Below, piece after piece: positions 1 to 64,000 of a DNA stretch of 64,000 bases (positions are counted from its first letter, which is position 1; every line of letters begins with the position of its first letter). Source of the stretch: Ezakiella coagulans. Its GTDB lineage: Bacteria > Bacillota > Clostridia > Tissierellales > Peptoniphilaceae. The notes under the pieces were generated by a model. The model searched no databases, was not told the DNA's origin, and saw only the letters and a program-made list of their open reading frames with translations. A program made the translations under genes and the position numbers. The stretch is from positions 257,534 through 321,533 of the forward strand of contig NZ_QEKV01000001.1 in NCBI RefSeq assembly GCF_003096635.1, read 5' to 3'.

Positions 1-1
1 T

Positions 2-196
2 ATGATATTAGTATTTGAAGACCCAGATACAATGAACAGAAGAGCATCTAGGTGGGAGATTATTATCGTTATATTTGTGTTGATTTATACCATCCATATG
101 ATTCTTTGCCCGAAAGGGTTTGTTTTTACATATAATGAAGCAGACGGAATATATTATGTGGAAACGGAAAATTTGAGATTGGATGATAGGAGATAG
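2..196 (+). CDS. Small single-pass membrane protein, copy 1 of a duplicated pair (5' end uncertain)
   Basis: An ORF of up to 64 residues that opens at the window edge, so the true start may lie upstream. It has one hydrophobic segment at about residues 18-35, followed by a short polar tail with aromatic residues (pattern F-x-Y...Y-x-V-E). The same layout, transmembrane helix then F-x-Y...Y-x-V-E, recurs in the gene at 737-955, so the two look like diverged paralogues. It lies just before the gene at 201 with the spacing seen in the second cassette, which supports a two-gene unit. I do not recognise the family. It could be a small membrane partner of the larger protein downstream. Confidence 0.5.
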   Translation: MILVFEDPDTMNRRASRWEIIIVIFVLIYTIHMILCPKGFVFTYNEADGIYYVETENLRLDDRR

Positions 197-200
197 AGCT

Positions 201-674
201 ATGAATAAAGATATAATAGCTGCCGATATTAGATTATTATGTATTGGTTTTCTATACGCTTTCATTTTGTTTTTAATAACAAATTTCCACACGACTTTCA
301 GGTCGAGAGTTGCGATTGCGGATGTGGAAACGGAAACGATAGAACTTAGCGAAAAAGAAATTGCAGATTTAAAAACTTTGACATACTATTACGACGCGAC
401 TTTGTCAAAGCCTACAAGCAAAGAGAGAGAAAAAAAGGATTGGATCGCTCCGGCAAACGATGCGCTTTTCAGCTCGGTTTTTACGGATATGGACACATTC
501 TTTGAACTCAGAAAAAAATATATATTAAACAAGAAAAATCTTTCAAGGATAAATAATATAATAAAAAAAGCGATTGAAAACTACGATGGAAAGACTATGT
601 CGACTATCAGTTTCGAATATAAGGGATACAAGTTTAAGTTTCCGATAAGTGTTGAGAGAAGTGTTTCAAGATAA
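201..674 (+). CDS. Membrane-anchored unknown protein, copy 1 of a duplicated pair
   Basis: 157 residues from the ATG at 201, which has a TAGGAGA ribosome binding site at 187-193; an in-frame ATG at 183 lies upstream of that site and is less likely. There is one N-terminal transmembrane helix (residues ~10-27), then a soluble, charged domain with the blocks W-I-A-P, F-T-D and ELRKKYIL. A paralogue at 955-1422 carries the same blocks in the same order (W-I-G-P, F-T-D, ELRKKNIL), and both end with a Y-K/D-G-Y-K/E-F-K-F-P motif. The soluble part is probably on the outer face of the membrane. The family is not recognised and no catalytic motif is evident. Confidence 0.7.
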   Translation: MNKDIIAADIRLLCIGFLYAFILFLITNFHTTFRSRVAIADVETETIELSEKEIADLKTLTYYYDATLSKPTSKEREKKDWIAPANDALFSSVFTDMDTFFELRKKYILNKKNLSRINNIIKKAIENYDGKTMSTISFEYKGYKFKFPISVERSVSR

Positions 675-736
675 TGTGTAGTAAATTTAAGAAATCAATT
701 GAATTCGTGATTGAAATTATTTTATGAGGAAGTTAA

Positions 737-955
737 ATGGAGAGTAACAGTTTTGAAAAATTAAAAATGAGGAATGAATGGCTTTTTAGGGATGCGAAAA
801 AAGGATTAAATATTATATATATTCTATTGTCGCTTTTTTATCTAGCAAAACTTGTTTATTTTCTTTGGCAGCCGCTAAGGTTCAGTTACAAAAGTTATTT
901 GAACTACCCGTTCTATGAAGTTGAAGTTTATAGGGATCCAACGAGGCATTTTTAA
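737..955 (+). CDS. Small single-pass membrane protein, copy 2 of a duplicated pair
   Basis: 72 residues, ATG with a GAGGA site at 726-730. There is one hydrophobic helix at about residues 24-42, preceded by a positively charged N-terminus and followed by a tail with an F-x-Y...Y-x-V-E pattern, as in the ORF at the left edge. Its stop codon overlaps the start of the next gene (TAATG), so the two are translationally coupled. The function is unknown. Coupling to the 155-residue protein suggests the two act together in the membrane. Confidence 0.65.
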   Translation: MESNSFEKLKMRNEWLFRDAKKGLNIIYILLSLFYLAKLVYFLWQPLRFSYKSYLNYPFYEVEVYRDPTRHF

Positions 956-1422
956 TGATAAGAAAATTTTTAAAAGATATTATACCGAAAAGTTTTTATG
1001 CTTATCTTTTGATACTCTTTTTCTTTCTTTATGTTACAAATGCACCGGAAACTTTAAACGCGAGCCTTTATTTTAGAGATGTGGAGATGACGGGCGATGA
1101 GTATCGCGATTTGCTTCATGTGATTCTTTACTACAAAGAGATTTGTAAAAATGAATTAAGTGAAGAAAATATTGAAAAAAAGTGGATTGGTCCTAAGAAC
1201 ACAGAGCTTTTCAGCAACGCATTCACGGACAAAGATGTATTTTTGGAACTTCGAAAGAAAAACATATTGAACCGAAAAAATCTACAAGAAATGACGGAAA
1301 TGATGGAAAAAGCGTGGTCACGTTATGACGGTGAAAAAATGTGTACAATAAGTTTTAATTACGATGGTTACGAGTTCAAGTTTCCATATTACCCTGATGA
1401 CAAAATTAGATATTTGAAATAA
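955..1422 (+). CDS. Membrane-anchored unknown protein, copy 2 of a duplicated pair
   Basis: 155 residues with one N-terminal membrane helix (residues ~14-30) and a soluble domain clearly homologous to the protein at 201-674: W-I-G-P, F-S-N-A-F-T-D, ELRKKNIL and the closing Y-D-G-Y-E-F-K-F-P can be aligned without large gaps. It starts within the stop codon of the preceding small gene. A terminator overlaps its stop codon, so the duplicated cassette ends here. The function is unknown. Tandem duplication with divergence would suit an antigenic or specificity function, but that is speculation. Confidence 0.7.
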   Translation: MIRKFLKDIIPKSFYAYLLILFFFLYVTNAPETLNASLYFRDVEMTGDEYRDLLHVILYYKEICKNELSEENIEKKWIGPKNTELFSNAFTDKDVFLELRKKNILNRKNLQEMTEMMEKAWSRYDGEKMCTISFNYDGYEFKFPYYPDDKIRYLK

Positions 1423-1453
1423 ATCTGTTGGAAAATCTCCGACAGATTTTTTG
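1421..1453 (+). terminator. Rho-independent terminator after the duplicated cassette
   Basis: A 12-bp stem (1421-1432 with 1438-1449, one G-U pair) with a 5-nt loop, followed by a T-rich run. It begins inside the stop codon of the upstream gene. Confidence 0.85.
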
Positions 1454-1627
1454 TTGTAAACATTTACAGCTTTAGTCATAACAAAACTATACATTATCGG
1501 GTATATTTAGTATATAAAGAGAATGTTTTTATTAAATTGGGTTTTATTTGTATAAATTTTACATAGTTTTAATATTTGAAGTTTATAATTTTATTGGATA
1601 TAAAATGTAATTTATATGAGGTGGAAT

Positions 1628-2530
1628 ATGAGAAAAATCGCAATCATAGATATCGGTTCAAACACAATAAGGATGTCGCTTTTCAATGTGGAGGGCGAAG
1701 AATTTTACGAGCTTTTAAACAAAAAGACCACGGCAGGGCTTGCAAGTTATGTCAAAAAGGGTTTTCTTTCGAGAGACGGGATTGAAAAGCTTCTTAGAAT
1801 TTTAAACGGTTTAATAAAGACGGCAAAGGTTTTGGGTTTTGAAGAGATAAAAATCTTTGCAACCGCATCTCTTAGAAATATTTTAAATATTGAAGAAGTG
1901 AAGGAAATTTTAAAGAGAGAGATTGACGAGCCGGTTGAGATTGTTTCGGGAGTTGACGAAGCCTATTTCGGTTATTTGGGAGTCAAGGAAAAGTACGATG
2001 TTTCAAGCGGACTTATCGTCGACATCGGCGGCGGTTCTACGGAAATCACCTCGATTGATGCGGGAAAGACGGTATACAACAATTCGATTCCGCTAGGTTC
2101 TTTAAATCTGTTTAAGAAATATAGCTCGGGGATTTTCATTCCGAAGAAAAGCATTAAAAGAGCGGAGAAATATGTCGTAAAAAAATTCGATCCGATTTAC
2201 AGCGAGAATTTAAAAAGCGACGAACTTTATGGAGTCGGCGGAACAATAAGAGCGGTTTCTAATGTGATTATGGAGATGAAGTCGCTCCAATCAAACAAGA
2301 TGATTAAGTCGGAGTTTGTTTTTGAGCTTTACGACAAATTGAAAAAGAAGGACAAAAAAACATATGAATATGTTTTGAAGGTTTCACCTGAAAGAGTTCA
2401 CACAATTTTTCCGGGGACTATAATTTTGATGGAAATTTTAAGGATGTCCGAAGCGAAGACGGTTTATGTCTCGAAGTTCGGCGTTAGAGAAGGAGTTTTG
2501 ACAAATTATTTGAGCGAGGGGAGAAAATGA
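1628..2530 (+). CDS. ppx: Ppx/GppA-family exopolyphosphatase
   Basis: 300 residues from the ATG at 1628, chosen because GAGGTGG at 1618-1624 precedes it; an in-frame ATG at 1616 overlaps that site. The actin-like ATPase fold signature is clear: an N-terminal D-I-G-S-N-T phosphate-binding loop and D-I-G-G-G-S-T-E near residues 138-145. The length matches the short Ppx/GppA phosphatases that lack the extra C-terminal domain. It hydrolyses terminal phosphates of polyphosphate or of pppGpp; sequence alone cannot choose between them. The stop overlaps the polyphosphate kinase start (ATGA), which favours a polyphosphate role in the cytoplasm. Confidence 0.9.
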   Translation: MRKIAIIDIGSNTIRMSLFNVEGEEFYELLNKKTTAGLASYVKKGFLSRDGIEKLLRILNGLIKTAKVLGFEEIKIFATASLRNILNIEEVKEILKREIDEPVEIVSGVDEAYFGYLGVKEKYDVSSGLIVDIGGGSTEITSIDAGKTVYNNSIPLGSLNLFKKYSSGIFIPKKSIKRAEKYVVKKFDPIYSENLKSDELYGVGGTIRAVSNVIMEMKSLQSNKMIKSEFVFELYDKLKKKDKKTYEYVLKVSPERVHTIFPGTIILMEILRMSEAKTVYVSKFGVREGVLTNYLSEGRK

Positions 2531-4698
2531 GCGATATAGATTTAAATGCGAGAGAAAATTTGTATAAGAAGTTACCGAAGATGGAAACCTACACCCAAAA
2601 CAGAGAACTGTCATGGCTAAAGTTCAACGAAAGAGTGCTTGAAGAGGCGACTATAAAAAATGTGCCGATTTACGAAAGACTCAAGTTCATTGCAATTTTC
2701 GTTTCGAATCTCAAGGAGTTTTTTATGGTTCGAATCGGAAGTCTTTCGGATCTTCAAAAACTTAAAGATCCGCCGCGCGATTCGCGCACGAATATGACGC
2801 CGGAAGAGCAACACGAAGCATGTTTGGATGCGGTGAGACGACTCTACGGTCTGAAGGACAATGTTTTTTTCGATGTGGAAAATGAGCTTAGAAAATACGA
2901 CATTCAAAATGTTTCGTTTGAGGAGCTCACGGAAGATGAAAAGAAGTATGTGCTGAAACTTTTCAAATCGCGAATTGAGCCGATTTTAAGTCCGATGGTA
3001 ATTGCAAGAAGTCACCCATTTCCATTTCTTGAAAACAATGAACTCTATATTACCTGCGAGCTGAAATCGCCTGTTGAAGAAAAAGGGACTTTCGGAATTT
3101 TAAATATTCCGGAAACGCTGCCGAAGTTTTTTAAGTTGGGCACCGAAGGCACGAGATATATTTTGACAGAAAATATAGTTTTAAATTTTTTGGACAAGCT
3201 CTATACGGAGTTTAAAATCGAGGACAAGTGCGTTATAAGCGCTACGAGAAACACTGACCTCACGATTGATGACGAGGAAGTCGGCGAGGAAGAGTATGTA
3301 ACGCAGATGAGAAATATTTTGAAAAAAAGAAAGAGACTCGGATGCGTAAGGATGACTTCTTCAAAAGAGCTGAGTCCGAGAATGAAAAAATTTTTTATGT
3401 CAAATCTCGACATAAAAGAAAACGAAATTTTTGTCACAAAAACTCCGCTCAATATGGACTATGCTTTTAAACTTTCGAGCATAATCGACGAGGAGACTTT
3501 GAAAAAAGTTTCATATCCTCCATTTAAAGGCGGCCTTAACAGTGCGATAAAACCGACAGAACCGATTATTTCGCAAGTGATGGACAAGGACTTTCTCTTT
3601 TTCTATCCGTACGACAGCATGGAGCAGTTTATTAAGATTTTGGAAGAGGCGGCGAACGACCCGGATGTTTTATCCATAAAGATTACGATTTACAGGCTCT
3701 CGAAAAATTCAAAAGTTGTTCAAAATCTTGTGCGCGCAGCGGAAAATGGAAAAGATGTGACGGTTCTTATGGAGCTTCGGGCGAGATTTGACGAAAAGAA
3801 CAATATCGACTACAGCGAAGAACTTTTCAATGCGGGCTGCAATGTTCTTTATGGTACGGAAGGTTTTAAAGTGCACTCTAAAATCTGCCTTATAACAAAA
3901 AGGGCGAAATCCGGAGAGCCTATTTATATAACGCAAATCGGAACGGGAAACTACAACGAGTCGACGTCGAAACTCTACACCGACATCAGCTTCGTCACAT
4001 CGGACAAAGCGATTGGAGAGGATGCAACGCAGTTTTTTAAGAATATGTGTCTCGGAAAACTTGACGGCGTTTACAATAAACTTTTGCAGTCGCCGTCAAC
4101 GGTAAGGTCATCGATCATAGATATGATTTTTGAGGAAATCGAAAAGGGAGCAAAGGGAAGAATCTTTATGAAGATGAACAGCTTCACTGACCGCGAAGTG
4201 ATTCGTGCGCTTGCGCTCGCATCGATGATGGGTGTGCAAATACGACTCATGATAAGGGGAATTTGCTCAATCGTTCCGGGCATTCAGAATGTGACGGAAA
4301 ATATAGAAGTTCGAAGCATTGTCGGAAGATTTCTCGAGCATTCGAGAATTTATAAATTCGGCGAGGGAAGTGATGAAAAAATCTACATCGGCTCCGCAGA
4401 TATGATGACTAGAAATACAATTCGAAGAGTCGAGATTTTGACTCCGATTGAAGCACCGTATTTAAAAAACAGACTGAACGGATTTATCGAAAGACAATGG
4501 AAAGACACCGAAAACGCAAGGCGTTTAAAAAACGACGGTCAATATGATATAATATATAGAGAAGTTTCTGAAGTGCCATTTAATTCGCACAAGAAAGAGA
4601 TGGAAATAAGCATGAACGGCAAATATGAGGAGCCGGTCAAGCTCAGTTTCATAGAGAAAATCACTAAATTTCTGAGAGATGAAGGGTGGATCAGATGA
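2527..4698 (+). CDS. ppk1: Polyphosphate kinase 1
   Basis: 723 residues, the usual length for PPK1, which reversibly polymerises the gamma-phosphate of ATP into polyphosphate. The N-terminal N-R-E-L-S-W-L-x-F-N motif is intact, as are both phospholipase-D-like catalytic histidines: H~450 in V-H-S-K and H~605 in L-E-H-S-R. The start overlaps the ppx stop by 4 bases (ATGA), and the stop overlaps the following ATPase start in the same way. Synthesis and breakdown enzymes are therefore made from one message. There is nothing odd in the protein itself. Confidence 0.96.
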   Translation: MSDIDLNARENLYKKLPKMETYTQNRELSWLKFNERVLEEATIKNVPIYERLKFIAIFVSNLKEFFMVRIGSLSDLQKLKDPPRDSRTNMTPEEQHEACLDAVRRLYGLKDNVFFDVENELRKYDIQNVSFEELTEDEKKYVLKLFKSRIEPILSPMVIARSHPFPFLENNELYITCELKSPVEEKGTFGILNIPETLPKFFKLGTEGTRYILTENIVLNFLDKLYTEFKIEDKCVISATRNTDLTIDDEEVGEEEYVTQMRNILKKRKRLGCVRMTSSKELSPRMKKFFMSNLDIKENEIFVTKTPLNMDYAFKLSSIIDEETLKKVSYPPFKGGLNSAIKPTEPIISQVMDKDFLFFYPYDSMEQFIKILEEAANDPDVLSIKITIYRLSKNSKVVQNLVRAAENGKDVTVLMELRARFDEKNNIDYSEELFNAGCNVLYGTEGFKVHSKICLITKRAKSGEPIYITQIGTGNYNESTSKLYTDISFVTSDKAIGEDATQFFKNMCLGKLDGVYNKLLQSPSTVRSSIIDMIFEEIEKGAKGRIFMKMNSFTDREVIRALALASMMGVQIRLMIRGICSIVPGIQNVTENIEVRSIVGRFLEHSRIYKFGEGSDEKIYIGSADMMTRNTIRRVEILTPIEAPYLKNRLNGFIERQWKDTENARRLKNDGQYDIIYREVSEVPFNSHKKEMEISMNGKYEEPVKLSFIEKITKFLRDEGWIR

Positions 4699-5636
4699 GG
4701 ATAAAACTCGAAAATATTACGAAGATTGACAAAGCGGACGTTGTTGTCGACGGAATAACCGTCATTGCCGGCGAAAACAGTTCGGGAAAGAGTACGGTCG
4801 GACGTGTGCTTTACAGCATTTTCGACTGTGGACGAAAGCCAACGGGCGAGATGATAGAAAATAGAATTTCGGACGAATTTAACGGTGCGGTTTACAATTT
4901 CAATGCAAAAAATGACGGTAAGATAATTTTTTCGGCGGAACATATTGAAGGGGAAATCGATGTGACGGAGTCGAAAATCGAGGCGAGAATTGATGGAGAA
5001 AACAATTATCACTCGATTTATCTTGACGACCCGCATATTTTGGACGTGCCGATGAATTCAATTGAACATTTGGAATCGTTTTATCCGAAACACAGAATCG
5101 ATTTGCAAAAAAAGCTAGTTTCAAAAAACAAAACTGTCGACGGGAGCGAAATTCCCGGACGAATTTATGAAAAAGTTGAGGGAACGCTCGCCGAAAGGGA
5201 TGGACGTTTTTGGTATGAAACAAAAAACAAAAAGACTGTGGACATAAGAAACACCTCGTCGGGAGTGAAGACGCTTTTGATTGTTGCACGCTTGATTGAA
5301 AACGGTTGGATTGATGAAAATACTATTATAGTTTTGGACGAGCCGGAAATTCATCTTCATCCGGAGTGGCAACTCTTTTTTGCAAAAATCATTGTCGAGA
5401 TAAATAAAACGATGAAGAGCAAAATTGTTTTAAACACGCACAGCCCGTATCTTTTGAATGCAATCGAAGTATATTCCGAGAAAAATGATATTTATAAAAA
5501 TTTGAAATTCTATTTCAGCGAAAATGAGGGGAATTTCGCAATAATAAGAGACTATACCGAAAACGTCGAGAAGATTTATAAGAAACTTGTAAATCCGTTT
5601 TTAAAACTTGACGATGAGGCATATCGAGATGAATAA
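4695..5636 (+). CDS. AAA/ABC-type ATPase (AAA_21-like, OLD/SMC-related)
   Basis: 313 residues from the ATG at 4695 (GAAGGG upstream; ATGA overlap with ppk1). It has a Walker A motif G-E-N-S-S-G-K-S-T at residues 26-34, an ABC-signature-like S-S-G-V-K-T near 186, a Walker B L-D-E-P-E-I-H-L-H-P-E-W near 212-223 and a switch histidine in N-T-H-S-P-Y-L-L. This is the compact 'predicted ATPase' type common in defence and toxin-like pairs, without a fused nuclease domain. The stop codon lies inside the start of the next gene, so the two are tightly coupled. The substrate is unknown. Its position behind ppx-ppk could be chance operon sharing or a functional link. Confidence 0.85.
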   Translation: MRIKLENITKIDKADVVVDGITVIAGENSSGKSTVGRVLYSIFDCGRKPTGEMIENRISDEFNGAVYNFNAKNDGKIIFSAEHIEGEIDVTESKIEARIDGENNYHSIYLDDPHILDVPMNSIEHLESFYPKHRIDLQKKLVSKNKTVDGSEIPGRIYEKVEGTLAERDGRFWYETKNKKTVDIRNTSSGVKTLLIVARLIENGWIDENTIIVLDEPEIHLHPEWQLFFAKIIVEINKTMKSKIVLNTHSPYLLNAIEVYSEKNDIYKNLKFYFSENEGNFAIIRDYTENVEKIYKKLVNPFLKLDDEAYRDE

Positions 5637-6189
5637 TTTATTTAAAAAACATCTACGTACTTTGAAACTCATCTCCGTGGACAACCACAACCCTTCCGAT
5701 GTCGAATATATGACTGAGTCGGAATATGTTGCGATTGATTTCGATGCGGTTAAGGACGACTACGTGATGAGACTCGACACTTATGTAAATCCGAAAAGCA
5801 TCGATGCGCTCGTTTTTCACGAAAACCACGCGACAATGATTGAATTTAAAAACGGCATTGTGGATAAGGCTTTAATAAACTCGATCATTGACAAGATGCT
5901 AAATTCCGTGATTATGTACACGGACATCACGGGCGAAACAATTGCACACTCGAGAGAAAATGTGGATTTTATTCTCGTTTATAACTACGAGAAAAATCCG
6001 TTCAATATAAAAGAATATCGCCAAAACAGATACAGAGATGCATTTGTTCGAAAACTTTCCGACAAGGCGAAGGAGAGATACACACAATTCGGACTCGCAA
6101 GATATGAGGGTTACATCTTCAGACATGTCTACACATACTCAAAGCGTGATTTTAAAAATGAATTTACTGATAAACTCGAAGACCAATAG
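5629..6189 (+). CDS. Unknown protein with PD-(D/E)XK-like nuclease motif, partner of the ATPase
   Basis: 186 residues from the ATG at 5629 (GAGG at 5616-5619), overlapping the ATPase gene by 8 bases. An in-frame ATG at 5614 is also possible. The centre reads S-I-D-A-L-V-F, then 13 residues after that Asp M-I-E-F-K-N-G. D59...E72-x-K74 at the ends of hydrophobic strands is the classic spacing of a PD-(D/E)XK active site. The rest is charged and cytoplasmic, with no membrane segment. A DNA- or RNA-cleaving role paired with the ATPase is inferred. I do not recognise a named family, and a non-catalytic relative is possible. Confidence 0.65.
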   Translation: MNNLFKKHLRTLKLISVDNHNPSDVEYMTESEYVAIDFDAVKDDYVMRLDTYVNPKSIDALVFHENHATMIEFKNGIVDKALINSIIDKMLNSVIMYTDITGETIAHSRENVDFILVYNYEKNPFNIKEYRQNRYRDAFVRKLSDKAKERYTQFGLARYEGYIFRHVYTYSKRDFKNEFTDKLEDQ

Positions 6190-6209
6190 CCGATTGGTCT
6201 TTTATTATT
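6179..6209 (+). terminator. Terminator of the ppx-ppk-ATPase operon
   Basis: A perfect 9-bp stem (6179-6187 with 6193-6201), a 5-base loop and a T-rich tail. The stem overlaps the stop codon of the upstream gene. Confidence 0.88.
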
Positions 6210-6247
6210 TTACAAAATAAGTTATAATGTATAAGAGGTGAAATATT

Positions 6248-7339
6248 TTGAAACTTGGTATTGTAGGGCTTCCAAATGTTGGAAAGAGTACCCTTTTTAA
6301 TGCAATTACAAATAATAAGGCGGATGCACAAAACTATCCGTTCTGTACGATAGACCCGAACGTCGGTGCGGTAAACGTTCCGGACGAAAGGCTCGATGTG
6401 CTTTCAAAGCTTAACAATTCTAAAAAGATTGTGCCGGCAGTTATTGAATTTTACGACATTGCCGGGCTCGTCAGAGGTGCGAGCAAGGGAGAAGGGCTCG
6501 GAAATAAATTTTTGAGCCACATAAGAAGCGTGGATGCAATTGTTCACGTTTTAAGAGCATTTGATGACGAAAACATTGTGCACGTCGACGGAAGTGTCGA
6601 CCCGGTTCGTGACATCGAAACGATTGACACTGAACTTTTACTTGCGGATATGCAAATGATTGAAAATATTCTTCCGAAGTTCGAAAAGCAAGCGAGAGCA
6701 GACAAGAGTCTCAAATCGGAGCTTGAAGTTTTGGAAAAAGTAAATGAATGTTTGAACAACACGAAGCCGGTGAGAAGTCTCGGATTAAATGAAGATGAAA
6801 AGAAAGTTTTGGCGGGCTACCAATTTTTGACTGCAAAACCGCTCATTTATGTTGCAAATGTGAGCTACGATGATTTGGTTTCGGGCGACAACAAATATGT
6901 CGATGCAATCAGAGAATACGCTTCAAATACGGGCGAAGAAGTTTTGACTGTCTCCGTAAAAATCGAAGAAGAGCTGAGCGAACTTTCAAATGATGAAAAG
7001 AAAGAGTTCTTGAGCGAAATGGGTCTAAAGGAATCGGGACTCGACAAACTTGTCAAGGCAAGCTACAAAACGCTCGGACTCATGAGCTTTTTGACCACAG
7101 GTGAACAGGAAACAAGAGCTTGGACAATCAAGCAAAACACAAGGGCACAAGACGCTGCAGGAAAGATTCACTCGGACATCGCACGCGGATTTATTCGTGC
7201 GGAAATCGTGAACTACGACACTCTTGTCGAACTCGGCGGTTCGCTTGTTAAGGCGAGAGAAGAAGGAAAAGTTCGTCTCGAAGGCAAGGACTACATCATG
7301 CAGGAAGGCGACGTCGTTCTCTTCAGGTTTAATGTTTAA
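6248..7339 (+). CDS. ychF: Redox-regulated ATPase YchF (OLA1/Obg family)
   Basis: 363 residues, full length. TTG start at 6248 with GAGGTG at 6236-6241. The G1 loop G-L-P-N-V-G-K-S-T is at residues 7-15, the G3-like F-Y-D-I-A-G-L-V-R-G-A follows near 68, and there is a C-terminal TGS domain with R-G-F-I-R-A-E. YchF binds ATP rather than GTP and associates with ribosomes, with roles in stress and redox response. A likely promoter -10 (TATAAT, 6223-6228) sits just upstream. Its stop overlaps the next start by one base, so the deacetylase may be co-transcribed. Confidence 0.95.
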   Translation: MKLGIVGLPNVGKSTLFNAITNNKADAQNYPFCTIDPNVGAVNVPDERLDVLSKLNNSKKIVPAVIEFYDIAGLVRGASKGEGLGNKFLSHIRSVDAIVHVLRAFDDENIVHVDGSVDPVRDIETIDTELLLADMQMIENILPKFEKQARADKSLKSELEVLEKVNECLNNTKPVRSLGLNEDEKKVLAGYQFLTAKPLIYVANVSYDDLVSGDNKYVDAIREYASNTGEEVLTVSVKIEEELSELSNDEKKEFLSEMGLKESGLDKLVKASYKTLGLMSFLTTGEQETRAWTIKQNTRAQDAAGKIHSDIARGFIRAEIVNYDTLVELGGSLVKAREEGKVRLEGKDYIMQEGDVVLFRFNV

Positions 7340-8619
7340 TGAAAAGAAAATTTTTAGTATTATTGTGCACGATTTCGGTTATTTTTTCGGGATGCAGTAT
7401 CGTTGAGGAATACGGCAGAGGAACGCTTGAAAATAAAGAGATAAAAAAAGCGGACGAGATGTCACCGATTTTGGATGACGAAAATGACGTGACTGACGGC
7501 GAAGCAAATGATGAATCAAATGTAGATACAAATGTGGATTCAAATTCAGATTCGAAAGAAACCGCAAAAGCCGATGTTGAAACGCCGAAAAAAGACGAAA
7601 CCACGACAAATGAATCGAAAGAAGATAAAAAATCCGAAGTTCAAACTAAAAAAGAAACCGAGGAAAAGAAATCTGAAGACTCGAAAAAAGATGAAAAGTC
7701 GGATGTAGAGAATAAAAAGACTGACGACAAAACAACTGATAAGAAGGCCGACGAAAAGAAAAATGTAAACAAGGATACAAATAAAGCGGCCGACAAAAAT
7801 GAGGATAAAAAAGATGAAACTGTAGATTTGGTTTCGTCAAAAAAAGACGACACTCCTGCAGAACCGGTCAAAAACGAAGAACCGGTCAAAAAGGAATCGG
7901 GCGACTATGCTTCGCTTTCAAACGAAAAAGCGGGTTGGTGGTTCAATCCGAAAAAGGCAGGTGGAAACGGCAAGAGCACAATTCCTGAAAAGACGTCAAA
8001 TCTTTTAAACAAATACAACGGAATCTGGCAGGCGAAAACCGACGAGAAAGTACTGTATCTCACGTTCGACGAGGGTTATGAATTTAACAACAACACCGCG
8101 AAAATTTTGGACACACTAAAAGCGAAAGGTGTAAAGGCAGCGTTTTTCGTCACGGGAGCATATGTAAAATCGAATCTCGACCTTGTGAATCGAATGGCGA
8201 ACGAGGGACATCTCGTTTGCAACCACTCGGTCAACCACTTGAACCAAGTTGAGGCGATAAAAAATCCGAAAAAGCTCGAGGACGATATTACGGGTCTTCA
8301 AACTCTTTACAAAGAGAAAACAGGAAACAATCTTGCAAGTTTTATGAGACCGCCGGAAGGTGTCTACAGCGAAAGAACGCTCAAATTTATAAACGATATG
8401 GGCTATCGACCTGTGTTTTGGAGCTTCGCATACAAAGACTGGCTACGCGACAATCAACCCGACAAAAAATTCGCAATTGAAAAAATAACCGGACAATTTC
8501 ATCCGGGAAGCGTACTTCTTTTGCACGCCGTTTCAAACACAAACGCGGAGATTTTGGGAGAGATTATTGACAAAGCTGTGAATATGGGTTATAGATTCGG
8601 AAGCTTATACGAATTGTAA
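7339..8619 (+). CDS. Lipoprotein polysaccharide deacetylase, PdaA-like, with long charged linker
   Basis: 426 residues. The N-terminus is a lipoprotein signal with lipobox Cys19 (F-S-G-C). Residues ~30-195 are low-complexity Lys/Asp/Glu, a likely wall-spanning spacer. Residues ~235-425 form a NodB deacetylase domain: T-F-D-E-G-Y-E, the zinc pair in N-H-S-V-N-H, and R-P-P-E-G-V-Y. These motifs fit the PdaA type, which in sporulating bacilli removes acetyl groups from muramic acid to make the delta-lactam of cortex peptidoglycan. Here it is presumably anchored to the outer membrane face and acts on wall glycan. Its start overlaps the ychF stop. The exact substrate (MurNAc or GlcNAc) cannot be read from sequence. 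Confidence 0.85.
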   Translation: MKRKFLVLLCTISVIFSGCSIVEEYGRGTLENKEIKKADEMSPILDDENDVTDGEANDESNVDTNVDSNSDSKETAKADVETPKKDETTTNESKEDKKSEVQTKKETEEKKSEDSKKDEKSDVENKKTDDKTTDKKADEKKNVNKDTNKAADKNEDKKDETVDLVSSKKDDTPAEPVKNEEPVKKESGDYASLSNEKAGWWFNPKKAGGNGKSTIPEKTSNLLNKYNGIWQAKTDEKVLYLTFDEGYEFNNNTAKILDTLKAKGVKAAFFVTGAYVKSNLDLVNRMANEGHLVCNHSVNHLNQVEAIKNPKKLEDDITGLQTLYKEKTGNNLASFMRPPEGVYSERTLKFINDMGYRPVFWSFAYKDWLRDNQPDKKFAIEKITGQFHPGSVLLLHAVSNTNAEILGEIIDKAVNMGYRFGSLYEL

Positions 8620-8625
8620 AATACA

Positions 8626-8664
8626 CTGACATTTGAAATTGAAAATTTCAAGTGTCAGTTTTTT
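8626..8664 (+). terminator. Terminator after the deacetylase gene
   Basis: A 15-bp stem (8626-8640 with 8644-8658, one G-U pair), a 3-base loop and six T's. Confidence 0.9.
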
Positions 8665-8666
8665 AT

Positions 8667-8695
8667 TAGACAAATTTTATTGGGTAATATATAAT
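8667..8695 (+). promoter_or_regulatory. Promoter of the ABC transporter pair
   Basis: -35 TAGACA (8667-8672), 17-bp spacer, -10 TATAAT (8690-8695). An almost identical promoter and leader stands before recD2. Confidence 0.75.
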
Positions 8696-8724
8696 ATATG
8701 TAAATAAAGCGGCGAGGAGGCAAT

Positions 8725-9417
8725 ATGAAATTCATAATTAAGAATCTCTCGAAAAGTTATGGCGACAAAGAAGTTTTAAAAGACTTGTCATACACTTTTG
8801 AAAAGGGAAAAATTTATAGTGTCATAGGCAGAAACGGAACCGGGAAGACAACGCTTTTTCATTGTTTAAACGGCGAGGAAAAGTATGAGGGCCCGGTGCC
8901 TCAGATCGAAGATGACGGAGTTATTCGAGAATTAAAAGAGGAGGACATATATCTTGTAAGCGATTCTCCGATTTTGCCGGAGTTTTTGACGGGAAGGGAA
9001 TTTATCGACGCATTTGTTAAACTCAATAAAAACGCTGACCACAGTCTCGACACGGAAAAGCTTTTCGATTTGTTCAATATAAATGAAAGCGATAGAAATG
9101 TACTTATTAGAGAATATTCTTTCGGCATGAAAAACAAAGTGCAACTTATGTGTGCGTTTATTTTAAAACCGAAAATTATTCTTTTGGACGAGCCGCTCAG
9201 CTCTTTCGACATAATCGTTAGCCACGATATAAAAGAAATGCTGATTTCAATGAAGAGCGAGCACATAATAATTATGTCGACGCATATTGTTCAGCTTGCA
9301 ACGGATGTGAGCGATGAACTTGCGATTTTGAAGGACAAAAAGCTGAACGTTGCACACTACGATGGAGACAGAAGCGATTTGAAAGCATTTGAAGATTATT
9401 TGATAGGGGAAATATAA
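8725..9417 (+). CDS. ABC transporter ATP-binding protein
   Basis: 230 residues. The Walker A motif is G-R-N-G-T-G-K-T-T (residues ~35-43). The signature region is E-Y-S-F-G-M-K-N-K, a divergent form of LSGGQ. Walker B is I-I-L-L-D-E-P-L-S-S and the H-loop is M-S-T-H. The size and order resemble ABC-2-type exporters in which this subunit drives a separate permease. GAGGAGG at 8714-8720 gives a strong start, and the stop overlaps the permease ATG by one base. The substrate is unknown; nothing nearby points to one. Confidence 0.88.
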   Translation: MKFIIKNLSKSYGDKEVLKDLSYTFEKGKIYSVIGRNGTGKTTLFHCLNGEEKYEGPVPQIEDDGVIRELKEEDIYLVSDSPILPEFLTGREFIDAFVKLNKNADHSLDTEKLFDLFNINESDRNVLIREYSFGMKNKVQLMCAFILKPKIILLDEPLSSFDIIVSHDIKEMLISMKSEHIIIMSTHIVQLATDVSDELAILKDKKLNVAHYDGDRSDLKAFEDYLIGEI

Positions 9418-10970
9418 TGTTTTATGAATTGCGTTCTCTAAAACAATTGATGAGTACAAATGCTTTTATCAACTTTTTGTCGAAGTTGCCGGGTTTAAAA
9501 ATTCTTTCATTTAAAAAGCTTTATAAAAACACAGGACTCAAAAATATTCTTGCGGGTTTCGGGTTTTTATTCGAGCTTATAAAAGAAACAATTCTGCCGT
9601 CGATTTTTACGGCATTGATATTCTGGCGTTTGTTCGTTCGACTCGGCATCGACAATATATCGGTAAAACTTTTGTCTTATATTTTGATTGCGGTCATAGC
9701 ATCAAAGATATCGAAGCCGACTTTTTTGATACACAATGAAGACGACTATATATTTTTGAATTTGTTTTCAATAAACTCAAGGGTTTATTATTTAAATAAA
9801 ATTTTTACGAACATCGTGATTTCGATTTTGGCAAATTTTCCGGCGACATATTATGTGTTCCAAGATTTGGGAATCGCCCTGAAATTAGCGGTTCTAAATT
9901 TGGCGTCGATGCTTCTTGTAAATATGATATATTTAACTTATATCAAAAAAAGAGAGACTCTTCCGAAATCTGAAATCAGAGCCCTCATCTCTGCATTATT
10001 TGTCATTCTCGGCGGTTTAGTAATATTTTTTAGAGTTGATTTAAATCTCGACGACAAAATTTTGAACATTCTTGCAATAGCTTCTGCTGTTATTTCAATT
10101 TTAGGAATAGCATTTATTTTAAAATATAAAAACTATCCAGCACTAAAAAGGATTACCGCAAATTCATCGGGACAAGTTGTTAAGATGAGTGTAAGCACGG
10201 CGATTAACGAAGACAGCTCGAAATATCTTGTGTCCGATGCGGAAGAAATTCAAAATTTTCAAAACAAATACAAAGATGTCGATCCGGCGAAATATATCGA
10301 CATGGCATTTTTCAGTAGATATAGGAAAGTTTTCATAAAAAATCTAAGGGGCAATTTTTCGGGGAGCATCGCCATACTCATAATTTATTCAATCGCTATA
10401 AAGATTGGAATTATAAAAAAGCCTGAAAGCTTTTCGGAAATAAGCGGACTTGCGATTGCATTTGCAGTCGGTACGGGATATTCTGCAGCGCTTCTTCAAA
10501 TGTGTTTTAGAAATGTGGACAGAATACTTTTGAAAAATAAAATTTTGACCGAAAAGGGGCTCTATGAATCGCTCAAATATCGTATAAGAATGCTTATAAA
10601 ATCCAGCTTTTTTGATTTACTGAGTGTAGGATTGGGATTTTTGATTTTAATATTTTTAAACGGTTTGAAATTTGAACCTGTTGAGTTTGCGAGAATTATG
10701 GCTGCATATTTGGCGATGATGGCAAGCATGGGACTTGTTGAAATTATGGTTTATTATATTTTCTCGCCTTATTCAGCGGAGCTCAATGTAAAATCTCCGG
10801 CATATAAAGTTGTGAGATTTATTAGCGGACTTGTTTTTGCACTCTTCATTTTAAAAAATTCAAATATATTAAATATCGAAAAATATATTTATATTGCATT
10901 CGGAGTAACTGTGCTGATATTTTTATTCGCAAAGAAATATTTTATTCGCACTTTCAGACTCAGATACTAA
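9417..10970 (+). CDS. ABC transporter permease, multi-spanning
   Basis: 517 residues, mostly hydrophobic, with roughly 10-12 transmembrane segments in two groups separated by a charged cytoplasmic stretch near residues 240-300. It is coupled to the ATPase gene by a TAATG overlap and closed by its own terminator, so the two-gene transporter forms an independent unit. I recognise no specific permease family signature. The layout resembles large Firmicute ABC-2-like export permeases. Export is more likely than import because no binding-protein gene is present. Confidence 0.75.
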   Translation: MFYELRSLKQLMSTNAFINFLSKLPGLKILSFKKLYKNTGLKNILAGFGFLFELIKETILPSIFTALIFWRLFVRLGIDNISVKLLSYILIAVIASKISKPTFLIHNEDDYIFLNLFSINSRVYYLNKIFTNIVISILANFPATYYVFQDLGIALKLAVLNLASMLLVNMIYLTYIKKRETLPKSEIRALISALFVILGGLVIFFRVDLNLDDKILNILAIASAVISILGIAFILKYKNYPALKRITANSSGQVVKMSVSTAINEDSSKYLVSDAEEIQNFQNKYKDVDPAKYIDMAFFSRYRKVFIKNLRGNFSGSIAILIIYSIAIKIGIIKKPESFSEISGLAIAFAVGTGYSAALLQMCFRNVDRILLKNKILTEKGLYESLKYRIRMLIKSSFFDLLSVGLGFLILIFLNGLKFEPVEFARIMAAYLAMMASMGLVEIMVYYIFSPYSAELNVKSPAYKVVRFISGLVFALFILKNSNILNIEKYIYIAFGVTVLIFLFAKKYFIRTFRLRY

Positions 10971-10979
10971 TCATTTTAT

Positions 10980-11008
10980 GCAAACTCATTTTATGGGTTT
11001 GCTTTTTT
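10980..11008 (+). terminator. Terminator after the ABC transporter
   Basis: A 9-bp stem (10980-10988 with 10994-11002, one G-U pair), a 5-base loop and six T's. Confidence 0.85.
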
Positions 11009-11010
11009 AT

Positions 11011-11039
11011 TAGACAAATTTAAGCGGTTATTATATAAT
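11011..11039 (+). promoter_or_regulatory. Promoter of the recD2 operon
   Basis: -35 TAGACA (11011-11016), 17-bp spacer, -10 TATAAT (11034-11039). The spacing and flanks match the promoter at 8667-8695, including the shared start-proximal GCGAGGAGGCAATATG. Confidence 0.75.
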
Positions 11040-11067
11040 ATATGTAGCGAAATCGCGAGGAGGCAAT

Positions 11068-13278
11068 ATGATTATCAAGGGCAGTATCGAAAGAATAATT
11101 TATAAAAACGACGACAACGGTTTTGCCGTATTTCTTTTTGATACGGAAGATGACGACATCATTTGTACCGGAAATATTCTATCGCCAAGCGTCGGAATTC
11201 CATTGGAGCTCGAAGGAGACATTATCGTTCATTCGAAATACGGAGAACAGTTCAGCTTTACGAGTTACAAAGTTTTGGACGATATGAGCGCCGCCGGAGT
11301 TTACAACTATTTAAAGTCGGGAAATCTTCCTTACATCGGCGAAGAAGTTGCGAAGGATATCGTGGACAAATTCGGAGAAGACACGATGGATATGCTCGAA
11401 AACAATCCGGAAAAACTTTTGACGATAAAGGGAATCGGTCCGAAAAAATTACATAAGATAAAGGAAGCTTTGGAAATCGGAAAGCTTGCGAGAAAGTCGA
11501 TTGTCGACCTTGCGGAGCTCGGAATTTTCGGGCAAGACGCATATAATATCTACAATATTTACCAGGACAATGCAAAAAGTATGATTATGGATGACCCGTA
11601 TCGCCTCATAAAAGATGTGCGCGGTTTCGGCTTTTTTAAGGCGGACAGAATCGCACGAACTGTGGGCATCGGAGAGCTCGACATAAGAAGAGTGCAAGCG
11701 GCGATAATGTACGTCATTTACGATTCGAGACTCGAGGGAAATATTTTTCTTTATGAGAGCGAAATCAGAACTCGATTAAAACGCCTTCTAAAAAAAGATG
11801 CACCGGATTTTGACGTTGCGCTCCAGGAGCTCATAATAAAGGGCGACGTCGTAAGAAAGCCGTCGACGGGAGAGCCGATGATTTATCCGACAGTTTTAAA
11901 TGCGATTGAAAACAGTGCCGCAAGTAAAACCGTTCAGCTCATAAAAAGACCGAAGCCTTTCAGGGCGGGCGTGAAGGAAATACTTGAAAATCTTTTCGCG
12001 GGCAAGAACATCTCATACGACGAAACGCAAAAACAGGCGATTGAGATGGCTCTTCTAAACAATATTGCAATCATAACCGGCGGACCGGGAACGGGAAAGA
12101 CCACGATTGTTCGTGCAATTCTCGAAGGCTTACGCGAGCTTAAACTCAGTTTTGTTTTGGCGGCACCGACAGGACGCGCGGCAAAAAGACTCGAGGAAAG
12201 CTCGGGAGTCGAAGCGGCGACACTCCACAGACTTCTTAGTTTGAGACCGTCGGATGATGACGACAATTTTATAATGGACGTAGAGGACATCGACGCCGAT
12301 GTGGTTATTGTCGACGAGATGAGTATGGTCGATATAAATCTCTATCAAAAGCTGTTGGAGTCTATGGGAGAGGACACGTCGCTCATTATGGTGGGAGATG
12401 CGGACCAGCTTCCGAGTGTCGGACCGGGAAATGTTTTAAAGGATCTCCTTCGAGTCGAGGAAATGCCGAAGGTTAAGCTCGAAACGATTCACAGAACTGT
12501 CGACACAAGCGAGATTGCGGTTGTTGCAAAGACTATAAAAGAGGGCGGTGAGCCAAAATTTAATGAAAAGGATTCGGACGTTTTCTTTTTGGATGAATAC
12601 AACCATGAGGCCTTTTTAAATGAATTGGTCGAACTTGTGGACACGAGACTGCCGAACCACTACGGATTTGACAAATTCAATGATATTCAAATCCTTTCTC
12701 CAACGAGAAAGGGTGAAATCGGAGTGAACAATTTAAATGTTGTGCTACAGGAAAAATTGAATCCGGAAAAGAAAATGATTTTAAAGCACAACGATAGAAT
12801 GTTTAAGCTCGGTGACAAAGTTATGCAAATAACGAACAACTATGACCGCGAGATTAAATATAAGACAATCGAACGTGGCACGACGAAGGGAGTTTTTAAC
12901 GGCGATATCGGAATTGTGACTGACGTTGACATTGAAAATTCACAACTAACGGTTCTTTTTTCTGATGACTACTATGCGGTGTATGACGATGACGACTTGA
13001 GAGAACTCGAGCTTGCTTATGCAATCACCGTTCACAAATCGCAAGGCTCGGAATTTCCGTGCATAATTTTCATTGCATGGGCGAGAAATATATTTTTGAA
13101 CAACAGAAATCTTCTCTACACCGGAATCACGCGTGCGAAAGAACTTTTAATTTCGATGGGCAGCCGGGATGTTTTCCGCACAATGATAAAAAACACCGAA
13201 GTGCAAAAGAGAAATACAACACTTAAAGAAAAGATTGACGAGGTAATAAGATTTGAAGAAGGCCTGCTTGATATGTAA
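11068..13278 (+). CDS. recD2: RecD2-type SF1B DNA helicase
   Basis: 736 residues, typical of RecD2. A helix-hairpin-helix region (I-K-G-I-G-P-K-K) lies near residues 114-121. The helicase core has Walker A G-G-P-G-T-G-K-T-T (~340), motif II V-D-E-M-S-M-V-D, motif III G-D-A-D-Q-L-P-S-V-G and C-terminal A-I-T-V-H-K-S-Q-G-S-E-F. RecD2 unwinds DNA 5'-3' and acts in repair independently of RecBC, which fits a Gram-positive. It leads an operon with comF and apbE. Its start has a strong AGGAGG site after its own promoter. Confidence 0.95.
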   Translation: MIIKGSIERIIYKNDDNGFAVFLFDTEDDDIICTGNILSPSVGIPLELEGDIIVHSKYGEQFSFTSYKVLDDMSAAGVYNYLKSGNLPYIGEEVAKDIVDKFGEDTMDMLENNPEKLLTIKGIGPKKLHKIKEALEIGKLARKSIVDLAELGIFGQDAYNIYNIYQDNAKSMIMDDPYRLIKDVRGFGFFKADRIARTVGIGELDIRRVQAAIMYVIYDSRLEGNIFLYESEIRTRLKRLLKKDAPDFDVALQELIIKGDVVRKPSTGEPMIYPTVLNAIENSAASKTVQLIKRPKPFRAGVKEILENLFAGKNISYDETQKQAIEMALLNNIAIITGGPGTGKTTIVRAILEGLRELKLSFVLAAPTGRAAKRLEESSGVEAATLHRLLSLRPSDDDDNFIMDVEDIDADVVIVDEMSMVDINLYQKLLESMGEDTSLIMVGDADQLPSVGPGNVLKDLLRVEEMPKVKLETIHRTVDTSEIAVVAKTIKEGGEPKFNEKDSDVFFLDEYNHEAFLNELVELVDTRLPNHYGFDKFNDIQILSPTRKGEIGVNNLNVVLQEKLNPEKKMILKHNDRMFKLGDKVMQITNNYDREIKYKTIERGTTKGVFNGDIGIVTDVDIENSQLTVLFSDDYYAVYDDDDLRELELAYAITVHKSQGSEFPCIIFIAWARNIFLNNRNLLYTGITRAKELLISMGSRDVFRTMIKNTEVQKRNTTLKEKIDEVIRFEEGLLDM

Positions 13279-13837
13279 CGAGGGCGAATATCCTATATGT
13301 GAAAAATGTTACACCGAATTTGAAAGGGCAAACACGATAAATTCAATCGACTTTATCGACGAGCTCGAAGTGATTTTTCGATATATGGGAATTCTCAAAA
13401 AATATATGTCAAAATTAAAATTTGAAAAAATTTATGGTTATCTTGATTTCTTTTATGATATAATAAAGAAAGAATGCTCATTTGAAAATATCGACGGCAT
13501 AATTTATATTCCGTCGGACTTTATAAGACAGCTGAAAAGAGGTTTCAACGTGAGCTATGAGCTTTCGAAAAGAATCTCTGTGGACTACGGTATTCCGCTT
13601 TACGATATTTTAAAAAAGAGTATGCCGACAAAGCCGAGTCACACAATGACAGGTTTTAAACGTGCAAGTTTTGACCACGGCATAAAGGTTAAAGAACCGG
13701 TGAAAACGGGGCGATATATTATTTTGGACGACGTAATTACGACAGGAAAAACGCTTAGTGATGCCGGAAAGGCGATAAAATTCTCAAATGATGATGTATA
13801 TTTAAAAGCGATTGTATTATTGGGGGATAAAATTTGA
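13253..13837 (+). CDS. comF: ComF family phosphoribosyltransferase-like protein
   Basis: 194 residues. TTG start inside the last 26 bases of recD2; the next residues C-L-I-C and C-E-K-C form a zinc finger. The C-terminal half has the PRPP-binding motif I-L-D-D-V-I-T-T-G-K-T. ComF proteins are needed for uptake or handling of single-stranded DNA during transformation, probably in the cytoplasm next to the uptake helicase. Overlap with recD2 makes a DNA-processing operon. No other competence gene is in the window, so a competence role is by family only. Confidence 0.88.
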   Translation: MKKACLICNEGEYPICEKCYTEFERANTINSIDFIDELEVIFRYMGILKKYMSKLKFEKIYGYLDFFYDIIKKECSFENIDGIIYIPSDFIRQLKRGFNVSYELSKRISVDYGIPLYDILKKSMPTKPSHTMTGFKRASFDHGIKVKEPVKTGRYIILDDVITTGKTLSDAGKAIKFSNDDVYLKAIVLLGDKI

Positions 13838-14838
13838 TGAAGAAAAGATTTATTGTTTTCGGACTAATTGTTTGTGCAATTCTTATGAGTGCGTGCAAGC
13901 CTAAAGATGAAGCAAAGCATGACATGGTCTTTTATGATTATTTTGATACTGTAATTGAGATTACTTATTTTAAAGACGATGTTGACGAAGCAAAAGTAAA
14001 AACTGTAATTGAAGATAAGATAAAACATTTAAATGATGTGCTTTCAAATTTTGAAGGCGGTGCGATTGATGAACTTAACAAATCAGGTGAAAAAGATTGG
14101 CCTGAACTTGCACCGATTTTGGAAAGAACATTAAAACTTGAAGATCAAACCGGAAATGCGGTTGATATTTCAAAGGGAAAACTTTTCGATATCTGGAGAG
14201 ACGCAATAGAAAGTGGCGTACTTCCGCCGGAAAGTGATATAAAAGATGCTCTTATGCAAGGGGGCAAGGGAAGCGTAATTGTTGACGGCGACCACATCTC
14301 ACTCAACAGCGGTGCAGCGGTTGACCTCGGCTCGGTTTGCAAAGGTTATTTGAACGAAGAACTGAAAAAAGATTTTGATTCACTTGGAATAAAAAATTTT
14401 ATTATTTCCTCGGGTGGAAACGTTACGGTTCACGGGAGAAGAGCTGCTGACAGAAAAAATTACAGCATCGGCATCGAAAATCCATTTGACCTCGGCGATC
14501 CGTTTGACATCATTTACACAACTGACAAATCCCTCGTAACGAGCGGTGACTATCAAAGATTTGTGGAAATTGACGGGAAAAATTATCACCACATTGTCGA
14601 TTTAAATACCGGTTATCCGTCGGACAATGAAAAGAGATCCATCACAATTGTGGGGGATGATGCTTTTCTTTGCGACTTTCTTTCAACAACACTCTTTTTA
14701 AAGAGCAAGGACGAAATTGACGAATGTTTGAAAGATTTTCCTGGATATGAATATTACATTATTTATAAAGACGGAACACATTTTGTGAGCGAGGGTTTGA
14801 AAAAATATGTCAAATCTTGCGGCGCAACTTTGGAATAG
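13837..14838 (+). CDS. apbE: FAD:protein FMN transferase, lipoprotein
   Basis: 333 residues from the ATG at 13837 (GGGGGAT upstream; one-base overlap with comF). It has a lipoprotein signal with the lipobox L-M-S-A-C. The ApbE core is present: D-Y-F-D-T near the N-terminus, D-L-G-S-V-C-K-G-Y and the central S-S-G-G-N-V, and a C-terminal S-D-N-E-K-R-S-I-T. ApbE covalently attaches FMN to Thr or Ser of extracytoplasmic or membrane flavoproteins such as Rnf or Nqr subunits. It acts outside the membrane. No target flavoprotein gene is in this window. Confidence 0.93.
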   Translation: MKKRFIVFGLIVCAILMSACKPKDEAKHDMVFYDYFDTVIEITYFKDDVDEAKVKTVIEDKIKHLNDVLSNFEGGAIDELNKSGEKDWPELAPILERTLKLEDQTGNAVDISKGKLFDIWRDAIESGVLPPESDIKDALMQGGKGSVIVDGDHISLNSGAAVDLGSVCKGYLNEELKKDFDSLGIKNFIISSGGNVTVHGRRAADRKNYSIGIENPFDLGDPFDIIYTTDKSLVTSGDYQRFVEIDGKNYHHIVDLNTGYPSDNEKRSITIVGDDAFLCDFLSTTLFLKSKDEIDECLKDFPGYEYYIIYKDGTHFVSEGLKKYVKSCGATLE

Positions 14839-14846
14839 GTGATTTT

Positions 14847-15416
14847 TTGAATATAGATATAAAGGATAAAATTTTACACACACAGTTCACAGAAAAGGCA
14901 ACGGACAGAATGTTTTTGTTTGTCGGATTTGCAATTCCGGCTATGTCTTCGTTGCTTTACTACGGACTAACGACAATTGCAACAATAAGTGATATAATAT
15001 CATTAATATGGGCGGTTGTAACCGGAGCAATTTGGTTTATATATACGAGAAAAATTTCTAAAAGAGGAATCTCGTTTAAAAGAGCATTCTTTGGAATGCA
15101 TTGGTTTATGCTTGTTTCGAATATATTTTCGATTGTGGCGGCAATACTTTGGCCGAACATTCCGGGAATTATAAAAAACATTGCACTCACTGAATCACTT
15201 TATTTGGTGTGTTTCAGAGCAATAAGCGTCACACCGGTTTACCATATTGCAAACTGGCTCGGATTTTTCGATGACAAGGCGGAAATGATAAATAACGCCG
15301 GAGCGATTTTCGGTGGGGTTGAACACTACTATGGATGGATGTTCATTGTGCCTGTTGTAGCAAGCATATTTTTAATGGCGATTTTCGTCATAGCATTTAA
15401 AGGAGAAGATGATTAG
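14847..15416 (+). CDS. Multi-spanning membrane protein of unknown function
   Basis: 189 residues from a TTG at 14847, preceded by AGGTGA at 14837-14842; an in-frame TTG further upstream (14817) overlaps apbE and lacks a better site. The protein shows about five hydrophobic segments separated by short polar loops. I recognise no family motif. It follows apbE within a few bases and ends just inside the next small gene, so it belongs to the recD2-comF-apbE transcript. A role beside ApbE is possible only by position. Confidence 0.65.
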   Translation: MNIDIKDKILHTQFTEKATDRMFLFVGFAIPAMSSLLYYGLTTIATISDIISLIWAVVTGAIWFIYTRKISKRGISFKRAFFGMHWFMLVSNIFSIVAAILWPNIPGIIKNIALTESLYLVCFRAISVTPVYHIANWLGFFDDKAEMINNAGAIFGGVEHYYGWMFIVPVVASIFLMAIFVIAFKGEDD

Positions 15417-15417
15417 A

Positions 15418-15642
15418 ATGGAAGAACGTTTTGAAGCAATAAGACAAAAAGCATACAGAACTTTGGACGAATTGATGGGAAAACTCGACACGGTTTACAC
15501 TCCGGTCAGAGCAGAAAAAAGAGTTTTAAGAACGGTGGAAGCTAAAGCTCAGGAAGAATCGGTCGATGCAATGGATCTTAAAACAAGACACAAAATGCAA
15601 GAAGAAGCTTTGAGAAAACAAAAGGAAGAACAAGGCGAATAA
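15418..15642 (+). CDS. Small charged coiled-coil-like protein, unknown
   Basis: 74 residues from the ATG at 15418; an in-frame ATG at 15409 would overlap the previous gene but sits only 3 bases from the AGGAG at 15401-15405, while 15418 is 12 bases away, so the start is uncertain. It is soluble, highly charged, rich in Glu, Lys, Arg and Gln, with heptad-like helices and a Gln/Glu/Lys tail. There are no cysteines and no recognised motif. It is the last gene of the operon, followed by two hairpins. Confidence 0.55.
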   Translation: MEERFEAIRQKAYRTLDELMGKLDTVYTPVRAEKRVLRTVEAKAQEESVDAMDLKTRHKMQEEALRKQKEEQGE

Positions 15643-15672
15643 TTTGGATATAAAGTGGGTTTGACTTTGCTC

Positions 15673-15697
15673 GCAAGTTTGGTCGAACTTGCTTTTT
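15673..15697 (+). terminator. Terminator of the recD2-comF-apbE operon
   Basis: Stem 15673-15679 with 15686-15692, a 6-base loop and five T's. Confidence 0.8.
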
Positions 15698-15701
15698 ATT
15701 G

Positions 15702-15728
15702 AACATGAATCATGGATTCATGTTTTTA
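15702..15728 (+). terminator. Second hairpin with T-tract, 5 bases after the first
   Basis: A perfect 10-bp stem (15702-15711 with 15715-15724) and a 3-base loop. The T-tract is short. It is either a back-up terminator or part of the brnQ leader. Confidence 0.55.
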
Positions 15729-15734
15729 TACACA

Positions 15735-15765
15735 GTATTAGTATAGTAAAGCTAAAAACTAATAC
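15735..15765 (+). promoter_or_regulatory. Inverted repeat upstream of brnQ
   Basis: GTATTAGT (15735-15742) and ACTAATAC (15758-15765) form perfect 8-bp arms about 15 bases apart, 30 bases before the brnQ start. It could be an operator or a stem in the leader; it has no T-tract. Confidence 0.4.
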
Positions 15766-15795
15766 AGATATTTTTATTGGAGGTATTTTACTATT

Positions 15796-17148
15796 ATGGA
15801 AAGAAAATTCACTATTAAAGATGTGATGGTGACGGGCTTTGCTTTATTTGCAATGTTTTTGGGGGCGGGCAACTTGATCTTCCCACCGAATATCGGAATC
15901 AACACCGGAAGATTATTCCCTATAGCCACACTTGGATTTTTATTCACCGGAATTGCAATGCCACTTTTGGGTATCATTGCAACTACAAACACAAAGGGAA
16001 GCATGCTCAGCTTTACAGGCATAGTTTCAAAAAAATTTGCACTTATTTTCAACACACTTATACTTATGTGTATCGGGCCTTTTCTTGCGATTCCAAGAAC
16101 AGCTGCAACAACATTTGAAATCGGTATCGTTCCGATTTTTGGAAACTTTGATTGGGGTACAATTTTAGGGATGCCACTTTCAAGAGTTGTAGTTTCATTT
16201 GTTTATTTTTTATTGACATATTTTTTAGTGTTGAGACCATCGAAAGTAATCGACATAATTGGACAATATTTCACTCCAATTCTTCTTATACTATTGATAA
16301 CACTTATTGTTAAAGGTATTATAAATCCAATCGGTGCACCGGGTGAACCTTTAGTTCCGGATCCATTTGGAATGGGCTTCAGAGAAGGTTATCAAACAAT
16401 GGACGCAATTGGAAGTTTTGCAATGGCGGGCGTTGCAATAATGTCTATAAAATCAAAGCTCACAGACGAAAAGAAAATTCAAAAAGCGACAATCGGCGCG
16501 GCAATAATTGCAGCACTTGGATTATTCATTGTTTACGGCGGATTTATATATCTCGGAGCAACCGGCTCAATCAGATTTAAAGATATCGCAAGAACCGAAG
16601 CAACAATCAAACTCGTTGAAGCAATCGGCTCGACTTTCGGACGCACACTTCTTTCGATTTCAATGTGCTTTGCATGTCTCACAACCTCAATCGGACTTAT
16701 GACAACAATTGCAAACACGTTCAGCGAAATGAGTAACGGAAAAATCAAATATAATTTTACAGTTACAGTTGTAACAATCATTTCATTCTTCCTCTCGGTA
16801 AAGGGAGTAAACAACATCATCAAACTTTCAGTTCCGATTTTGAGCGTTTTATATCCGGTCGCAATAGTTTTAATACTATTGAATTTAATCAGACACAAAA
16901 TGAAAAGAAGAACAGTTTATATCGGAGGTTCATATGGTGCACTTGTAATGGGACTTCTTTATGGAGTTGCTGCTATAAATGAAAACTTATCGATTATTCA
17001 AAACTTCTTATATAAACTCCCTCTCGGAAAAGACGGTTTTGCTTGGGTGTTCACAGCAATTATAGGAATGGTCATCGCACTCATTCTCGATAGAACCGTT
17101 TTAAGAAACAATGAAAAACTTGATATTGCAAATATGAATTTAGCATAG
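15796..17148 (+). CDS. brnQ: Branched-chain amino acid:cation symporter BrnQ
   Basis: 450 residues with about 12 transmembrane segments. The N-terminus carries the family hallmark G-A-G-N-L-I-F-P-P (residues ~23-31), and F-A-C-L-T-T-S-I-G-L lies near 292. BrnQ imports Leu, Ile and Val with a sodium ion. GGAGGT at 15779-15784 gives a clear start. It stands alone between two terminators. An inverted repeat in its leader suggests control, perhaps by amino acid supply, though I see no T-box. Confidence 0.95.
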   Translation: MERKFTIKDVMVTGFALFAMFLGAGNLIFPPNIGINTGRLFPIATLGFLFTGIAMPLLGIIATTNTKGSMLSFTGIVSKKFALIFNTLILMCIGPFLAIPRTAATTFEIGIVPIFGNFDWGTILGMPLSRVVVSFVYFLLTYFLVLRPSKVIDIIGQYFTPILLILLITLIVKGIINPIGAPGEPLVPDPFGMGFREGYQTMDAIGSFAMAGVAIMSIKSKLTDEKKIQKATIGAAIIAALGLFIVYGGFIYLGATGSIRFKDIARTEATIKLVEAIGSTFGRTLLSISMCFACLTTSIGLMTTIANTFSEMSNGKIKYNFTVTVVTIISFFLSVKGVNNIIKLSVPILSVLYPVAIVLILLNLIRHKMKRRTVYIGGSYGALVMGLLYGVAAINENLSIIQNFLYKLPLGKDGFAWVFTAIIGMVIALILDRTVLRNNEKLDIANMNLA

Positions 17149-17154
17149 TTTTAA

Positions 17155-17181
17155 AGGCTGCAGAAAATGCAGTCTTTTTTA
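17155..17181 (+). terminator. Terminator after brnQ
   Basis: Stem 17155-17162 with 17168-17175 (one G-U pair), a 5-base loop and a T-tract. Confidence 0.83.
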
Positions 17182-17200
17182 TTGTGTAAAAACGTTAAAC

Positions 17201-17229
17201 TTGACTATATAACTAATATGTAGTAGAAT
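17201..17229 (+). promoter_or_regulatory. Promoter of the LtaS-MBOAT-DHHW operon
   Basis: -35 TTGACT (17201-17206), 17-bp spacer, -10 TAGAAT (17224-17229). Confidence 0.7.
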
Positions 17230-17263
17230 TATTTTTATAAAATGATTTAGAAATGGAGAGAAT

Positions 17264-20044
17264 ATGTTACTATATATTTTACTTATTTTAAAACTTATTT
17301 TGTTTTACACGGAGACCAAGGTCCAATTTGCGCCGATGTTAGTTTTTTTGATGGACTTTGCGGTCATTAACGCGTTTTATATTCTTCTTAGAAAAAGAGG
17401 TAAGAAAGTCAGAGTCTTAAATTTTGTGCTTTATGCGATTTTAAGTTTTATCATGTTTGCGGATGTGGTTTATTTTTCATATTTCAACCGCATGCCGGTC
17501 ATAAGCGAGCTTGGACACGCGGGAAATCTCGGCGGCGTTACAGACGCCGTTAAGAGATTGTTTAAGATTAATAATCTCATTTTGATTTTGGATTTGCCGA
17601 TTACAGGCTATATTTATTTTAAGCGATATATCGAAAAGTTTTTAAAAAACAATTTTTTTGATATTTATATTCCAAGATATATTTCTCTCAGCGTTGTAGC
17701 TGCAGTTTTGATTGCGGCATTTGCATTTTCCGGCTCAAAGATGGCGTCGGCTTCAAAACTTTCGCTCTTCGGTTATCACATAAGAGATATTGCGGAAAGC
17801 GTTTCGAAGCCGGGCGAGCTACACGAGGACGATGTTTCTGAAAGCATTAATAATTTAAACAAAGACAAATATGAAAATGAATACACAGGTATTGCAAAAG
17901 GTGACAATTTTATTCATATTCAAATCGAAAGTTTGAATGATTTTGTGATTGGAAGGGAATACAACGGCGAGGAAATCACGCCGAACTTAAATCGATTGAT
18001 TGAGGAAACGGGAAGCATTTATTGCAAGAATTATATCGAAATGCTCGGAGCGGGAAACACTTCTGATGCGGAGTTCGTTAGTCTTCACTCTCTCTATCCG
18101 ACAATGAGGGCGCAGTCCTATGAGGCATATATCGACACATATCTCTACGGTCTTCCGAAAATTTTTGCTGACAACAACTATCTTGTAGATGCATTTCACG
18201 GCTACAAGAGAGACTTTTGGATGCGTGACAGAGTTTATCCGCACATCGGATTTGACAAGTTTTATGCCGAGGACGATTTTAATCTTGATGACACTGTCGG
18301 AATGGGACTTTCAGACGAAAGTTTCTTAAGACAATCTTTTGATATTATTTCAAAACAATCGGAACCGTTCTATTCATTTTTGATTACGCTATCGAGCCAC
18401 GTTCCGTACGAAATGCCGGATTATGAAGGCTCTTTAAGCGCACTCGACAAAGACAAGGATACATTTTTCTTTAGATATATAAACGCTGTTCATTATACGG
18501 ACAAGGCGCTTGGAGAATTTTTGAATAAGATAAAGGAAAACGGAATGTTTGACAGATCCGTTATAGCACTTTACGGCGACCACCACGGAATAACCGGCGT
18601 TGAAGCGGATGCGATGTTAAGAGTTGCAGAATTTATCGGAAAGAAATTCGATTTCGATGAGCTTATGAATGTGCCGTTAATCATTCATGTGCCACAACTA
18701 CAAGAAAAGAAAACAGTTGAATCGGTGAGATCACAGCTCGACTTTATGCCGACAATTTTAAATCTTTTCGGCATCGATGCGTCGAAATATATCACATTCG
18801 GACACGATATTTTTGATAAAAATCATCCATGTGTCGCTTTTCCGGAAGGATATATGAGAAAGGGATCGTTTATTTCCGACGATTATATATTCACGATGAA
18901 AAGAGACGGAATTTTTGAAAACGGAACTCTCGTAAATAGAAAGACGGGCGAGGAAACGCCGCCGAACGAAGAAGCAAAGAAACTCTACAAACAGGCGATA
19001 AAAGAAATCACTCTTTCAAATAAAATTTTGGACACAAACAGCATTGAAAAACTTATGGCTAAAGGCAACAAAGACGAGCTTACAAATGCTTATGAAAAGC
19101 CGTCAAATGCAGTTGTTGTCGAAACGAAAGACGAACTTGAAGGCGCGATTCAAAACGGATACAAATATTTCTATTTGACGCTCCATAAAACGCTTGACGA
19201 CTACTATGTCACAAATCCAAACGGCGAAAATATGAATTTCGAAGCGGCAAAAACGGGATATATTTCCCTTGGAGATGTGCTTGGAAAATACAAAAACTAT
19301 AAATTCATCGTAGACACAAAAGACCCACGTGAATTTGCATTTTTTGTAAAGACTGTCAGCGGAAATCATGACAGCCTTATAATAAAAGCGAATTCGAAAG
19401 ATGAGTATGAAGAAATTTTCTACAGGAAAAACGGATACAACATTCTTCTTGATGTTTCTGATTATACTGAAGACGAAGTTAAATCAATCAAACTCGGCAT
19501 GCCGGACTTATTAATTTACGGTGGAGATTTGACAGAATTTAAAGACCAAACATTCAGAAAATTTGGCGAAGAAAAAGAGGGAGAACTTGCAATAGTTCCT
19601 TTTGAAAGTATCGAAACGACCGATTCGAAAGCAGAGATAAAAACTGTGAGCGAAGAATTTAAAATTCCTGATGGCAATCTCGCAACAAGCCTCCAAGAAA
19701 TTTCCGAAAGGGCGGGCGATGAATTTGTTCCAATCAAGGTTTATTATGATGCAAATAGCGATTCAGTCACGACAAATCTAACGGACAGCAGTGACCCTGC
19801 AGAACTCTTTAAACTTATGGAAGAAAATAAAAATATAAAAATTTATTTAACCGCCGACGGCTCACAAGTTGAAATTATGAGGGCACTTCTAAAGCTGAAC
19901 CCTCCGAAAGACAGAATCATGGTTGAACTTATAACTCCGGGTCAAGTTTCATTTGTGACAAAAATGGGCTTTACAAATCTAGTTCTCGACCTTAATGTCG
20001 GTCCGAATGAACTCGAAGAGTTAGAACAAATTTATATGTATTAG
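17264..20044 (+). CDS. LTA-synthase-like protein with C-terminal degenerate GDPD-like region
   Basis: 926 residues, far longer than the ~600-650 of ordinary LtaS. Residues ~1-165 hold five membrane helices. The extracellular sulfatase-fold domain has the nucleophile Thr266 in G-N-T-S-D-A-E-F, a metal ligand in Q-I-E-S and G-D-H-H near 440. The last ~300 residues resemble a glycerophosphodiester phosphodiesterase barrel (a-x-x-n-G-Y-K-Y-F-Y-L-T-L, L-G-D-V-L, I-V-D-T-K, and a late M-G-F-T-N-L-V-L-D-L) but lack the H-R-G and E-x-D catalytic set. The synthase part would polymerise glycerol phosphate from phosphatidylglycerol outside the membrane. The tail may bind that polymer. It leads the operon with the MBOAT gene. 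Confidence 0.88.
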   Translation: MLLYILLILKLILFYTETKVQFAPMLVFLMDFAVINAFYILLRKRGKKVRVLNFVLYAILSFIMFADVVYFSYFNRMPVISELGHAGNLGGVTDAVKRLFKINNLILILDLPITGYIYFKRYIEKFLKNNFFDIYIPRYISLSVVAAVLIAAFAFSGSKMASASKLSLFGYHIRDIAESVSKPGELHEDDVSESINNLNKDKYENEYTGIAKGDNFIHIQIESLNDFVIGREYNGEEITPNLNRLIEETGSIYCKNYIEMLGAGNTSDAEFVSLHSLYPTMRAQSYEAYIDTYLYGLPKIFADNNYLVDAFHGYKRDFWMRDRVYPHIGFDKFYAEDDFNLDDTVGMGLSDESFLRQSFDIISKQSEPFYSFLITLSSHVPYEMPDYEGSLSALDKDKDTFFFRYINAVHYTDKALGEFLNKIKENGMFDRSVIALYGDHHGITGVEADAMLRVAEFIGKKFDFDELMNVPLIIHVPQLQEKKTVESVRSQLDFMPTILNLFGIDASKYITFGHDIFDKNHPCVAFPEGYMRKGSFISDDYIFTMKRDGIFENGTLVNRKTGEETPPNEEAKKLYKQAIKEITLSNKILDTNSIEKLMAKGNKDELTNAYEKPSNAVVVETKDELEGAIQNGYKYFYLTLHKTLDDYYVTNPNGENMNFEAAKTGYISLGDVLGKYKNYKFIVDTKDPREFAFFVKTVSGNHDSLIIKANSKDEYEEIFYRKNGYNILLDVSDYTEDEVKSIKLGMPDLLIYGGDLTEFKDQTFRKFGEEKEGELAIVPFESIETTDSKAEIKTVSEEFKIPDGNLATSLQEISERAGDEFVPIKVYYDANSDSVTTNLTDSSDPAELFKLMEENKNIKIYLTADGSQVEIMRALLKLNPPKDRIMVELITPGQVSFVTKMGFTNLVLDLNVGPNELEELEQIYMY

Positions 20045-20053
20045 GCGGCAGAT

Positions 20054-21442
20054 ATGGTTTTTTCAAGTTTATCATTTCTATTTTATTTTTTACCGACAAT
20101 ACTGTTTCTGTATTATATTTTGCCGAAAAAATTTAGATACGGGAGAAATTTCGTTCTTCTCATAGGCTCTTTATTCTTCTATTTTGTTGGAGAGCCAAAA
20201 GCGATAGTTGTGATGCTTCTTTCGATTTTTATAAATTATATTGGAGGTATTGCGGTAAATAGTGGAGGAGAAAAGCAAAGAAAAATTTCGCTCACGATTG
20301 TAGTGATATTAAATCTTACAATTCTCTTCTATTACAAATATCTGATGTTTATAGTTGGGAATCTTTCAAAGATTTTTGACTTCAGTGTTGAAACGAAAAG
20401 CATCTACATGCCGATTGGAATTTCCTTTTTCACATTTCAAGGTATGAGTTATGTGTTTGATGTTTATATGAAAAATGCGGAAGTTAAGAAAAATCCTTTG
20501 GATATAGCACTATATATTTCTCTTTTCCCTCAATTAATTGCAGGACCTATTGTTCGATATAAAACCGTTGCGGATGAAATAGACGGAAGAGTTGAAACGC
20601 TTGACTTATTCTCGACCGGTGTAATAAGATTTATAGTTGGACTTTCAAAAAAAGTATTACTTGCAAATAAATTTGGGATAATTGCTGATGAAATATTTAA
20701 ATTGAACGGCAACTATAATTTGAGTGTGCCTTTAAGTTGGTTCGGAGTTCTTATGTTTGCACTTCAGATATACTATGACTTCAGCGGATACTCGGATATG
20801 GCAATCGGTCTTGGGAAAATGTTCGGATTTAATTTTCTTGAAAACTTCGACTATCCATACATTTCAAAGAGCATAACGGAATTTTGGAGAAGGTGGCACA
20901 TGTCCCTCGGAACCTGGTTTAGAGATTATATCTATATACCGCTTGGCGGCAACAGAGTTTCCGTGCCGAGACATATTCTTAATATGTTTATTGTATGGTT
21001 TCTTACCGGATTTTGGCATGGTGCTTCGTGGAACTATATAATTTGGGGACTATACTTCTTTGTTTTTCTCGTAATTGAAAAATATGTCTTTGGAAATAAA
21101 TTTGAGAAAGTGCCGGAAATTTTCAGACATCTGTATGCATTAATAGTTATTCTTGTCGGATGGGTTATTTTTAAAGAGGAGAACAGCTTCTTACTTCTGA
21201 AATACCTAAAAGCTATGTTTAGCGTGGGACTGAAGCCGACAATTGGTGGAGTGACTTATTATTTAAAAGAATATTATATTGAAATTTTCTTGGGAATAAT
21301 TTTTTCTGCGAATATTTTAAAGGCATTTGAAAAAGGGAAAAAGACAATACCGGCAATCTCAATCTATTTTATACTTTTGATATTGTCGATTGTTTCTCTC
21401 TTCAGTAGTTCATACAATCCATTTATTTATTTTAGATTTTAG
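20054..21442 (+). CDS. MBOAT-family O-acyltransferase (AlgI/PatA-like)
   Basis: 462 residues, about ten membrane helices. The MBOAT core is visible: F-W-R-R-W-H-M-S-L-G-T-W-F-R-D-Y, Y-I-P-L-G-G-N-R, and the catalytic His in F-W-H-G-A-S-W. AlgI-type enzymes pass acyl, usually acetyl, groups across the membrane for transfer to a surface polysaccharide by a partner protein. The gene follows the LtaS-like gene by 9 bases and precedes a DHHW protein, the standard partner. O-acetylation of the polymer made by the LtaS-like enzyme is a reasonable inference. DltB of D-alanylation is a relative, but no dltACD genes are here. Confidence 0.9.
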   Translation: MVFSSLSFLFYFLPTILFLYYILPKKFRYGRNFVLLIGSLFFYFVGEPKAIVVMLLSIFINYIGGIAVNSGGEKQRKISLTIVVILNLTILFYYKYLMFIVGNLSKIFDFSVETKSIYMPIGISFFTFQGMSYVFDVYMKNAEVKKNPLDIALYISLFPQLIAGPIVRYKTVADEIDGRVETLDLFSTGVIRFIVGLSKKVLLANKFGIIADEIFKLNGNYNLSVPLSWFGVLMFALQIYYDFSGYSDMAIGLGKMFGFNFLENFDYPYISKSITEFWRRWHMSLGTWFRDYIYIPLGGNRVSVPRHILNMFIVWFLTGFWHGASWNYIIWGLYFFVFLVIEKYVFGNKFEKVPEIFRHLYALIVILVGWVIFKEENSFLLLKYLKAMFSVGLKPTIGGVTYYLKEYYIEIFLGIIFSANILKAFEKGKKTIPAISIYFILLILSIVSLFSSSYNPFIYFRF

Positions 21443-21451
21443 GAGATGCCG

Positions 21452-22606
21452 ATGAAAAAGAAAGATTTTTTTATAACAACAGGATTTCTCATGATTATTT
21501 TCGGAATGTGCTTTATGATTACATTTTTCAGAAATGAAAAAGGACTTCTCTATTTTGAAAATCGAAATATTAAGGAATGTCCGACTTTAAATTATGAAAA
21601 TGTTTTTGAAAATAATTACTTTGGAGATGTTGAAGAGCATTTGTCGGACTCTTTTAAACTCAGAAACAGAATTTTGAAATTTGATACATTTTTAAATCTT
21701 AAATTGTTGAAGCGACCGGTTGTGAATGGAATTTATAAATCAGATAAGCACTATATGACGCGTTGGCAAAGATGGTGGCCGTACGACTACAAAGAGGACC
21801 TCGAAAAAATGACATTAGGCTATAAAGGTCTTAACGAAGCATTGAAGGACAAGGGAATTTATTTTCTTTACGTAGGCGTGCCGGAGCACAGTTATGTATT
21901 TTCAGATGATTATCCGAAATATCTTTTAAACAAATATGAAGAATGGCACAACATTGAAAAAGATTTTTTTGCAGCACTCAATAAAAATAATATCTCAAAT
22001 ATAAAAATGAGCGAATTTATAAAAGATAAAGAAATGGAATACACCAAAACAGATCACCATTTTTCTTATATCGGTGCAAAAAATGTTTATGAAAATATAA
22101 TACAAAAGATAAATGAAAATACAGAATTTAAACTTGACGGCAATGTAGAACTTGTAAAGATGCCGGAACCGTTTAAGGGTTCATATTCAAGAAAACTCTT
22201 TTTTGTAGGTGGATATAACGACGACTATTACACCTACAACCCGGATTTTGAATTCGAAAGATTTGATGACGGAGAAAAAACTTTGAGCAAACTATTTTTT
22301 CCGGAAGAAAATAAATTTGACGGAGCGGTCGGATACGGTGTCTATATGAACGGAGATAAGGGTTTTACAAAAATTGCTACGCATAGAGAAAATTTGCCAA
22401 ATATTCTTGTTTATGGCGACTCTTTCACAAATCCTTTAGAAACGCTTCTTGTTAGAAATGCAAATAATTTTTATAGCTTTGATTTCAGATATCAAAAAAA
22501 TAAAACATTGACTGAAATCGTCGATGAATATAACCCGGACATTGTGATTTGCATAAGGGATAATTTGATGTATTTGAACAGAGAAGAAAATGGAATAGTA
22601 GAATAA
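21452..22606 (+). CDS. DHHW-family (AlgJ/AlgX-like) acetyltransferase partner
   Basis: 384 residues from the ATG at 21452, 6 bases after AGGAG (21441-21445); an in-frame ATG at 21446 touches that site. One N-terminal membrane anchor (residues ~8-26) is followed by a large external domain with T-D-H-H-F-S and a later Y-G-D-S-F-T, the SGNH-like Ser box and Asp-His pair of the family. The protein takes the acyl group delivered by the MBOAT partner and transfers it to the surface polymer. It closes the three-gene operon. Confidence 0.85.
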   Translation: MKKKDFFITTGFLMIIFGMCFMITFFRNEKGLLYFENRNIKECPTLNYENVFENNYFGDVEEHLSDSFKLRNRILKFDTFLNLKLLKRPVVNGIYKSDKHYMTRWQRWWPYDYKEDLEKMTLGYKGLNEALKDKGIYFLYVGVPEHSYVFSDDYPKYLLNKYEEWHNIEKDFFAALNKNNISNIKMSEFIKDKEMEYTKTDHHFSYIGAKNVYENIIQKINENTEFKLDGNVELVKMPEPFKGSYSRKLFFVGGYNDDYYTYNPDFEFERFDDGEKTLSKLFFPEENKFDGAVGYGVYMNGDKGFTKIATHRENLPNILVYGDSFTNPLETLLVRNANNFYSFDFRYQKNKTLTEIVDEYNPDIVICIRDNLMYLNREENGIVE

Positions 22607-22610
22607 AATT

Positions 22611-22635
22611 GAGATGCAAAAGCATCTCTTTTTTT
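22611..22635 (+). terminator. Terminator of the LtaS-MBOAT-DHHW operon
   Basis: A perfect stem GAGATGC (22611-22617) with GCATCTC (22622-22628), a 4-base loop and seven T's. Confidence 0.92.
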
Positions 22636-22770
22636 AACTTTTCAACGCAATGTGATTTCGATTTAGTGTTTTAAATTAAGTAGATATGGGTAATAATAAT
22701 TAGAAGATATTTTGTGATGTTTTCATATTCGTGGAAATACGAAAATCTTATTTTATCAAGGAGGGTTATT

Positions 22771-23700
22771 ATGAAGAAGAGAACTACTTTTATTGCGATT
22801 TTAATTGCGTTTACTATGGTGTTTACAATGAGCTTGAAGGCTGCAGGTTTCATAGATGAGATGAAAGCAGTAAAGAAGACACCTGCAAAATTGGGTGAGT
22901 TTGTTTCAAAATTCAATTTGAAAGTGCCGAATGACAAAGGTGAACTCAAGGATTACAAATTTAAATATGCACCGAAGGTCATTGACAATAAGAGTGCTTT
23001 GGCGGTTACCGATGTTTTAAAAGCACTCGGTAAAAAAGTCTATTGGGACAAGGAAAACAAACTTGTTGTTATAAACAACGGCGACAAGGGCAATATTATT
23101 TTCCCGGTTGACAAAAAGGCATTTTATGTAAATGGAAAACTCTATGTACTCGATGTGCCGGCAACTATCGACGCAAAAGAAGGCAGAACATATCTTCCGC
23201 TAAGAACTCTCTGTGATGCACTAGGATATGAAGTAAAGTGGGACAACAAGACCAAGGTTGCGGAAGTAAAACCATTAGCTGCTGCAAAGAAACTTGAATA
23301 CAAATCTTTGAAAGATGTTAAAACAGCTGACGTTGACACATATATTGCAGAGCTTGCAAAGAAATTAAACGCTCCGGAATTGGCAAAGGCCGACAAAAAG
23401 GTTGACGACAAAAAGGGCGGAGAAACAACTGCTTCAGGTGGAGACATAGACAAAGTTAAAAAAGAAGCTGACGGACTTTATTTCGGTTCGATAAAAGAAA
23501 TCGAAGCGGGTCTTACAAAAGCTGCAAAAGACGGCAAAAAGACTTTAAAATTTGCAGTTCCATCAACTCTCACACCTGGTCAAGTAGAATCAATCACAAC
23601 AAAGACTGCAAGAGCAAACGGATATTTGTCGGCGAATGTTAGCCACGAAACATCCAAGACAAGTGACAAATTTGAAATCTATGAAATAGAATTTCTATAG
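22771..23700 (+). CDS. Secreted protein with copper-amine-oxidase N-terminal-like (stalk) domain
   Basis: 309 residues from the ATG at 22771, after AAGGAGGG; upstream in-frame starts lack a site. A signal peptide (~residues 1-26) precedes a stalk-type domain at about residues 68-170 with the repeated pattern Y-V-N-G-K and R-T-Y-L-P-L-R-T-L-C-D-A-L-G-Y-E-V-K-W-D. A Lys/Asp-rich linker follows, then a ~75-residue C-terminal domain with no motif I recognise. Such proteins are surface-associated in clostridia and their peers, usually as wall or substrate adaptors. There is no catalytic copper site. Transcribed alone. Confidence 0.8.
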   Translation: MKKRTTFIAILIAFTMVFTMSLKAAGFIDEMKAVKKTPAKLGEFVSKFNLKVPNDKGELKDYKFKYAPKVIDNKSALAVTDVLKALGKKVYWDKENKLVVINNGDKGNIIFPVDKKAFYVNGKLYVLDVPATIDAKEGRTYLPLRTLCDALGYEVKWDNKTKVAEVKPLAAAKKLEYKSLKDVKTADVDTYIAELAKKLNAPELAKADKKVDDKKGGETTASGGDIDKVKKEADGLYFGSIKEIEAGLTKAAKDGKKTLKFAVPSTLTPGQVESITTKTARANGYLSANVSHETSKTSDKFEIYEIEFL

Positions 23701-23722
23701 ATTAAAGTCATAAAAAATCTCA

Positions 23723-23752
23723 GGGCCTGTATTAATTTACAGGTCCATTTTT
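23723..23752 (+). terminator. Terminator after the stalk-domain gene
   Basis: A 9-bp stem (23723-23731 with 23738-23746, one G-U pair) and a short T-rich tail. Confidence 0.7.
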
Positions 23753-23772
23753 GTTGAGAAATTTTTTTCATT

Positions 23773-23799
23773 AAAAAAAGGACACATCAAAATGTGTCC
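23773..23799 (-). terminator. Terminator of the leftward threonine aldolase gene
   Basis: A perfect 8-bp stem (23780-23787 with 23792-23799). Seven A's at 23773-23779 read as T's on the minus strand. Confidence 0.85.
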
Positions 23800-23806
23800 G
23801 TAAATT

Positions 23807-24844
23807 TTATAAATTTTTATCTATGATTTCGATAAGCTTGTCTATATTTTCGTCTTTTGTTGCCCAGCTTGTACAAATTCTTATTGCACTCAAATCATCC
23901 GAAATGATTTTTGTCTTGTCGAATACATATTCATCTTTGGTCGCTTCAAGGAATGAATTCGGGACGATAGGGAATTGTTGGTTTGTAGAAGTTTCATATA
24001 AAAACTCGATGCCTTTTTCCTTTAGCTTATCTCTTACTCTGCAAGCTTGTGCGTTTGCATTTGCACAAATGTCGATATATAAATTGTCAGTGAAAAGTGT
24101 TTCAAATTGTATGCCGGCTGCACGTCCTTTTGCGAGAAGTTGGCCGGTTTGTTTAATAATATATCTGAAACCTTTTTTTAACTCGTCGTTCATAATGACC
24201 ATCGCTTCACCCAAAAGAGCACCGCACTTTGTGCCGCCGATATAGAACATATCGCAGTTCTTTGCAATGTCTTCAAAAGTGATGTCTCCATCTTCGGCGG
24301 TCAAACCGTATCCGAGTCTTGCTCCGTCGAGGTAAAGATAAAGATCGTGACTCTTGCAATATTTGTGCAAATCTTCGAGTTCTTTCTTTGTGTAAAGAGT
24401 ACCGATTTCAGTCGGGTATGTTATATAAACAAGCTTCGGTTCTACTGAATGTTCGACAACAGCTTCGAAATTTCTTTGGCGCATAAACTCGTCAATTTGC
24501 TCAATTGTAATCTTTCCGTTTTGATTTGGGAAAGTTAAAATCTTGTGTCCACATGCTTCGGGCATACCCGTTTCGTGAACATTTATGTGTGCCGTGTCCG
24601 GAGCCATAACGGCTTGATATGGTTTAAGTATTTGATTTAAAGCTGATACATTTGTAGGAGTGCCTGAAACTAAGAAATAAATATCACAATCTTCAGTGCC
24701 AAGAGACTTCTTGATGAGTTCTCTTGCATGCTTTGAATACTTGTCATCTCCATAGCCTAAACATTGTTCAAAATTTGTTTCAACCAGTCTTTCCAAAATC
24801 TTTGGATGACAGCCTTCGTTATAATCACAATTTAGAAATATCAT
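23807..24844 (-). CDS. ltaE: Threonine aldolase family PLP enzyme
   Basis: 345 residues from the ATG at 24842-24844 (minus strand), with AAAGG upstream; a TTG 6 codons earlier is less likely. It is a fold-type I PLP enzyme with the lysine in Y-I-G-G-T-K-C-G and active-site blocks L-D-G-A-R-L-G and S-G-T-P-T-N. Low-specificity L-threonine aldolases split threonine or allo-threonine to glycine and acetaldehyde. Some members of this beta-eliminating group act on other amino acids, so the substrate is not certain. It is transcribed leftwards and ends at a terminator shared with the convergent stalk gene region. Confidence 0.85.
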   Translation of the reverse strand: MIFLNCDYNEGCHPKILERLVETNFEQCLGYGDDKYSKHARELIKKSLGTEDCDIYFLVSGTPTNVSALNQILKPYQAVMAPDTAHINVHETGMPEACGHKILTFPNQNGKITIEQIDEFMRQRNFEAVVEHSVEPKLVYITYPTEIGTLYTKKELEDLHKYCKSHDLYLYLDGARLGYGLTAEDGDITFEDIAKNCDMFYIGGTKCGALLGEAMVIMNDELKKGFRYIIKQTGQLLAKGRAAGIQFETLFTDNLYIDICANANAQACRVRDKLKEKGIEFLYETSTNQQFPIVPNSFLEATKDEYVFDKTKIISDDLSAIRICTSWATKDENIDKLIEIIDKNL

Positions 24845-24938
24845 ATTACCTTTCCTTTGCAATAATATTATCGATTCTCATCGGTTAAGTCCATTATAAT
24901 ACCAAGGGCGAAAAAAATCAAGTGAAATGCGATTCAAA

Positions 24939-25448
24939 TCACCATTCATAAAAATGAACACCATCGTCGTCAATGACGGCACAAGAGTGCGAACCGTCTT
25001 TCGGAATCGTCGTTGAACCAGGATTTAAAATGTGGAGTGTGTCGGTTTTCACATCTTTTTTTATATGAGTGTGCCCGGTGATCAAATAATCACAAAACTT
25101 GTTTTCAGCAGCGGCGACTCTCTCATCCTCCGACTCCCTGTGGCCGTGGGTCGCATAAATCCTTATGTCACCGAAATCTATAATCCTGAAATTCTCGTGG
25201 ATATTTTTATCCGTGACCATCTCGTCAACCTCGCTGTCGCAATTCCCGCGCACAAAAATGATATTGTCCATATTCTTTATGAACTCCGCAAGCTTCTTCG
25301 GCTCATAAGTGCCCGGCAAATCATTTCGCGGACCGTGATATAAAACATCGCCGAGATGAAGAATAAAATCTACATCTCCCATCTTTTCAAGTGCCGTCAT
25401 AAAATCCTTGTATCCACCGTGCGTATCGCTAACAATTCCGATTCTCAT
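24939..25448 (-). CDS. Calcineurin-like phosphodiesterase, YfcE/MJ0936 type
   Basis: 169 residues from the ATG at 25446-25448, with TGGAGGT upstream; an earlier in-frame start (4 codons longer) overlaps that site. It has the compact metallophosphoesterase motif set: S-D-T-H-G near residue 7, L-H-L-G-D, R-G-N-C-D, T-H-G-H and T-G-H-T-H. These small enzymes hydrolyse phosphodiesters with two metals (usually Mn). The cellular substrate is not known. It stands between two other leftward genes with its own leader. Confidence 0.87.
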   Translation of the reverse strand: MRIGIVSDTHGGYKDFMTALEKMGDVDFILHLGDVLYHGPRNDLPGTYEPKKLAEFIKNMDNIIFVRGNCDSEVDEMVTDKNIHENFRIIDFGDIRIYATHGHRESEDERVAAAENKFCDYLITGHTHIKKDVKTDTLHILNPGSTTIPKDGSHSCAVIDDDGVHFYEW

Positions 25449-25515
25449 AAAAACCTCCAAAAATCAATCAATAATATTATACAACATTTATGAGAGAAAA
25501 CAAAATTAGCTAAAC

Positions 25516-25537
25516 TAAAAAGAGCCGAAAACGGCTC
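25516..25537 (-). terminator. Terminator of the leftward hydrolase gene
   Basis: A 6-bp stem GAGCCG (25522-25527) with CGGCTC (25532-25537). A-run 25517-25521 gives T's on the minus strand. Confidence 0.75.
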
Positions 25538-25559
25538 AATAAAAATTCGAAAAGCTATT

Positions 25560-26564
25560 CTATTTTTCGTCAAAAAAATTCAAAATATCATGATAGACAA
25601 CCTCTTTATTCGTTTCACACAAAATCTCGTGTTTCATATGCTCATAACTTTTGCTCGAAACATCCTTGTATCCGATGGATTTTAAAAAATTCAAACTGTC
25701 GGCGACACCTTTTTCGCCCTTTGTAATAATATCTTCGGCTCCCACCATATTATAAGTTTTCAAGTTCGGATTTTTGCATTCATAATCTGCTTTTTTTCCA
25801 AGCTTTCTGTTTAAATCTATAAGCGCTCTCGTATAGCCGAGCTTAAATCTGAAAATTCTCAACGGATCATTCGACTTGACTTCAATATTTTCTCTGTCAT
25901 AACTTATAAAATCGAGACCGCTTGCACCGACGACTGAGTTAATAAGCCTAATCTCGGTTTTGCTGCCCAAATAAAAACAAGCAATATTTAAGAAAAATAC
26001 ACCGAGAAATGAAAACTTGTTTACCGGCACCGTCCCCATAACAATAAACTTGTCGAGCATATCGTCGTGCCTTCTTAAAAAAAGCCTTGCAATCATCGAC
26101 CCCATAGAATGTCCAATCATATAATGCTCAAGATTCGGATATTCATCCTTCATATAATTTGCAATCATAATCTCATCGTCGACAAGCTCCTCCGCCATAT
26201 TCATATAACCGTTCGGATAAGCACTCGAAATGGAACGCCCGTGCCCTCTGTGGTCATCAATAGCAACGATATAGCCGTTTTGATTTAAAAATCTTGCAAA
26301 CTCCATATAATTTCCGGAATGCTCCGAAACTCCGTGCACCAATTGCACAACAGCCTTTGGATTTTCGCACGATAAAACTCTCACAAAAACATCAGCCCCG
26401 TCAGTATTTGTAAGATACATCTCCTCATAACCGTCTTCTTTAAGGACTGTCATTCTCTTGAAAAACTTGCTCGCCATATCGAGCGACTTATATCTTTTCC
26501 TCTTAAAAGCGTAATAAACTTGCGGCACAAACAAAATTAAAAATATAATTGCTAAAATAAGCAT
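25560..26564 (-). CDS. Alpha/beta hydrolase, monoacylglycerol-lipase-like, membrane-anchored
   Basis: 334 residues. An N-terminal membrane helix (residues 1-17) is followed by an alpha/beta-hydrolase domain: oxyanion region H-G-V-S-E-H-S-G, then D-D-H-R-G-H-G-R-S, the nucleophile elbow G-H-S-M-G-S, and a late E-H-M-K-H-E with the probable catalytic His. This is the pattern of Hydrolase_4, lysophospholipase and monoglyceride lipase type. The active site probably faces the cytoplasm or membrane surface. A GGGAGAT site precedes the start. The substrate is inferred from family only. Confidence 0.85.
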   Translation of the reverse strand: MLILAIIFLILFVPQVYYAFKRKRYKSLDMASKFFKRMTVLKEDGYEEMYLTNTDGADVFVRVLSCENPKAVVQLVHGVSEHSGNYMEFARFLNQNGYIVAIDDHRGHGRSISSAYPNGYMNMAEELVDDEIMIANYMKDEYPNLEHYMIGHSMGSMIARLFLRRHDDMLDKFIVMGTVPVNKFSFLGVFFLNIACFYLGSKTEIRLINSVVGASGLDFISYDRENIEVKSNDPLRIFRFKLGYTRALIDLNRKLGKKADYECKNPNLKTYNMVGAEDIITKGEKGVADSLNFLKSIGYKDVSSKSYEHMKHEILCETNKEVVYHDILNFFDEK

Positions 26565-26675
26565 AAAAACATCTCCCGGATAAACTAATGTATATCTATA
26601 GATTTACCCGAATTGGAAAGAAAAAAACAGGAGAGGAGTAATATAAAAAACGCCGAAAAGCAAGGAACAAAATAA

Positions 26676-26948
26676 AACGGATACATAAAAATAAAACAGA
26701 CAACGACAAGATTAAAAATCGAAGAACAAATTAAAAGTATCAATGATTTAATAGTTGAGGAAAATCTTAATGAAAATGCAAAGAGATTTATTGAAAAATC
26801 GATTTCGAGAGGATTTGCCGAAAATAACGGGGATGAACTCGACGGTATAATTCCGCCGACTTCAAGACGGAAAGGCGCAAGAGAAAAGAAGAAGGAGGAA
26901 GTGCTTTTTAAAATACAAAATCTTGTGGATGTTTTTGTCGGGCTTTAG
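26676..26948 (+). pseudogene. Decayed 3' end of a gene, probably type I restriction hsdR (remnant 1)
   Basis: An open frame of 90 residues with no start codon or upstream coding region. The C-terminus reads ...G-D-E-L-D-G-I-I-P-P-T-S-R-R...K-I-Q-N-L-V-D-V-F-V-G-L-stop. The P-P-x-S-R-x-x-G...K-I...F-x-G-L ending resembles HsdR C-termini, which have I-L-P-P-V-S-R-F-G-G-G and finish in F-x-x-x-F-G. A second, more damaged copy of the same end lies at 29370-29550. I judge hsdR likely but not proven. The rest of 26565-26675 shows no gene. Confidence 0.6.
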
Positions 26949-26995
26949 GGAAGTCTTGCTTTTATAGTGGAATAGTCGTGTAATTTTCCGATTTA

Positions 26996-27004
26996 TGATA
27001 TAAT
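26996..27004 (+). promoter_or_regulatory. Extended -10 promoter of the DMT transporter
   Basis: TGATATAAT (extended -10, 26996-27004) with no good -35. It gives a leader of about 125 bases holding the palindrome at 27055-27073 and a GGAAG/CTTCC hairpin near 27010-27030. Confidence 0.5.
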
Positions 27005-27054
27005 TAAAACAGGGAAGTTTTTTCTTCCGGTGTTTAAGATTTTTTAATTCTACT

Positions 27055-27073
27055 ATTTTTCATGATGAAAAAT
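27055..27073 (+). promoter_or_regulatory. Perfect 19-bp palindrome in the DMT transporter leader
   Basis: ATTTTTCAT, a central G, then ATGAAAAAT. Arms of 9 bp, perfect. It lies 63 bases before the TTG start. It may be an operator for a metal- or stress-responsive repressor; no repressor gene is adjacent. Confidence 0.45.
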
Positions 27074-27135
27074 ACAACTTTTACAAAGCTAAAAATGGAT
27101 TAAACAGTGATAATTTAGTATAGGGGGATATATTT

Positions 27136-28191
27136 TTGAAAAGTGAAAGTAGAGTATGGGCGATTTGTTTAGCACTGCTGGCGGCTGTTTTTTATGCAAT
27201 CAATACACCTTTTTCAAAATTGTTATTGGAGTATGTTTCGCCGACATTTATGGCGGCGTTTTTGTATATTGGTGCCGGTCTTGGCGTCGGCTTTATGTAT
27301 TTATTTAATTATAAATATGAAGAAAAGTCGGATAGACTTTCAAGTGACGACTTTATTTATGCCATTGGAATGGTGGTTTTGGATATTGCGGCACCGATAT
27401 TTTTAATGCTTGGGATAAGTCTCGGAACGGCATCGAACGCGTCTCTTCTTGGAAATTTTGAGATAGTTTCAACGACTCTCATTGCCTTGATTTTATTTGA
27501 AGAAAAAGTTTCTAAAAGATTGTGGACGGCTATTTGGTTTATTACTTTTTCGAGTATTTTACTTTCATTTGAAGGCAGCGGCAGTTTTAAATTTTCCGTC
27601 GGTTCGTTTTTCGTAATTCTTGCAACATGCTGTTGGGGTCTTGAAAACAATTGCACGAGAAAAATTTCTGAGAAAAGCACTTATCAGATTGTTCTGCTGA
27701 AGGGAATTTTTTCAGGTGGAGGTTCACTTGCTATTGCAATGATTATAGGAGAGGAAGTACCTGCGGCGAAATATATTGCTTTTATTTTGTTGTTGGGATT
27801 TATATCTTACGGCCTCAGTATATTTCTTTATGTAAGAGCACAGAGAGAATTAGGAGCGGCTAAAACAAGTGCTTATTATGCAGTTGCACCGTTTGTAGGG
27901 ACATTTTTATCATTTTTAATTAATGGTGAAAAATTAAATAATATGTATTATGCCGGTTTATTATTTATGATTATTGGAACTGCATTTGTCGTATATGACA
28001 CTTTAATTAAACAACATTTGCATTCGCACACTCATACAATTGTTCATACACATGACGGAGTAACGCACAAACATATTATTACTCATTTGCATGAGCATTC
28101 TCATTTTATAAATGAGGAGACACACAATCATAATCACGCAGATTTTTTGTTCAGTGATGAGCATATTGCAGCACATAAATATAAAGTATAA
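27136..28191 (+). CDS. EamA/DMT-family transporter with histidine-rich C-terminal tail
   Basis: 351 residues, TTG start with AGGGGGA upstream. There are ten membrane helices in the duplicated five-helix EamA pattern, ending near residue 290. The last ~55 residues are a soluble tail with about 20 histidines in H-x-H and H-T-H spacings, e.g. H-S-H-T-H, H-T-H-D-G and H-L-H-E-H. Such tails bind Zn, Ni or Co in metal transporters. DMT proteins mostly export amino acids, nucleotides or drugs. The tail suggests metal export or metal sensing, but the transported substrate is not proven. It lies among decayed genes, consistent with acquisition. Confidence 0.82.
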   Translation: MKSESRVWAICLALLAAVFYAINTPFSKLLLEYVSPTFMAAFLYIGAGLGVGFMYLFNYKYEEKSDRLSSDDFIYAIGMVVLDIAAPIFLMLGISLGTASNASLLGNFEIVSTTLIALILFEEKVSKRLWTAIWFITFSSILLSFEGSGSFKFSVGSFFVILATCCWGLENNCTRKISEKSTYQIVLLKGIFSGGGSLAIAMIIGEEVPAAKYIAFILLLGFISYGLSIFLYVRAQRELGAAKTSAYYAVAPFVGTFLSFLINGEKLNNMYYAGLLFMIIGTAFVVYDTLIKQHLHSHTHTIVHTHDGVTHKHIITHLHEHSHFINEETHNHNHADFLFSDEHIAAHKYKV

Positions 28192-28238
28192 ATACTATTA
28201 ATATTATTAAGACAAATAAAGCTAAATATTGTTATATA

Positions 28239-28622
28239 ATGTTAATAACGGGAACACAAAAGAAGATAATTTCAGTTAAAGCGGTTCAAGATAATGAAGA
28301 AATTAATAATTCTAGATTAAATATCCGGGCTGGTTTGGAAGGATATATATGATACAAAAAGAAAGAATTAGTTACTGGAATATATGTAGTTGATGATGAC
28401 GAATATATTCAAAATCTAAATGATGAAATTTCGGATTTATATTCATCCTATTATAAAATTAATTATAATGAAGAACACGTATATTTTGACAAAGAACAAT
28501 AGAAAAAGGATAAATATAAAATGCTTGATTTGCTTGGGAAACTTATGGAAAGAATTGAAGAAGTAAATGACGGCTCTTTTGAAATTGACGATAGAGAAAC
28601 CGAAAGGGTTAAGATTTTATAA
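28239..28622 (+). pseudogene. Pseudogene with two in-frame stop codons, family unknown
   Basis: One frame runs from the ATG at 28239 to TAA at 28620-28622 (127 codons before the stop), broken by TGA at 28350-28352 and TAG at 28500-28502. The frame stays aligned across both stops, so simple point mutations are enough to explain the damage. A further piece of coding-like sequence (I-I-K-E-L-D-A-V-R-L-K-E-D, stop) follows in the next frame to about 28660. The C-terminal part (G-S-F-E-I-D-D-R-E-T-E-R) is helical and charged. I do not recognise the family; the neighbouring hsdR-like remnants make a restriction-locus origin possible. Confidence 0.6.
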
Positions 28623-28700
28623 TTAAAGAATTAGATGCTGTAAGGTTGAAAGAAGATTAGAAAAATAAGTAAGGGAGCAATTGTTTTAATTTATTATTAA

Positions 28701-28817
28701 AAAAATTGTGAAGTTGATCGAGCAAAGATTTACGTTGAAGAGCAGATAGCACCAACACTAGCAGTACACACAGGCAGGGGTCTTTTGGGCCTTGCATATT
28801 ATAAATTAAAAGCTTAG
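28701..28817 (+). pseudogene. Remnant of a DegV-family C-terminus
   Basis: A frame of about 36 codons with no start, ending at the TAG of 28815-28817. It reads ...E-E-Q-I-A-P-T-L-A-V-H-T-G-R-G-L-L-G-L. DegV fatty-acid-binding proteins close with E-I-G-P-V-I-G-x-H-T-G-P-G, which matches in order and spacing. No upstream DegV domain is present. It is only the tail of a lost gene, directly before the DUF488 ribosome binding site. Confidence 0.5.
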
Positions 28818-28828
28818 GAGATGAATAT

Positions 28829-29188
28829 ATGGCTGGAAAATTACTAATGATCAGGGCCTATGATATAGATGATACTTGCCAAGGCAGGAGAATCTTGGTC
28901 GACAGGCTCTGGCCCAGGGGAATTAAAAAAGAAAGTTTAGAGCCCTTTGAATGGGCAAAAGAAATTACTCCTTCTACACAAATAAGAAAATTTTTTGCAC
29001 ATAAGGCGGAAAACTTTGAAAAATTTTCCAAACTTTATTTGGAAGAGCTGGAGGAAAATCCTGAAGCGGAAAAATTTAAAATCCATGTAAAAAACATTTT
29101 AAAAACTGAGAATGTAATTTTGATTTACGCAGCCAAGGATCCAGAGATTAATCATGTCCAGGTTTTGAAAAAATTTTTGCAAGAGTAA
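28829..29188 (+). CDS. DUF488 family protein (YeaO-like)
   Basis: 119 residues, ATG with TAGGAG at 28815-28820. The family pattern is clear: R-x-L-V-D-R-L-W-P-R-G near residues 21-31, then W-x-K-x-x-x-P-S, L-R/K-x-F and a final L-I-Y-A-A-K-D-P-x-x-N. DUF488 proteins are small cytoplasmic proteins of unknown role, often near stress or metal genes. Codon use (CAGG, GGCCC, AGGGG) looks a little richer in GC than the surrounding genes, hinting at transfer. It is intact although its neighbours on both sides are decayed. Confidence 0.85.
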   Translation: MAGKLLMIRAYDIDDTCQGRRILVDRLWPRGIKKESLEPFEWAKEITPSTQIRKFFAHKAENFEKFSKLYLEELEENPEAEKFKIHVKNILKTENVILIYAAKDPEINHVQVLKKFLQE

Positions 29189-29242
29189 TTTAATAGAAAT
29201 CATCAACTACTAAAAGCTTATTAGTTGCTTTGATAAAATAAA

Positions 29243-29267
29243 AATGGGGCTGGGGCCTCATTTTTTA
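29243..29267 (+). terminator. Terminator after the DUF488 gene
   Basis: An 8-bp stem (29243-29250 with 29255-29262, one G-U pair) and six T's. Between here and 29370 I see only a promoter-like TATAAT (29298-29303) and a GGAGGG site (29353-29358) with no start codon after it. Confidence 0.78.
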
Positions 29268-29369
29268 TTGGGGTTATCATATTTATTTTTTATACGGTAT
29301 AATATCTTTAAAGTAAGCGGCGTGTGGTCCTTATTATTTATGTAATTTTGATAGGAGGGTTTTATATTT

Positions 29370-29550
29370 CGTTTTAATGCAGAAAAATTTATAAAATAAA
29401 TCTATAGCCGAAGGCTTTGCTTAAAACAATGGCGAAGAACACGACAGTATATTACCATCTACATCAAGACGTAAAGGTGCAAGAGAAAAGAAAAAAGAAG
29501 AAGTGCTTTATAAAGTACAAAATCTTGTGGATGTTTTTGTCGGGTTGTAG
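29370..29550 (+). pseudogene. Decayed 3' end of the same gene as 26676-26948 (remnant 2)
   Basis: The same closing sequence as remnant 1 (S-R-R-K-G-A-R-E-K-K-K then V-Q-N-L-V-D-V-F-V-G-L-stop) but with an in-frame TAA where remnant 1 has Glu, and a one-base frameshift just before that. It ends at 29548-29550. Remnant 1 and 2 align over about 55 codons. The two remnants bracket the DMT and DUF488 genes in the same orientation. Confidence 0.65.
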
Positions 29551-29640
29551 GGAAGTTTATGAAGCAACTAAATAAATTTGATTAAAATAAAAGACTCTAT
29601 AATCTTTTGGTTTAAAATAAAAAGATTGTAGAGCCTATTT

Positions 29641-30132
29641 TTATTTATTTAAAAATTTTTTTAGTTCGTCAATTTCTAATTTGTTGTCGCCGCCTTCTAC
29701 ATATGCTGTCGATACATCAGTGGTAGGTATTTCTAAGCCGAGATTTTTTAATTTTTTTAGCAGCTCTTCCATAAAAACCCCTTCGCCACATTTGATAGAA
29801 CATGTTGGACTATGATTTATTCCGATTATACCGACAATTTTATAATCATTTTTTAAATAGTTATTAATTATTGCGATTGTGTGGTCGGAAAGGCTCCGAC
29901 AAAGTTTACGATAATCTTCGGTGTCATATTGTTCTTTTGTCATTGATGGCCTTTCCATTCCAAGATGAATCATTTCAGGACAGGGCAGTTGGTGGATTCC
30001 GATGTCGCCATCCATAATTGTTTCGACAATTTCTTTGTAAGCACCTTTTGCGCGAGCCAGGTCGTTAACAACTGAATTTTGATTTAAAATGCAGTGAGAG
30101 ACGAGGACAACTTTTTTGGACCTAACGTCCAT
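29641..30132 (-). CDS. TudS-related putative desulfidase (CD3072-like)
   Basis: 163 residues, ATG at 30130-30132 with AAAGGAGC upstream. The conserved cysteines sit in S-H-C-I-L-N-Q-N, L-P-C-P-E and S-P-T-C-S-I-K-C, the arrangement used by TudS to bind a [4Fe-4S] cluster that removes sulfur from thiouracil. The family is linked to sulfur salvage. The gene overlaps the ECF S-component gene by 11 bases, so transport and processing of one substrate are likely coupled. The actual substrate is unknown. Confidence 0.8.
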   Translation of the reverse strand: MDVRSKKVVLVSHCILNQNSVVNDLARAKGAYKEIVETIMDGDIGIHQLPCPEMIHLGMERPSMTKEQYDTEDYRKLCRSLSDHTIAIINNYLKNDYKIVGIIGINHSPTCSIKCGEGVFMEELLKKLKNLGLEIPTTDVSTAYVEGGDNKLEIDELKKFLNK

Positions 30133-30664
30133 TGATTGCTCCTTTCAATCTATTGTATGAGACGGCAACCAAAACGCAAGATACTACTTTGTCGATGATG
30201 TTGCTGGTGATTCTTGGAATAAATGCTGCTGAAAATATATCTTTACCTGCATTTTTTAAAGCAGTGAATAATACGTCATTAAAATCCCCGGTAATACCGC
30301 CATATACATAAATTGCTATTGGAGTTCCGATTGCAGGAGCTACAACTGCCAAGATTAATCCCGTAATAATTGCGGTTTTAAGATCAAATCTGAATTTCTT
30401 TGCTATAAGTCCGACTATAAGACCTATGGCAATATTTACGAGGGCAAATGGAATGTCTTTTGGATTATATATAAATCCGAGCACAACATTTGTTATGCCG
30501 CCTACAGCCATACCATATAATGGTCCGAGTACAACAGCTGAGAGTATTGTTCCGACAGTGTCAAGGAACAGCAGTGGAATAGAAATCCAACCTACGATAG
30601 TTCCAAGCACAATGTTAATGCCGATAGAAATACCGGCAAAGGCTAATTTTTTACTATTGCTCAT
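30122..30664 (-). CDS. ECF transporter S component (CD3073-like)
   Basis: 180 residues with six membrane helices and no ATPase. The N-terminal K-K-L-A-F-A-G-I-S-I-G-I-N and the G-P-L-Y-G-M-A-V-G loop fit substrate-binding S components of group II ECF importers, which share a common T/A1/A2 module encoded elsewhere. AAAGGAGGT precedes the start. It is paired with the TudS-like desulfidase, so the ligand is probably a sulfur-containing small molecule or vitamin precursor. That is inference from context. Confidence 0.82.
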   Translation of the reverse strand: MSNSKKLAFAGISIGINIVLGTIVGWISIPLLFLDTVGTILSAVVLGPLYGMAVGGITNVVLGFIYNPKDIPFALVNIAIGLIVGLIAKKFRFDLKTAIITGLILAVVAPAIGTPIAIYVYGGITGDFNDVLFTALKNAGKDIFSAAFIPRITSNIIDKVVSCVLVAVSYNRLKGAINGR

Positions 30665-30692
30665 AATGAGACCTCCTTTTTATTATAACTAT

Positions 30693-30701
30693 ATTATATC
30701 A
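30693..30701 (-). promoter_or_regulatory. Promoter of the ECF-TudS operon
   Basis: On the minus strand TGATATAAT forms an extended -10, placing the transcript start about 20 bases before the AAAGGAGGT site. The stretch 30702-30809 shows nothing else. Confidence 0.55.
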
Positions 30702-30809
30702 CTTTGATAATATAAATGTATATGTATAGGAAATTTCAATATAGAACATTTTAATATAGACAAGTTCAATTAAATGAATATATATTAATGTTTAAAATAT
30801 AAATAAAAA

Positions 30810-30844
30810 TGCCCTTTTTATTGGTTACTCAGATAAAAAGGACA
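30810..30844 (-). terminator. Terminator of the leftward ABC exporter pair
   Basis: A 12-bp stem with one mismatch (30810-30821 with 30833-30844); on the minus strand it is followed by ATTTTTATTT. Confidence 0.7.
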
Positions 30845-30950
30845 TGCTATTATAATATTTTCATCTATTCATATTTCTTATAGTATATATTTTTGAACTT
30901 AAGAAATCCATTGGGTCTTTTCTCAATTTTCTTATTTTTATGGCTTGTAT

Positions 30951-32603
30951 TTATAACATTTGTATAATTTTATCGCATATTCTTAGTGTAGATGTTCTGT
31001 GGCTAACCATAATTATGGTTTTCTCTTTCATATATTGATTAATCGAATTCAAAATTATGCTTTCATTCAATGCATCCAGATTGCTTGTTGGTTCATCAAA
31101 TAAATATATTTCTGCGTCTTTCAAAAAACATCTTGCTAGTCCAAGTCTTTGTTTCTCGCCGCCGGAGAAATTGTCGCCTAATTCTTTTATAGGACTGTCA
31201 AGTCCACCTTTAAGTCCCTCAACATATTCGAGAATCGATGCCTTTTTTAGTGCCTCTTTAATTTCATCATCAGATGCATCCGGTTTCGCAATTAGGAGAT
31301 TGTCTCGTATGCTACCTTCGAAAAATTCGCTTGTTTGGGTCATGTAGCTGAGATTTTCGTAAAGAGATGCAGTGTTGATATCCAAAATATCATGTCCGGC
31401 AATTTTAATTGAGCCGCTGTCCAAATTCCAAAAATGAATTATAAGTTTTAGTAGAGTTGATTTGCCACATCCACTAGGTCCTTGTATGCCGATGAATTCA
31501 TGATTTTTTACTGATGTGGAAAAATCTTTTAAAATGGCACGTTCTTTATAAGCAAAATTAATATTGTTTATTTCGATAATATCTCCACTGTAGTTTGCAA
31601 TTTCATTTTTCTTTAGATTATGCTTTCCGATAATTTCTTGAACCATTGGTTTTTCTTCCAAAATTCCCATAACTCTGTGTGCAGAGGCAAGAGTTTGCGA
31701 AAGACCGTTTCCTAGTAATGCAACTGCTCGCACTGCTCCAAAGCTGAAATACACAAGAACTGCTGCAATAAAAGCAGATTTACCGTCGAGTCCTGTCATT
31801 GATAGCACGGCGAATATAATTGCCGTTATGAAAACTTCAAGAAGATCAACAAGTGCAAGAAGTATAGCCAGTTGTCTAATGAGAATATCTTGATTGGTTT
31901 TTAATTTATGATTGAGCTCATTTACTTTTTTTACAGCTTGTTTTTGATATGCAAAGCTGATTATTTCTCCGAGACCTCTCAAGAGGTCCAAAAAACTTGA
32001 ACTGATCATTGCGAGGTTATGTCTTGTTTTAGCGGCAGCAGCACTTGCATGTTTTGAAAATATCATCGGTAAGATTACAGCAATCGCAATATGCCCCATA
32101 ATCATAATAGCTGCTGCTACCGGAGAAATCGTAGAAAGATAGCAGGCATAAATTATACTTGTGATTATTGCGATACATACAGGTGAAATGGTGTGTGCAT
32201 AGAAAACTTCCAACAACTCCATGTCGGATGAAATCGCTGCAATCAAATCACCTTTATTCATCATTTCGATTTTTGCGGGTGCCAATTTACGAACTGCTGC
32301 AAAAACTTTATTTCTGAGTAATGCCAAAACTTTAAATGCAATAAGATGGTTCATATATTGTTCGAGATAGCGGAAAAGCCCTCTCAACAACACGGCACCA
32401 ATCATAATTTTTATTATACGAGCGATATTATTGCCACCATCAATGTATTTAACTATTAAATTTGCCGCCAACACACTTATGGCTGTGTAAAATAAAAAGG
32501 AAATAACTCCAGCTGTTACGGCAATAACCATGTATTTGCTTAGGGGCTTTACGAGGGAAAGTAATTTTCGTATTACTGTTAATCCGTTTGTTTTATTTTG
32601 CAT
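30951..32603 (-). CDS. ABC exporter half, fused permease-ATPase (subunit B)
   Basis: 550 residues from the ATG at 32601-32603, chosen because GGAAGGAGC stands 8 bases before it; an in-frame start 57 bases earlier overlaps the previous gene more. Six membrane helices come first. The nucleotide-binding domain has Walker A G-P-S-G-C-G-K-S-T, signature F-S-G-G-E-K-Q, Walker B I-Y-L-F-D-E-P-T-S-N-L-D and a switch H in V-S-H-R. The gene overlaps its partner by 11 bases. CydDC-like or multidrug-type exporters share this shape. The substrate is unknown. Confidence 0.88.
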   Translation of the reverse strand: MQNKTNGLTVIRKLLSLVKPLSKYMVIAVTAGVISFLFYTAISVLAANLIVKYIDGGNNIARIIKIMIGAVLLRGLFRYLEQYMNHLIAFKVLALLRNKVFAAVRKLAPAKIEMMNKGDLIAAISSDMELLEVFYAHTISPVCIAIITSIIYACYLSTISPVAAAIMIMGHIAIAVILPMIFSKHASAAAAKTRHNLAMISSSFLDLLRGLGEIISFAYQKQAVKKVNELNHKLKTNQDILIRQLAILLALVDLLEVFITAIIFAVLSMTGLDGKSAFIAAVLVYFSFGAVRAVALLGNGLSQTLASAHRVMGILEEKPMVQEIIGKHNLKKNEIANYSGDIIEINNINFAYKERAILKDFSTSVKNHEFIGIQGPSGCGKSTLLKLIIHFWNLDSGSIKIAGHDILDINTASLYENLSYMTQTSEFFEGSIRDNLLIAKPDASDDEIKEALKKASILEYVEGLKGGLDSPIKELGDNFSGGEKQRLGLARCFLKDAEIYLFDEPTSNLDALNESIILNSINQYMKEKTIIMVSHRTSTLRICDKIIQML

Positions 32604-34323
32604 TTGTAAAAGCTCCTTCCAAATTTTCTTGTGCATCATATATGCGTTTATATTCTCCACCTTTTGCCATTAGGCTATTATGGTCGCCTTCTTCAACCAA
32701 GCAGCCGTTTGCCATAACATAAATTTTGTCTGCATCTTTAATTGAAGAAAGGCGATGGCTGACAATGATTACCGTTTTATCTTTGGCTATTTCTTTAATA
32801 TTGTTTAAAATAATTTCTTCGCTATCTATATCTATATTGCTTGTAGCTTCATCAAAAATAAATATTTTTGAGTCTTCAATCATAGCCCTTGCTAAAGCAA
32901 GCCTTTGTCTTTGTCCGCCGCTAAGATTGAGTCCACCGCTTGTAAGCATTGCGTCAAGACCATCTTTAGTCGTGATTTCATCGTAGAGATTCACTTTTTT
33001 TAAAGCGTCTGTTATAGTTTCTTTTTTCACATCTGTTTTTGCCATAACGAGATTTTCTAAAATACTACCTTCAAAAATGTGAGCATTGTGTGTAATTCTA
33101 TTAATGTTTTTTGCAATGGAAGCAGAATTAATTTGACTGTAAGGAATGTCATTTACAAAAACATCGCCTTCTTTTGCTCTCATTGCTCCGGATAAAATTT
33201 TTGCAATTGTAGACTTACCGGAGCCGGATTCACCGACAAGTGCAATATAACCTCGATCCGGAAACTCTATGTTGACATTGTTTAGGGCATACGAATCTCC
33301 ATCAGGATATGAGTATGAAAGTTTTTCTATTTTTAAATTAATTTTATCGTTTTGTGGGAAAGTATCCGGTCTTTGATCTTCAGGAAGCTCTAAAAATTCC
33401 ATAAGAGTTTTTCCGGCGGCAACTCCTGTCATTGCTACATGAAAACTTGCAGTAAGAGTAATCATAGGTCTAAAAGCATCCATCGACATGATAAGAATCA
33501 TAATTAATAAGTGCAAACTTAAATTGTTTTTTACGAAAATATTAATAGCCATAAAAATGCATGCAATGGAAGAACCGTATGCAATCCATTCGATAAGAGT
33601 TATGGAATTCAATTGCATTGCAAGAATACGCATGGTTTCCTTTCTGAAGTCTTCCGCCTTTTTGTCTAGTTCATCCGCTCTCTTAGAGTCTGCTTTAAAA
33701 ATTTTCAAAGCAGTTATACCTTGTAAACTATCTAGAAATAGCTCGCCTACATCTTGATATTTACGCCAATATTTTTTTTGCATCCTTCCAACCATTGTCA
33801 AAATAAATTTGAGCAGAAGGGGAATAATAGGCATTAAAAATAAAAATAAAATTCCAAGTTTCCAATTTAAGTAAAAAAACACTGCAAAAGTTACAAGACT
33901 TGCTCCAAAAGCCCCATAATATTCCGGTAAAAATCGTCCATAATAATTTTGCAACTGCTCGATTGTGTCGGAACCCAAGTTTATAAGCGTTGAAGTTGAG
34001 AGCTTTTCCTTATATGAAGGACCGATTGAAACCGCTTTTGTGATCAGTCTTTCTCTCAACTTACCTTTAACTTCACCGATTATATTGGATTGATAATCGG
34101 TAACTTTGTATAGTGCAAAAACTCTGATCAATATACCAAACGCCAGTATAATACAAGGAATTTCTAAATCTATGGGGCTATTTTTGTATAAACTCTCAGC
34201 AAATGTACCGAAAGCATAAGCAAATAGGGCGGTTCCGACTACCCTAAGCATCATCATAAAGACACTGTTTCTAATATATTTCTTGGCATTGCCAATAGCT
34301 TTAAATAAGTATTTATCTAGCAT
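32593..34323 (-). CDS. ABC exporter half, fused permease-ATPase (subunit A)
   Basis: 576 residues, start at 34321-34323 after AAGGAGA. Six membrane helices, then Walker A G-E-S-G-S-G-K-S-T, signature L-S-G-G-Q-R-Q-R-L, Walker B I-F-I-F-D-E-A-T-S-N-I-D and V-S-H-R. Both halves carry complete Walker A and signature motifs, so the heterodimer may hydrolyse ATP at both sites. A 22-base palindrome in its leader (34343-34364) suggests regulation. It may export a peptide, redox thiol or metallophore. Nothing nearby fixes the substrate. Confidence 0.88.
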   Translation of the reverse strand: MLDKYLFKAIGNAKKYIRNSVFMMMLRVVGTALFAYAFGTFAESLYKNSPIDLEIPCIILAFGILIRVFALYKVTDYQSNIIGEVKGKLRERLITKAVSIGPSYKEKLSTSTLINLGSDTIEQLQNYYGRFLPEYYGAFGASLVTFAVFFYLNWKLGILFLFLMPIIPLLLKFILTMVGRMQKKYWRKYQDVGELFLDSLQGITALKIFKADSKRADELDKKAEDFRKETMRILAMQLNSITLIEWIAYGSSIACIFMAINIFVKNNLSLHLLIMILIMSMDAFRPMITLTASFHVAMTGVAAGKTLMEFLELPEDQRPDTFPQNDKINLKIEKLSYSYPDGDSYALNNVNIEFPDRGYIALVGESGSGKSTIAKILSGAMRAKEGDVFVNDIPYSQINSASIAKNINRITHNAHIFEGSILENLVMAKTDVKKETITDALKKVNLYDEITTKDGLDAMLTSGGLNLSGGQRQRLALARAMIEDSKIFIFDEATSNIDIDSEEIILNNIKEIAKDKTVIIVSHRLSSIKDADKIYVMANGCLVEEGDHNSLMAKGGEYKRIYDAQENLEGAFTNAK

Positions 34324-34342
34324 TTATTTCTCCTTAAAAAAA

Positions 34343-34364
34343 TTGATTAGCTAAAGCTAATCAA
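34343..34364 (-). promoter_or_regulatory. Palindrome with T-tract in the ABC exporter leader (operator or attenuator)
   Basis: Arms TTGATTAGCT and AGCTAATCAA, with AA between, are perfect on both strands. On the minus strand the hairpin is followed directly by seven T's, then AAGGAGA and the start codon, so it can act as an intrinsic terminator. TATACT just upstream could be the -10, which would place the hairpin at the start of the transcript. Confidence 0.6.
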
Positions 34365-34483
34365 CTAAAGTATAGCATAAAATAATCAAAAATTCTATAT
34401 ATGTATTAATGTTTTGAAATTGTGCGGAGAAATTGAAATGGTCTGAGTAATATGAAAAATTAGTAAAAAGGTTGTACTGCTAT

Positions 34484-35381
34484 GGCTGAAAAGGTGGGTA
34501 TTTTATCGTCCGGCCTCACATTTCTGATTCCTCGCTGACGCTTAAGGAAATGCTCGGCGACGAATCCTATTTTATTATGGCTGAAAAGGTGGTTATCCAA
34601 TCGTCCGGCCTCGCATTTCTGATTCCTCGCTGACGCTTAAGGAAATGCTCGGCGACGAACCCTATTTTATTAAAAAGGCGGAAAAGGTGGTTATCCAATC
34701 GTCCGGCCTTCGCATTTCTTTTCCCTCGCTAATGCTTAAGGAAATGTTCGGCGACGAATCCTATTTTATTATGGCGGAAAAGGTGGTTATCCAATCGTCC
34801 GGCCTTCGCATTTCTTTTTCCTCGATGACGCTTAAGGAAATGCTCGTCGACGAATCCCACCTACCTTTAAAAAGGCGGAAAAGGTGGTAATCCAATCGTC
34901 CGGCCTCACATTTCTTTTTCCTCGCTGACGCTTAAGGAAATGCTCGGCGTTTAAGACCTAACCCGAGAGAGCGACCGTAGGGAAGCTCGATTGGCTAGTA
35001 GGTCTAACGCAACTTGTTGTACAAGAGAACGAGCAAAGCGAAGTTCGATTGTGAACAACAATCTGCGGAGAGAATCCCACCTTCCTTTAAAAAGGCGGAA
35101 AAGGTGGGGAGCAATCGTCCGGCCTCGCATTTCTGATTCCTCGCTAACGCTTAAGGAAATGTTCGGCGACGAATCCCACCTTCCTTTAAAAAGGCGGAAA
35201 AGGTGGGGAGCAATCGTCCGGCCTCGCATTTCTTTTTCCTCGCTGACGCTTAAGGAAATGTTCGGCGACGAATCCCACCTTCCTTTAAAAAGGCGGAAAA
35301 GGTGGGTATTTTATCGTCCGGCCTTCGCATTTCTTTTTCCTCGCTGTTCGCTCGGGAAATGCTCGGCGTTCGAATCCCACC
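34484..35381 (+). repeat. Array of eight ~95-100 bp repeats derived from the tRNA-Ser 3' end
   Basis: Units begin at 34484, 34579, 34677, 34773, 34874, 35094, 35193 and 35292, each with GGCNGAAAAGGTGG, the complement of the 3' end of the neighbouring tRNA-Ser(CGA). Each continues with a TCGTCCGGCCT block, a TTCCTCGCTGACGCTTAAGGAA-type dyad (often one or two bases changed) and closes with CGAATCCCACC or CGAATCCTAT. So both ends of a unit contain tRNA T-arm/acceptor sequence in opposite orientation, and adjoining units can pair as CCCACCTT/AAGGTGGG hairpins. The fifth unit holds a ~120-base insert. ORFs through the array are not coding. The flanking stretch 34365-34483 shows nothing recognisable. 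Confidence 0.85.
34954..35061 (+). repeat. Two stem-loop elements inserted in the fifth repeat unit
   Basis: Element A (34954-35005) has outer arms AGACCTA/TAGGTCT; element B (35014-35061) has TTGTTGT/ACAACAA. The outer arms are unrelated, but both enclose a 20-base core (34969-34988 and 35027-35046) that pairs at its ends, GAGC/GCTC in A and GAAC/GTTC in B, and both continue with GATTG. Change on both sides of the stem while pairing is kept suggests a conserved structure. Confidence 0.6.
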
Positions 35382-35383
35382 TC

Positions 35384-35415
35384 TAAAATAAAAAGCGTGG
35401 GCACGTTGTGCCCAC
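35384..35415 (-). terminator. Terminator of tadA/tRNA-Ser transcript
   Basis: A perfect 8-bp stem GTGGGCAC (35397-35404) with GTGCCCAC (35408-35415). The A-rich run 35384-35394 gives T's on the minus strand. Confidence 0.85.
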
Positions 35416-35425
35416 ACTTTTATTT

Positions 35426-35514
35426 TGGCGGAAAAGGTGGGATTCGAACCCACGTGCGGTTGCCCGCAAACGCTTTTCGAGAGCGCCCCGTTACGACCAC
35501 TTCGGTACTTTTCC
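35426..35514 (-). tRNA. tRNA-Ser (anticodon CGA)
   Basis: Minus strand, 89 nt including encoded CCA. Acceptor GGAAAAG pairs with CTTTTCC, the discriminator is G, there is a long variable arm as in class II tRNAs, the T-loop has TTCGAAT, and the anticodon loop is C-T-C-G-A-A-A. The 5' end lies 4 bases after the tadA stop codon. Its 3' end is the seed of the repeat array at 34484-35381. Confidence 0.95.
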
Positions 35515-35518
35515 ATTC

Positions 35519-35983
35519 TTATTTCTTTTTTCTTTCTCGCAGTCCTCTAAAGAATTCCTGTATGATTTCGAGGCATTCTTTTTCCATGACGCCTGTTGTA
35601 ACGGCGATGTCGGTATTGGAGACGGTTGATTTTGTGAGTTCAAGATTTGAAATTATTGCACCTCTTTTCGGGTCGAGAGCACCAATAACAATTCTTTCTA
35701 TCCGAGATTCGATTATTGCACCTGCACACATTGAGCATGGCTCAAGAGTTGTATAGAGTGTAAGACCAGGAAGGCGATAGTTTTCCAATTTTTTCCCCGC
35801 TTTTCTAAGAGCATTTATCTCGGCGTGCGAAGTCATGTCATTTTTTTCAATAACGGAGTTTCTTCCGCGTGAAATAATTTTGCCGTCTTTTACAAGAACG
35901 GCACCTATAGGGATTTCATTTTTTTCATAGGCTTTCTTTGCCTGTTTTAGAGCTTCTTTCATGAAGACTTTGTCATCAACCAT
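35519..35983 (-). CDS. tadA: tRNA adenosine(34) deaminase
   Basis: 154 residues, full length. The zinc-deaminase motif H-A-E (residues ~53-55) and P-C-S-M-C-A (~82-87) are intact. TadA converts A34 of tRNA-Arg(ACG) to inosine, an essential step for decoding CGN codons. The C-terminal R-G-L-R-E-R-K-K-K is basic, as expected for tRNA binding. The gene ends 4 bases before tRNA-Ser on the same strand, so the tRNA is probably processed from the tadA message. Confidence 0.94.
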   Translation of the reverse strand: MVDDKVFMKEALKQAKKAYEKNEIPIGAVLVKDGKIISRGRNSVIEKNDMTSHAEINALRKAGKKLENYRLPGLTLYTTLEPCSMCAGAIIESRIERIVIGALDPKRGAIISNLELTKSTVSNTDIAVTTGVMEKECLEIIQEFFRGLRERKKK

Positions 35984-36028
35984 AAGTACATTTTACAATA
36001 GAAAAAAAAATAAGTCAAGGATTTTGAC

Positions 36029-36679
36029 TTACTTTTCACGTGACTGAAATTTTTTTATAATTTTAATATTTGCTTTTTCGGTTTGATTGAGAAGCTTCGG
36101 ACTGTAGTCGTCGTTCGGTTTATACCAACTGAATGTTTCGAAGTATTTCTTTAAAGCTCGGTCGGTAAAGATATAGCCGTGTCTTGCATAGATTTCATTT
36201 TTAATTAGCTCAATTGTTTTGTCATCAAGACTTTCGAGTTTTTCATCTGTTATCAAAACTGAATCCGATGGAAATAAAAATGCATCTTTTGGGATTTTTT
36301 CATCTGTATAATCTGAATCTTCACTTGAGGTATTATCAGAAAGTGTATCATTTATTTCGACTTCTTCACTTTGTTCAGCTTCGTCAGTTGGAGCGTCTTT
36401 ATTTGCGTCTCCCGGTTTTATTTCCTCTGTTATTATTTTGACTTCTTTGTCACTTTTTTCATCAACTTTCGGAAGCACTTCCGCTTTTTTTAAGTTTGAC
36501 TCTTTTATTTCAACATTGTCAGCCGGTGCTTTTTTTTGATATGCAAAAACATAAAGCAGAAAAATTGAAATTATGATAAATAACGAAAGGCCGATTGCAA
36601 CATTTCGTTGGTTATTATTATTTTTTTCAAATTCGTCATACGGTGGTGGTAGATGATTTATAATTTTAATCACCTCCAA
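36029..36679 (-). CDS. Membrane-anchored YARHG-domain protein
   Basis: Up to 216 residues. One membrane helix (about residues 27-46) follows a short cytoplasmic stretch. An acidic, low-complexity linker leads to a C-terminal YARHG domain near residues 155-210 with I-Y-A-R-H-G-Y-I-F and the closing W-Y-K-P. These domains are found outside the cell and may bind wall material. The start is unusual: the GGAGGTG site is not followed by ATG, GTG or TTG at normal distance. The TTG used here lies just before the site; ATT or ATA after it is the alternative. The gene overlaps the isomerase by 14 bases. Confidence 0.72.
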   Translation of the reverse strand: MEVIKIINHLPPPYDEFEKNNNNQRNVAIGLSLFIIISIFLLYVFAYQKKAPADNVEIKESNLKKAEVLPKVDEKSDKEVKIITEEIKPGDANKDAPTDEAEQSEEVEINDTLSDNTSSEDSDYTDEKIPKDAFLFPSDSVLITDEKLESLDDKTIELIKNEIYARHGYIFTDRALKKYFETFSWYKPNDDYSPKLLNQTEKANIKIIKKFQSREK

Positions 36680-37628
36680 GTTCTTTCAAACTTTTTTTGC
36701 CAAGAAGAAGCATAAGTTTTTTGAATTCCAGTCGATCATTTTTTATTTTGTCGAATGCGGCATATTTGTCTAATTTTGTGAGCATAAGATAGTAATAAGC
36801 ACTTGCTGTGATGTCTGCGCCTAACTTTATTGCTTTTATCATGTCGAGTGGAGTGTCGATGCCGCCGCTTGCAATTTTGTATACGTCAAACTCTTTTAAA
36901 TAGGAAAGGCTTGTCTCGGTGTCAATCGAAGGAAAAGTATCAAAGTGTTTAACTGTTCGCATTCTTTCGATTTCAGAAAAATCTGTACCGCCGGCACCGC
37001 TTATGTCGATGTTTTTTACGCCAAGGTCGCAAAGCCTTTTTATCGTACCATTGCTGAAGCCTTGTCCCACTGCTTTCACAATAAGATTTTCACCAAATTC
37101 ATTTACAGCGTCTTTTATATTTCTTGTTTCATTTTTAAATGAATTGTCGCCTTCGGGTTGAATGAGCTCCTGTGCAGTGTTTACATGAAGACAAACATAT
37201 TTTGTGTCCATAGCATCTGCACATTTTAAAAGCTCAGAAACTGTGTTTCTCGCACTAAGATTTACAATGACTTTGTAGGAGTTTTTAAGAGGCAAATAGC
37301 TTTTTAGTTCGCCATATTTTAAAAACACGGACATTGATCCGGTCATAACCGGTATATCAAATTCGCGAGAAAGTATAGCAAGTTTTCGATTGATATTTTC
37401 CGAGATATATGAACCTCCGGTTATTGCGTTTACATAAGAAGGAAACGAGAGTTTCATGTCAAGAAAATCAACACTTGTGTCGATGTCTTCAATTGACAAA
37501 TCCAATAGTTCCTCCGGCTCAAGTTTTACATTATTAAAAACACCCATTCTTTTGCAGTTATTGCAAAAGAAAAGGTGTTCAATTTTTCTTATCATAGCTT
37601 GTTCTAAATCTGTATTTAACTTTTTCAA
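36666..37628 (-). CDS. fni: Type 2 isopentenyl-diphosphate delta-isomerase
   Basis: 320 residues, a little short of the usual ~340. TTG start with GGAG 8 bases before. The FMN-binding TIM barrel shows N-A-I-T-G-G near residue 66, S-M-S-V near 99, the K-A-V-G-Q-G-F block, D-I-S-G-A-G-G-T and the A-S-G-G-I phosphate loop. It interconverts IPP and DMAPP with FMN and NADPH, supplying undecaprenyl carriers and other isoprenoids. Type 2 enzyme usually accompanies the mevalonate pathway, but no mevalonate gene is in the window. Confidence 0.9.
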   Translation of the reverse strand: MKKLNTDLEQAMIRKIEHLFFCNNCKRMGVFNNVKLEPEELLDLSIEDIDTSVDFLDMKLSFPSYVNAITGGSYISENINRKLAILSREFDIPVMTGSMSVFLKYGELKSYLPLKNSYKVIVNLSARNTVSELLKCADAMDTKYVCLHVNTAQELIQPEGDNSFKNETRNIKDAVNEFGENLIVKAVGQGFSNGTIKRLCDLGVKNIDISGAGGTDFSEIERMRTVKHFDTFPSIDTETSLSYLKEFDVYKIASGGIDTPLDMIKAIKLGADITASAYYYLMLTKLDKYAAFDKIKNDRLEFKKLMLLLGKKSLKELGGD

Positions 37629-37630
37629 AA

Positions 37631-38650
37631 TTAATCTCCAATATAATAGTTACCGAAAAGGGAAGTGATGAGTTCTTTTGATTTTGTCTTATCATAGACC
37701 CAATAGCTTGCACCGCCGATGTATTGAGCGTCCCCCGGAAGAGTTTCCGTTCTGATATTTTCAGAGTTAAGTTTTCCGGCACTTGCTGCAGCTGAAATCA
37801 TTTTTTCGATTGAAAGATTTGTGTCGACATTTGGAAGCACTTTTTGAAGAATTGATGGGAGTTTAAATATATTTTTAAACGTGAGTGCTTGTTTTATTGT
37901 CGCTTTTATAAAGTCTTGTTGAGTTTTTATTCTTGAAATATCTGAACCGTTTCCGTATCCGCCTGTTGTCCAGTCGGAGTTGTGTCTCCATCTCAAAAGT
38001 TTTATCGCTTTGTTGCCGTCGATTGTTTGAAGACCCTTTTGAAGGTCGATGTCGAGCGGCGGTTTTGCAGTAGGGTCGTAGTATTTCATTCTTACAGGAA
38101 CATCAAACTCGACTCCACCGATAGCATCAACAAGATTTCTGACTGCTTCATAGTCAACTTTTACATAGTGCCTCAAGTCCAAATTTGTCAGACTTCTTAT
38201 TGCACTCATTGCACCTTCGTTTCCGCCGAAAGCGTGACCGGCATTAAGCTTGTTTGTTCCATGATTTGGAATATTTACCATTGTGTCACGAGGTAAATTC
38301 ATCAAATCAATTTCACCGGTGTCAAAATTAAGTTTTGTTAAAATCATGGTGTCGGTTCTTTGACCTTTGACTGAGTTTATGTCCTTGACGTCATCACCGT
38401 CAACGCCCATAACTACAAAGAAAAGCTCGCCGGTGATTTCTTTTTCAGGTTTCTTCGGTTCTTCAGAATCCGGATTTTCCTCATTCGTTTTATCGTTTTC
38501 GACATTGTTCATATCATTTGCGGTCGGTTCTTCTTCAATTCCGATTAACTTCGCAAATGGATTTGGTGCATGATTAATCTCGGCATAAGCATAGAAAGCT
38601 GCGAAAGTTAAAAATGCAACCAAAAATGATATTATAAACTTTTTTTTCAT
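37631..38650 (-). CDS. LCP-family (LytR-CpsA-Psr) wall polymer ligase
   Basis: 339 residues. One N-terminal membrane helix (residues ~5-23) and an acidic linker lead to the LCP domain. G-V-D-G-D, R-T-D-T-M near residue 101, P-R-D-T near 119, and R-x-R-H-N near 221 (L-L-R-W-R-H-N) are the substrate-binding Arg/Asp set. LCP proteins transfer anionic polymers from undecaprenyl phosphate to peptidoglycan on the outer face. Neighbours include an isoprenoid isomerase and a lipoprotein, in keeping with envelope assembly. Confidence 0.92.
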   Translation of the reverse strand: MKKKFIISFLVAFLTFAAFYAYAEINHAPNPFAKLIGIEEEPTANDMNNVENDKTNEENPDSEEPKKPEKEITGELFFVVMGVDGDDVKDINSVKGQRTDTMILTKLNFDTGEIDLMNLPRDTMVNIPNHGTNKLNAGHAFGGNEGAMSAIRSLTNLDLRHYVKVDYEAVRNLVDAIGGVEFDVPVRMKYYDPTAKPPLDIDLQKGLQTIDGNKAIKLLRWRHNSDWTTGGYGNGSDISRIKTQQDFIKATIKQALTFKNIFKLPSILQKVLPNVDTNLSIEKMISAAASAGKLNSENIRTETLPGDAQYIGGASYWVYDKTKSKELITSLFGNYYIGD

Positions 38651-39549
38651 TAATTATCCTCTTCTCTATTAGAAAGTAGTCTCAAATTTTCTGTTTTTTC
38701 TTTTACAATTCCCCTTAAAGAAGCCATGGTTTTTTCATCATTTGAATAGTTTGTTTTTTGAAGTAATTCATATCCTTCTTTTATTCCGCTTTCCGCCATA
38801 GTAACAGGATTTTCTGTCTCTTTTACAAGATCCGCATAATCCGGAGTCAAATGGTTGTTCTCATCCACAATAGGATTTAAAGTCGTGCCTGTTAAAAGCA
38901 GATAGAGCCAACTTTGATAGCGAACAGTGAAGTCGTTGTTTCTTGGAAAATCAGGATATTTTTTTATAAAATTCTCAATATTATTTATTCTTTTTAGAAT
39001 TTCAACCGGCTTAATCAGAACTTTTCCACTTGCAAGCACAGGATTTACAACACCGTGAGCTTTCAGGGCATAGTATTCCTTTACGTCGTCGTCAAGTTCA
39101 TCTTCTGCAATAAGAAAACTTCTATAATCTATAGCCGGAAGATAGTTCACACCCATTTTAAGAACGAAATATCCGGACTTATAAATCTTTTTGAGTTCGT
39201 TTTTTATATCGTCGTTTTCAATCGTTTCAAGATCTTCTTCACTCAAAATTGTTTTTTCGAAATTGTTTAAAAGATAATTTTGAATGTCCTCTTGTAGCAC
39301 GATATTTTCGACAACCGAAAGATTCTCGGTGAGTGCATCCTCCAAATTCATCAATAAATTTGTATTTTCTTTTTTGTTCGAAGTGTTAATATTTTCTTTT
39401 ATATATTCTTTAAGGTCTTTATGAACTTTCGGTGTATTTTCTGTCGGTTCAGTAGTATTTTCGCCGCCGTTATTGTAACTTCTTTCCTTACAGCCGCAAA
39501 CAAATAGTACAAAGACAATCAAAAGCAAAAGACAAAGTCTCTTTTTCAT
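38650..39549 (-). CDS. Lipoprotein of unknown function
   Basis: 299 residues. Lipoprotein signal with lipobox V-C-G-C at residues ~17-20, then a Thr/Glu/Asn-rich stretch and an all-alpha-looking, acidic domain without a motif I know. The start overlaps the LCP gene by one base, so the two are coupled. It is probably an outer-face lipoprotein that works with wall polymer attachment, by position only. Confidence 0.7.
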   Translation of the reverse strand: MKKRLCLLLLIVFVLFVCGCKERSYNNGGENTTEPTENTPKVHKDLKEYIKENINTSNKKENTNLLMNLEDALTENLSVVENIVLQEDIQNYLLNNFEKTILSEEDLETIENDDIKNELKKIYKSGYFVLKMGVNYLPAIDYRSFLIAEDELDDDVKEYYALKAHGVVNPVLASGKVLIKPVEILKRINNIENFIKKYPDFPRNNDFTVRYQSWLYLLLTGTTLNPIVDENNHLTPDYADLVKETENPVTMAESGIKEGYELLQKTNYSNDEKTMASLRGIVKEKTENLRLLSNREEDN

Positions 39550-39639
39550 AATTCCTCCAGTTTAACTATTCAATCTTTAATGGAAATCTCTTGATATTAT
39601 ATCACTTATTCACGGACAATTTCAAGCTAAAAATTTAAG

Positions 39640-40344
39640 TCATGAAAATAAGTCTTCACGAACTTTGATTTTGCCGAATTTAGATGTGCCCGGTATTTCT
39701 TTATAAAGAATTACAATTGTAGAGCCGAACCCAAATTGTCCGATTTCTTCGCCTTTTAAGAATTTGTGTTTTTTTATTTCTATGCTGTTTACATTTGTTG
39801 CTCCGACCGGAATGTATGCGTAGTCATTTGTCTTTAACACTATTCGGTAGTTTTTTAAAAACGGATTTCCGATTTTAAAGCCCATATCATTTACGGGAAT
39901 CGATTTATCGCCAATTGTAGTTGAAGATATAAATTCATTTTCATCTATCGCATGAAATCTGTGATAATCACTAGGACTCAAATAAATAACCTGATAATAT
40001 TCGTAAATCTCCGAGTCGTTTGTTAGAGATATTGTGTTTACAGTATGGCCCTTAACTATGAATTCATTCTCTTCGCTAAGTTTTCCGGCAGCACTAATAA
40101 ATCCGTCGCAAGGTGAGATGTATTTACCTCTTCCTTCAGGTCTTTTTGTTAAATCTATTTTTCTTGTAAAAAAATCTTCAAGCGAATCGAATTGGTCATT
40201 AATGATTAAGGATTCATCGATTTTAAAAATCTTTTTATAAATCGGTATGAAAAGCGACGAGAATTTTGTACGCATCAATTTATAAAACAATTTATTTATA
40301 AAACCGAGATTAAAAAATTCAATTAAAATTTTATAAGCTTTCAT
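39640..40344 (-). CDS. psd: Phosphatidylserine decarboxylase
   Basis: 234 residues. The self-cleavage motif is G-F-G-S-T near residues 205-209 (usually L-G-S-T), where Ser becomes the pyruvoyl group. The catalytic triad region appears as P-C-D-G near 79-82, Y-H-R-F-H-A and the late serine. It makes phosphatidylethanolamine from phosphatidylserine at the membrane. It lies divergently from pssA, so the two PE steps are encoded on either side of one control region. Confidence 0.9.
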   Translation of the reverse strand: MKAYKILIEFFNLGFINKLFYKLMRTKFSSLFIPIYKKIFKIDESLIINDQFDSLEDFFTRKIDLTKRPEGRGKYISPCDGFISAAGKLSEENEFIVKGHTVNTISLTNDSEIYEYYQVIYLSPSDYHRFHAIDENEFISSTTIGDKSIPVNDMGFKIGNPFLKNYRIVLKTNDYAYIPVGATNVNSIEIKKHKFLKGEEIGQFGFGSTIVILYKEIPGTSKFGKIKVREDLFS

Positions 40345-40365
40345 TTTATCATCTCCGTTCTTTAT

Positions 40366-40394
40366 TTGATTACTCTGAATAAATCTAGTATAAT
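40366..40394 (+). promoter_or_regulatory. Promoter of pssA
   Basis: -35 TTGATT (40366-40371), 17-bp spacer, -10 TATAAT (40389-40394). It lies in the divergent control region between psd and pssA. Confidence 0.75.
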
Positions 40395-40429
40395 ATAAAT
40401 GTAAGATATTCTCAAGAAGGAGAAAGATA

Positions 40430-40969
40430 ATGAAGAAAGATAATAATATATTTTTAAATAATGCAGCAAATTTCGTTACGCTTCTTAATATGGTATGCGG
40501 ATCAATGTCGATTGTTGCAACAATGAACGGAAAATATAAAACAGCTATTGCAATGATTTGGATTGCGGCGATTGCAGACAGATATGACGGTATAGTTGCA
40601 AGGATGCTTGGTACTTCGAGCGATATGGGAGTTCAAATGGACAGTATGGGTGACATTATAAGTTTCGGAGTTGCACCTTCTGTGCATGCGTACAATTCCG
40701 TTTTTTTGCATGCACCGAATAATATTAGACTTTTGGGAGGCATTGCAACGGTCATGCTAATTTGCGCTGGTGCTCTTCGACTTGCAAGATACAATATTGT
40801 CGGGCTTGATGAAGACAATAGCTTCATGGGCCTTCCGATAACAATCGGCGGGAGTCTTCTTGCGGTGCTTTTAATTTTTAGAAGAAATATTGCACCTGTG
40901 ACTTTCGTAGTTGTTATGATAATACTGTCAATTTTGGAACTTTCGAAGATAAGAATCAAAAAGCGTTAG
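40430..40969 (+). CDS. pssA: CDP-diacylglycerol-serine O-phosphatidyltransferase
   Basis: 179 residues, six membrane helices. The CDP-alcohol phosphotransferase motif D-G-x2-A-R-x8-G-x3-D-x3-D is present in the stretch near residues 53-76 (D-Y-D-G-I-V-A-R...D-S-M-G-D). It makes phosphatidylserine from CDP-diacylglycerol and serine. AAGGAG sits before the ATG. Type II enzymes are integral membrane proteins, as here. It is followed by purine genes in the same direction. Confidence 0.93.
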   Translation: MKKDNNIFLNNAANFVTLLNMVCGSMSIVATMNGKYKTAIAMIWIAAIADRYDGIVARMLGTSSDMGVQMDSMGDIISFGVAPSVHAYNSVFLHAPNNIRLLGGIATVMLICAGALRLARYNIVGLDEDNSFMGLPITIGGSLLAVLLIFRRNIAPVTFVVVMIILSILELSKIRIKKR

Positions 40970-40978
40970 GAGGATTTT

Positions 40979-41683
40979 ATGACACCACACAACGAAGCAA
41001 ATAGAGGCGATATAAAGAAAACTGTTTTGATGCCGGGAGATCCGCTTCGTGCAAAATATATTGCGGAGAATTTTTTGACGGATGTAAAACAGTTTAATGC
41101 TGTGAGGAATATGTTAGGATTTTCAGGAAAATACAAGGGAAAAGAATTGTCGGTCATGGGCTCTGGAATGGGAATTCCTTCAATAGGTATTTATGCACAT
41201 GAGCTATATGAGAAATACGATGTGGAAAATATTATAAGAGTTGGTTCATGTGGAGCATACAATAAAGACTTAAAACTTTTTGACCTCGTCATTGCGATGG
41301 GAGCGTCGAGCGATTCGAACTTTGCACATCAATTCAATTTGCCGGGAACAATTTCTGCAATTTGTGATTTTGATTTACTTAGAAAAGCTGTAATATCAGC
41401 TGAAAAACTTGATATGAATGTAAAAGTCGGAAATGTTTTCTCATCCGATGTTTTTTATAATAACAATGAAGACGAGTGGAAGAGATGGGAAGACATGGGA
41501 ATTTTGGCTGTGGAAATGGAGAGCTACGGCTTATATTTAACTGCACAAAAATTGGGCAAAAAGGCTCTTACAATTTTGACAGTTTCCGACAGTTTTCACA
41601 TGAAAGAACAAACAACTCCTAAAGAAAGGGAAAAATCATTTAACGATATGATTTTGGTGGCACTTGAATCATGTTTAATATAG
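40979..41683 (+). CDS. deoD: Purine-nucleoside phosphorylase, DeoD type
   Basis: 234 residues, typical of the hexameric DeoD. P-G-D-P-L-R-A near residues 21-27, G-S-G-M-G near 61-65, R-V-G-S-C-G-A near 87-93 and E-M-E-S near 179 are the phosphate, base and ribose sites. It splits purine nucleosides with phosphate in salvage. AGGAGG precedes the ATG at 40979. It overlaps the next gene by 13 bases. Confidence 0.94.
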   Translation: MTPHNEANRGDIKKTVLMPGDPLRAKYIAENFLTDVKQFNAVRNMLGFSGKYKGKELSVMGSGMGIPSIGIYAHELYEKYDVENIIRVGSCGAYNKDLKLFDLVIAMGASSDSNFAHQFNLPGTISAICDFDLLRKAVISAEKLDMNVKVGNVFSSDVFYNNNEDEWKRWEDMGILAVEMESYGLYLTAQKLGKKALTILTVSDSFHMKEQTTPKEREKSFNDMILVALESCLI

Positions 41684-43173
41684 AAAATATTTATCAAAAA
41701 CTACTTGAAATGGATGCCATAACATATACAAAAGGCGAAGTTGATATGGCGAAGCTTCTATACAATCTTTTTATGGAACTTCCGTATTTCAAGGAAAATC
41801 CTCAAAATGTAAAACTTGTTTCGACAGATGAGAAAAGCATTTTGCGTTTCAATCAAGTTTCGATTTTGGAAAAGGGTGAATCGAAAGATGCTGTTTTGAT
41901 TGTAAACACAATTGATGAACCGGCACTTTCGGAGAAGCTTTCACGTCTCGATATAATGTCGATGAAGGCGACGACTGCAGCACTTTTTCAAATGATGGAG
42001 GAATTGTCTGAAAAGCTTAAAGAAGGAAAAGTTGTACTTATAAATGTTTGTGACAGATACGGTGAACACGAGGGCATAAAAAAGGCGTCGAAATTTGTTA
42101 AAGAGTTGAGTGAAGAGGGTTACAATTTTAAAGCACTCTTCCAAACTTCACTTTATCTTTCAAACGGTGAAGAGAGTGTGTTCTTTGGCTCGCAGGCGAT
42201 TTTGCGTCCAAGCATATTTTTTGCGGGAAAGACTGCAAGAACCACCGCTTTCTATGACGGAATCGACCCGGGATATATTCTCTCTACTATTGTTAGAGAC
42301 ATTACTCTAAACAGCGAACTTATGGATATATATCAAAATGAAGTTAGCGAACCGATTTACGTAAATCGTCTTCTCGTGCCGGGGGGAACGGAGTTCCAAA
42401 GTGCGGCATTTGGATATGTATCGTTCACAACAACAAGTGTATCTCATTCGATTGTCGGATTTATGAAAGAGTTTAAAAGAGTGCTTACTGAGTCACTCAA
42501 GAAGTCAATTGATGAAATAAATACTAAATATGCCAAGTATTGTTTGAAGAGGGATATAAAGTTTACACCGATGAAAAATATGCCGAAGATCTACACTTGG
42601 GACGAGTATTTAAATGAAGTTGCAACGGTTAGAGGCGAAGTTGTAAATGCTTCTTTGAAAAATAAATTCAAGATTATGGAGAATCGTGAAGACGACGTAA
42701 ACCCAAGTGAAATCAGACTGAGAATGGTCAGATATTTATATGATAATTTTAGGACTGCAAATGAGCCGGTATTAATTTTGTATCTCGAAGAATTTCCTTT
42801 CCACAGGGTTGATATAACGGGAACATCCGACGCCCAAAGGGATTTGATGCTTGCGGTAACGTCAGCAATAAATGATGTGGACCCGAAAATTAAGAGAAGG
42901 TTTTTCTTCCCTGAACTCAGCTATAGTTCATTTTTCGACTTTACCGAAGAATATAGAGATTTGAAGGCGGCAACAGATCTTGTGCCTGGCGACAAAAAAG
43001 ACCATGTTGAAATGCTTGACATAAGTAAAGAGCTTGGCATTCCTTCTGTAACAATTGGAGCAATGACAAAGCTTATTAACGGTGAATATGTATTTGATGA
43101 AGATTACCATTTTAATAAGTTGCCAAAGCTTTTATTGGAATCGATTTTAAGACTTCTTGACGGTGAAGAGTAG
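41671..43173 (+). CDS. RocB-like M20-fold protein, possibly without metal
   Basis: 500 residues. Overall order (N-terminal catalytic-domain-like half, insertion, C-terminal part with A-L-G-I-P-type loops) resembles RocB, a poorly understood protein linked to arginine use that belongs to the M20 peptidase superfamily. The M20 metal motifs should contain H-x-D and D-E-E; here the equivalent N-terminal strand reads V-N-T-I-D-E-P-A and no H-x-D is seen. So it may be catalytically inert or use a different site. It overlaps deoD and precedes the FAD gene by 2 bases. Its role here is unknown. Confidence 0.7.
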   Translation: MFNIENIYQKLLEMDAITYTKGEVDMAKLLYNLFMELPYFKENPQNVKLVSTDEKSILRFNQVSILEKGESKDAVLIVNTIDEPALSEKLSRLDIMSMKATTAALFQMMEELSEKLKEGKVVLINVCDRYGEHEGIKKASKFVKELSEEGYNFKALFQTSLYLSNGEESVFFGSQAILRPSIFFAGKTARTTAFYDGIDPGYILSTIVRDITLNSELMDIYQNEVSEPIYVNRLLVPGGTEFQSAAFGYVSFTTTSVSHSIVGFMKEFKRVLTESLKKSIDEINTKYAKYCLKRDIKFTPMKNMPKIYTWDEYLNEVATVRGEVVNASLKNKFKIMENREDDVNPSEIRLRMVRYLYDNFRTANEPVLILYLEEFPFHRVDITGTSDAQRDLMLAVTSAINDVDPKIKRRFFFPELSYSSFFDFTEEYRDLKAATDLVPGDKKDHVEMLDISKELGIPSVTIGAMTKLINGEYVFDEDYHFNKLPKLLLESILRLLDGEE

Positions 43174-43175
43174 CC

Positions 43176-44705
43176 ATGAAGCAAACAATAAATGTGAATG
43201 TTTCACTCGATTATGACGATTCAGAAATAAAAAGAGCGGCGAAAAAAGATTACAATTTAAAATTGGAGTCCTACGAAATTATTGAAAGAAGTCTCGATGC
43301 AAGGAGAAGCATTTTAAAATTCAATTTAAAGCTTTTGGTGGATTTTGATTTTGAAATTAAAGGCTCCGGAAAATATCGAGAAAAATACAAACCGAAGGAA
43401 CTTCCTAAAAACAAAATAAAAGTTGGAATTGTAGGATTTGGACCGGCCGGGATTTATGCAGCACATATTTTAAATCTGGCAGGTTTTAATGTTGACGTTT
43501 ATGAGCGTGGGTCAGATGTTGATAAGAGAAAAGAGGATGTTTTTAAATTTATTGAGACGAGGATTTTAAATCCTGAGTCAAACATTTCTTTCGGAGAAGG
43601 CGGTGCCGGCACTTTCAGCGACGGCAAACTTACATCAAGAAGCAAGGATGATCGCAAGGAATATGTTAAAGACACGCTTTATTCTTTTGGGGCACCTGAA
43701 GACATTAAGATTATGCACAAACCTCATATCGGTACTGATATAATGACGGAGGTCATAAAAAAATTCAGAAACGATTTGATTAAAAGAGGTGTGAATATTT
43801 ATTTTAATTCAAAAGTCAAGCGATTGATTTTTGAGGGTGGTAAAGTTGTTGGAATTGAGACTGAAACGGGTAAATATTATTATGATATAGTGGTGCTTGC
43901 AATAGGGAATGCCGCAAGAGATACATTTTTAAATCTAATCGACGAAGGAGTGCACCTTGAGGGAAAATCTTTTTCAGTCGGTTTTAGAATTGAGCACAGT
44001 CAGCTTTTTGTCGACAAGGCACAGTTTAGAAATTATGTCGGACACAAGAGACTTTTGCACGGCGAGTACAGTTTGACTGCAAAGTCGGGCGACAATGGAG
44101 TGTACAGCTTTTGTATGTGTCCGGGCGGAATAGTTGTACCGAGTGCAAGCGAAGAATTTCACCTTTCGGTAAACGGTATGAGTTTTCATGATCGGGGGCT
44201 TCCGAATGCGAACTCAGCAATTGTTCGAACTGTAAATGATATCGATGATCCTATAAAGGCTATTGAATATCAAAGGGAGATTGAGCGAAAAGCGTTTATT
44301 TTGGGCGGTGAGGATTACACCGCTCCTGCAATTCACGTTAGAGATTTTTTAAACAACAGTGAAGCAAAAACTCTTATTAATGTCAGACCGAGCATAAAAA
44401 CCGGTGTGAGATACACAAAGATTGATGAAATTTTTGAAAAGGGCTTTGCAGATGATTTGAGAGAAGGCCTTATTCAAATGGACAAAAAGATGAGCGGCTT
44501 TATAGATGATGCGATTATTACTGCTCCGGAAACGAAGACAAGTTCTCCTGTTCGCATAAAAAGAGATGAATATTTTAATACAAACATTTCAAATCTTTTT
44601 GCATGCGGCGAGGGAGCAGGTTATGCAGGCGGCATAGTAAGTGCGGCACTTGACGGACTCAAGTGTGCTGAAAAAATAATGGAGGTAACTATTGATGGAA
44701 TTTAA
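43176..44705 (+). CDS. FAD-dependent oxidoreductase of the COG2509 type
   Basis: 509 residues. A ~80-residue N-terminal domain precedes the Rossmann FAD loop G-I-V-G-F-G-P-A-G-I-Y-A-A. Then come the family-typical G-E-G-G-A-G-T-F-S-D-G-K-L, a central R-I-E-H region and a late A-C-G-E-G-A-G-Y-A-G-G-I. These are uncharacterised dehydrogenases, probably cytoplasmic, with the C-terminal FAD-contact G-x-G-x-G. Close spacing to the RocB-like and following gene suggests one transcript. The substrate is unknown. Confidence 0.88.
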   Translation: MKQTINVNVSLDYDDSEIKRAAKKDYNLKLESYEIIERSLDARRSILKFNLKLLVDFDFEIKGSGKYREKYKPKELPKNKIKVGIVGFGPAGIYAAHILNLAGFNVDVYERGSDVDKRKEDVFKFIETRILNPESNISFGEGGAGTFSDGKLTSRSKDDRKEYVKDTLYSFGAPEDIKIMHKPHIGTDIMTEVIKKFRNDLIKRGVNIYFNSKVKRLIFEGGKVVGIETETGKYYYDIVVLAIGNAARDTFLNLIDEGVHLEGKSFSVGFRIEHSQLFVDKAQFRNYVGHKRLLHGEYSLTAKSGDNGVYSFCMCPGGIVVPSASEEFHLSVNGMSFHDRGLPNANSAIVRTVNDIDDPIKAIEYQREIERKAFILGGEDYTAPAIHVRDFLNNSEAKTLINVRPSIKTGVRYTKIDEIFEKGFADDLREGLIQMDKKMSGFIDDAIITAPETKTSSPVRIKRDEYFNTNISNLFACGEGAGYAGGIVSAALDGLKCAEKIMEVTIDGI

Positions 44706-45258
44706 GGTTAAGCAAGGACATATAAGTTATCCTGAAACTTTAAAGAGAGATTTGGATCAGGAAACAAGGCATGGATACGAAGTTGTTGACGTTTTGGATA
44801 ATAAGTTGCAACTTGAAAAGAGTGTCAAGACTTACAACTTTTTGATTCCGCAAAACAGCAAAGAACTTAGAGATTATTACAAGCAAAGCGGATACGGATA
44901 TGTTGAACTCTCTGTTAGAAAAAAATATATAAGAGCATTCGGAATTTCTTTTACAAAAGTAGAAAGACCGACAAGAAACAATGCAAACTATCTTCTCGTG
45001 AAGAGCATTCACAGAGAGCCTGTAAAATTCTACAAGGAGATGCTTCATGCACATCATGATGAAGAAACGAAAAAATTTCTTCCACTTACAATAATTTATG
45101 CAATTCTTTATGGAATAAATCTCATTATGCAACCGAGAGTTGTGAAACAAATTGGAATTACAGGATACTATATATTATCAGGAGTAATCATTGTGCTCTT
45201 GATTGTTGCACTCTATAATTTTTTAAGACACAAGCAATTTAAGGAAGACCTTGAATGA
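44695..45258 (+). CDS. Membrane protein with DUF2812-like N-terminal region, uncertain
   Basis: 187 residues from the ATG at 44695 (GGAGG at 44681-44685, 9 bases before), overlapping the FAD gene by 11 bases. The N-terminal ~110 residues are soluble, with a G-Y-E-V-V and a later G-Y-V-E-L. Two membrane helices follow. This resembles DUF2812 proteins, which have a similar soluble part and C-terminal helices, but the match is loose. It shares a 4-base overlap with the LtaS-like gene downstream, so it may assist that enzyme. Confidence 0.55.
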   Translation: MEFKVKQGHISYPETLKRDLDQETRHGYEVVDVLDNKLQLEKSVKTYNFLIPQNSKELRDYYKQSGYGYVELSVRKKYIRAFGISFTKVERPTRNNANYLLVKSIHREPVKFYKEMLHAHHDEETKKFLPLTIIYAILYGINLIMQPRVVKQIGITGYYILSGVIIVLLIVALYNFLRHKQFKEDLE

Positions 45259-47051
45259 TTTTAATGCTTTTAATATTAGTGAAGTTCTTTTACTTTTACA
45301 GCAAAGTAAACGTTCAAAAGAACTACATCTATACGGTTATATTTTCGACACTTTCAGTGTCGATTTTTACCATTGGGCTGAAACTTTTATCAATAAGAAC
45401 CGGGTTTGAGTGGTGGGCGATTGTTTATTATACCATTTCGATAGTCATGCTAATCGACGTAGTTTACTATAAGCATTTTAACCAACTGACAACAATAAAT
45501 CTTATAAAACAGATAAAGCATCTCTCGACTGTCGGTGATTCACTTGCCGTTTTGCTCGATTGGAGCATGCTCACTCTTGTACTTGATTTAGTGATAATTC
45601 CGTTTTTGCCGGAAAAAATAATAAGATTTATTATCAGTGGAATTGATATTAAAGTCATATTTCTCGTATTTTTAATTTTTATACTTGAGCTTTTATATTT
45701 CAACAAGAGCAAGCAAGTAGTAAAACAGGATTTGGTTTTATATCACGGCATCGACATTTTGGATTCTATCGGCATCGAGGCCGCACAAATAAAAAAAGAA
45801 GTCGATGAAAAAGAGCTTAAAAATTATATATATAAAACCGACAAGAAAGATAAACTATATGGAGTTGCTAAGGGAACGAACTTGATAGTTATTCAAGTGG
45901 AAGCACTTCAAAATTTCTTGTTTCAAAAAAAATATCGAGGTGTTGAGGTTGTTCCGAATCTAAAAAAATTTGCCGAAGACAAAAACAGTTTTTACTTTGA
46001 CAATATGTTTCAAATTATCGGACGCGGAAACACAAGTGACGCTGAGTTTGCAACACTTACATCACTTTATCCGCCGAGAAAGGCCCCTGTTTATATGGAC
46101 TTTCCCGACAGAGATTATTATTCACTTCCAAAAGCTTTTAAAGACATAGGATACACGACTATGATTTTTCATGGAAATGAAAAACACTATTATAACAGAA
46201 ATGAAATGTATCCGCGGCTTGGTTTTGATAAATTTTTTGGAAAAGAAGATTTTAAATTTGACGAAGAAAATAAAATTGGATTTGGAATAAATGATGAAGA
46301 TTTCTTGAGTCAGACTTTTGATTATATTATTGAAGAAGAAAAGAATGGACCGGTTTGTGCATTTATAATCACGCTTTCGAGCCATACGCCTTTTAATCTT
46401 CCGGACAAGTTCAATTCGAAAATTGCCGGAAATGAAGCGACAGATACAATGGTCGGAAGATATTTGAACGCGATAAATTATGCGGACAAAGCACTCGGAA
46501 TGTTCTTTGAAAAAATGGAAGCAAGTGGTCTTATGGACAGATCAACTGTTGTTTTGTACGGAGATCATTTTGCAATTTCTGCGGCGAACACAGTCGATGC
46601 CTCAGATATGGCAAATTTACTCGACTATGTTTACGGATATTCGTACGATGACATGATGAATATTCCGCTTGTTATACGAAACAAGAATTTTGAGCATAAA
46701 GTTTTTCAAAACACATGTTCACAAATGGATATTTTGCCAACACTTTTAAATCTCTACGGCATTCATAAAAGCAAGGGTGTGGTCTTTGGAAGCGATATAA
46801 TAAATAGACCGAAAAATATCTGCATGCCTTCAGGATATCTTGAAGAGGGTTCGTTTTTTACAAATGACGCATTCGTTCAAATGGATAGAAGCGGAGATGT
46901 AAAAGATGCTTCGGCTTTTAAAAAATTTACGCATATTCCAATCGATGCAAATAAATATGAAGAAACAAAAGAGAAAATTTTGCACGAAGAAAAGCTTTCA
47001 AAATATGCAATTTTATTTAATAAAATAACATCAGAAAGGATTGGTTTATAA
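45255..47051 (+). CDS. LTA-synthase-like sulfatase-fold transferase, short form
   Basis: 598 residues, about the normal LtaS size. Five N-terminal membrane helices, then an extracellular sulfatase domain. The nucleophile Thr260 is in G-N-T-S-D-A-E-F, a metal-binding Glu in Q-V-E-A, and G-D-H near the end of the domain (Y-G-D-H-F-A). The second His of the usual G-D-H-H is Phe here. Unlike the two other copies in the window it has no C-terminal extension. It should transfer glycerol phosphate or act on a lipid intermediate. It may be a primase or a modified form, given the H-to-F change. Confidence 0.88.
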   Translation: MILMLLILVKFFYFYSKVNVQKNYIYTVIFSTLSVSIFTIGLKLLSIRTGFEWWAIVYYTISIVMLIDVVYYKHFNQLTTINLIKQIKHLSTVGDSLAVLLDWSMLTLVLDLVIIPFLPEKIIRFIISGIDIKVIFLVFLIFILELLYFNKSKQVVKQDLVLYHGIDILDSIGIEAAQIKKEVDEKELKNYIYKTDKKDKLYGVAKGTNLIVIQVEALQNFLFQKKYRGVEVVPNLKKFAEDKNSFYFDNMFQIIGRGNTSDAEFATLTSLYPPRKAPVYMDFPDRDYYSLPKAFKDIGYTTMIFHGNEKHYYNRNEMYPRLGFDKFFGKEDFKFDEENKIGFGINDEDFLSQTFDYIIEEEKNGPVCAFIITLSSHTPFNLPDKFNSKIAGNEATDTMVGRYLNAINYADKALGMFFEKMEASGLMDRSTVVLYGDHFAISAANTVDASDMANLLDYVYGYSYDDMMNIPLVIRNKNFEHKVFQNTCSQMDILPTLLNLYGIHKSKGVVFGSDIINRPKNICMPSGYLEEGSFFTNDAFVQMDRSGDVKDASAFKKFTHIPIDANKYEETKEKILHEEKLSKYAILFNKITSERIGL

Positions 47052-47069
47052 TAAGCCGGTCCTTTTTAT
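47036..47069 (+). terminator. Terminator after the short LtaS-like gene
   Basis: An 11-bp stem (47036-47046 with 47054-47064, three G-U pairs) followed by T's. It overlaps the stop codon. Confidence 0.75.
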
Positions 47070-47086
47070 GTTAAAGAAATTTTTAC

Positions 47087-47115
47087 TTGACAAGGATTAT
47101 AAAATATGATAACAT
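47087..47115 (+). promoter_or_regulatory. Promoter of tRNA-Ser/SRP RNA
   Basis: -35 TTGACA (47087-47092), 17-bp spacer, -10 TAACAT (47110-47115). The consensus -35 fits a strong stable-RNA promoter. Confidence 0.75.
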
Positions 47116-47133
47116 ATGAAAAGTAGAGCACTT

Positions 47134-47224
47134 GGAGAGATGGTTGAGTGGTTGAAGGCGCTCGCCTGGAAAGCGGGTATACGTTGATAGCGTATCGAGG
47201 GTTCGAATCCCTCTCTCTCCGCCA
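47134..47224 (+). tRNA. tRNA-Ser (anticodon GGA)
   Basis: 91 nt including encoded CCA. Acceptor GGAGAGA with TCTCTCC, discriminator G, anticodon loop C-T-G-G-A-A-A, a long variable arm (TATACGTTGATAGCGTAT), T-loop TTCGAAT. The CCA ends one base before the SRP RNA, so a single precursor is likely. Confidence 0.96.
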
Positions 47225-47225
47225 T

Positions 47226-47490
47226 GGCGCAGATGGGGAAGTAGCGGTTCCTTGTAACCTGTAATCCGCTATAGCAGGGTCTAAAACCGTTGGAGGTCAT
47301 TTATGGTCGAAAGCTGGTTATAGGCGTTGTGTTGATCATGGGGCCCTTTTGCAACGAACAAGTTTGGTGAAACTCGTCAGGTCGGGAACGAAGCAGCGAT
47401 AGTCAGAATTGTCGTGTGACATTAGGCAACTCTGTGGGAGCAAAGTTTATAATATGAGCACGGTTGTGAATGTTCGAATTCGGCTGCGCC
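47226..47490 (+). ncRNA. ffs: Signal recognition particle RNA, long Firmicute type
   Basis: About 265 nt. The start GGCGCAG pairs with CTGCGCC at the 3' end, closing the Alu-side stem. The middle has the universal SRP S-domain: GTGAAAC, then GTCAGGTCGGGAAC and AAGCAGC, the Ffh-binding loops. The 5' part has TGTAACCTG and TAGCAGGG, typical of Bacillus-like scRNA. It begins one base after tRNA-Ser(GGA) and ends in a terminator. Confidence 0.93.
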
Positions 47491-47499
47491 TACATATTA

Positions 47500-47527
47500 G
47501 CATCGGCATAGCCGGTGCATTTTTATT
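47500..47527 (+). terminator. Terminator of tRNA-Ser/SRP RNA
   Basis: An 8-bp stem GCATCGGC/GCCGGTGC (47500-47507 with 47511-47518, one G-U pair), a 3-base loop and a T-rich tail. Confidence 0.88.
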
Positions 47528-47537
47528 TGGAGGAAAA

Positions 47538-50285
47538 ATGATTTTATTATTTCTTATAATTTTTAAATTTATATTGTTCTATAATCTTACTCATGTCTCG
47601 TACAGTCCGCTTGTCGTACTGTCTGTTGACGTGTTTATTTTTTCTTGTTTTTATCTCATTAAAAACACAAAACTTAAAGGCACAAAGTCGCTTTATTTCG
47701 GCTTATATGTATTATTGTCGATCGTGATGTTTGCGGATGCAACATATTTTTCATATTTCAATCGACTTCCCGTAATAAAAGAAATGGGACACGCCGGCAA
47801 TCTCGGCGATGTTAAAGGGGCAGTTTTAATGTTATTAAATATAAAGAATTTGCTTTTTGTAATAGACTTGCCGGTTGTGATTTATTTAGCGATAAAAAGA
47901 AAGCTAAACTTCATCGATGAATTTCTTGTTCAAAAACTTAATATAAGAAGAATTATAATTCCGGCATTTTTTGTTTTAGTGACGGGAATTGTGCTTTTAG
48001 CAAATTTGAGCAAACTGAGCTCCGTGAAAAAACTTTCTCTCTTTTCATATCACACTCTTGATATTTTCGGAAAACTTGAAGACGAGAACTCTGAGATTGA
48101 CGTTTCAAAAGAGAATTTTATAAGCGATGACGAGAAAAACGAGTTCACAGGGATCGCAAAGGGCAAAAATTTTATTATGATTCAAGTCGAGAGCTTAAAC
48201 AATTTTCCAATCGGACGAAAATACGAGGGCGAGGAAATAACCCCGAATTTGAATCGACTGATTAAAGAAAAAGGAACTATTTATGCGAATGACTATTTTG
48301 AACTTTTGGGTGCGGGAAACACGTCCGACGCAGAGTTCGTCAGTCTTCACTCGATGTATCCTTCGATGAAAAACCCGAGTTATGAAGTTTATCTCGATTC
48401 ATATCTCTACGGTCTTCCTAAAATCTTCAAAGATTTCGGATATGATGTTGCAGCTTATCACGGCTACAAAAGAGACTTCTGGATAAGGGACAGAGCATAT
48501 CCTCATATTGGCATCGACAAGTTTTATGCGGAGGACAATTTTGATTTGTCGGATAAAATCGGAATGGGTCTTTCAGACAAAAGCTTTTTCAAACAGTCGG
48601 CAGAGATAATGAAGTCCAGTCAAAAGCAACCGTTCTTTTCATTTTTGGTTACTCTAACTTCTCACGTACCGTATGAGATGCCGGATGAAACGAAGAAGAT
48701 AAAAATAAAAAAAGAAGATGAGGGTTCGATTTTCGGGAACTACTTAAATGCTGTGAGATATACCGACGAAGCAATCGGAGAATTTATTGAAGAATTAAAA
48801 GAAAAGGGTCTTTATGACAATTCGGTCATTGCACTTTATGGCGATCACCACGGAATTTTAATGAATAATCCTGACGACAACAGACGAGTTGGAAATTTTG
48901 TCGGAAAAAAATTTGATTTCGATACAATGTTAAATATACCATTTATAATTCACATTGGCGGATATGACGGCACAAAAACTGTCGAAGGTGTGAGAAGTCA
49001 GCTTGATTTTGCACCGACAATTTTAAATCTTTTCGGCATAAGTAAGAAAAATTATGTGATGATGGGAACGGACATTTTATCAGACAAAAATCCTGGAGTT
49101 GTTTTTCCGCAAAGCTATCTCATAAGAGGTTCGTTTATAAACGACGATTACATTTTCCAAATGAAGCGTGACGGTATTTTTGAAAACGGTGAACTCAGAA
49201 GCCGAAAAACGGGCGAGGTCGTGGACCGCGAAAAGGCGAGAGAACTTTATAAGCGGGCATTAAAAGAAATTGATTATTCAAAATATGTGCTCGAAAATAA
49301 TCTTTTGGAGTCGATGCTTAAAGAGGGTAACACTGATGAAAGTCACGAAGTAAAAACAAATGTAAGCGTGCGAAATGCTGCTGAAATCAAAAATAAAACT
49401 GAGTTTGAAAGTGCGTTTAAAAAAGGATTTAGGACTTTCAGACTTGGTCTATTTAAAAGTACGGATAATTTTTACACGACATCAAAAGAATCCGGCGATT
49501 TGAAAGAATTAAAAACAGCAAATCCGGATTTGATGACTTTGGGTGATTTGGTTCGCGGCTACGACGAAGATGTTTCGTTTATAATTGACGCGGAGAACAC
49601 AAGAGAGATTGCGGACTATATTAGAAAAATGCCGGGACTATATAAAAATCTGATTTTAGCTGTGAGAAATCTTGAAGATTATGAATATGTTTCTGTAAGA
49701 CAAAATGGTTACCGGATTATGATTTCGGGCAATGAAATTGATGAGAATATGAAAGTTTCGATGTATGAGAACAACACGGAAATAATTTTTGAGAACGCAA
49801 ATGATGAAAAGCTCAAAGAGCATACGTATTTTATGGACAAAGAGCCTAAGATATATTCAATCGAAGAAGTGGATAAGTTTGAAAATAAATCCGATGAGCC
49901 GAAAGAGGCAAAAATTCAAAAGATAAATTTCGAGGATGAAAACTCTGAAAATTATTTTAAGAAAATTGTTGCAAACTACAATTATGAAACCGAATCTATT
50001 GAAATTGATGACGATGAATTAAAGACAATTGAAGATTTAAAGAATTATATGTCGGATGAAAAAGTAAAAGTTGCTTTTGAGTCTACAGATCAGGCGGTTC
50101 ATAATTTAAGAACTTTGAAAGAACAGAATTTCCCTCTTGAAAGAATAGTTGCGATTTTAAACAGTTACGATGAGGCACAATATGTATATAAACTTGGGTT
50201 TAGTGGAATTTCATTCAGCGACAAGATGAACGATGAAGAAATTTTGGAAGCAGTTAAGCTTGTGGGTGGATTTCTTTCCAAGTGA
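47538..50285 (+). CDS. LTA-synthase-like protein with C-terminal degenerate GDPD-like region (second copy)
   Basis: 915 residues from the ATG at 47538, with TTGGAGG at 47528-47534; a start near 47409 would lie inside the SRP RNA. Five membrane helices, then the sulfatase domain with nucleophile Thr262 in G-N-T-S-D-A-E-F, metal Glu in Q-V-E-S and G-D-H-H. The last ~290 residues align in order with the tail of the protein at 17264 (L-G-D-L, F-I-I-D-A, and a late L-G-F-S-G-I-S-F-S). This is the same GDPD-like region without its catalytic residues. The gene starts 10 bases after a terminator, so it needs read-through or a promoter within the RNA gene. Confidence 0.88.
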   Translation: MILLFLIIFKFILFYNLTHVSYSPLVVLSVDVFIFSCFYLIKNTKLKGTKSLYFGLYVLLSIVMFADATYFSYFNRLPVIKEMGHAGNLGDVKGAVLMLLNIKNLLFVIDLPVVIYLAIKRKLNFIDEFLVQKLNIRRIIIPAFFVLVTGIVLLANLSKLSSVKKLSLFSYHTLDIFGKLEDENSEIDVSKENFISDDEKNEFTGIAKGKNFIMIQVESLNNFPIGRKYEGEEITPNLNRLIKEKGTIYANDYFELLGAGNTSDAEFVSLHSMYPSMKNPSYEVYLDSYLYGLPKIFKDFGYDVAAYHGYKRDFWIRDRAYPHIGIDKFYAEDNFDLSDKIGMGLSDKSFFKQSAEIMKSSQKQPFFSFLVTLTSHVPYEMPDETKKIKIKKEDEGSIFGNYLNAVRYTDEAIGEFIEELKEKGLYDNSVIALYGDHHGILMNNPDDNRRVGNFVGKKFDFDTMLNIPFIIHIGGYDGTKTVEGVRSQLDFAPTILNLFGISKKNYVMMGTDILSDKNPGVVFPQSYLIRGSFINDDYIFQMKRDGIFENGELRSRKTGEVVDREKARELYKRALKEIDYSKYVLENNLLESMLKEGNTDESHEVKTNVSVRNAAEIKNKTEFESAFKKGFRTFRLGLFKSTDNFYTTSKESGDLKELKTANPDLMTLGDLVRGYDEDVSFIIDAENTREIADYIRKMPGLYKNLILAVRNLEDYEYVSVRQNGYRIMISGNEIDENMKVSMYENNTEIIFENANDEKLKEHTYFMDKEPKIYSIEEVDKFENKSDEPKEAKIQKINFEDENSENYFKKIVANYNYETESIEIDDDELKTIEDLKNYMSDEKVKVAFESTDQAVHNLRTLKEQNFPLERIVAILNSYDEAQYVYKLGFSGISFSDKMNDEEILEAVKLVGGFLSK

Positions 50286-50334
50286 GGTGATTTCTATCAC
50301 CTAATTATAAAAATTATCAATATCTATTAATTGT

Positions 50335-50363
50335 TTGATTTTTAAATGCAGTTGTGTTATACT
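50335..50363 (+). promoter_or_regulatory. Promoter of aspA
   Basis: -35 TTGATT (50335-50340), 17-bp spacer, extended -10 TGTTATACT (-10 TATACT 50358-50363). A weak hairpin AGGTGAT/ATCACCT lies at 50285-50302. Confidence 0.7.
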
Positions 50364-50392
50364 TGAGGCGTAATAAATTGAAGGAGGTTTCA

Positions 50393-51820
50393 ATGGATAA
50401 TGAAAAATTCAGACTGGAAAGCGATTCAGTCGGTGAAAAACAAGTTCCAATTGATGCATTATACGGCGTACAAACTTTAAGAGGACATGACAACTTTCAA
50501 ATTACGGGATTGACACTCCATCCTGCTATGGTAAAAGCTCTTGCTGAAATTAAAAAAGCATGTGCTATTGCAAACTGCAAAGCGGGAGTTTTGGATGCTG
50601 ACAAAGCCGAAGCAATTGAAAAAGCATGTGATGAAATTATTGAAGGAAAATATCATGAAGCATTTTTTACAGACCCTGTTCAAGGTGGTGCAGGTACAAC
50701 TGCAAACATGAACGCTAATGAAGTTATTGCAAATATAGCTGAGATAAAAATGGGAGGAGTAGCGGGCGAATATAAATTTGTTCATCCTAACGATCATGTA
50801 AATATGGGGCAATCTACAAATGACGTTTATCCTACCTCCGGAAAGCTTGGAGCAATTGAACTTGCTAATAAAATGCTTGCTGAACTTGAAGAATTAATTT
50901 CCTCATTGGACAAAAAAGCTGTTGAATTTGACGGCATTGTAAAAATGGGAAGAACTCAACTTCAGGACGCTGTTCCAATCAGACTCGGTCAAGAGTTTAG
51001 AGCATATAAAGACGCGTTAAGTCGCGATATTAAAAGAATAAATTATGCACTCGACGGAATAAAAGTTGTAAATATGGGTGCAAGTGCAATCGGAACGGGA
51101 ATAAATGTTGACACAAAATATCTTGAATTAATCGTTCCGGAACTAAATAAAATTACAGGTTATGAATTATCACAAGCTGAAGACTTAGTCGATGGAACTC
51201 AAAACCTCGATGCACTTCTATTCCTTTCAGGTGCTTTAAAAGCAATGGCTATGACTCTTTCAAAGATGAGTAATGACTTAAGGCTTATGAGCAGCGGACC
51301 TAAGACGGGAATTGGAGAAATCAATTTACCTGCAAAGCAAAATGGTTCATCAATCATGCCGGGCAAAATAAATCCGGTTATTCCTGAAGTTGTAACACAA
51401 GTTGCATACTTGGTTGCAGGAAATGATATTACAATCACCGTGTGTGCTGAAGCCGGTCAACTTGAACTTAATGCATTTGAACCTGTACTTTTCAAATCAC
51501 TTTATGAATCAATCGAAACATTGACAGGGGCAATGAATACTTTGAGAATTAATTGTATTGACGGAATCACTGCAAATGAAAAGAGAATTGAAGAACTTTT
51601 GAATGCATCTGTCGGAATGGTCACAGCTCTAGCTCCGCACATCGGATACAAGAACGCTGCTTCAATTGCAAAAGAAAGCTTAAAGACAGGTGAATCAGTA
51701 AAGAGTATCGTGCTTAGAGACAAAATTTTGGATGAAAAAGATTTCAACGAAATTATGAATCCAATGGAACTCACAAAACCGGGCATTGCTGCAAAGCACT
51801 TGCTTGATGAAAATAAATAG
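50393..51820 (+). CDS. aspA: Aspartate ammonia-lyase (aspartase)
   Basis: 475 residues from the ATG at 50393 after GGAGG; a longer in-frame start lacks a site. Fumarase/aspartase superfamily signature G-S-S-I-M-P-G-K-I-N-P-V near residue 320, T-G (S/T)-N-D-V near 143, and G-R-T-Q-L-Q-D-A. The N-terminal D-S-V-G-E-K-Q-V-P and Y-G-V-Q-T-L-R fit AspA rather than FumC. It splits aspartate into fumarate and ammonia, as in amino acid fermentation. It is a single-gene unit. Confidence 0.93.
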   Translation: MDNEKFRLESDSVGEKQVPIDALYGVQTLRGHDNFQITGLTLHPAMVKALAEIKKACAIANCKAGVLDADKAEAIEKACDEIIEGKYHEAFFTDPVQGGAGTTANMNANEVIANIAEIKMGGVAGEYKFVHPNDHVNMGQSTNDVYPTSGKLGAIELANKMLAELEELISSLDKKAVEFDGIVKMGRTQLQDAVPIRLGQEFRAYKDALSRDIKRINYALDGIKVVNMGASAIGTGINVDTKYLELIVPELNKITGYELSQAEDLVDGTQNLDALLFLSGALKAMAMTLSKMSNDLRLMSSGPKTGIGEINLPAKQNGSSIMPGKINPVIPEVVTQVAYLVAGNDITITVCAEAGQLELNAFEPVLFKSLYESIETLTGAMNTLRINCIDGITANEKRIEELLNASVGMVTALAPHIGYKNAASIAKESLKTGESVKSIVLRDKILDEKDFNEIMNPMELTKPGIAAKHLLDENK

Positions 51821-51829
51821 CAAATAAAA

Positions 51830-51853
51830 AAAGACCTCGAGGGGTCTTTTTTT
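51830..51853 (+). terminator. Bidirectional terminator between aspA and the convergent gene
   Basis: A 7-bp stem (51830-51836 with 51843-51849). T's follow on the plus strand and an A-run at 51822-51832 serves the minus strand. Confidence 0.85.
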
Positions 51854-51857
51854 CTGT

Positions 51858-52448
51858 CTATTTTTGCCATGTCCAATTTGAGAGGTTAAACTCATCTTTA
51901 AAATGCATCATTTTCATATTTTCGTATGCCATGATGCGAATTTCGCCATATCTTAAAAATCCGAAAAGTTCTTTGTGATTTATTGGAATTTGAATGTAAT
52001 TTATAATTTTGCCGTCGGGAATTATAAGTCCCTTTTCATCTTCACGTCCAAGTCCCAAACTTGCTTTTAAAAGATATCCGGACTTTTTACTGACTGAAAA
52101 TGAGAAAGACTTGCTTACAGCTTTTCCATTTGGAACTTCAAACGGATATTTTTTTGTCTTAGCTTTTTCCGGTGAATCGCCTGAAAGAATTTGGTTTATG
52201 TTCGCAAATATATTGCCTTTATTTTTCTCTTCGATTATGTGTTTGTATATGCGACCGGAGCGGACTTCCTCGACAAGTGCGAGGTATTCCTTGAAGTCGA
52301 GGTAGATTGGAATTGTAAATTCAGTCTTGTGTGTGTTTTCGTCATATTTAACAAAATTGATTAAAATTTTTCCTATATCGAAAGAAAAATCTGACAGTTC
52401 AACGAAGGCACCTTTGGAGTCTTCTCTTGCAAAATTGTGAATGTACAT
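51858..52448 (-). CDS. Conserved-looking unknown protein
   Basis: 196 residues, ATG with AAAGGAGAC upstream. It is soluble, with no membrane segment or signal peptide. The middle has a basic cluster after about residue 90. No catalytic motif, cysteine pair or repeat is visible. It faces aspA and shares its terminator, so it has its own promoter upstream (right side). I do not recognise the family. Confidence 0.6.
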   Translation of the reverse strand: MYIHNFAREDSKGAFVELSDFSFDIGKILINFVKYDENTHKTEFTIPIYLDFKEYLALVEEVRSGRIYKHIIEEKNKGNIFANINQILSGDSPEKAKTKKYPFEVPNGKAVSKSFSFSVSKKSGYLLKASLGLGREDEKGLIIPDGKIINYIQIPINHKELFGFLRYGEIRIMAYENMKMMHFKDEFNLSNWTWQK

Positions 52449-52609
52449 AATTGTCTCCTTTATTTTTATTCATAAATATTATATCACAAAAAAATATTTT
52501 TTAAGAAATTAATTTGCTCATTTTTATTATTTTATGTAAAAAAATTGCAGCTTAAAAAACTTTTTATGAATAGTATGTTCGTTTCAAACTTTATTAATTG
52601 CAACGAATG

Positions 52610-52618
52610 TGGTATAAT
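52610..52618 (+). promoter_or_regulatory. Promoter of the hutD operon
   Basis: Extended -10 TGGTATAAT (52610-52618) with a weak -35. It leads the hutD-yedF-mscS transcript. Confidence 0.5.
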
Positions 52619-52663
52619 ATTTTAATGAATAATTATTAATAATTTTATTTTTCTGGAGGAAGA

Positions 52664-53239
52664 ATGGAAAATTTATATAAATTGGATGAATATAAAGAAA
52701 CTTCATGGAGCGGCGGAAAGACAAGAGAATATTTTATTTATCCTGTCGATTCGACATATAAAGATAGGGATTTTAAAATCAGATTTTCAGAAGCAAGCGT
52801 AGATATTACCGGTACAGATTTCACAAAGCTTCCGGGTTATAAAAGATATTTGATTCCTATTACAAATACTCTTATTTTAAACATGAAAGGGAATAAAATT
52901 CCTATAAAAAAGTATACTGCTTTTTACTTTGACGGTAGTGATGACATTGTTTCTGAAAGTACAGGGCATGATTTAAATCTCATGCTTTCTGAAGATTTAG
53001 TAGGCAAACTTGAGGTCGTTAAATTTTATAATGAACTTTTGATTAAGGACGACATTAAAAAGTCTAAAATTCTTTTCTTCTATAGTTTAGAAAACAGCGT
53101 TCAAATAATTTCTAAGAAAAAAAGTGTTACACTTGATAAAAATGAGGTTGCAGTTTTTATTTCAGATGATAAGTTTGAACTTAAAATCAGCGCAGAAAAA
53201 GAAGAAAATAAAATTGTTTGGGGCAAAGTGACTTTATGA
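52664..53239 (+). CDS. HutD/Ves family protein
   Basis: 191 residues, ATG with GGAGGA. The beta-barrel cupin pattern of HutD is visible: W-S-G-G-K-T-R-E near residues 15-22, R-F-S-E-A-S near 44-49 and L-P-G-Y-K-R-Y near 58-64. HutD accompanies histidine use in proteobacteria and is thought to bind a small ligand. No hut gene is present here. The stop overlaps the next start by 4 bases. Confidence 0.8.
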   Translation: MENLYKLDEYKETSWSGGKTREYFIYPVDSTYKDRDFKIRFSEASVDITGTDFTKLPGYKRYLIPITNTLILNMKGNKIPIKKYTAFYFDGSDDIVSESTGHDLNLMLSEDLVGKLEVVKFYNELLIKDDIKKSKILFFYSLENSVQIISKKKSVTLDKNEVAVFISDDKFELKISAEKEENKIVWGKVTL

Positions 53240-54261
53240 GTTTATTTAAAAAGTTTTTCATAGGCTTTTTTGTAATTTTTTTAATAACGGCAGGGTTTTT
53301 ATATATAAATCTTGAAGATGTTGTTTATTATGTTAAGGAAAAAAAGCTTAGTGAAGATCCGGGAGTTCAATACAAATATATAGAAGTTCATTCCCAAGGT
53401 GACAGTTATGTTTACAACAATGTAATATATACATTGAACAAAAGTAGATTCACCGGTGTCGATTTCGAAGGAAATACGCTTTATGAAAGAATTCTCGATA
53501 CAGAGGATTTTAAAATGGCGGGGGTCAAGGACAAGATTTTTTTGATGAACAGTAAAAAAGTTATTATACTTGATGATGAAAACCACCTAATAAAAGAGAT
53601 GGATGATGAAGGCGAGATTGACGGTATTTCTCCGATTTTAAAAGGCTTTGCAGTATATTCAAGAGATGCAGACAATTACAAGACAACTATATACGATGAC
53701 GATTTAAACATAATTGAAACATATATTCAAAAGGATGCGACGATAGACGTTTCGATTTTGGATAATGCTATAGAAGTTTTAAATATCAAAAAGACCGAAG
53801 AGGGACTTTCGGCAGTTTTAAATCGTGTTAAAGGCGATGAAAGCGAAACGATTTTAGAGCTTGGCGGATATGTGCCGTATAAGTTTTATAATACAAAAGA
53901 CGGCTATTTGATCGCAACTGACAAGGAGCTTGTATATTATGACGGTAAAAATATTGAGGGTAAGATTTCGTACGAAGGTTTTAGAGGTCTTTATAAACTT
54001 CAAAAGAATTATTGCCTATTTGCAGATAATATTCTTTATGTTTTGAAGCCAAATATGGAAATTGTTGTAAAAGAAGAATTATCAGGTTTCGACCGTATTA
54101 AAAATTTCAATAACAAAGTTTTGATTTTTACTAATAGAGAGTTTTTAATCGTAAATGATACGGGTATAAGTAAAAGGGTAAAAACAGATCGGGATATTTT
54201 AAACATGTATGGAGAAGATAGACCGATTGTAGAGTTTAGAAATGGTTTCATAATTTATTAG
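53236..54261 (+). CDS. Membrane-anchored propeller-like protein, unknown
   Basis: 341 residues from the ATG at 53236 (ATGA overlap with hutD). One N-terminal helix (residues ~7-23), then repeated beta-rich segments of ~40 residues (for example Y-V-Y-N-N-V-I-Y, L-I-A-T-D-K-E-L-V-Y-Y, L-F-A-D-N-I-L-Y), which resemble a beta-propeller such as DUF5711. It would be outside the cell. No enzymatic motif. An AGGAGGT site separates it from yedF. Confidence 0.6.
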   Translation: MSLFKKFFIGFFVIFLITAGFLYINLEDVVYYVKEKKLSEDPGVQYKYIEVHSQGDSYVYNNVIYTLNKSRFTGVDFEGNTLYERILDTEDFKMAGVKDKIFLMNSKKVIILDDENHLIKEMDDEGEIDGISPILKGFAVYSRDADNYKTTIYDDDLNIIETYIQKDATIDVSILDNAIEVLNIKKTEEGLSAVLNRVKGDESETILELGGYVPYKFYNTKDGYLIATDKELVYYDGKNIEGKISYEGFRGLYKLQKNYCLFADNILYVLKPNMEIVVKEELSGFDRIKNFNNKVLIFTNREFLIVNDTGISKRVKTDRDILNMYGEDRPIVEFRNGFIIY

Positions 54262-54272
54262 GAGGTGTTCAT

Positions 54273-54854
54273 ATGAAACTTGATTTAAGAGGACTTGAAT
54301 GTCCGGAACCGGTTATAAGAACCAAAAAAGAATTGGATAAAACGGATGTAAATGAAGTGGTTTCTGTTGTTGACAATGAAGTTGCAAAGGAAAATTTGAG
54401 AAAACTTGGAGAATCATTGAATTGTAAAGTTGTTGCAAAGGAAGTCGGAAGCGATTTTGAAGTAACAATAACAAAATACGGCGAAGTTACTTCAACAGAT
54501 GCCAAAGGGACATTTATTAATGGAGATTCCGTAATTTTGTTCAAACAAAACTTCTTCGGAAGCGACAAGGAACTTGGAAAGATTCTCATTAAGAGTTTTA
54601 TTTATACAGTTCTTGAAAGCGGAAATCTTCCGGACAAAATGTTATTTGTAAACGAAGGCGTAAAACTTGTTTGCGAAGAAGGAGATATCTTAGAAGATTT
54701 GAAAAAATTGGAATCAAACGGCGTGAAAGTTGCAGCATGTGGACTATGCCTCGATTTCTTCAAACTTAAAGAAAGTGTAAAAGTCGGAACAATCACAAAT
54801 ATGTACGATATTTACACAACGGCTAAGAATGCAGGACATTTAATTGAAATTTAG
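54273..54854 (+). CDS. yedF: Sulfurtransferase-like YedF (selenium metabolism-type)
   Basis: 193 residues. A TusA-like N-terminal domain with Cys11 in L-E-C-P-E-P-V, then a DsrE-like domain with A-C-G-L-C-L-D-F near residues 150-157. Such two-domain YedF proteins often travel with selenium genes (selD). No selD, selenocysteine gene or other selenium function is seen in this window. It may carry sulfur or selenium as a persulfide. AGGAGGTG precedes the ATG. Confidence 0.9.
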   Translation: MKLDLRGLECPEPVIRTKKELDKTDVNEVVSVVDNEVAKENLRKLGESLNCKVVAKEVGSDFEVTITKYGEVTSTDAKGTFINGDSVILFKQNFFGSDKELGKILIKSFIYTVLESGNLPDKMLFVNEGVKLVCEEGDILEDLKKLESNGVKVAACGLCLDFFKLKESVKVGTITNMYDIYTTAKNAGHLIEI

Positions 54855-54863
54855 GAGATAAAT

Positions 54864-55712
54864 TTGGAAGTTTTAAAGTCATTTTTATTAAATGAGAATG
54901 GTAAATTGAAGTTCTACAGCAAGGTTATGCTTGTTGTAGGACTTTTAATTGTGTCGTTTTTTATTGTAAGAATGGTCCAAAAGGTTATACTTAAATCTAT
55001 AAAGAAGAGGTTTAAGACTCTTCATGGTCCCGAAGGAAAGAGATTTCAAACGCTAATTTCTCTGATTGAATCGCTCACAAAGACACTTATACTTATTATT
55101 TGGTTTTTTGCAACGATAAGTATTTTCGGGATTGATGCGAAAGGGCTTGTCGCAACTGCCGGAATCGGTGGTCTTGCAATAGGTCTTGCTGCAAAGACGT
55201 TCATAGAAGACTTTATAAGTGGGATATTTATTCTTGCTGAAAATGTTTTCAACATTGGGGACTATGTTTCCATTGCGGGAAAAGAGGGAGTTGTGGTAGA
55301 TGTAGGCCTAAGAATCACAGTTATCAAAGATTTTAACGGAGAACTCCACACAATTCCTAATAACCTCATTAAAATTGTCACCAACAGGTCAAAAAACATT
55401 CAAAGAGCACTTGTTGAGGTGCAGATTTCTTACGAGTCAGATTTAGCAAAAGCCAAGGAATTGTTGACAAAAGGCCTTGCTGAAAAATTTGAGGGTGCAA
55501 AATCAGTTATTGAAGCACCGATTCTTCAAGCACCGGTTGAATTGATGGATTCGGGTGTTCTGTTAAGAGTTGTGGCATATACTGTTCCGGGTGAACAATG
55601 GAGAATTGAACGGGAAATGAGAGAAGAAATTAAGAATATACTTGATAGAAATAATATTGAAATTCCATACAACAAGATGGATATCAATTTAAAGACGGAT
55701 AAAGATGCTTAA
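54864..55712 (+). CDS. MscS-family mechanosensitive channel
   Basis: 282 residues, TTG start after AGGAGA. Two to three N-terminal helices, then the pore-lining G-I-G-G-L-A-I-G-L-A-A-K and the beta domain with G-D-Y-V-S-I and H-T-I-P-N-N. The C-terminal part has an alpha/beta cage. It opens when turgor rises and lets ions out. It overlaps the small gene downstream by 8 bases. Confidence 0.9.
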   Translation: MEVLKSFLLNENGKLKFYSKVMLVVGLLIVSFFIVRMVQKVILKSIKKRFKTLHGPEGKRFQTLISLIESLTKTLILIIWFFATISIFGIDAKGLVATAGIGGLAIGLAAKTFIEDFISGIFILAENVFNIGDYVSIAGKEGVVVDVGLRITVIKDFNGELHTIPNNLIKIVTNRSKNIQRALVEVQISYESDLAKAKELLTKGLAEKFEGAKSVIEAPILQAPVELMDSGVLLRVVAYTVPGEQWRIEREMREEIKNILDRNNIEIPYNKMDINLKTDKDA

Positions 55713-55932
55713 AATATTTGAAGGCGATATTGTCACAATGAAAAAGCCACATCCATGTGGCAAAAATGAATGGCAAATCATAAAGACGGGAGTCGATATG
55801 AAAATCAAATGTGTGGGTTGTGGCCGCGAGGTAATGATTACAAGGTTTGATTTTTTCGGTCGAGTTAGAAAAGTTTTAATTGACGGACATTTTGAGTCGG
55901 TTCGAACATCAAAAGAATTTGAGGGAAGATAA
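55705..55932 (+). CDS. DUF951 domain protein
   Basis: 75 residues, overlapping mscS by 8 bases. The characteristic H-P-C-G near residue 16 and C-V-G-C-G-R near 37 make a probable zinc-binding Cys set. DUF951 proteins often follow mscS genes in Firmicutes; the function is unknown. Ends in a one-base overlap with the racemase start. Confidence 0.88.
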   Translation: MLKIFEGDIVTMKKPHPCGKNEWQIIKTGVDMKIKCVGCGREVMITRFDFFGRVRKVLIDGHFESVRTSKEFEGR

Positions 55933-56594
55933 TGAAGAAATTATGTATTGTCGGAGGAATGGGTCCGCTTGCAACATCAGATTGTTATACGAGGATAATT
56001 GAAAAATCTCCTGCAACCAAAGACCAGGAGCATATTGAAACTCTTATAATTTCCGATTGTCTTATGCCGGACCGAACAAAGTCCATAATAAGTGGTGACT
56101 CGAAAGAGCTTTTGGAACATTTTAAAAACAATTTTAAAATGGCAGAAGTTTGGGGAGCGGATTTTATAATTATTCCGTGCAACACGAGCCATTTTTATTA
56201 TGACGAATTTGTGAAGATGACGGATATAAAAATTTTAAATATGATTCATTTAGCTGCAAAAAAGGCAAGCGATAGAACTTATGTCTTTGCAACTGAGGGG
56301 ACATTTAAGTCTCAAATTTACAAAAGATATCTTGAACAGGAAAACAAAGAATATTTGCCTTTAACAGATGAGGAAAAGAGAGTTTCTAACGAAACAATCT
56401 ATAGAATAAAACAGGGCGAAGAACCGGAACTGAGTAATTTCCCGGAATTTAAAAAAATGCTTGAGGAAAAATCCGAAAAAGCGGGAGTTATTCTAGCATG
56501 CACAGAGCTTTCTCTCTTCGATATAACAAATGACAATGTAATAGATGCAATGAATGTGCTTGTCGATGAGACTGTGAAGGAGGCATATGCGTGA
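55932..56594 (+). CDS. Aspartate/glutamate racemase-family protein
   Basis: 220 residues. Catalytic cysteines lie in I-P-C-N-T-S near residue 81 and A-C-T-E-L near 190. The N-terminal G-G-M-G-P-L-A fits the aspartate racemase branch. Cofactor-independent, it interconverts L and D amino acids for wall or other use. The aspartate branch is more likely than MurI, but sequence alone does not settle it. Its stop is inside the next gene's start. Confidence 0.88.
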   Translation: MKKLCIVGGMGPLATSDCYTRIIEKSPATKDQEHIETLIISDCLMPDRTKSIISGDSKELLEHFKNNFKMAEVWGADFIIIPCNTSHFYYDEFVKMTDIKILNMIHLAAKKASDRTYVFATEGTFKSQIYKRYLEQENKEYLPLTDEEKRVSNETIYRIKQGEEPELSNFPEFKKMLEEKSEKAGVILACTELSLFDITNDNVIDAMNVLVDETVKEAYA

Positions 56595-57115
56595 TTCAAT
56601 TATTTATCACTTTTTTTAAGATAGGAATTACCACCTTTGGTGGGGGTTATGCAATGCTTCCTATTTTAATACGAGAAATTGCTGAGAATAAAAAGTGGGC
56701 GACGGAGGATGAACTTCTAGAATATTTTGCAATTGGACAGGCGACTCCCGGAATAATAGGTGTAAACACAGCAACCTTTGTGGGTTACAAAAGGGGAAAA
56801 GTGCTAGGTGCAATTATTGCAACTCTCGGATTTATAACACCATCGCTTATCATTATAAGCATCATATACAGATTCGTTGACATTTTATCAGACAAGTTCT
56901 ACTACGGCACAAAGCTCGTAAAAATTACTGTTTCTGCGTTAATTCTTCACACATTGTACAAAATGTTTTTGAAGGAAGTAAAGTCTGCGAGAAGCATTGT
57001 TTATATTGCTTTGGCACTCGTTCTTGCACTTTTGAAGCTTCCGCTTCCACTTATTGTTCTCGGATTTGCAATCGTTTCGATGATAGAGGTGAAATATGCT
57101 AAGACTGATTTATGA
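56591..57115 (+). CDS. Chromate transporter, half 1
   Basis: 174 residues, GTG start after AAGGAGG. Pfam-type Chromate_transp pattern: F-K-I-G-x-x-T-F-G-G-G-Y-A near residue 8 and G-Q-A-T-P-G-I near 50. Five to six helices. Firmicutes often encode the two halves of ChrA separately, as here. It overlaps half 2 by 20 bases. Whether it moves chromate or another anion is unknown. Confidence 0.9.
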   Translation: MIQLFITFFKIGITTFGGGYAMLPILIREIAENKKWATEDELLEYFAIGQATPGIIGVNTATFVGYKRGKVLGAIIATLGFITPSLIIISIIYRFVDILSDKFYYGTKLVKITVSALILHTLYKMFLKEVKSARSIVYIALALVLALLKLPLPLIVLGFAIVSMIEVKYAKTDL

Positions 57116-57638
57116 ATTTTTTAAAACAGGCCTTTTTTCGATAGGTGGTGGTCTTGCAACAATTCCATTTTTGGCAAAGATGGGTGAAACTTTTGGATAC
57201 TTTACGCAGGACGAACTTTTGACTATGATTGCGGTGAGTGAGTCAACTCCGGGACCGATTGGAATAAATATGGCGACATTTGCGGGAATAAAGGCGGGCG
57301 GAATTTTATACGGAGTTATTGCCCCTATAAGTTTAGTTTTTCCGTCGTTAATCATTATAATTACTATTGCAAAACTCATTGAAAAATACAGAAAAAGCCC
57401 ATATATGAAAAATATTCTAAAGACCTTAAAACCTGTCTCAATCGGATTTATCGCTGCGGCTATAATCCCGATTTATATTTCACTTTTTAAAGAAGTTCAA
57501 GGTCCCTATATTTTGGGAATGATAGCAATTATGACGATTGTGTTTTTCTTGCGTGAGAAACTTAATAAACTCCACCCGGGATTTATTATTTTGGGAGCGT
57601 TTATTATCGGTATAATTTTTGATTTTGTAAAATTTTAA
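57096..57638 (+). CDS. Chromate transporter, half 2
   Basis: 180 residues, homologous to half 1: F-K-T-G-L-F-S-I-G-G-G-L-A near residue 6 and S-E-S-T-P-G-P-I near 49. Together the halves give the duplicated ChrA fold as a heterodimer. The start is within the end of half 1. The next gene follows after one base. Confidence 0.9.
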   Translation: MLRLIYEFFKTGLFSIGGGLATIPFLAKMGETFGYFTQDELLTMIAVSESTPGPIGINMATFAGIKAGGILYGVIAPISLVFPSLIIIITIAKLIEKYRKSPYMKNILKTLKPVSIGFIAAAIIPIYISLFKEVQGPYILGMIAIMTIVFFLREKLNKLHPGFIILGAFIIGIIFDFVKF

Positions 57639-57639
57639 T

Positions 57640-58512
57640 ATGAATTTTAAAATGCGAAAAATTTATTTATATAAATTTATATTGTTTTCAGCTTTTATAT
57701 TTACTAATGTTTTTGTCTTTAAATCTATGAAGCTTTTAGTTTTTGAATTAGTTGCAATCGTTATTTATGGATTTTTTTATTCAAAAAAAGCTAAAAGAAC
57801 AGTCATAGAATTAAAATCAAAAAAGATTCGAGGAAAATATAAGGCGATATTTTTTGCGGATTATCACTCGAACCCGGCGGACGGAATAAACGATATTATA
57901 AAAAGTGAATCTGAAAATGCTGACTTTATATTTTTGGGCGGTGACATAGTCGATGATAAAGCGGAGAATTTTAAAGTCGACGAACTTTTTTCTATGATTG
58001 GAGAGAAGCGAGCTTTTTATGTACTTGGAAATCACGAGGTTAGACGGAAAGACCTTTCGGATTTGATTAAATATTTTAAAAACAATTCGACATATCTTAC
58101 AAGAAAAACTTCACCGATTTCAATTTCAAATTTCGACATCTACGGCATCGACGATGTGACGGTAAACGAAAACGATTTTAATTATTCGCTTTTATATTTT
58201 AAAGAACAACTTGATATGAAGAAATTCAATATTTTACTCGTGCATCGTCCGGAATATTTTGAAAAATATTTGGAGGCAGGATTCGATTTAGTCTTGACAG
58301 GGCACGCTCATGCGGGACACGCTAGACTACCGTTTATAGGAGCAATTGTAGCACCGGGTCAAGGGCTTTTTCCGAGGTATCAAAAGGGGCTTTATACAAA
58401 AGGGGAACAGAATATGTTTTTAACTTCCGGGTCATCAAAGAAAAAATATTTGGTGCCGAGATTCTTTAATAAACCGGAAGTTGTAATTATTAATTTTATG
58501 GAGGAATTATGA
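57640..58512 (+). CDS. Membrane-anchored metallophosphoesterase
   Basis: 290 residues. Two N-terminal hydrophobic segments (residues ~8-45) and a calcineurin-like domain with A-D-Y-H near residue 72 (usually D-x-H), G-G-D-I-V-D, G-N-H-E and T-G-H-A-H-A-G. Similar proteins act outside the membrane, possibly on lipid A-like or teichoic precursors. An in-frame ATG four codons on (57652) is another possible start. It overlaps the HAD gene by 4 bases. Confidence 0.85.
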   Translation: MNFKMRKIYLYKFILFSAFIFTNVFVFKSMKLLVFELVAIVIYGFFYSKKAKRTVIELKSKKIRGKYKAIFFADYHSNPADGINDIIKSESENADFIFLGGDIVDDKAENFKVDELFSMIGEKRAFYVLGNHEVRRKDLSDLIKYFKNNSTYLTRKTSPISISNFDIYGIDDVTVNENDFNYSLLYFKEQLDMKKFNILLVHRPEYFEKYLEAGFDLVLTGHAHAGHARLPFIGAIVAPGQGLFPRYQKGLYTKGEQNMFLTSGSSKKKYLVPRFFNKPEVVIINFMEEL

Positions 58513-59237
58513 TATTTTTTGATTTGGACGACACAATTTTGGATACAAAAAATTGTAACAAAAAGATTTATGAGAAGATTAGAGCGGATTTAAACGTCGA
58601 TATGGATGCGGATTTATTTAGAAAGAAGCTAAGAACATCCCTAAGGCCAAGGATGATTAAGTATTTCGAGTTTCAATATAACGAAACAATTGGAATTGAT
58701 CCGCTTGATTTTTTATTGATGGAAACTCCGTATGAGGAAGATCATATGGAACTTTTTAAGGAAGCGGTTTGGAATGATTTGAAAAATATTTTTCAAGGTG
58801 TTTCAAAAGATGAATTTTATAAAACTGTTTTAAAAAGACAGCATGACTACACAGATGCAATTCCGGGGATGATTGAACTTTTGACTGACCTTAGTAAAAA
58901 GCATAAACTCGGCATAGTCACAAACGGACTTAGCGAGATTCAACACAAAAAAGTCGATACATTGGGCATTCGCCATCTTTTCAAAGATGTTTTTGTATCT
59001 GGGGACTTCGGTTATGGAAAGCCTGATCCGAAATTTTATGCACATGTAATTTACAAGAGCGGATGTGATAAGGAAAATTCGATTATGATTGGAGACAATC
59101 CTCAAGGAGATGTCATGGGAGCAATTTCCGCAGGAATGAAGGCAATTTATTTTAATGGTCGCGAAGTTGATTACGATTTAAATGTTGCACATAATGTGGA
59201 CGAACTTAGAGCGGAAATCGAGAGGTTGATTGGATGA
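58509..59237 (+). CDS. HAD hydrolase of the YjjG noncanonical pyrimidine nucleotidase type
   Basis: 242 residues. D-L-D-D-T-I-L-D motif I at residues 5-12, a mid cap domain, T-N-G near 138 and G-D-N near 195 as motif IV. YjjG-type enzymes remove phosphate from dUMP, 5-FdUMP and similar, cleaning the nucleotide pool. ATGA overlaps at both ends put it in the envelope/phosphatase transcript. Confidence 0.85.
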   Translation: MIFFDLDDTILDTKNCNKKIYEKIRADLNVDMDADLFRKKLRTSLRPRMIKYFEFQYNETIGIDPLDFLLMETPYEEDHMELFKEAVWNDLKNIFQGVSKDEFYKTVLKRQHDYTDAIPGMIELLTDLSKKHKLGIVTNGLSEIQHKKVDTLGIRHLFKDVFVSGDFGYGKPDPKFYAHVIYKSGCDKENSIMIGDNPQGDVMGAISAGMKAIYFNGREVDYDLNVAHNVDELRAEIERLIG

Positions 59238-59863
59238 AGAGAATAAATCTTCTCATCTTCGCTATTTTAACAATATTAATCACAACAATAATTCCGAGTG
59301 GACTATTTTCTGAATTTGACAAAGATATCGCAGTTATTTTTTTGGGAGAAAAAAGTGATCCCATTTATGGACTCAATTTATTTATTACAAAGCTTTTTAA
59401 TCCGGTGAATGCGGTTATATTGTGTGCGGTTGCGGTTATAACATTAATTGCAATAAAAAAATGGAGGTACGGTTTTTACATTGCCTTTACTATGATACTT
59501 TCGACTGCAATAAATGAGGGCATAAAATCATTATACACAAGAGTGAGACCGCCTTATGCACATTTTCTCGAATCAGGATATTCGTTTCCTTCGGGACACA
59601 GTGCAGCTGCTGCATGTTTTTTTGCATGCATATATTTAATAGTTAGAAATAATACGTCGTCAAAAAAGACTTGGAGAATTACAGCGGTTTTTGCGACACT
59701 TTTCGGAGTATATGTAGCATTCACAAGGCTTTACTTCGGGGTTCACTATCCAACGGATGTTGCGGGTGGACTTATGTGGGGATTGTTTCTTGCAAATGTG
59801 ATGGAATATTTAATGTATTCGGCAGGAATAATTTATAGAAAAGAATTATATTATATGGGTTAA
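59234..59863 (+). CDS. PAP2-family membrane phosphatase
   Basis: 209 residues, about six helices. The PAP2 motifs are present: K-S-L-Y-T-R-V-R-P near residue 96, P-S-G-H-S near 117, and R-x5-H-x3-D in R-L-Y-F-G-V-H-Y-P-T-D near 163. It removes phosphate from lipid phosphates such as undecaprenyl pyrophosphate or phosphatidate outside the membrane. ATGA overlap with the HAD gene. Confidence 0.9.
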   Translation: MKRINLLIFAILTILITTIIPSGLFSEFDKDIAVIFLGEKSDPIYGLNLFITKLFNPVNAVILCAVAVITLIAIKKWRYGFYIAFTMILSTAINEGIKSLYTRVRPPYAHFLESGYSFPSGHSAAAACFFACIYLIVRNNTSSKKTWRITAVFATLFGVYVAFTRLYFGVHYPTDVAGGLMWGLFLANVMEYLMYSAGIIYRKELYYMG

Positions 59864-59895
59864 ATTCTGTTTTAATGTTTACAGAATTTTAATTT
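59862..59895 (+). terminator. Possible terminator after the PAP2 gene
   Basis: A 9-bp stem (59862-59870 with 59881-59889) and a 10-base loop, then TAATTT. Weak tail, AT-rich stem. Confidence 0.55.
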
Positions 59896-59924
59896 AATGG
59901 TAGAATTAGATTGAGGTGGTATGG

Positions 59925-61103
59925 ATGCAAATCGGCCTTATGGGATTTGGAACTATCGGCAGCGGAGTATATGAGCTTATAAATTCTAAATTCAATGATA
60001 TAAGAGTAAAAAAAATATTGGTTCGGGGACTACATGGACGCAGCGAGAATCTTTTCACAACTGACAAAGATGAAATTTTGCGTGATGATGATATAGATAC
60101 AATTGTTATAGCAATTGGTGACGATGCCGTTTCATACGAAATTGCAACCGAGGCATTGAAAAGGGGTAAGAACGTCGTTTCAGCAAACAAGGAAATAGTT
60201 GTCAATCATTTGTCTGAGTTTATTAAACTTGCAAATGAAAACAATGTAAAATTTAGATTTGAATCGACGGTCGGCGCAGGTCTTCCGTGGATCAAAACGC
60301 TTTGTGAGTACGGCAAGATAAATAATATAAGCAAGGTTTACGGGAATTTTAACGGAACCAGCAATTTTATTTTGGACATGATGAAGCGTGACGGGATAGA
60401 TTTTAAAGAAGCTCTTTTAAAAAGTAGAATTTTAAGATATCAGGAGCCGGATTATTTTGATGATATAACCGGAGTTGATTCTAGAAACAAGCTCATAATT
60501 TCGATGATGCTTGCATTTAATAAATTTGTTGTACCGAAAGATATTCCAACTTATGGCATTCAAAATATAAGAAGTCTCGACTTTGGATTTTTTGAAAGGC
60601 ATAAACTTACGCCGAAACTCATGAGTTATGCGATGATTGACAACGATAAAGTTGCGGCAATTGTTGCACCGACTTTATATGAACAGTCCACCTTGAGAGC
60701 GAATGTACGCGGCAACAATAATATGCTCGGAATGGTCGGGGATGTTATTGGAGAAGTGCAGATTATAGGGGCAGGAGCGGGTAAATATTCCGCATCAAAC
60801 GGTGTTTTGCTTGATTTGTTAGAAATTATAAATGGTGATGATATAAAGCTTACACTTCCTGAAAGAGTGACTATTGATGAAACGAGAATTACACACAGAT
60901 TTTATTTTTCGTTCGATCAAAGCTCCTACAAAATCGAAAGAATTTTGCTACCGTACGTGCACTCCATTTTTGAAACGCAAGACAGTTTTGTTATTACAAC
61001 AAGAAATATAAGTCTTGATACCTGTATCGATTTATTGGAAAAAATTGAAGATACAGATGAAAGATTCTTCTTTGCTGTTTATGGCGATGAAGAAATAAGT
61101 TAG
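59925..61103 (+). CDS. hom: Homoserine dehydrogenase
   Basis: 392 residues from the ATG at 59925 with GAGGTGG at 59913-59919; a GTG three codons earlier overlaps that site. Rossmann G-F-G-T-I-G-S-G-V near the N-terminus, N-K-E near residue 92, G-T-S-N-F-I-L near 146 and the D-x-x-G-x-D-x-x-x-K block near 183. There is no ACT regulatory domain but a short C-terminal region. It reduces aspartate semialdehyde to homoserine for Thr and Met. No asd or thr genes are next to it. Confidence 0.9.
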   Translation: MQIGLMGFGTIGSGVYELINSKFNDIRVKKILVRGLHGRSENLFTTDKDEILRDDDIDTIVIAIGDDAVSYEIATEALKRGKNVVSANKEIVVNHLSEFIKLANENNVKFRFESTVGAGLPWIKTLCEYGKINNISKVYGNFNGTSNFILDMMKRDGIDFKEALLKSRILRYQEPDYFDDITGVDSRNKLIISMMLAFNKFVVPKDIPTYGIQNIRSLDFGFFERHKLTPKLMSYAMIDNDKVAAIVAPTLYEQSTLRANVRGNNNMLGMVGDVIGEVQIIGAGAGKYSASNGVLLDLLEIINGDDIKLTLPERVTIDETRITHRFYFSFDQSSYKIERILLPYVHSIFETQDSFVITTRNISLDTCIDLLEKIEDTDERFFFAVYGDEEIS

Positions 61104-61112
61104 GAGGTTTTT

Positions 61113-61646
61113 ATGAAACAAAAAATTACTACACGACAAATGGTTTTAACAGCTGTATTTATTGCAATGGGCGTTATTATACCATGGGCATTTCACAGTG
61201 TGCCGAATGCATGGACATTTTTACCTATGCATCTTCCGGCACTAGTTGCAGGACTTTTACTCGGACCGGTTAGCGGACTTTTGACCGGAGCATTTTCCGT
61301 TGTTTTAAGCGGACTTATTACAGGTATGCCACCTGTTGCAAAGTGGCTCGTAATGGTTCCTGAACTCGCAAGCTATGGTCTTTTCGCAGGCCTTTTCCAA
61401 CGTTTATTCAAAAAAGATTATGTTGGAACAATCATTTCATTGGTACTTGCTATGCTCGCAGGAAGAGTTGTTTATGCACTTATGAAATTTATCGAGGTAC
61501 AAGTTGTTGCAGGGGTTAAACCTTTCACATTCCAAGCTTTTATTGCAGGAGCATTCGTAATGGTTATTGCAGGCATTATCATGCTTGTTGTAGTTGTTCC
61601 ACCGATTGTTCTTATGCTTAGAAAATTGCTTGAAAACAATAGATAA
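61113..61646 (+). CDS. ECF transporter S component
   Basis: 177 residues with six helices, N-terminal positive stretch (T-T-R-Q-M-V-L-T-A) and a G-P-V-S-G loop, as in group II S components. AGGAGG at 61101-61107 gives the start. A P-loop kinase follows after 3 bases, so the imported molecule is perhaps a nucleoside or vitamin that is then phosphorylated. The ligand is unknown. Confidence 0.82.
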   Translation: MKQKITTRQMVLTAVFIAMGVIIPWAFHSVPNAWTFLPMHLPALVAGLLLGPVSGLLTGAFSVVLSGLITGMPPVAKWLVMVPELASYGLFAGLFQRLFKKDYVGTIISLVLAMLAGRVVYALMKFIEVQVVAGVKPFTFQAFIAGAFVMVIAGIIMLVVVVPPIVLMLRKLLENNR

Positions 61647-61649
61647 GAA

Positions 61650-62204
61650 ATGTTAATTACATTAGACGGATTTTCCGGGAGTGGAAAGTCGACACTGGCA
61701 AAAAAACTTGAAAGTGAGATTCCCGGAATAAGGGTTATCAAAGCGGATGATTTTTTCTACCAATGCGGAGAAAAAAGAGATAAAAGAGCCGGCAATTTTA
61801 ATGTAAGAAGATTTATAAAAGAAGTCACTCCTCAAATAAAAAGGGGGAGTGGCTTCTTTATTAGAGCATATGATTGCAGGAACGGCAAATTTTATAAAAA
61901 ATGGATCCCGGAAGGGAACATAACTATTTTAGAGGGAAGTTACACCTCAACTCCGAGTCTTGACTCATACAGAGATTTGGGATTTTTTGTAAATTGCGAC
62001 AGAAGAGAACGTGAAATACGTGTGAAGTCGAGAGAAGGGGACAATTACTTAAATTTTTTAAACAGATGGTTTAAAGACGAGTATAATTTTGAAATTAAAT
62101 TTAGAACATATAAAAACAGTGTAATAGTGAATAATTATAACGAATTGAGGGATTATATATGTGGAGAAAAATTATTAAAGATAAAGAATTTACAAGTTCG
62201 ATGA
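61650..62204 (+). CDS. P-loop kinase, uridine-kinase-like
   Basis: 184 residues. Walker A G-F-S-G-S-G-K-S-T near residue 7, then D-D-F-F near 34 and D-R-R-E-R-E near 115. This suits the uridine kinase / phosphoribulokinase-like group acting on small sugar or nucleoside substrates, though it is short. Likely works with the preceding S component. It shares 46 bases with the MATE gene. Confidence 0.72.
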   Translation: MLITLDGFSGSGKSTLAKKLESEIPGIRVIKADDFFYQCGEKRDKRAGNFNVRRFIKEVTPQIKRGSGFFIRAYDCRNGKFYKKWIPEGNITILEGSYTSTPSLDSYRDLGFFVNCDRREREIRVKSREGDNYLNFLNRWFKDEYNFEIKFRTYKNSVIVNNYNELRDYICGEKLLKIKNLQVR

Positions 62205-63514
62205 CAAAAATTGCTGTCCCGGTTATGCTTCAAAGCTTAATAACAAGCAGCCTTAATACGCTGGACACATTTATGATTACAAAGCTTGGGACAAATTCAA
62301 TTGCGGGTGTTGGTCTTGCAAATCAAATATTCTTTTTCTATAGCTTTATACTTTTTGGAATAAATACGGGAGCGTCAATTTTATTTGCACAATTTTATGG
62401 CGCAAATGAGTTGGATAGAGTTAAAAAGACACTAAACTACTCGCTAAAATTCTCGATTGCGGTATCTATTATTTTTAATATACTCGCATATTTTATTCCG
62501 GAGTATTTAATCTCTCTATTTACAAATGATGCAGCAGTAATTGCTGAAGGGGCAAAGTATATGAGAGTAGTTTCACTTTCGTACATTGTGACAGGCATGA
62601 GCTTTGCGATCGGTATTGCAATGCGAAGCACCGGAAATGCACGAAGCCCGTTTATAGCAAGTTTTGTTTCGTTCTTTGTAAATGCATTTTTTAACTATTG
62701 TTTTATTTTTGGAAAATTCGGTTTTCCGGCTCTCGGTGTAAAAGGTGCCGCAGTGGGAACAATATTCGCAAGGTTTACGGAATGCTTTGTATTGATTTAT
62801 GTAATCAGAAGATACAGAGGTCCGCTTTATGCGAAAGTCAAGGATTTGTTTTCAATCGACAAGGATTTCAGAAAATATTTTGTACGTGTTGTTACACCGG
62901 TAACTATTGAAGAAACTCTTTGGAGCCTTGCTCAAGTTGTTTATGGTGCGATATATGCGAAAATTGGGGTTGAGGCAACAGCTGCAATTCAAGTTGCACA
63001 GGCGATTTCAAATATGCTATATGTCATAGCAAGAGGCGTTTCTTCGGCATCCGCTGTAATAATTGGCATGAAGATTGGGGAAAACAAGCTTGAAAGAGCA
63101 CACGATATGGCACTTAAAAGTTTGACGGTAGGCTTTTCGTCCGGAGTGCTTTTGGGTTCTATATTAATTTTTATTCCGCATATATTTTTGATGGTGTTTC
63201 CGGATTTGACACCGGGAGTACGTGAATCGGCAAGACTTGCACTAATGGCGTTCGGATTGACATATCCGTTTAGAATGTACAATTCCGTTTCAATTGTCGG
63301 CGTTTTCCGTGGAGGTGGAGATGTCAAGTATTCGATGTTTTTGGAACTTTTCTGCTCATGGTTTGTAGGTATTCCGTGTGCAGCCATAGGAGTTGTATTT
63401 TTCAGAGTACCGCTTTGGGGAGCACTTCTTCTTTCATCAATTGATGAAGTTGTAAAACTTGCAATTGGAACACCGAGAATACTAAAGAAAAAATGGATTA
63501 AGAGATTGGCTTAG
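62159..63514 (+). CDS. MATE-family efflux transporter
   Basis: 451 residues with 12 helices in the two-bundle MATE fold. The start at 62159 has GAGGG upstream and lies 46 bases inside the kinase gene. The N-terminal P-V-M-L-Q and the mid-protein A-M-R-S-T-G-N-A are typical. Such proteins export cationic compounds using sodium or proton gradients. Substrate unknown; position after the kinase may be chance. Confidence 0.9.
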   Translation: MWRKIIKDKEFTSSMTKIAVPVMLQSLITSSLNTLDTFMITKLGTNSIAGVGLANQIFFFYSFILFGINTGASILFAQFYGANELDRVKKTLNYSLKFSIAVSIIFNILAYFIPEYLISLFTNDAAVIAEGAKYMRVVSLSYIVTGMSFAIGIAMRSTGNARSPFIASFVSFFVNAFFNYCFIFGKFGFPALGVKGAAVGTIFARFTECFVLIYVIRRYRGPLYAKVKDLFSIDKDFRKYFVRVVTPVTIEETLWSLAQVVYGAIYAKIGVEATAAIQVAQAISNMLYVIARGVSSASAVIIGMKIGENKLERAHDMALKSLTVGFSSGVLLGSILIFIPHIFLMVFPDLTPGVRESARLALMAFGLTYPFRMYNSVSIVGVFRGGGDVKYSMFLELFCSWFVGIPCAAIGVVFFRVPLWGALLLSSIDEVVKLAIGTPRILKKKWIKRLA

Positions 63515-63522
63515 GTGGTAAA

Positions 63523-63762
63523 ATGTTTTTTATTATTGGTGGAGTTATTTTATTTTTAATTTTAAAAATTCTTTCAGTTCCATTTAAAATTATATTCAAA
63601 CTTGTTGTGAACGCTATTGCAGGGGCGGTTTTGCTTTTGATTGTAAATTTATTTCTTTCAAACTTCGGAGCGATTGTTCCTCTCACAAATCTAAATTGTA
63701 TTTTGGTTGGAATTTTCGGCGTTCCTGCAGCTATAGTTCTGGTAATTTATTATGCTATGTAA
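63523..63762 (+). CDS. Pro-sigma-K processing inhibitor BofA-like protein
   Basis: 79 residues, ATG after TAGGTGG. Two to three hydrophobic segments in the pattern of BofA: a K-L-V-V-N-A-I-A-G-x-x-L-L run, then L-N-C-I-L-V-G-I-F-G-V-P-A-A near the end. In Bacillus BofA controls the SpoIVFB protease during sporulation. Nothing else in the window is sporulation-specific except the PdaA-like enzyme. Many non-sporulating Firmicutes keep BofA with unknown role. Confidence 0.75.
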   Translation: MFFIIGGVILFLILKILSVPFKIIFKLVVNAIAGAVLLLIVNLFLSNFGAIVPLTNLNCILVGIFGVPAAIVLVIYYAM

Positions 63763-64000
63763 TTTTTTGAAACCGATAAAAATAAAAGATAAAACATTTT
63801 ATGAAAAGGAATTTTCAGATAGCTCACGTTTATTAATGACCGGAATAGATTTCAATTTCAGGAAATATAATTTAAAAAACACAAATAAATTTTTAAAATT
63901 TTATGAAATTAGTGAGAAAAAAATTGCTAAGACATATCAAAAACACACGAAGAATGTGGTTGTAAATCCGCATCCGGGTGAATATTATAATGTTGACGGT
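63752..64000 (+). CDS. Probable PgeF/YfiH laccase-domain protein, partial (cut by window end)
   Basis: An open frame from ATG 63752 (or TTG 63767) runs off the window, so about 80 residues are seen. A stretch near the end (K-H-T-K-N-V-V-V ... P-G-E-Y-Y-N-V-D-G) fits the Q-x-H-x-x-N-V and D-G positions of PgeF/YfiH proteins, which clear incorrect peptidoglycan precursors. The identification is tentative because the metal-binding His and Cys region lies beyond the window. Confidence 0.5.
   Translation, partial: MLCNFLKPIKIKDKTFYEKEFSDSSRLLMTGIDFNFRKYNLKNTNKFLKFYEISEKKIAKTYQKHTKNVVVNPHPGEYYNVDG

Follow-up and report, generated by a model that had tools for sequence, protein, structure and literature searches.

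A lipoteichoic acid synthase with a catalytically degenerate GDPD-derived tail in Ezakiella coagulans and its mirror-image paralogue

In Ezakiella coagulans, a gene for a lipoteichoic acid (LTA) synthase (LtaS) with intact polymerase residues continues, after the LtaS part, into a tail of ~315 residues which has lost the catalytic residues of the glycerophosphodiester phosphodiesterases (GDPDs), the family from which it derives as judged by profile comparison and predicted fold. Architecture, homology, predicted fold and residue loss, the recurrence of this loss in other lineages, the constraint on the tail and the existence of a mirror-image paralogue were established by computation. From these results we infer the order of ancestry, the origin of a second tail unit, and the ligand and role of the dead module. 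In the explanation towards which we lean slightly, bifunctional LtaS-GDPD enzymes would repeatedly have turned their hydrolase into a non-catalytic module, and the Ezakiella paralogues would have split the two jobs. LtaS and GDPD are known families; what appears to be new is their joining in one protein, together with the repeated inactivation of one side of it and the mirror-image pair. A description of an LtaS-GDPD fusion was not found in the titles and abstract starts of the open-licence PMC literature, which is weak evidence of absence.

The gene and its LtaS part

The window is a stretch of 64,000 nucleotides (assembly GCF_003096635.1, contig NZ_QEKV01000001.1, positions 257,534 to 321,533 of the forward strand), and all positions given without a contig or locus name refer to it. 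The focal gene is divided as follows, with the basis of each assignment in brackets.

17264..20044, + strand: entire gene for the LTA synthase and its GDPD-derived tail, 926 aa and a stop codon (ORF call)
17264..17743, + strand: N-terminal membrane region, residues 1-160 (hydropathy; the LtaS profile starts at residue 37)
17849..19033, + strand: extracellular LtaS catalytic domain, residues ~196-590, nucleophile Thr266 (Pfam, NCBIfam, alignment)
19097..19618, + strand: predicted degenerate, compact GDPD-type TIM barrel, residues ~612-785 (profile, model, fold search)
19622..19690, + strand: linker, residues ~787-809, its first part of low confidence (pLDDT < 50 at residues 787-800, i.e. tail residues 188-201)
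19691..20041, + strand: second GDPD-derived unit, residues ~810-926, modelled as four beta/alpha units (model; profile positions 97-184)

The reading frame of 926 residues contains no internal stop. The N-terminal region of LtaS consists of five membrane helices. In the focal protein, four clear hydrophobic segments exceeded the hydropathy threshold used (residues 2-20, 24-42, 51-69 and 140-158), so that of the five helices described in an earlier note on this DNA, four were recovered; a fifth was not detected at this threshold and is plausible.

The NCBIfam LtaS model matched residues 37-591 (306.9 bits, E = 2.9e-91) and Pfam Sulfatase residues 215-504 (134.4 bits). The former score is below the equivalog cut-off of 970 bits. 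Since five other intact-LtaS fusions scanned also scored below it (222 to 352 bits), this cut-off delimits a narrower equivalog and not the wider LtaS family. Five solved LtaS-family sequences matched the focal protein with E-values of 8e-63 to 3e-60, and in the alignment with solved LtaS, T266 is present, as are E222, H312, R321, H379, D439 and H440, which we take to be active-site residues and metal ligands. Threonine is named as the LtaS nucleophile (T300 in S. aureus) in the available text of PMC10865820. The LtaS residues are intact in all seven Ezakiella fusions, one of which has Glu instead of Asp in the region of H317. By its sequence, the focal LtaS part is classed with the type II LTA synthases, which polymerise glycerophosphate from phosphatidylglycerol, and has intact polymerase residues; the LtaS part claimed earlier, with Thr266 and the metal ligands in place and covered by the LtaS profile, was confirmed.

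The same kind of gene is carried by relatives within the genus, and among the matches to the full-length family alignment that carry a name, the best three belong to Ezakiella (57, 42 and 38% identity). With the LtaS-type synthases of PDB entries 2w5q, 2w8d and 4uoo, the focal protein shares the membrane region, the sulfatase-fold ectodomain, the Thr nucleophile and the metal ligands, whereas the matches of the solved chains end at residues 582-604, where its GDPD-derived tail of ~315 residues starts.

Homology, predicted fold and lost residues of the tail

The tail has no Pfam or NCBIfam match of its own at E ≤ 1, and the focal protein does not match Pfam GDPD (PF03009) at the same threshold. 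All six intact fused tails in the alignment, two of which are from ~660-residue mirror-type proteins (see below), match Pfam GDPD at E ≤ 1 (best 4.9e-13). The seven Ezakiella tails were compared with LtaS-fused GDPD domains by profile-profile alignment (hhalign). The first tail part aligned to positions 33-182 of the fused-GDPD profile with a score of 40.1 (maximum of 200 column shuffles 20.7, reversed profile 12.3), and the second to positions 97-184 with a score of 68.1 (21.3 and 13.2, respectively). Because positions 97-182 are matched twice, the tail is taken to contain one GDPD unit and a portion of another. When the profiles of the two units were aligned with each other, no similarity emerged (probability 2.6), so the origin of the second unit has to be inferred; a partial duplication of the tail unit may be proposed on one observation, namely that both units match overlapping GDPD positions (33-182 and 97-184). 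A PDB sequence search with the tail profile returned one match at chance level (E = 1), and no relatives of the tail turned up in viral contigs.

A structure model of the tail was built from an alignment of the seven Ezakiella tails only, without a row of intact GDPD, and reached a mean pLDDT of 85.1 and a pTM of 0.75. A prediction without alignment was poor (pLDDT 50.4) and was discarded. Foldseek against the PDB (E ≤ 1e-3) returned 11 chains from seven entries, all of the GDPD family; the query TM-scores were modest (0.21-0.40), and five of the chains belong to a single entry, 4r7o, which superposed poorly at about 20 Å rmsd. VIA-align 2 served as a second look at the candidates of Foldseek, its rows mostly covering model residues 10-188, i.e. 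the first unit. The best match was the GDPD 1o1z (Z 12.3, rmsd 3.4, 169 residues aligned), and tail residues ~13-185 run end to end along the GDPD chains. Judged by title, 30 of the first 32 rows (Z 10.3-12.3) are GDPDs, GDPD-domain proteins or GDPD-like phospholipases D; the remaining two, 7ww4 and 7wwc (Z 11.2), are titled beta-1,3(4)-glucanase. Other TIM barrels appear from Z 10.1 downward, hence the margin of the GDPDs is about 1 to 2 Z units. The top-ranked matches carrying names in a viral structure library were mostly GDPDs as well.

The first tail unit is thus predicted to fold as a complete GDPD-type TIM barrel, and the second is modelled as a GDPD-derived half-barrel. What had been named earlier as evidence against a GDPD-like tail was a predicted fold that differs from the TIM barrel, or an unambiguous match to another family; a GDPD-type barrel was predicted, and the proposal stands. 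The same holds for the claim of ~300 extra residues behind LtaS, which are ~315 residues and, by profile scores above those of the shuffles, GDPD-derived. The single GDPD-like barrel described before needs amendment: a barrel of GDPD type is present, but it is followed by a second GDPD-derived unit, and the late G-F-T-N-L-V-L-D-L motif ascribed to the barrel lies in this second unit. Compared with the GDPD/GlpQ family (PF03009; PDB 1o1z, 5t9b, 2oog), to which it is related by the type of TIM barrel and, via the fused relatives, by profile homology, the focal barrel is shortened to ~175 residues, is without Pfam match, has an extra partial unit added and has lost the catalytic His, Glu and Asp.

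In the profile alignment, the GDPD Glu position corresponds to Tyr637 and the Asp position to Thr639 of the focal tail, and the catalytic His has no counterpart; the placement of the third metal ligand in the focal tail is unreliable. The loss of catalytic positions reported from the sequence was therefore found for Glu, Asp and His alike. Across the seven Ezakiella tails, the Glu column reads YSYKKRK and the Asp column TDVNNGK; in 19 intact relatives, the same columns hold H in 19, E in 19, D in 19, H in 18 and D in 19. For GlpQ of B. subtilis, the available text of PMC7086022 gives His43, His85, Glu70, Asp72 and Glu152 with Ca2+, and describes cutting of wall teichoic acid but not of intact LTA. 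The earlier phrase that GDPDs cut the product of LtaS does not apply to GlpQ as described there, and LTA is no more than a candidate substrate even for the intact relatives.

Occurrence, paralogues and history of the fusion

The census comprised 245 loci. For trees and tables, ORFs were collapsed by identical C-terminal 100-120 residues, after which 95 ORFs matched the GDPD profile at E < 1e-4. LtaS and the GDPD residues H-E-D-H are both intact in 11 of these, and in one further LtaS-intact ORF the second GDPD His is replaced by Thr. In 37 ORFs (35 full, two cut) LtaS is intact and the GDPD residues are lost, in nine LtaS residues are lost and GDPD is intact, and in none are both lost; two rows are cut within LtaS. 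Among the 35 ORFs without LtaS match, H-E-D-H is present in 32, which is not a fair test since the profile was made from intact domains and dead stand-alone GDPDs are under-counted; the three exceptions are one contig-cut fragment and two ORFs which are only without an aligned first His. A GDPD counted as lost in the census is often one to which the profile does not align at these positions, and the actual residues can be read from a MAFFT alignment. Six further Ezakiella dead-tail fusions are beyond the reach of the profile and stand outside the 95 ORFs.

Fusions with both active sites intact (e.g. L010, L011, L015 and L198-L204) occur in relatives of the same family and order. They have the domain order of the focal protein, and those of the same family group with Ezakiella in the LtaS tree; in contrast to the focal tail, they keep the GDPD residues H, E, D, H, D and K. 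In overlapping genome sets, the fused-GDPD profile matched 57 of 249 genomes from the order and, among sampled genomes, 26 of 391 at class level and 8 of 398 at phylum level. Outside the order, L231 is the only class or phylum locus passing the census threshold that has an LtaS match. Four Clostridia MAGs found with the full-length family alignment have weakly GDPD-like tails (L099, L101, L104 and L105; E 1e-5 to 2e-8). With a profile made from the Ezakiella tail, 12 of 130 genomes of the family were matched, and near-full-length matches were confined to seven proteins in five genomes, all within the genus. A search for the fused architecture in related genomes, as the earlier note had suggested, thus recovered LtaS-GDPD fusions in genus, family and order.

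Two paralogues of the focal gene lie in the window:

45255..47051, + strand: plain LtaS paralogue, 598 aa, without tail, upstream of the second fusion (domain scan)
47538..50285, + strand: paralogue of the same architecture, with intact LtaS and degenerate GDPD-derived tail (alternative start TTG at 47409, giving 958 aa)

A mirror-image protein of 659 residues, P0002 (L207:4701-6677), is encoded on contig 12 of the same genome. By hydropathy it has one hydrophobic N-terminal segment (residues 4-22), and it is probably secreted. Its LtaS-like part matches weakly (Pfam Sulfatase 18.1 bits, cut-off 25; NCBIfam LtaS E = 2.4e-13) and is, in the alignment, without catalytic residues; its C-terminal GDPD domain (22.5 bits, just below the Pfam cut-off of 23.6) keeps H, E, D, H, D and K. 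Such LtaS-like/GDPD proteins of ~660 residues share the domain order of the focal protein, and their GDPD domains group with those of the same-family fusions, but they mirror the focal protein in having LtaS residues lost and GDPD residues intact. They are present in all five Ezakiella genomes which have a dead-tail fusion, and in a sixth genome (71% complete), there without dead-tail fusion. The focal genome also has one GDPD above the Pfam cut-off, in a stand-alone frame of 237 residues (C2:215734-216390). A general rule pairing a dead tail with an intact GDPD partner was rejected: it applies to 5/5 Ezakiella genomes, but an intact domain of this GDPD subfamily was found in only 4 of 30 other dead-tail genomes of the order (G157, G196, G213 and G214), which is a point against the favoured explanation.

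Nine bases 3' of the focal gene, an MBOAT gene begins, followed by an AlgX/DHHW-like gene. An operon meaning of these two genes was discarded, as the ORF starts indicate other neighbours in L087, the closest orthologue of the focal gene, and in L089, L213 and L214.

Trees were of a quick kind, with SH-aLRT support only, several long branches and some plain LtaS among the fused rows; contig-cut rows were omitted when truncated on the 5' side. The tree of 69 LtaS domains places all seven Ezakiella fusions in one clade (support 100) within a group of 14 (97). The other members are four same-family fusions with intact or, in one case, nearly intact GDPD, one same-family dead tail and two plain LtaS. 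Because plain-LtaS relatives nest among fused ones, the tail can be missing. In a second tree, restricted to full fused rows (54 LtaS domains, 42 dead and 12 intact), the seven Ezakiella and five same-family fusions form one group (99.7). On this tree, the fewest changes between dead and intact GDPD are five, and the hypothesis that all 42 dead rows form one clade was rejected (p-AU 8e-47); next to an intact LtaS, the GDPD residues were lost more than once. A GDPD tree was limited to matches at E ≤ 1e-15, which kept three dead-tail rows and left out the Ezakiella dead tails as too diverged. Here, the same-family fused domains form one group (96) of nine mirror-type, four intact-intact and one dead.

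The simplest reading of these groupings is that both Ezakiella forms descend from bifunctional fusions within their family. The ancestor would have been an LtaS-GDPD fusion in which neither active site was impaired, a state persisting in the same family and order. In the membrane-bound Ezakiella form, i.e. the focal gene and its paralogue, the polymerase would have been kept, the residues of the phosphodiesterase lost and a second GDPD-derived unit added. The form of ~660 residues, which is probably secreted, would have kept the phosphodiesterase residues and lost those of the polymerase.

Constraint on dead tails and their possible role

In L004/L005, the closest pair within Ezakiella, the LtaS ectodomain has a dN/dS of 0.083, and the first and second tail units have 0.10 and 0.15. 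Six dead-tail pairs of other lineages gave tail values of 0.10-0.25 and a seventh, L007/L008, 0.41, with LtaS at 0.045-0.12 in these seven; for L025/L026, the two tail units stand at 0.24 and 0.65. In the focal pair L001/L002 (68% identity in LtaS, 49-50% in the tail), saturation is reached in the first unit and almost reached elsewhere, the second unit having a dN/dS of 0.16. The tail of an intact-intact pair (L203/L204) has 0.058. Among mirror-type pairs, L030/L060 has 0.17 in the ruined LtaS part and 0.075 in GDPD, and L070/L074 has 0.195 and 0.196, its synonymous sites being close to saturation. Purifying selection acts on most of the dead tails tested, but less strongly than on LtaS.

Pocket changes were counted in the largest dead clade (n = 21), which was picked by hand from the tree. 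The metal-ligand Asp, present in 19/19 intact domains, is replaced by Arg (17) or Lys (4) in all 21, and the Gln of the QIY motif, likewise found in 19/19 intact domains, by Glu in 20. Among 208 columns, these two rank 24th and 14th in conservation within the clade, and other active-site columns rank low (Asp72 127th, Lys column 206th). The tail-boundary rule missed two dead-tail rows in these counts, L027 and the L172 copy at 1115-3526, both of which have Arg at the metal-ligand column. The double exchange does not extend to the 12 other dead tails compared or to Ezakiella. So uniform a replacement is not easily attributed to random decay.

For the retention of the dead tail, a role in binding or regulation is the likeliest reason. 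The dead barrel would be a non-catalytic extracellular module beside the polymerase and tune LtaS; its putative ligand may be a glycerophosphodiester (nascent polymer, lipid starter or phosphatidylglycerol) or a partner in the wall. The module may bind, measure or position the polymer, as the earlier note suggested. The processing of S. aureus LtaS is linked to the starter lipid in the available text of PMC10865820, and an extracellular ligand-sensing module is plausible for this reason. Several observations speak against this explanation: tails evolve faster than LtaS, with one tail unit of L025/L026 at a dN/dS of 0.65; plain LtaS occurs among the fused relatives; the two tail units do not resemble each other directly; even in the largest dead clade the exchanged columns are not among the best conserved; and, because the Glu and Asp columns vary across Ezakiella, the focal pocket is without conserved replacement. 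Tentatively, the hydrolase of a fusion that formerly trimmed or edited the polymer made by its other half could also have become, several times independently, a dead chain reader which sets LTA length or passes the chain on, and in Ezakiella the cutting would persist in the mirror paralogue, which is probably secreted. The text of PMC10865820 also mentions a proposal that the starter lipid controls LTA length in S. aureus, and describes the factors recruiting or limiting LtaS at the septum as not elucidated.

The dead tail might instead be only a spacer or structural brace of the LtaS ectodomain, giving height, stability or protection from processing without any ligand. The faster evolution of the tail, the variable pocket positions in Ezakiella and a fold retained though the catalytic residues are gone all agree with a brace. 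However, a pocket whose charges were swapped uniformly throughout the largest dead clade (R/K 21/21, E 20/21) appears to be kept there, and the intact relatives speak for an ancestral tail that did more than keep a distance; we regard a mere brace as rather unlikely. Loss of catalytic residues, weaker constraint than in LtaS and the existence of plain LtaS relatives would also fit a decaying relic without function. This is improbable given a dN/dS below 1 in every computable tail comparison (0.10 to 0.65, one being saturated), open reading frames in 7/7 Ezakiella copies, the retention of dead tails in several families and a second unit that would have been gained, not lost. That the tail is still a hydrolase with a different catalytic set is very improbable, for although the GDPD-type barrel is kept and polar residues such as K642, D645, N723 and S741 (whole-protein numbering) are invariant in the seven tails, neither the Glu nor the Asp column is conserved, and nothing in the profile alignment corresponds to the catalytic His.

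The control of LTA chain length and placement is understood only in part. The presence of a phosphodiesterase domain in the synthase itself, and the repeated change of this domain into an inactive yet preserved module, suggest a direct link between making the polymer and reading or trimming it. If the chain-reader reading were true, synthesis and trimming would be shared out between two copies of one bifunctional enzyme, each inactivated in the opposite half. With both of these one-sidedly inactivated paralogues in a single genome, Ezakiella offers a clean natural example of how a bifunctional enzyme divides its tasks, and matched proteins for the study of each half.

GDPD proteins near intact fusions

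In two genomes of one genus (loci L064 and L199), a GDPD gene with S-layer-homology repeats lies about 5 kb from an LtaS-GDPD fusion in which both active sites are kept. This second GDPD has intact residues, and in the GDPD tree its domain was placed within the GDPD domains joined to LtaS.

L064:1258-2739, S-layer-homology GDPD of the first genome, active-site residues kept
L199:5936-7354, S-layer-homology GDPD of the second genome, active-site residues kept

LtaS genes adjoining tailed LtaS

The second fused LtaS of the window is immediately preceded by a plain LtaS (window 45255-50285 for both genes). At the place corresponding to the plain LtaS, the relative G004 has two in-frame stops. Four Clostridia MAGs (L099, L101, L104 and L105) carry an LtaS with a weakly GDPD-like tail of about 220 residues, which is adjoined in L101, L104 and L105 by a second LtaS of about 660 residues.

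Possible acylation-related genes

The DltA profile gave no match above cut-off in the genome of the window. Below cut-off, it matched in very long open frames of 2067 and 1457 residues (C2:66771-77597 of the same genome), which may represent a nonribosomal peptide synthetase cluster. Two genes directly follow the focal fusion after a gap of 9 bases:

window 20054-22606, MBOAT acyltransferase and AlgX/DHHW-like protein

The MBOAT acyltransferase scored 139.7 bits with the DltB profile, below the cut-off of 375, and neither gene was found beside the four other Ezakiella fusions checked (L087, L089, L213 and L214). Next to the focal fusion, the two may form a polymer acylation pair.
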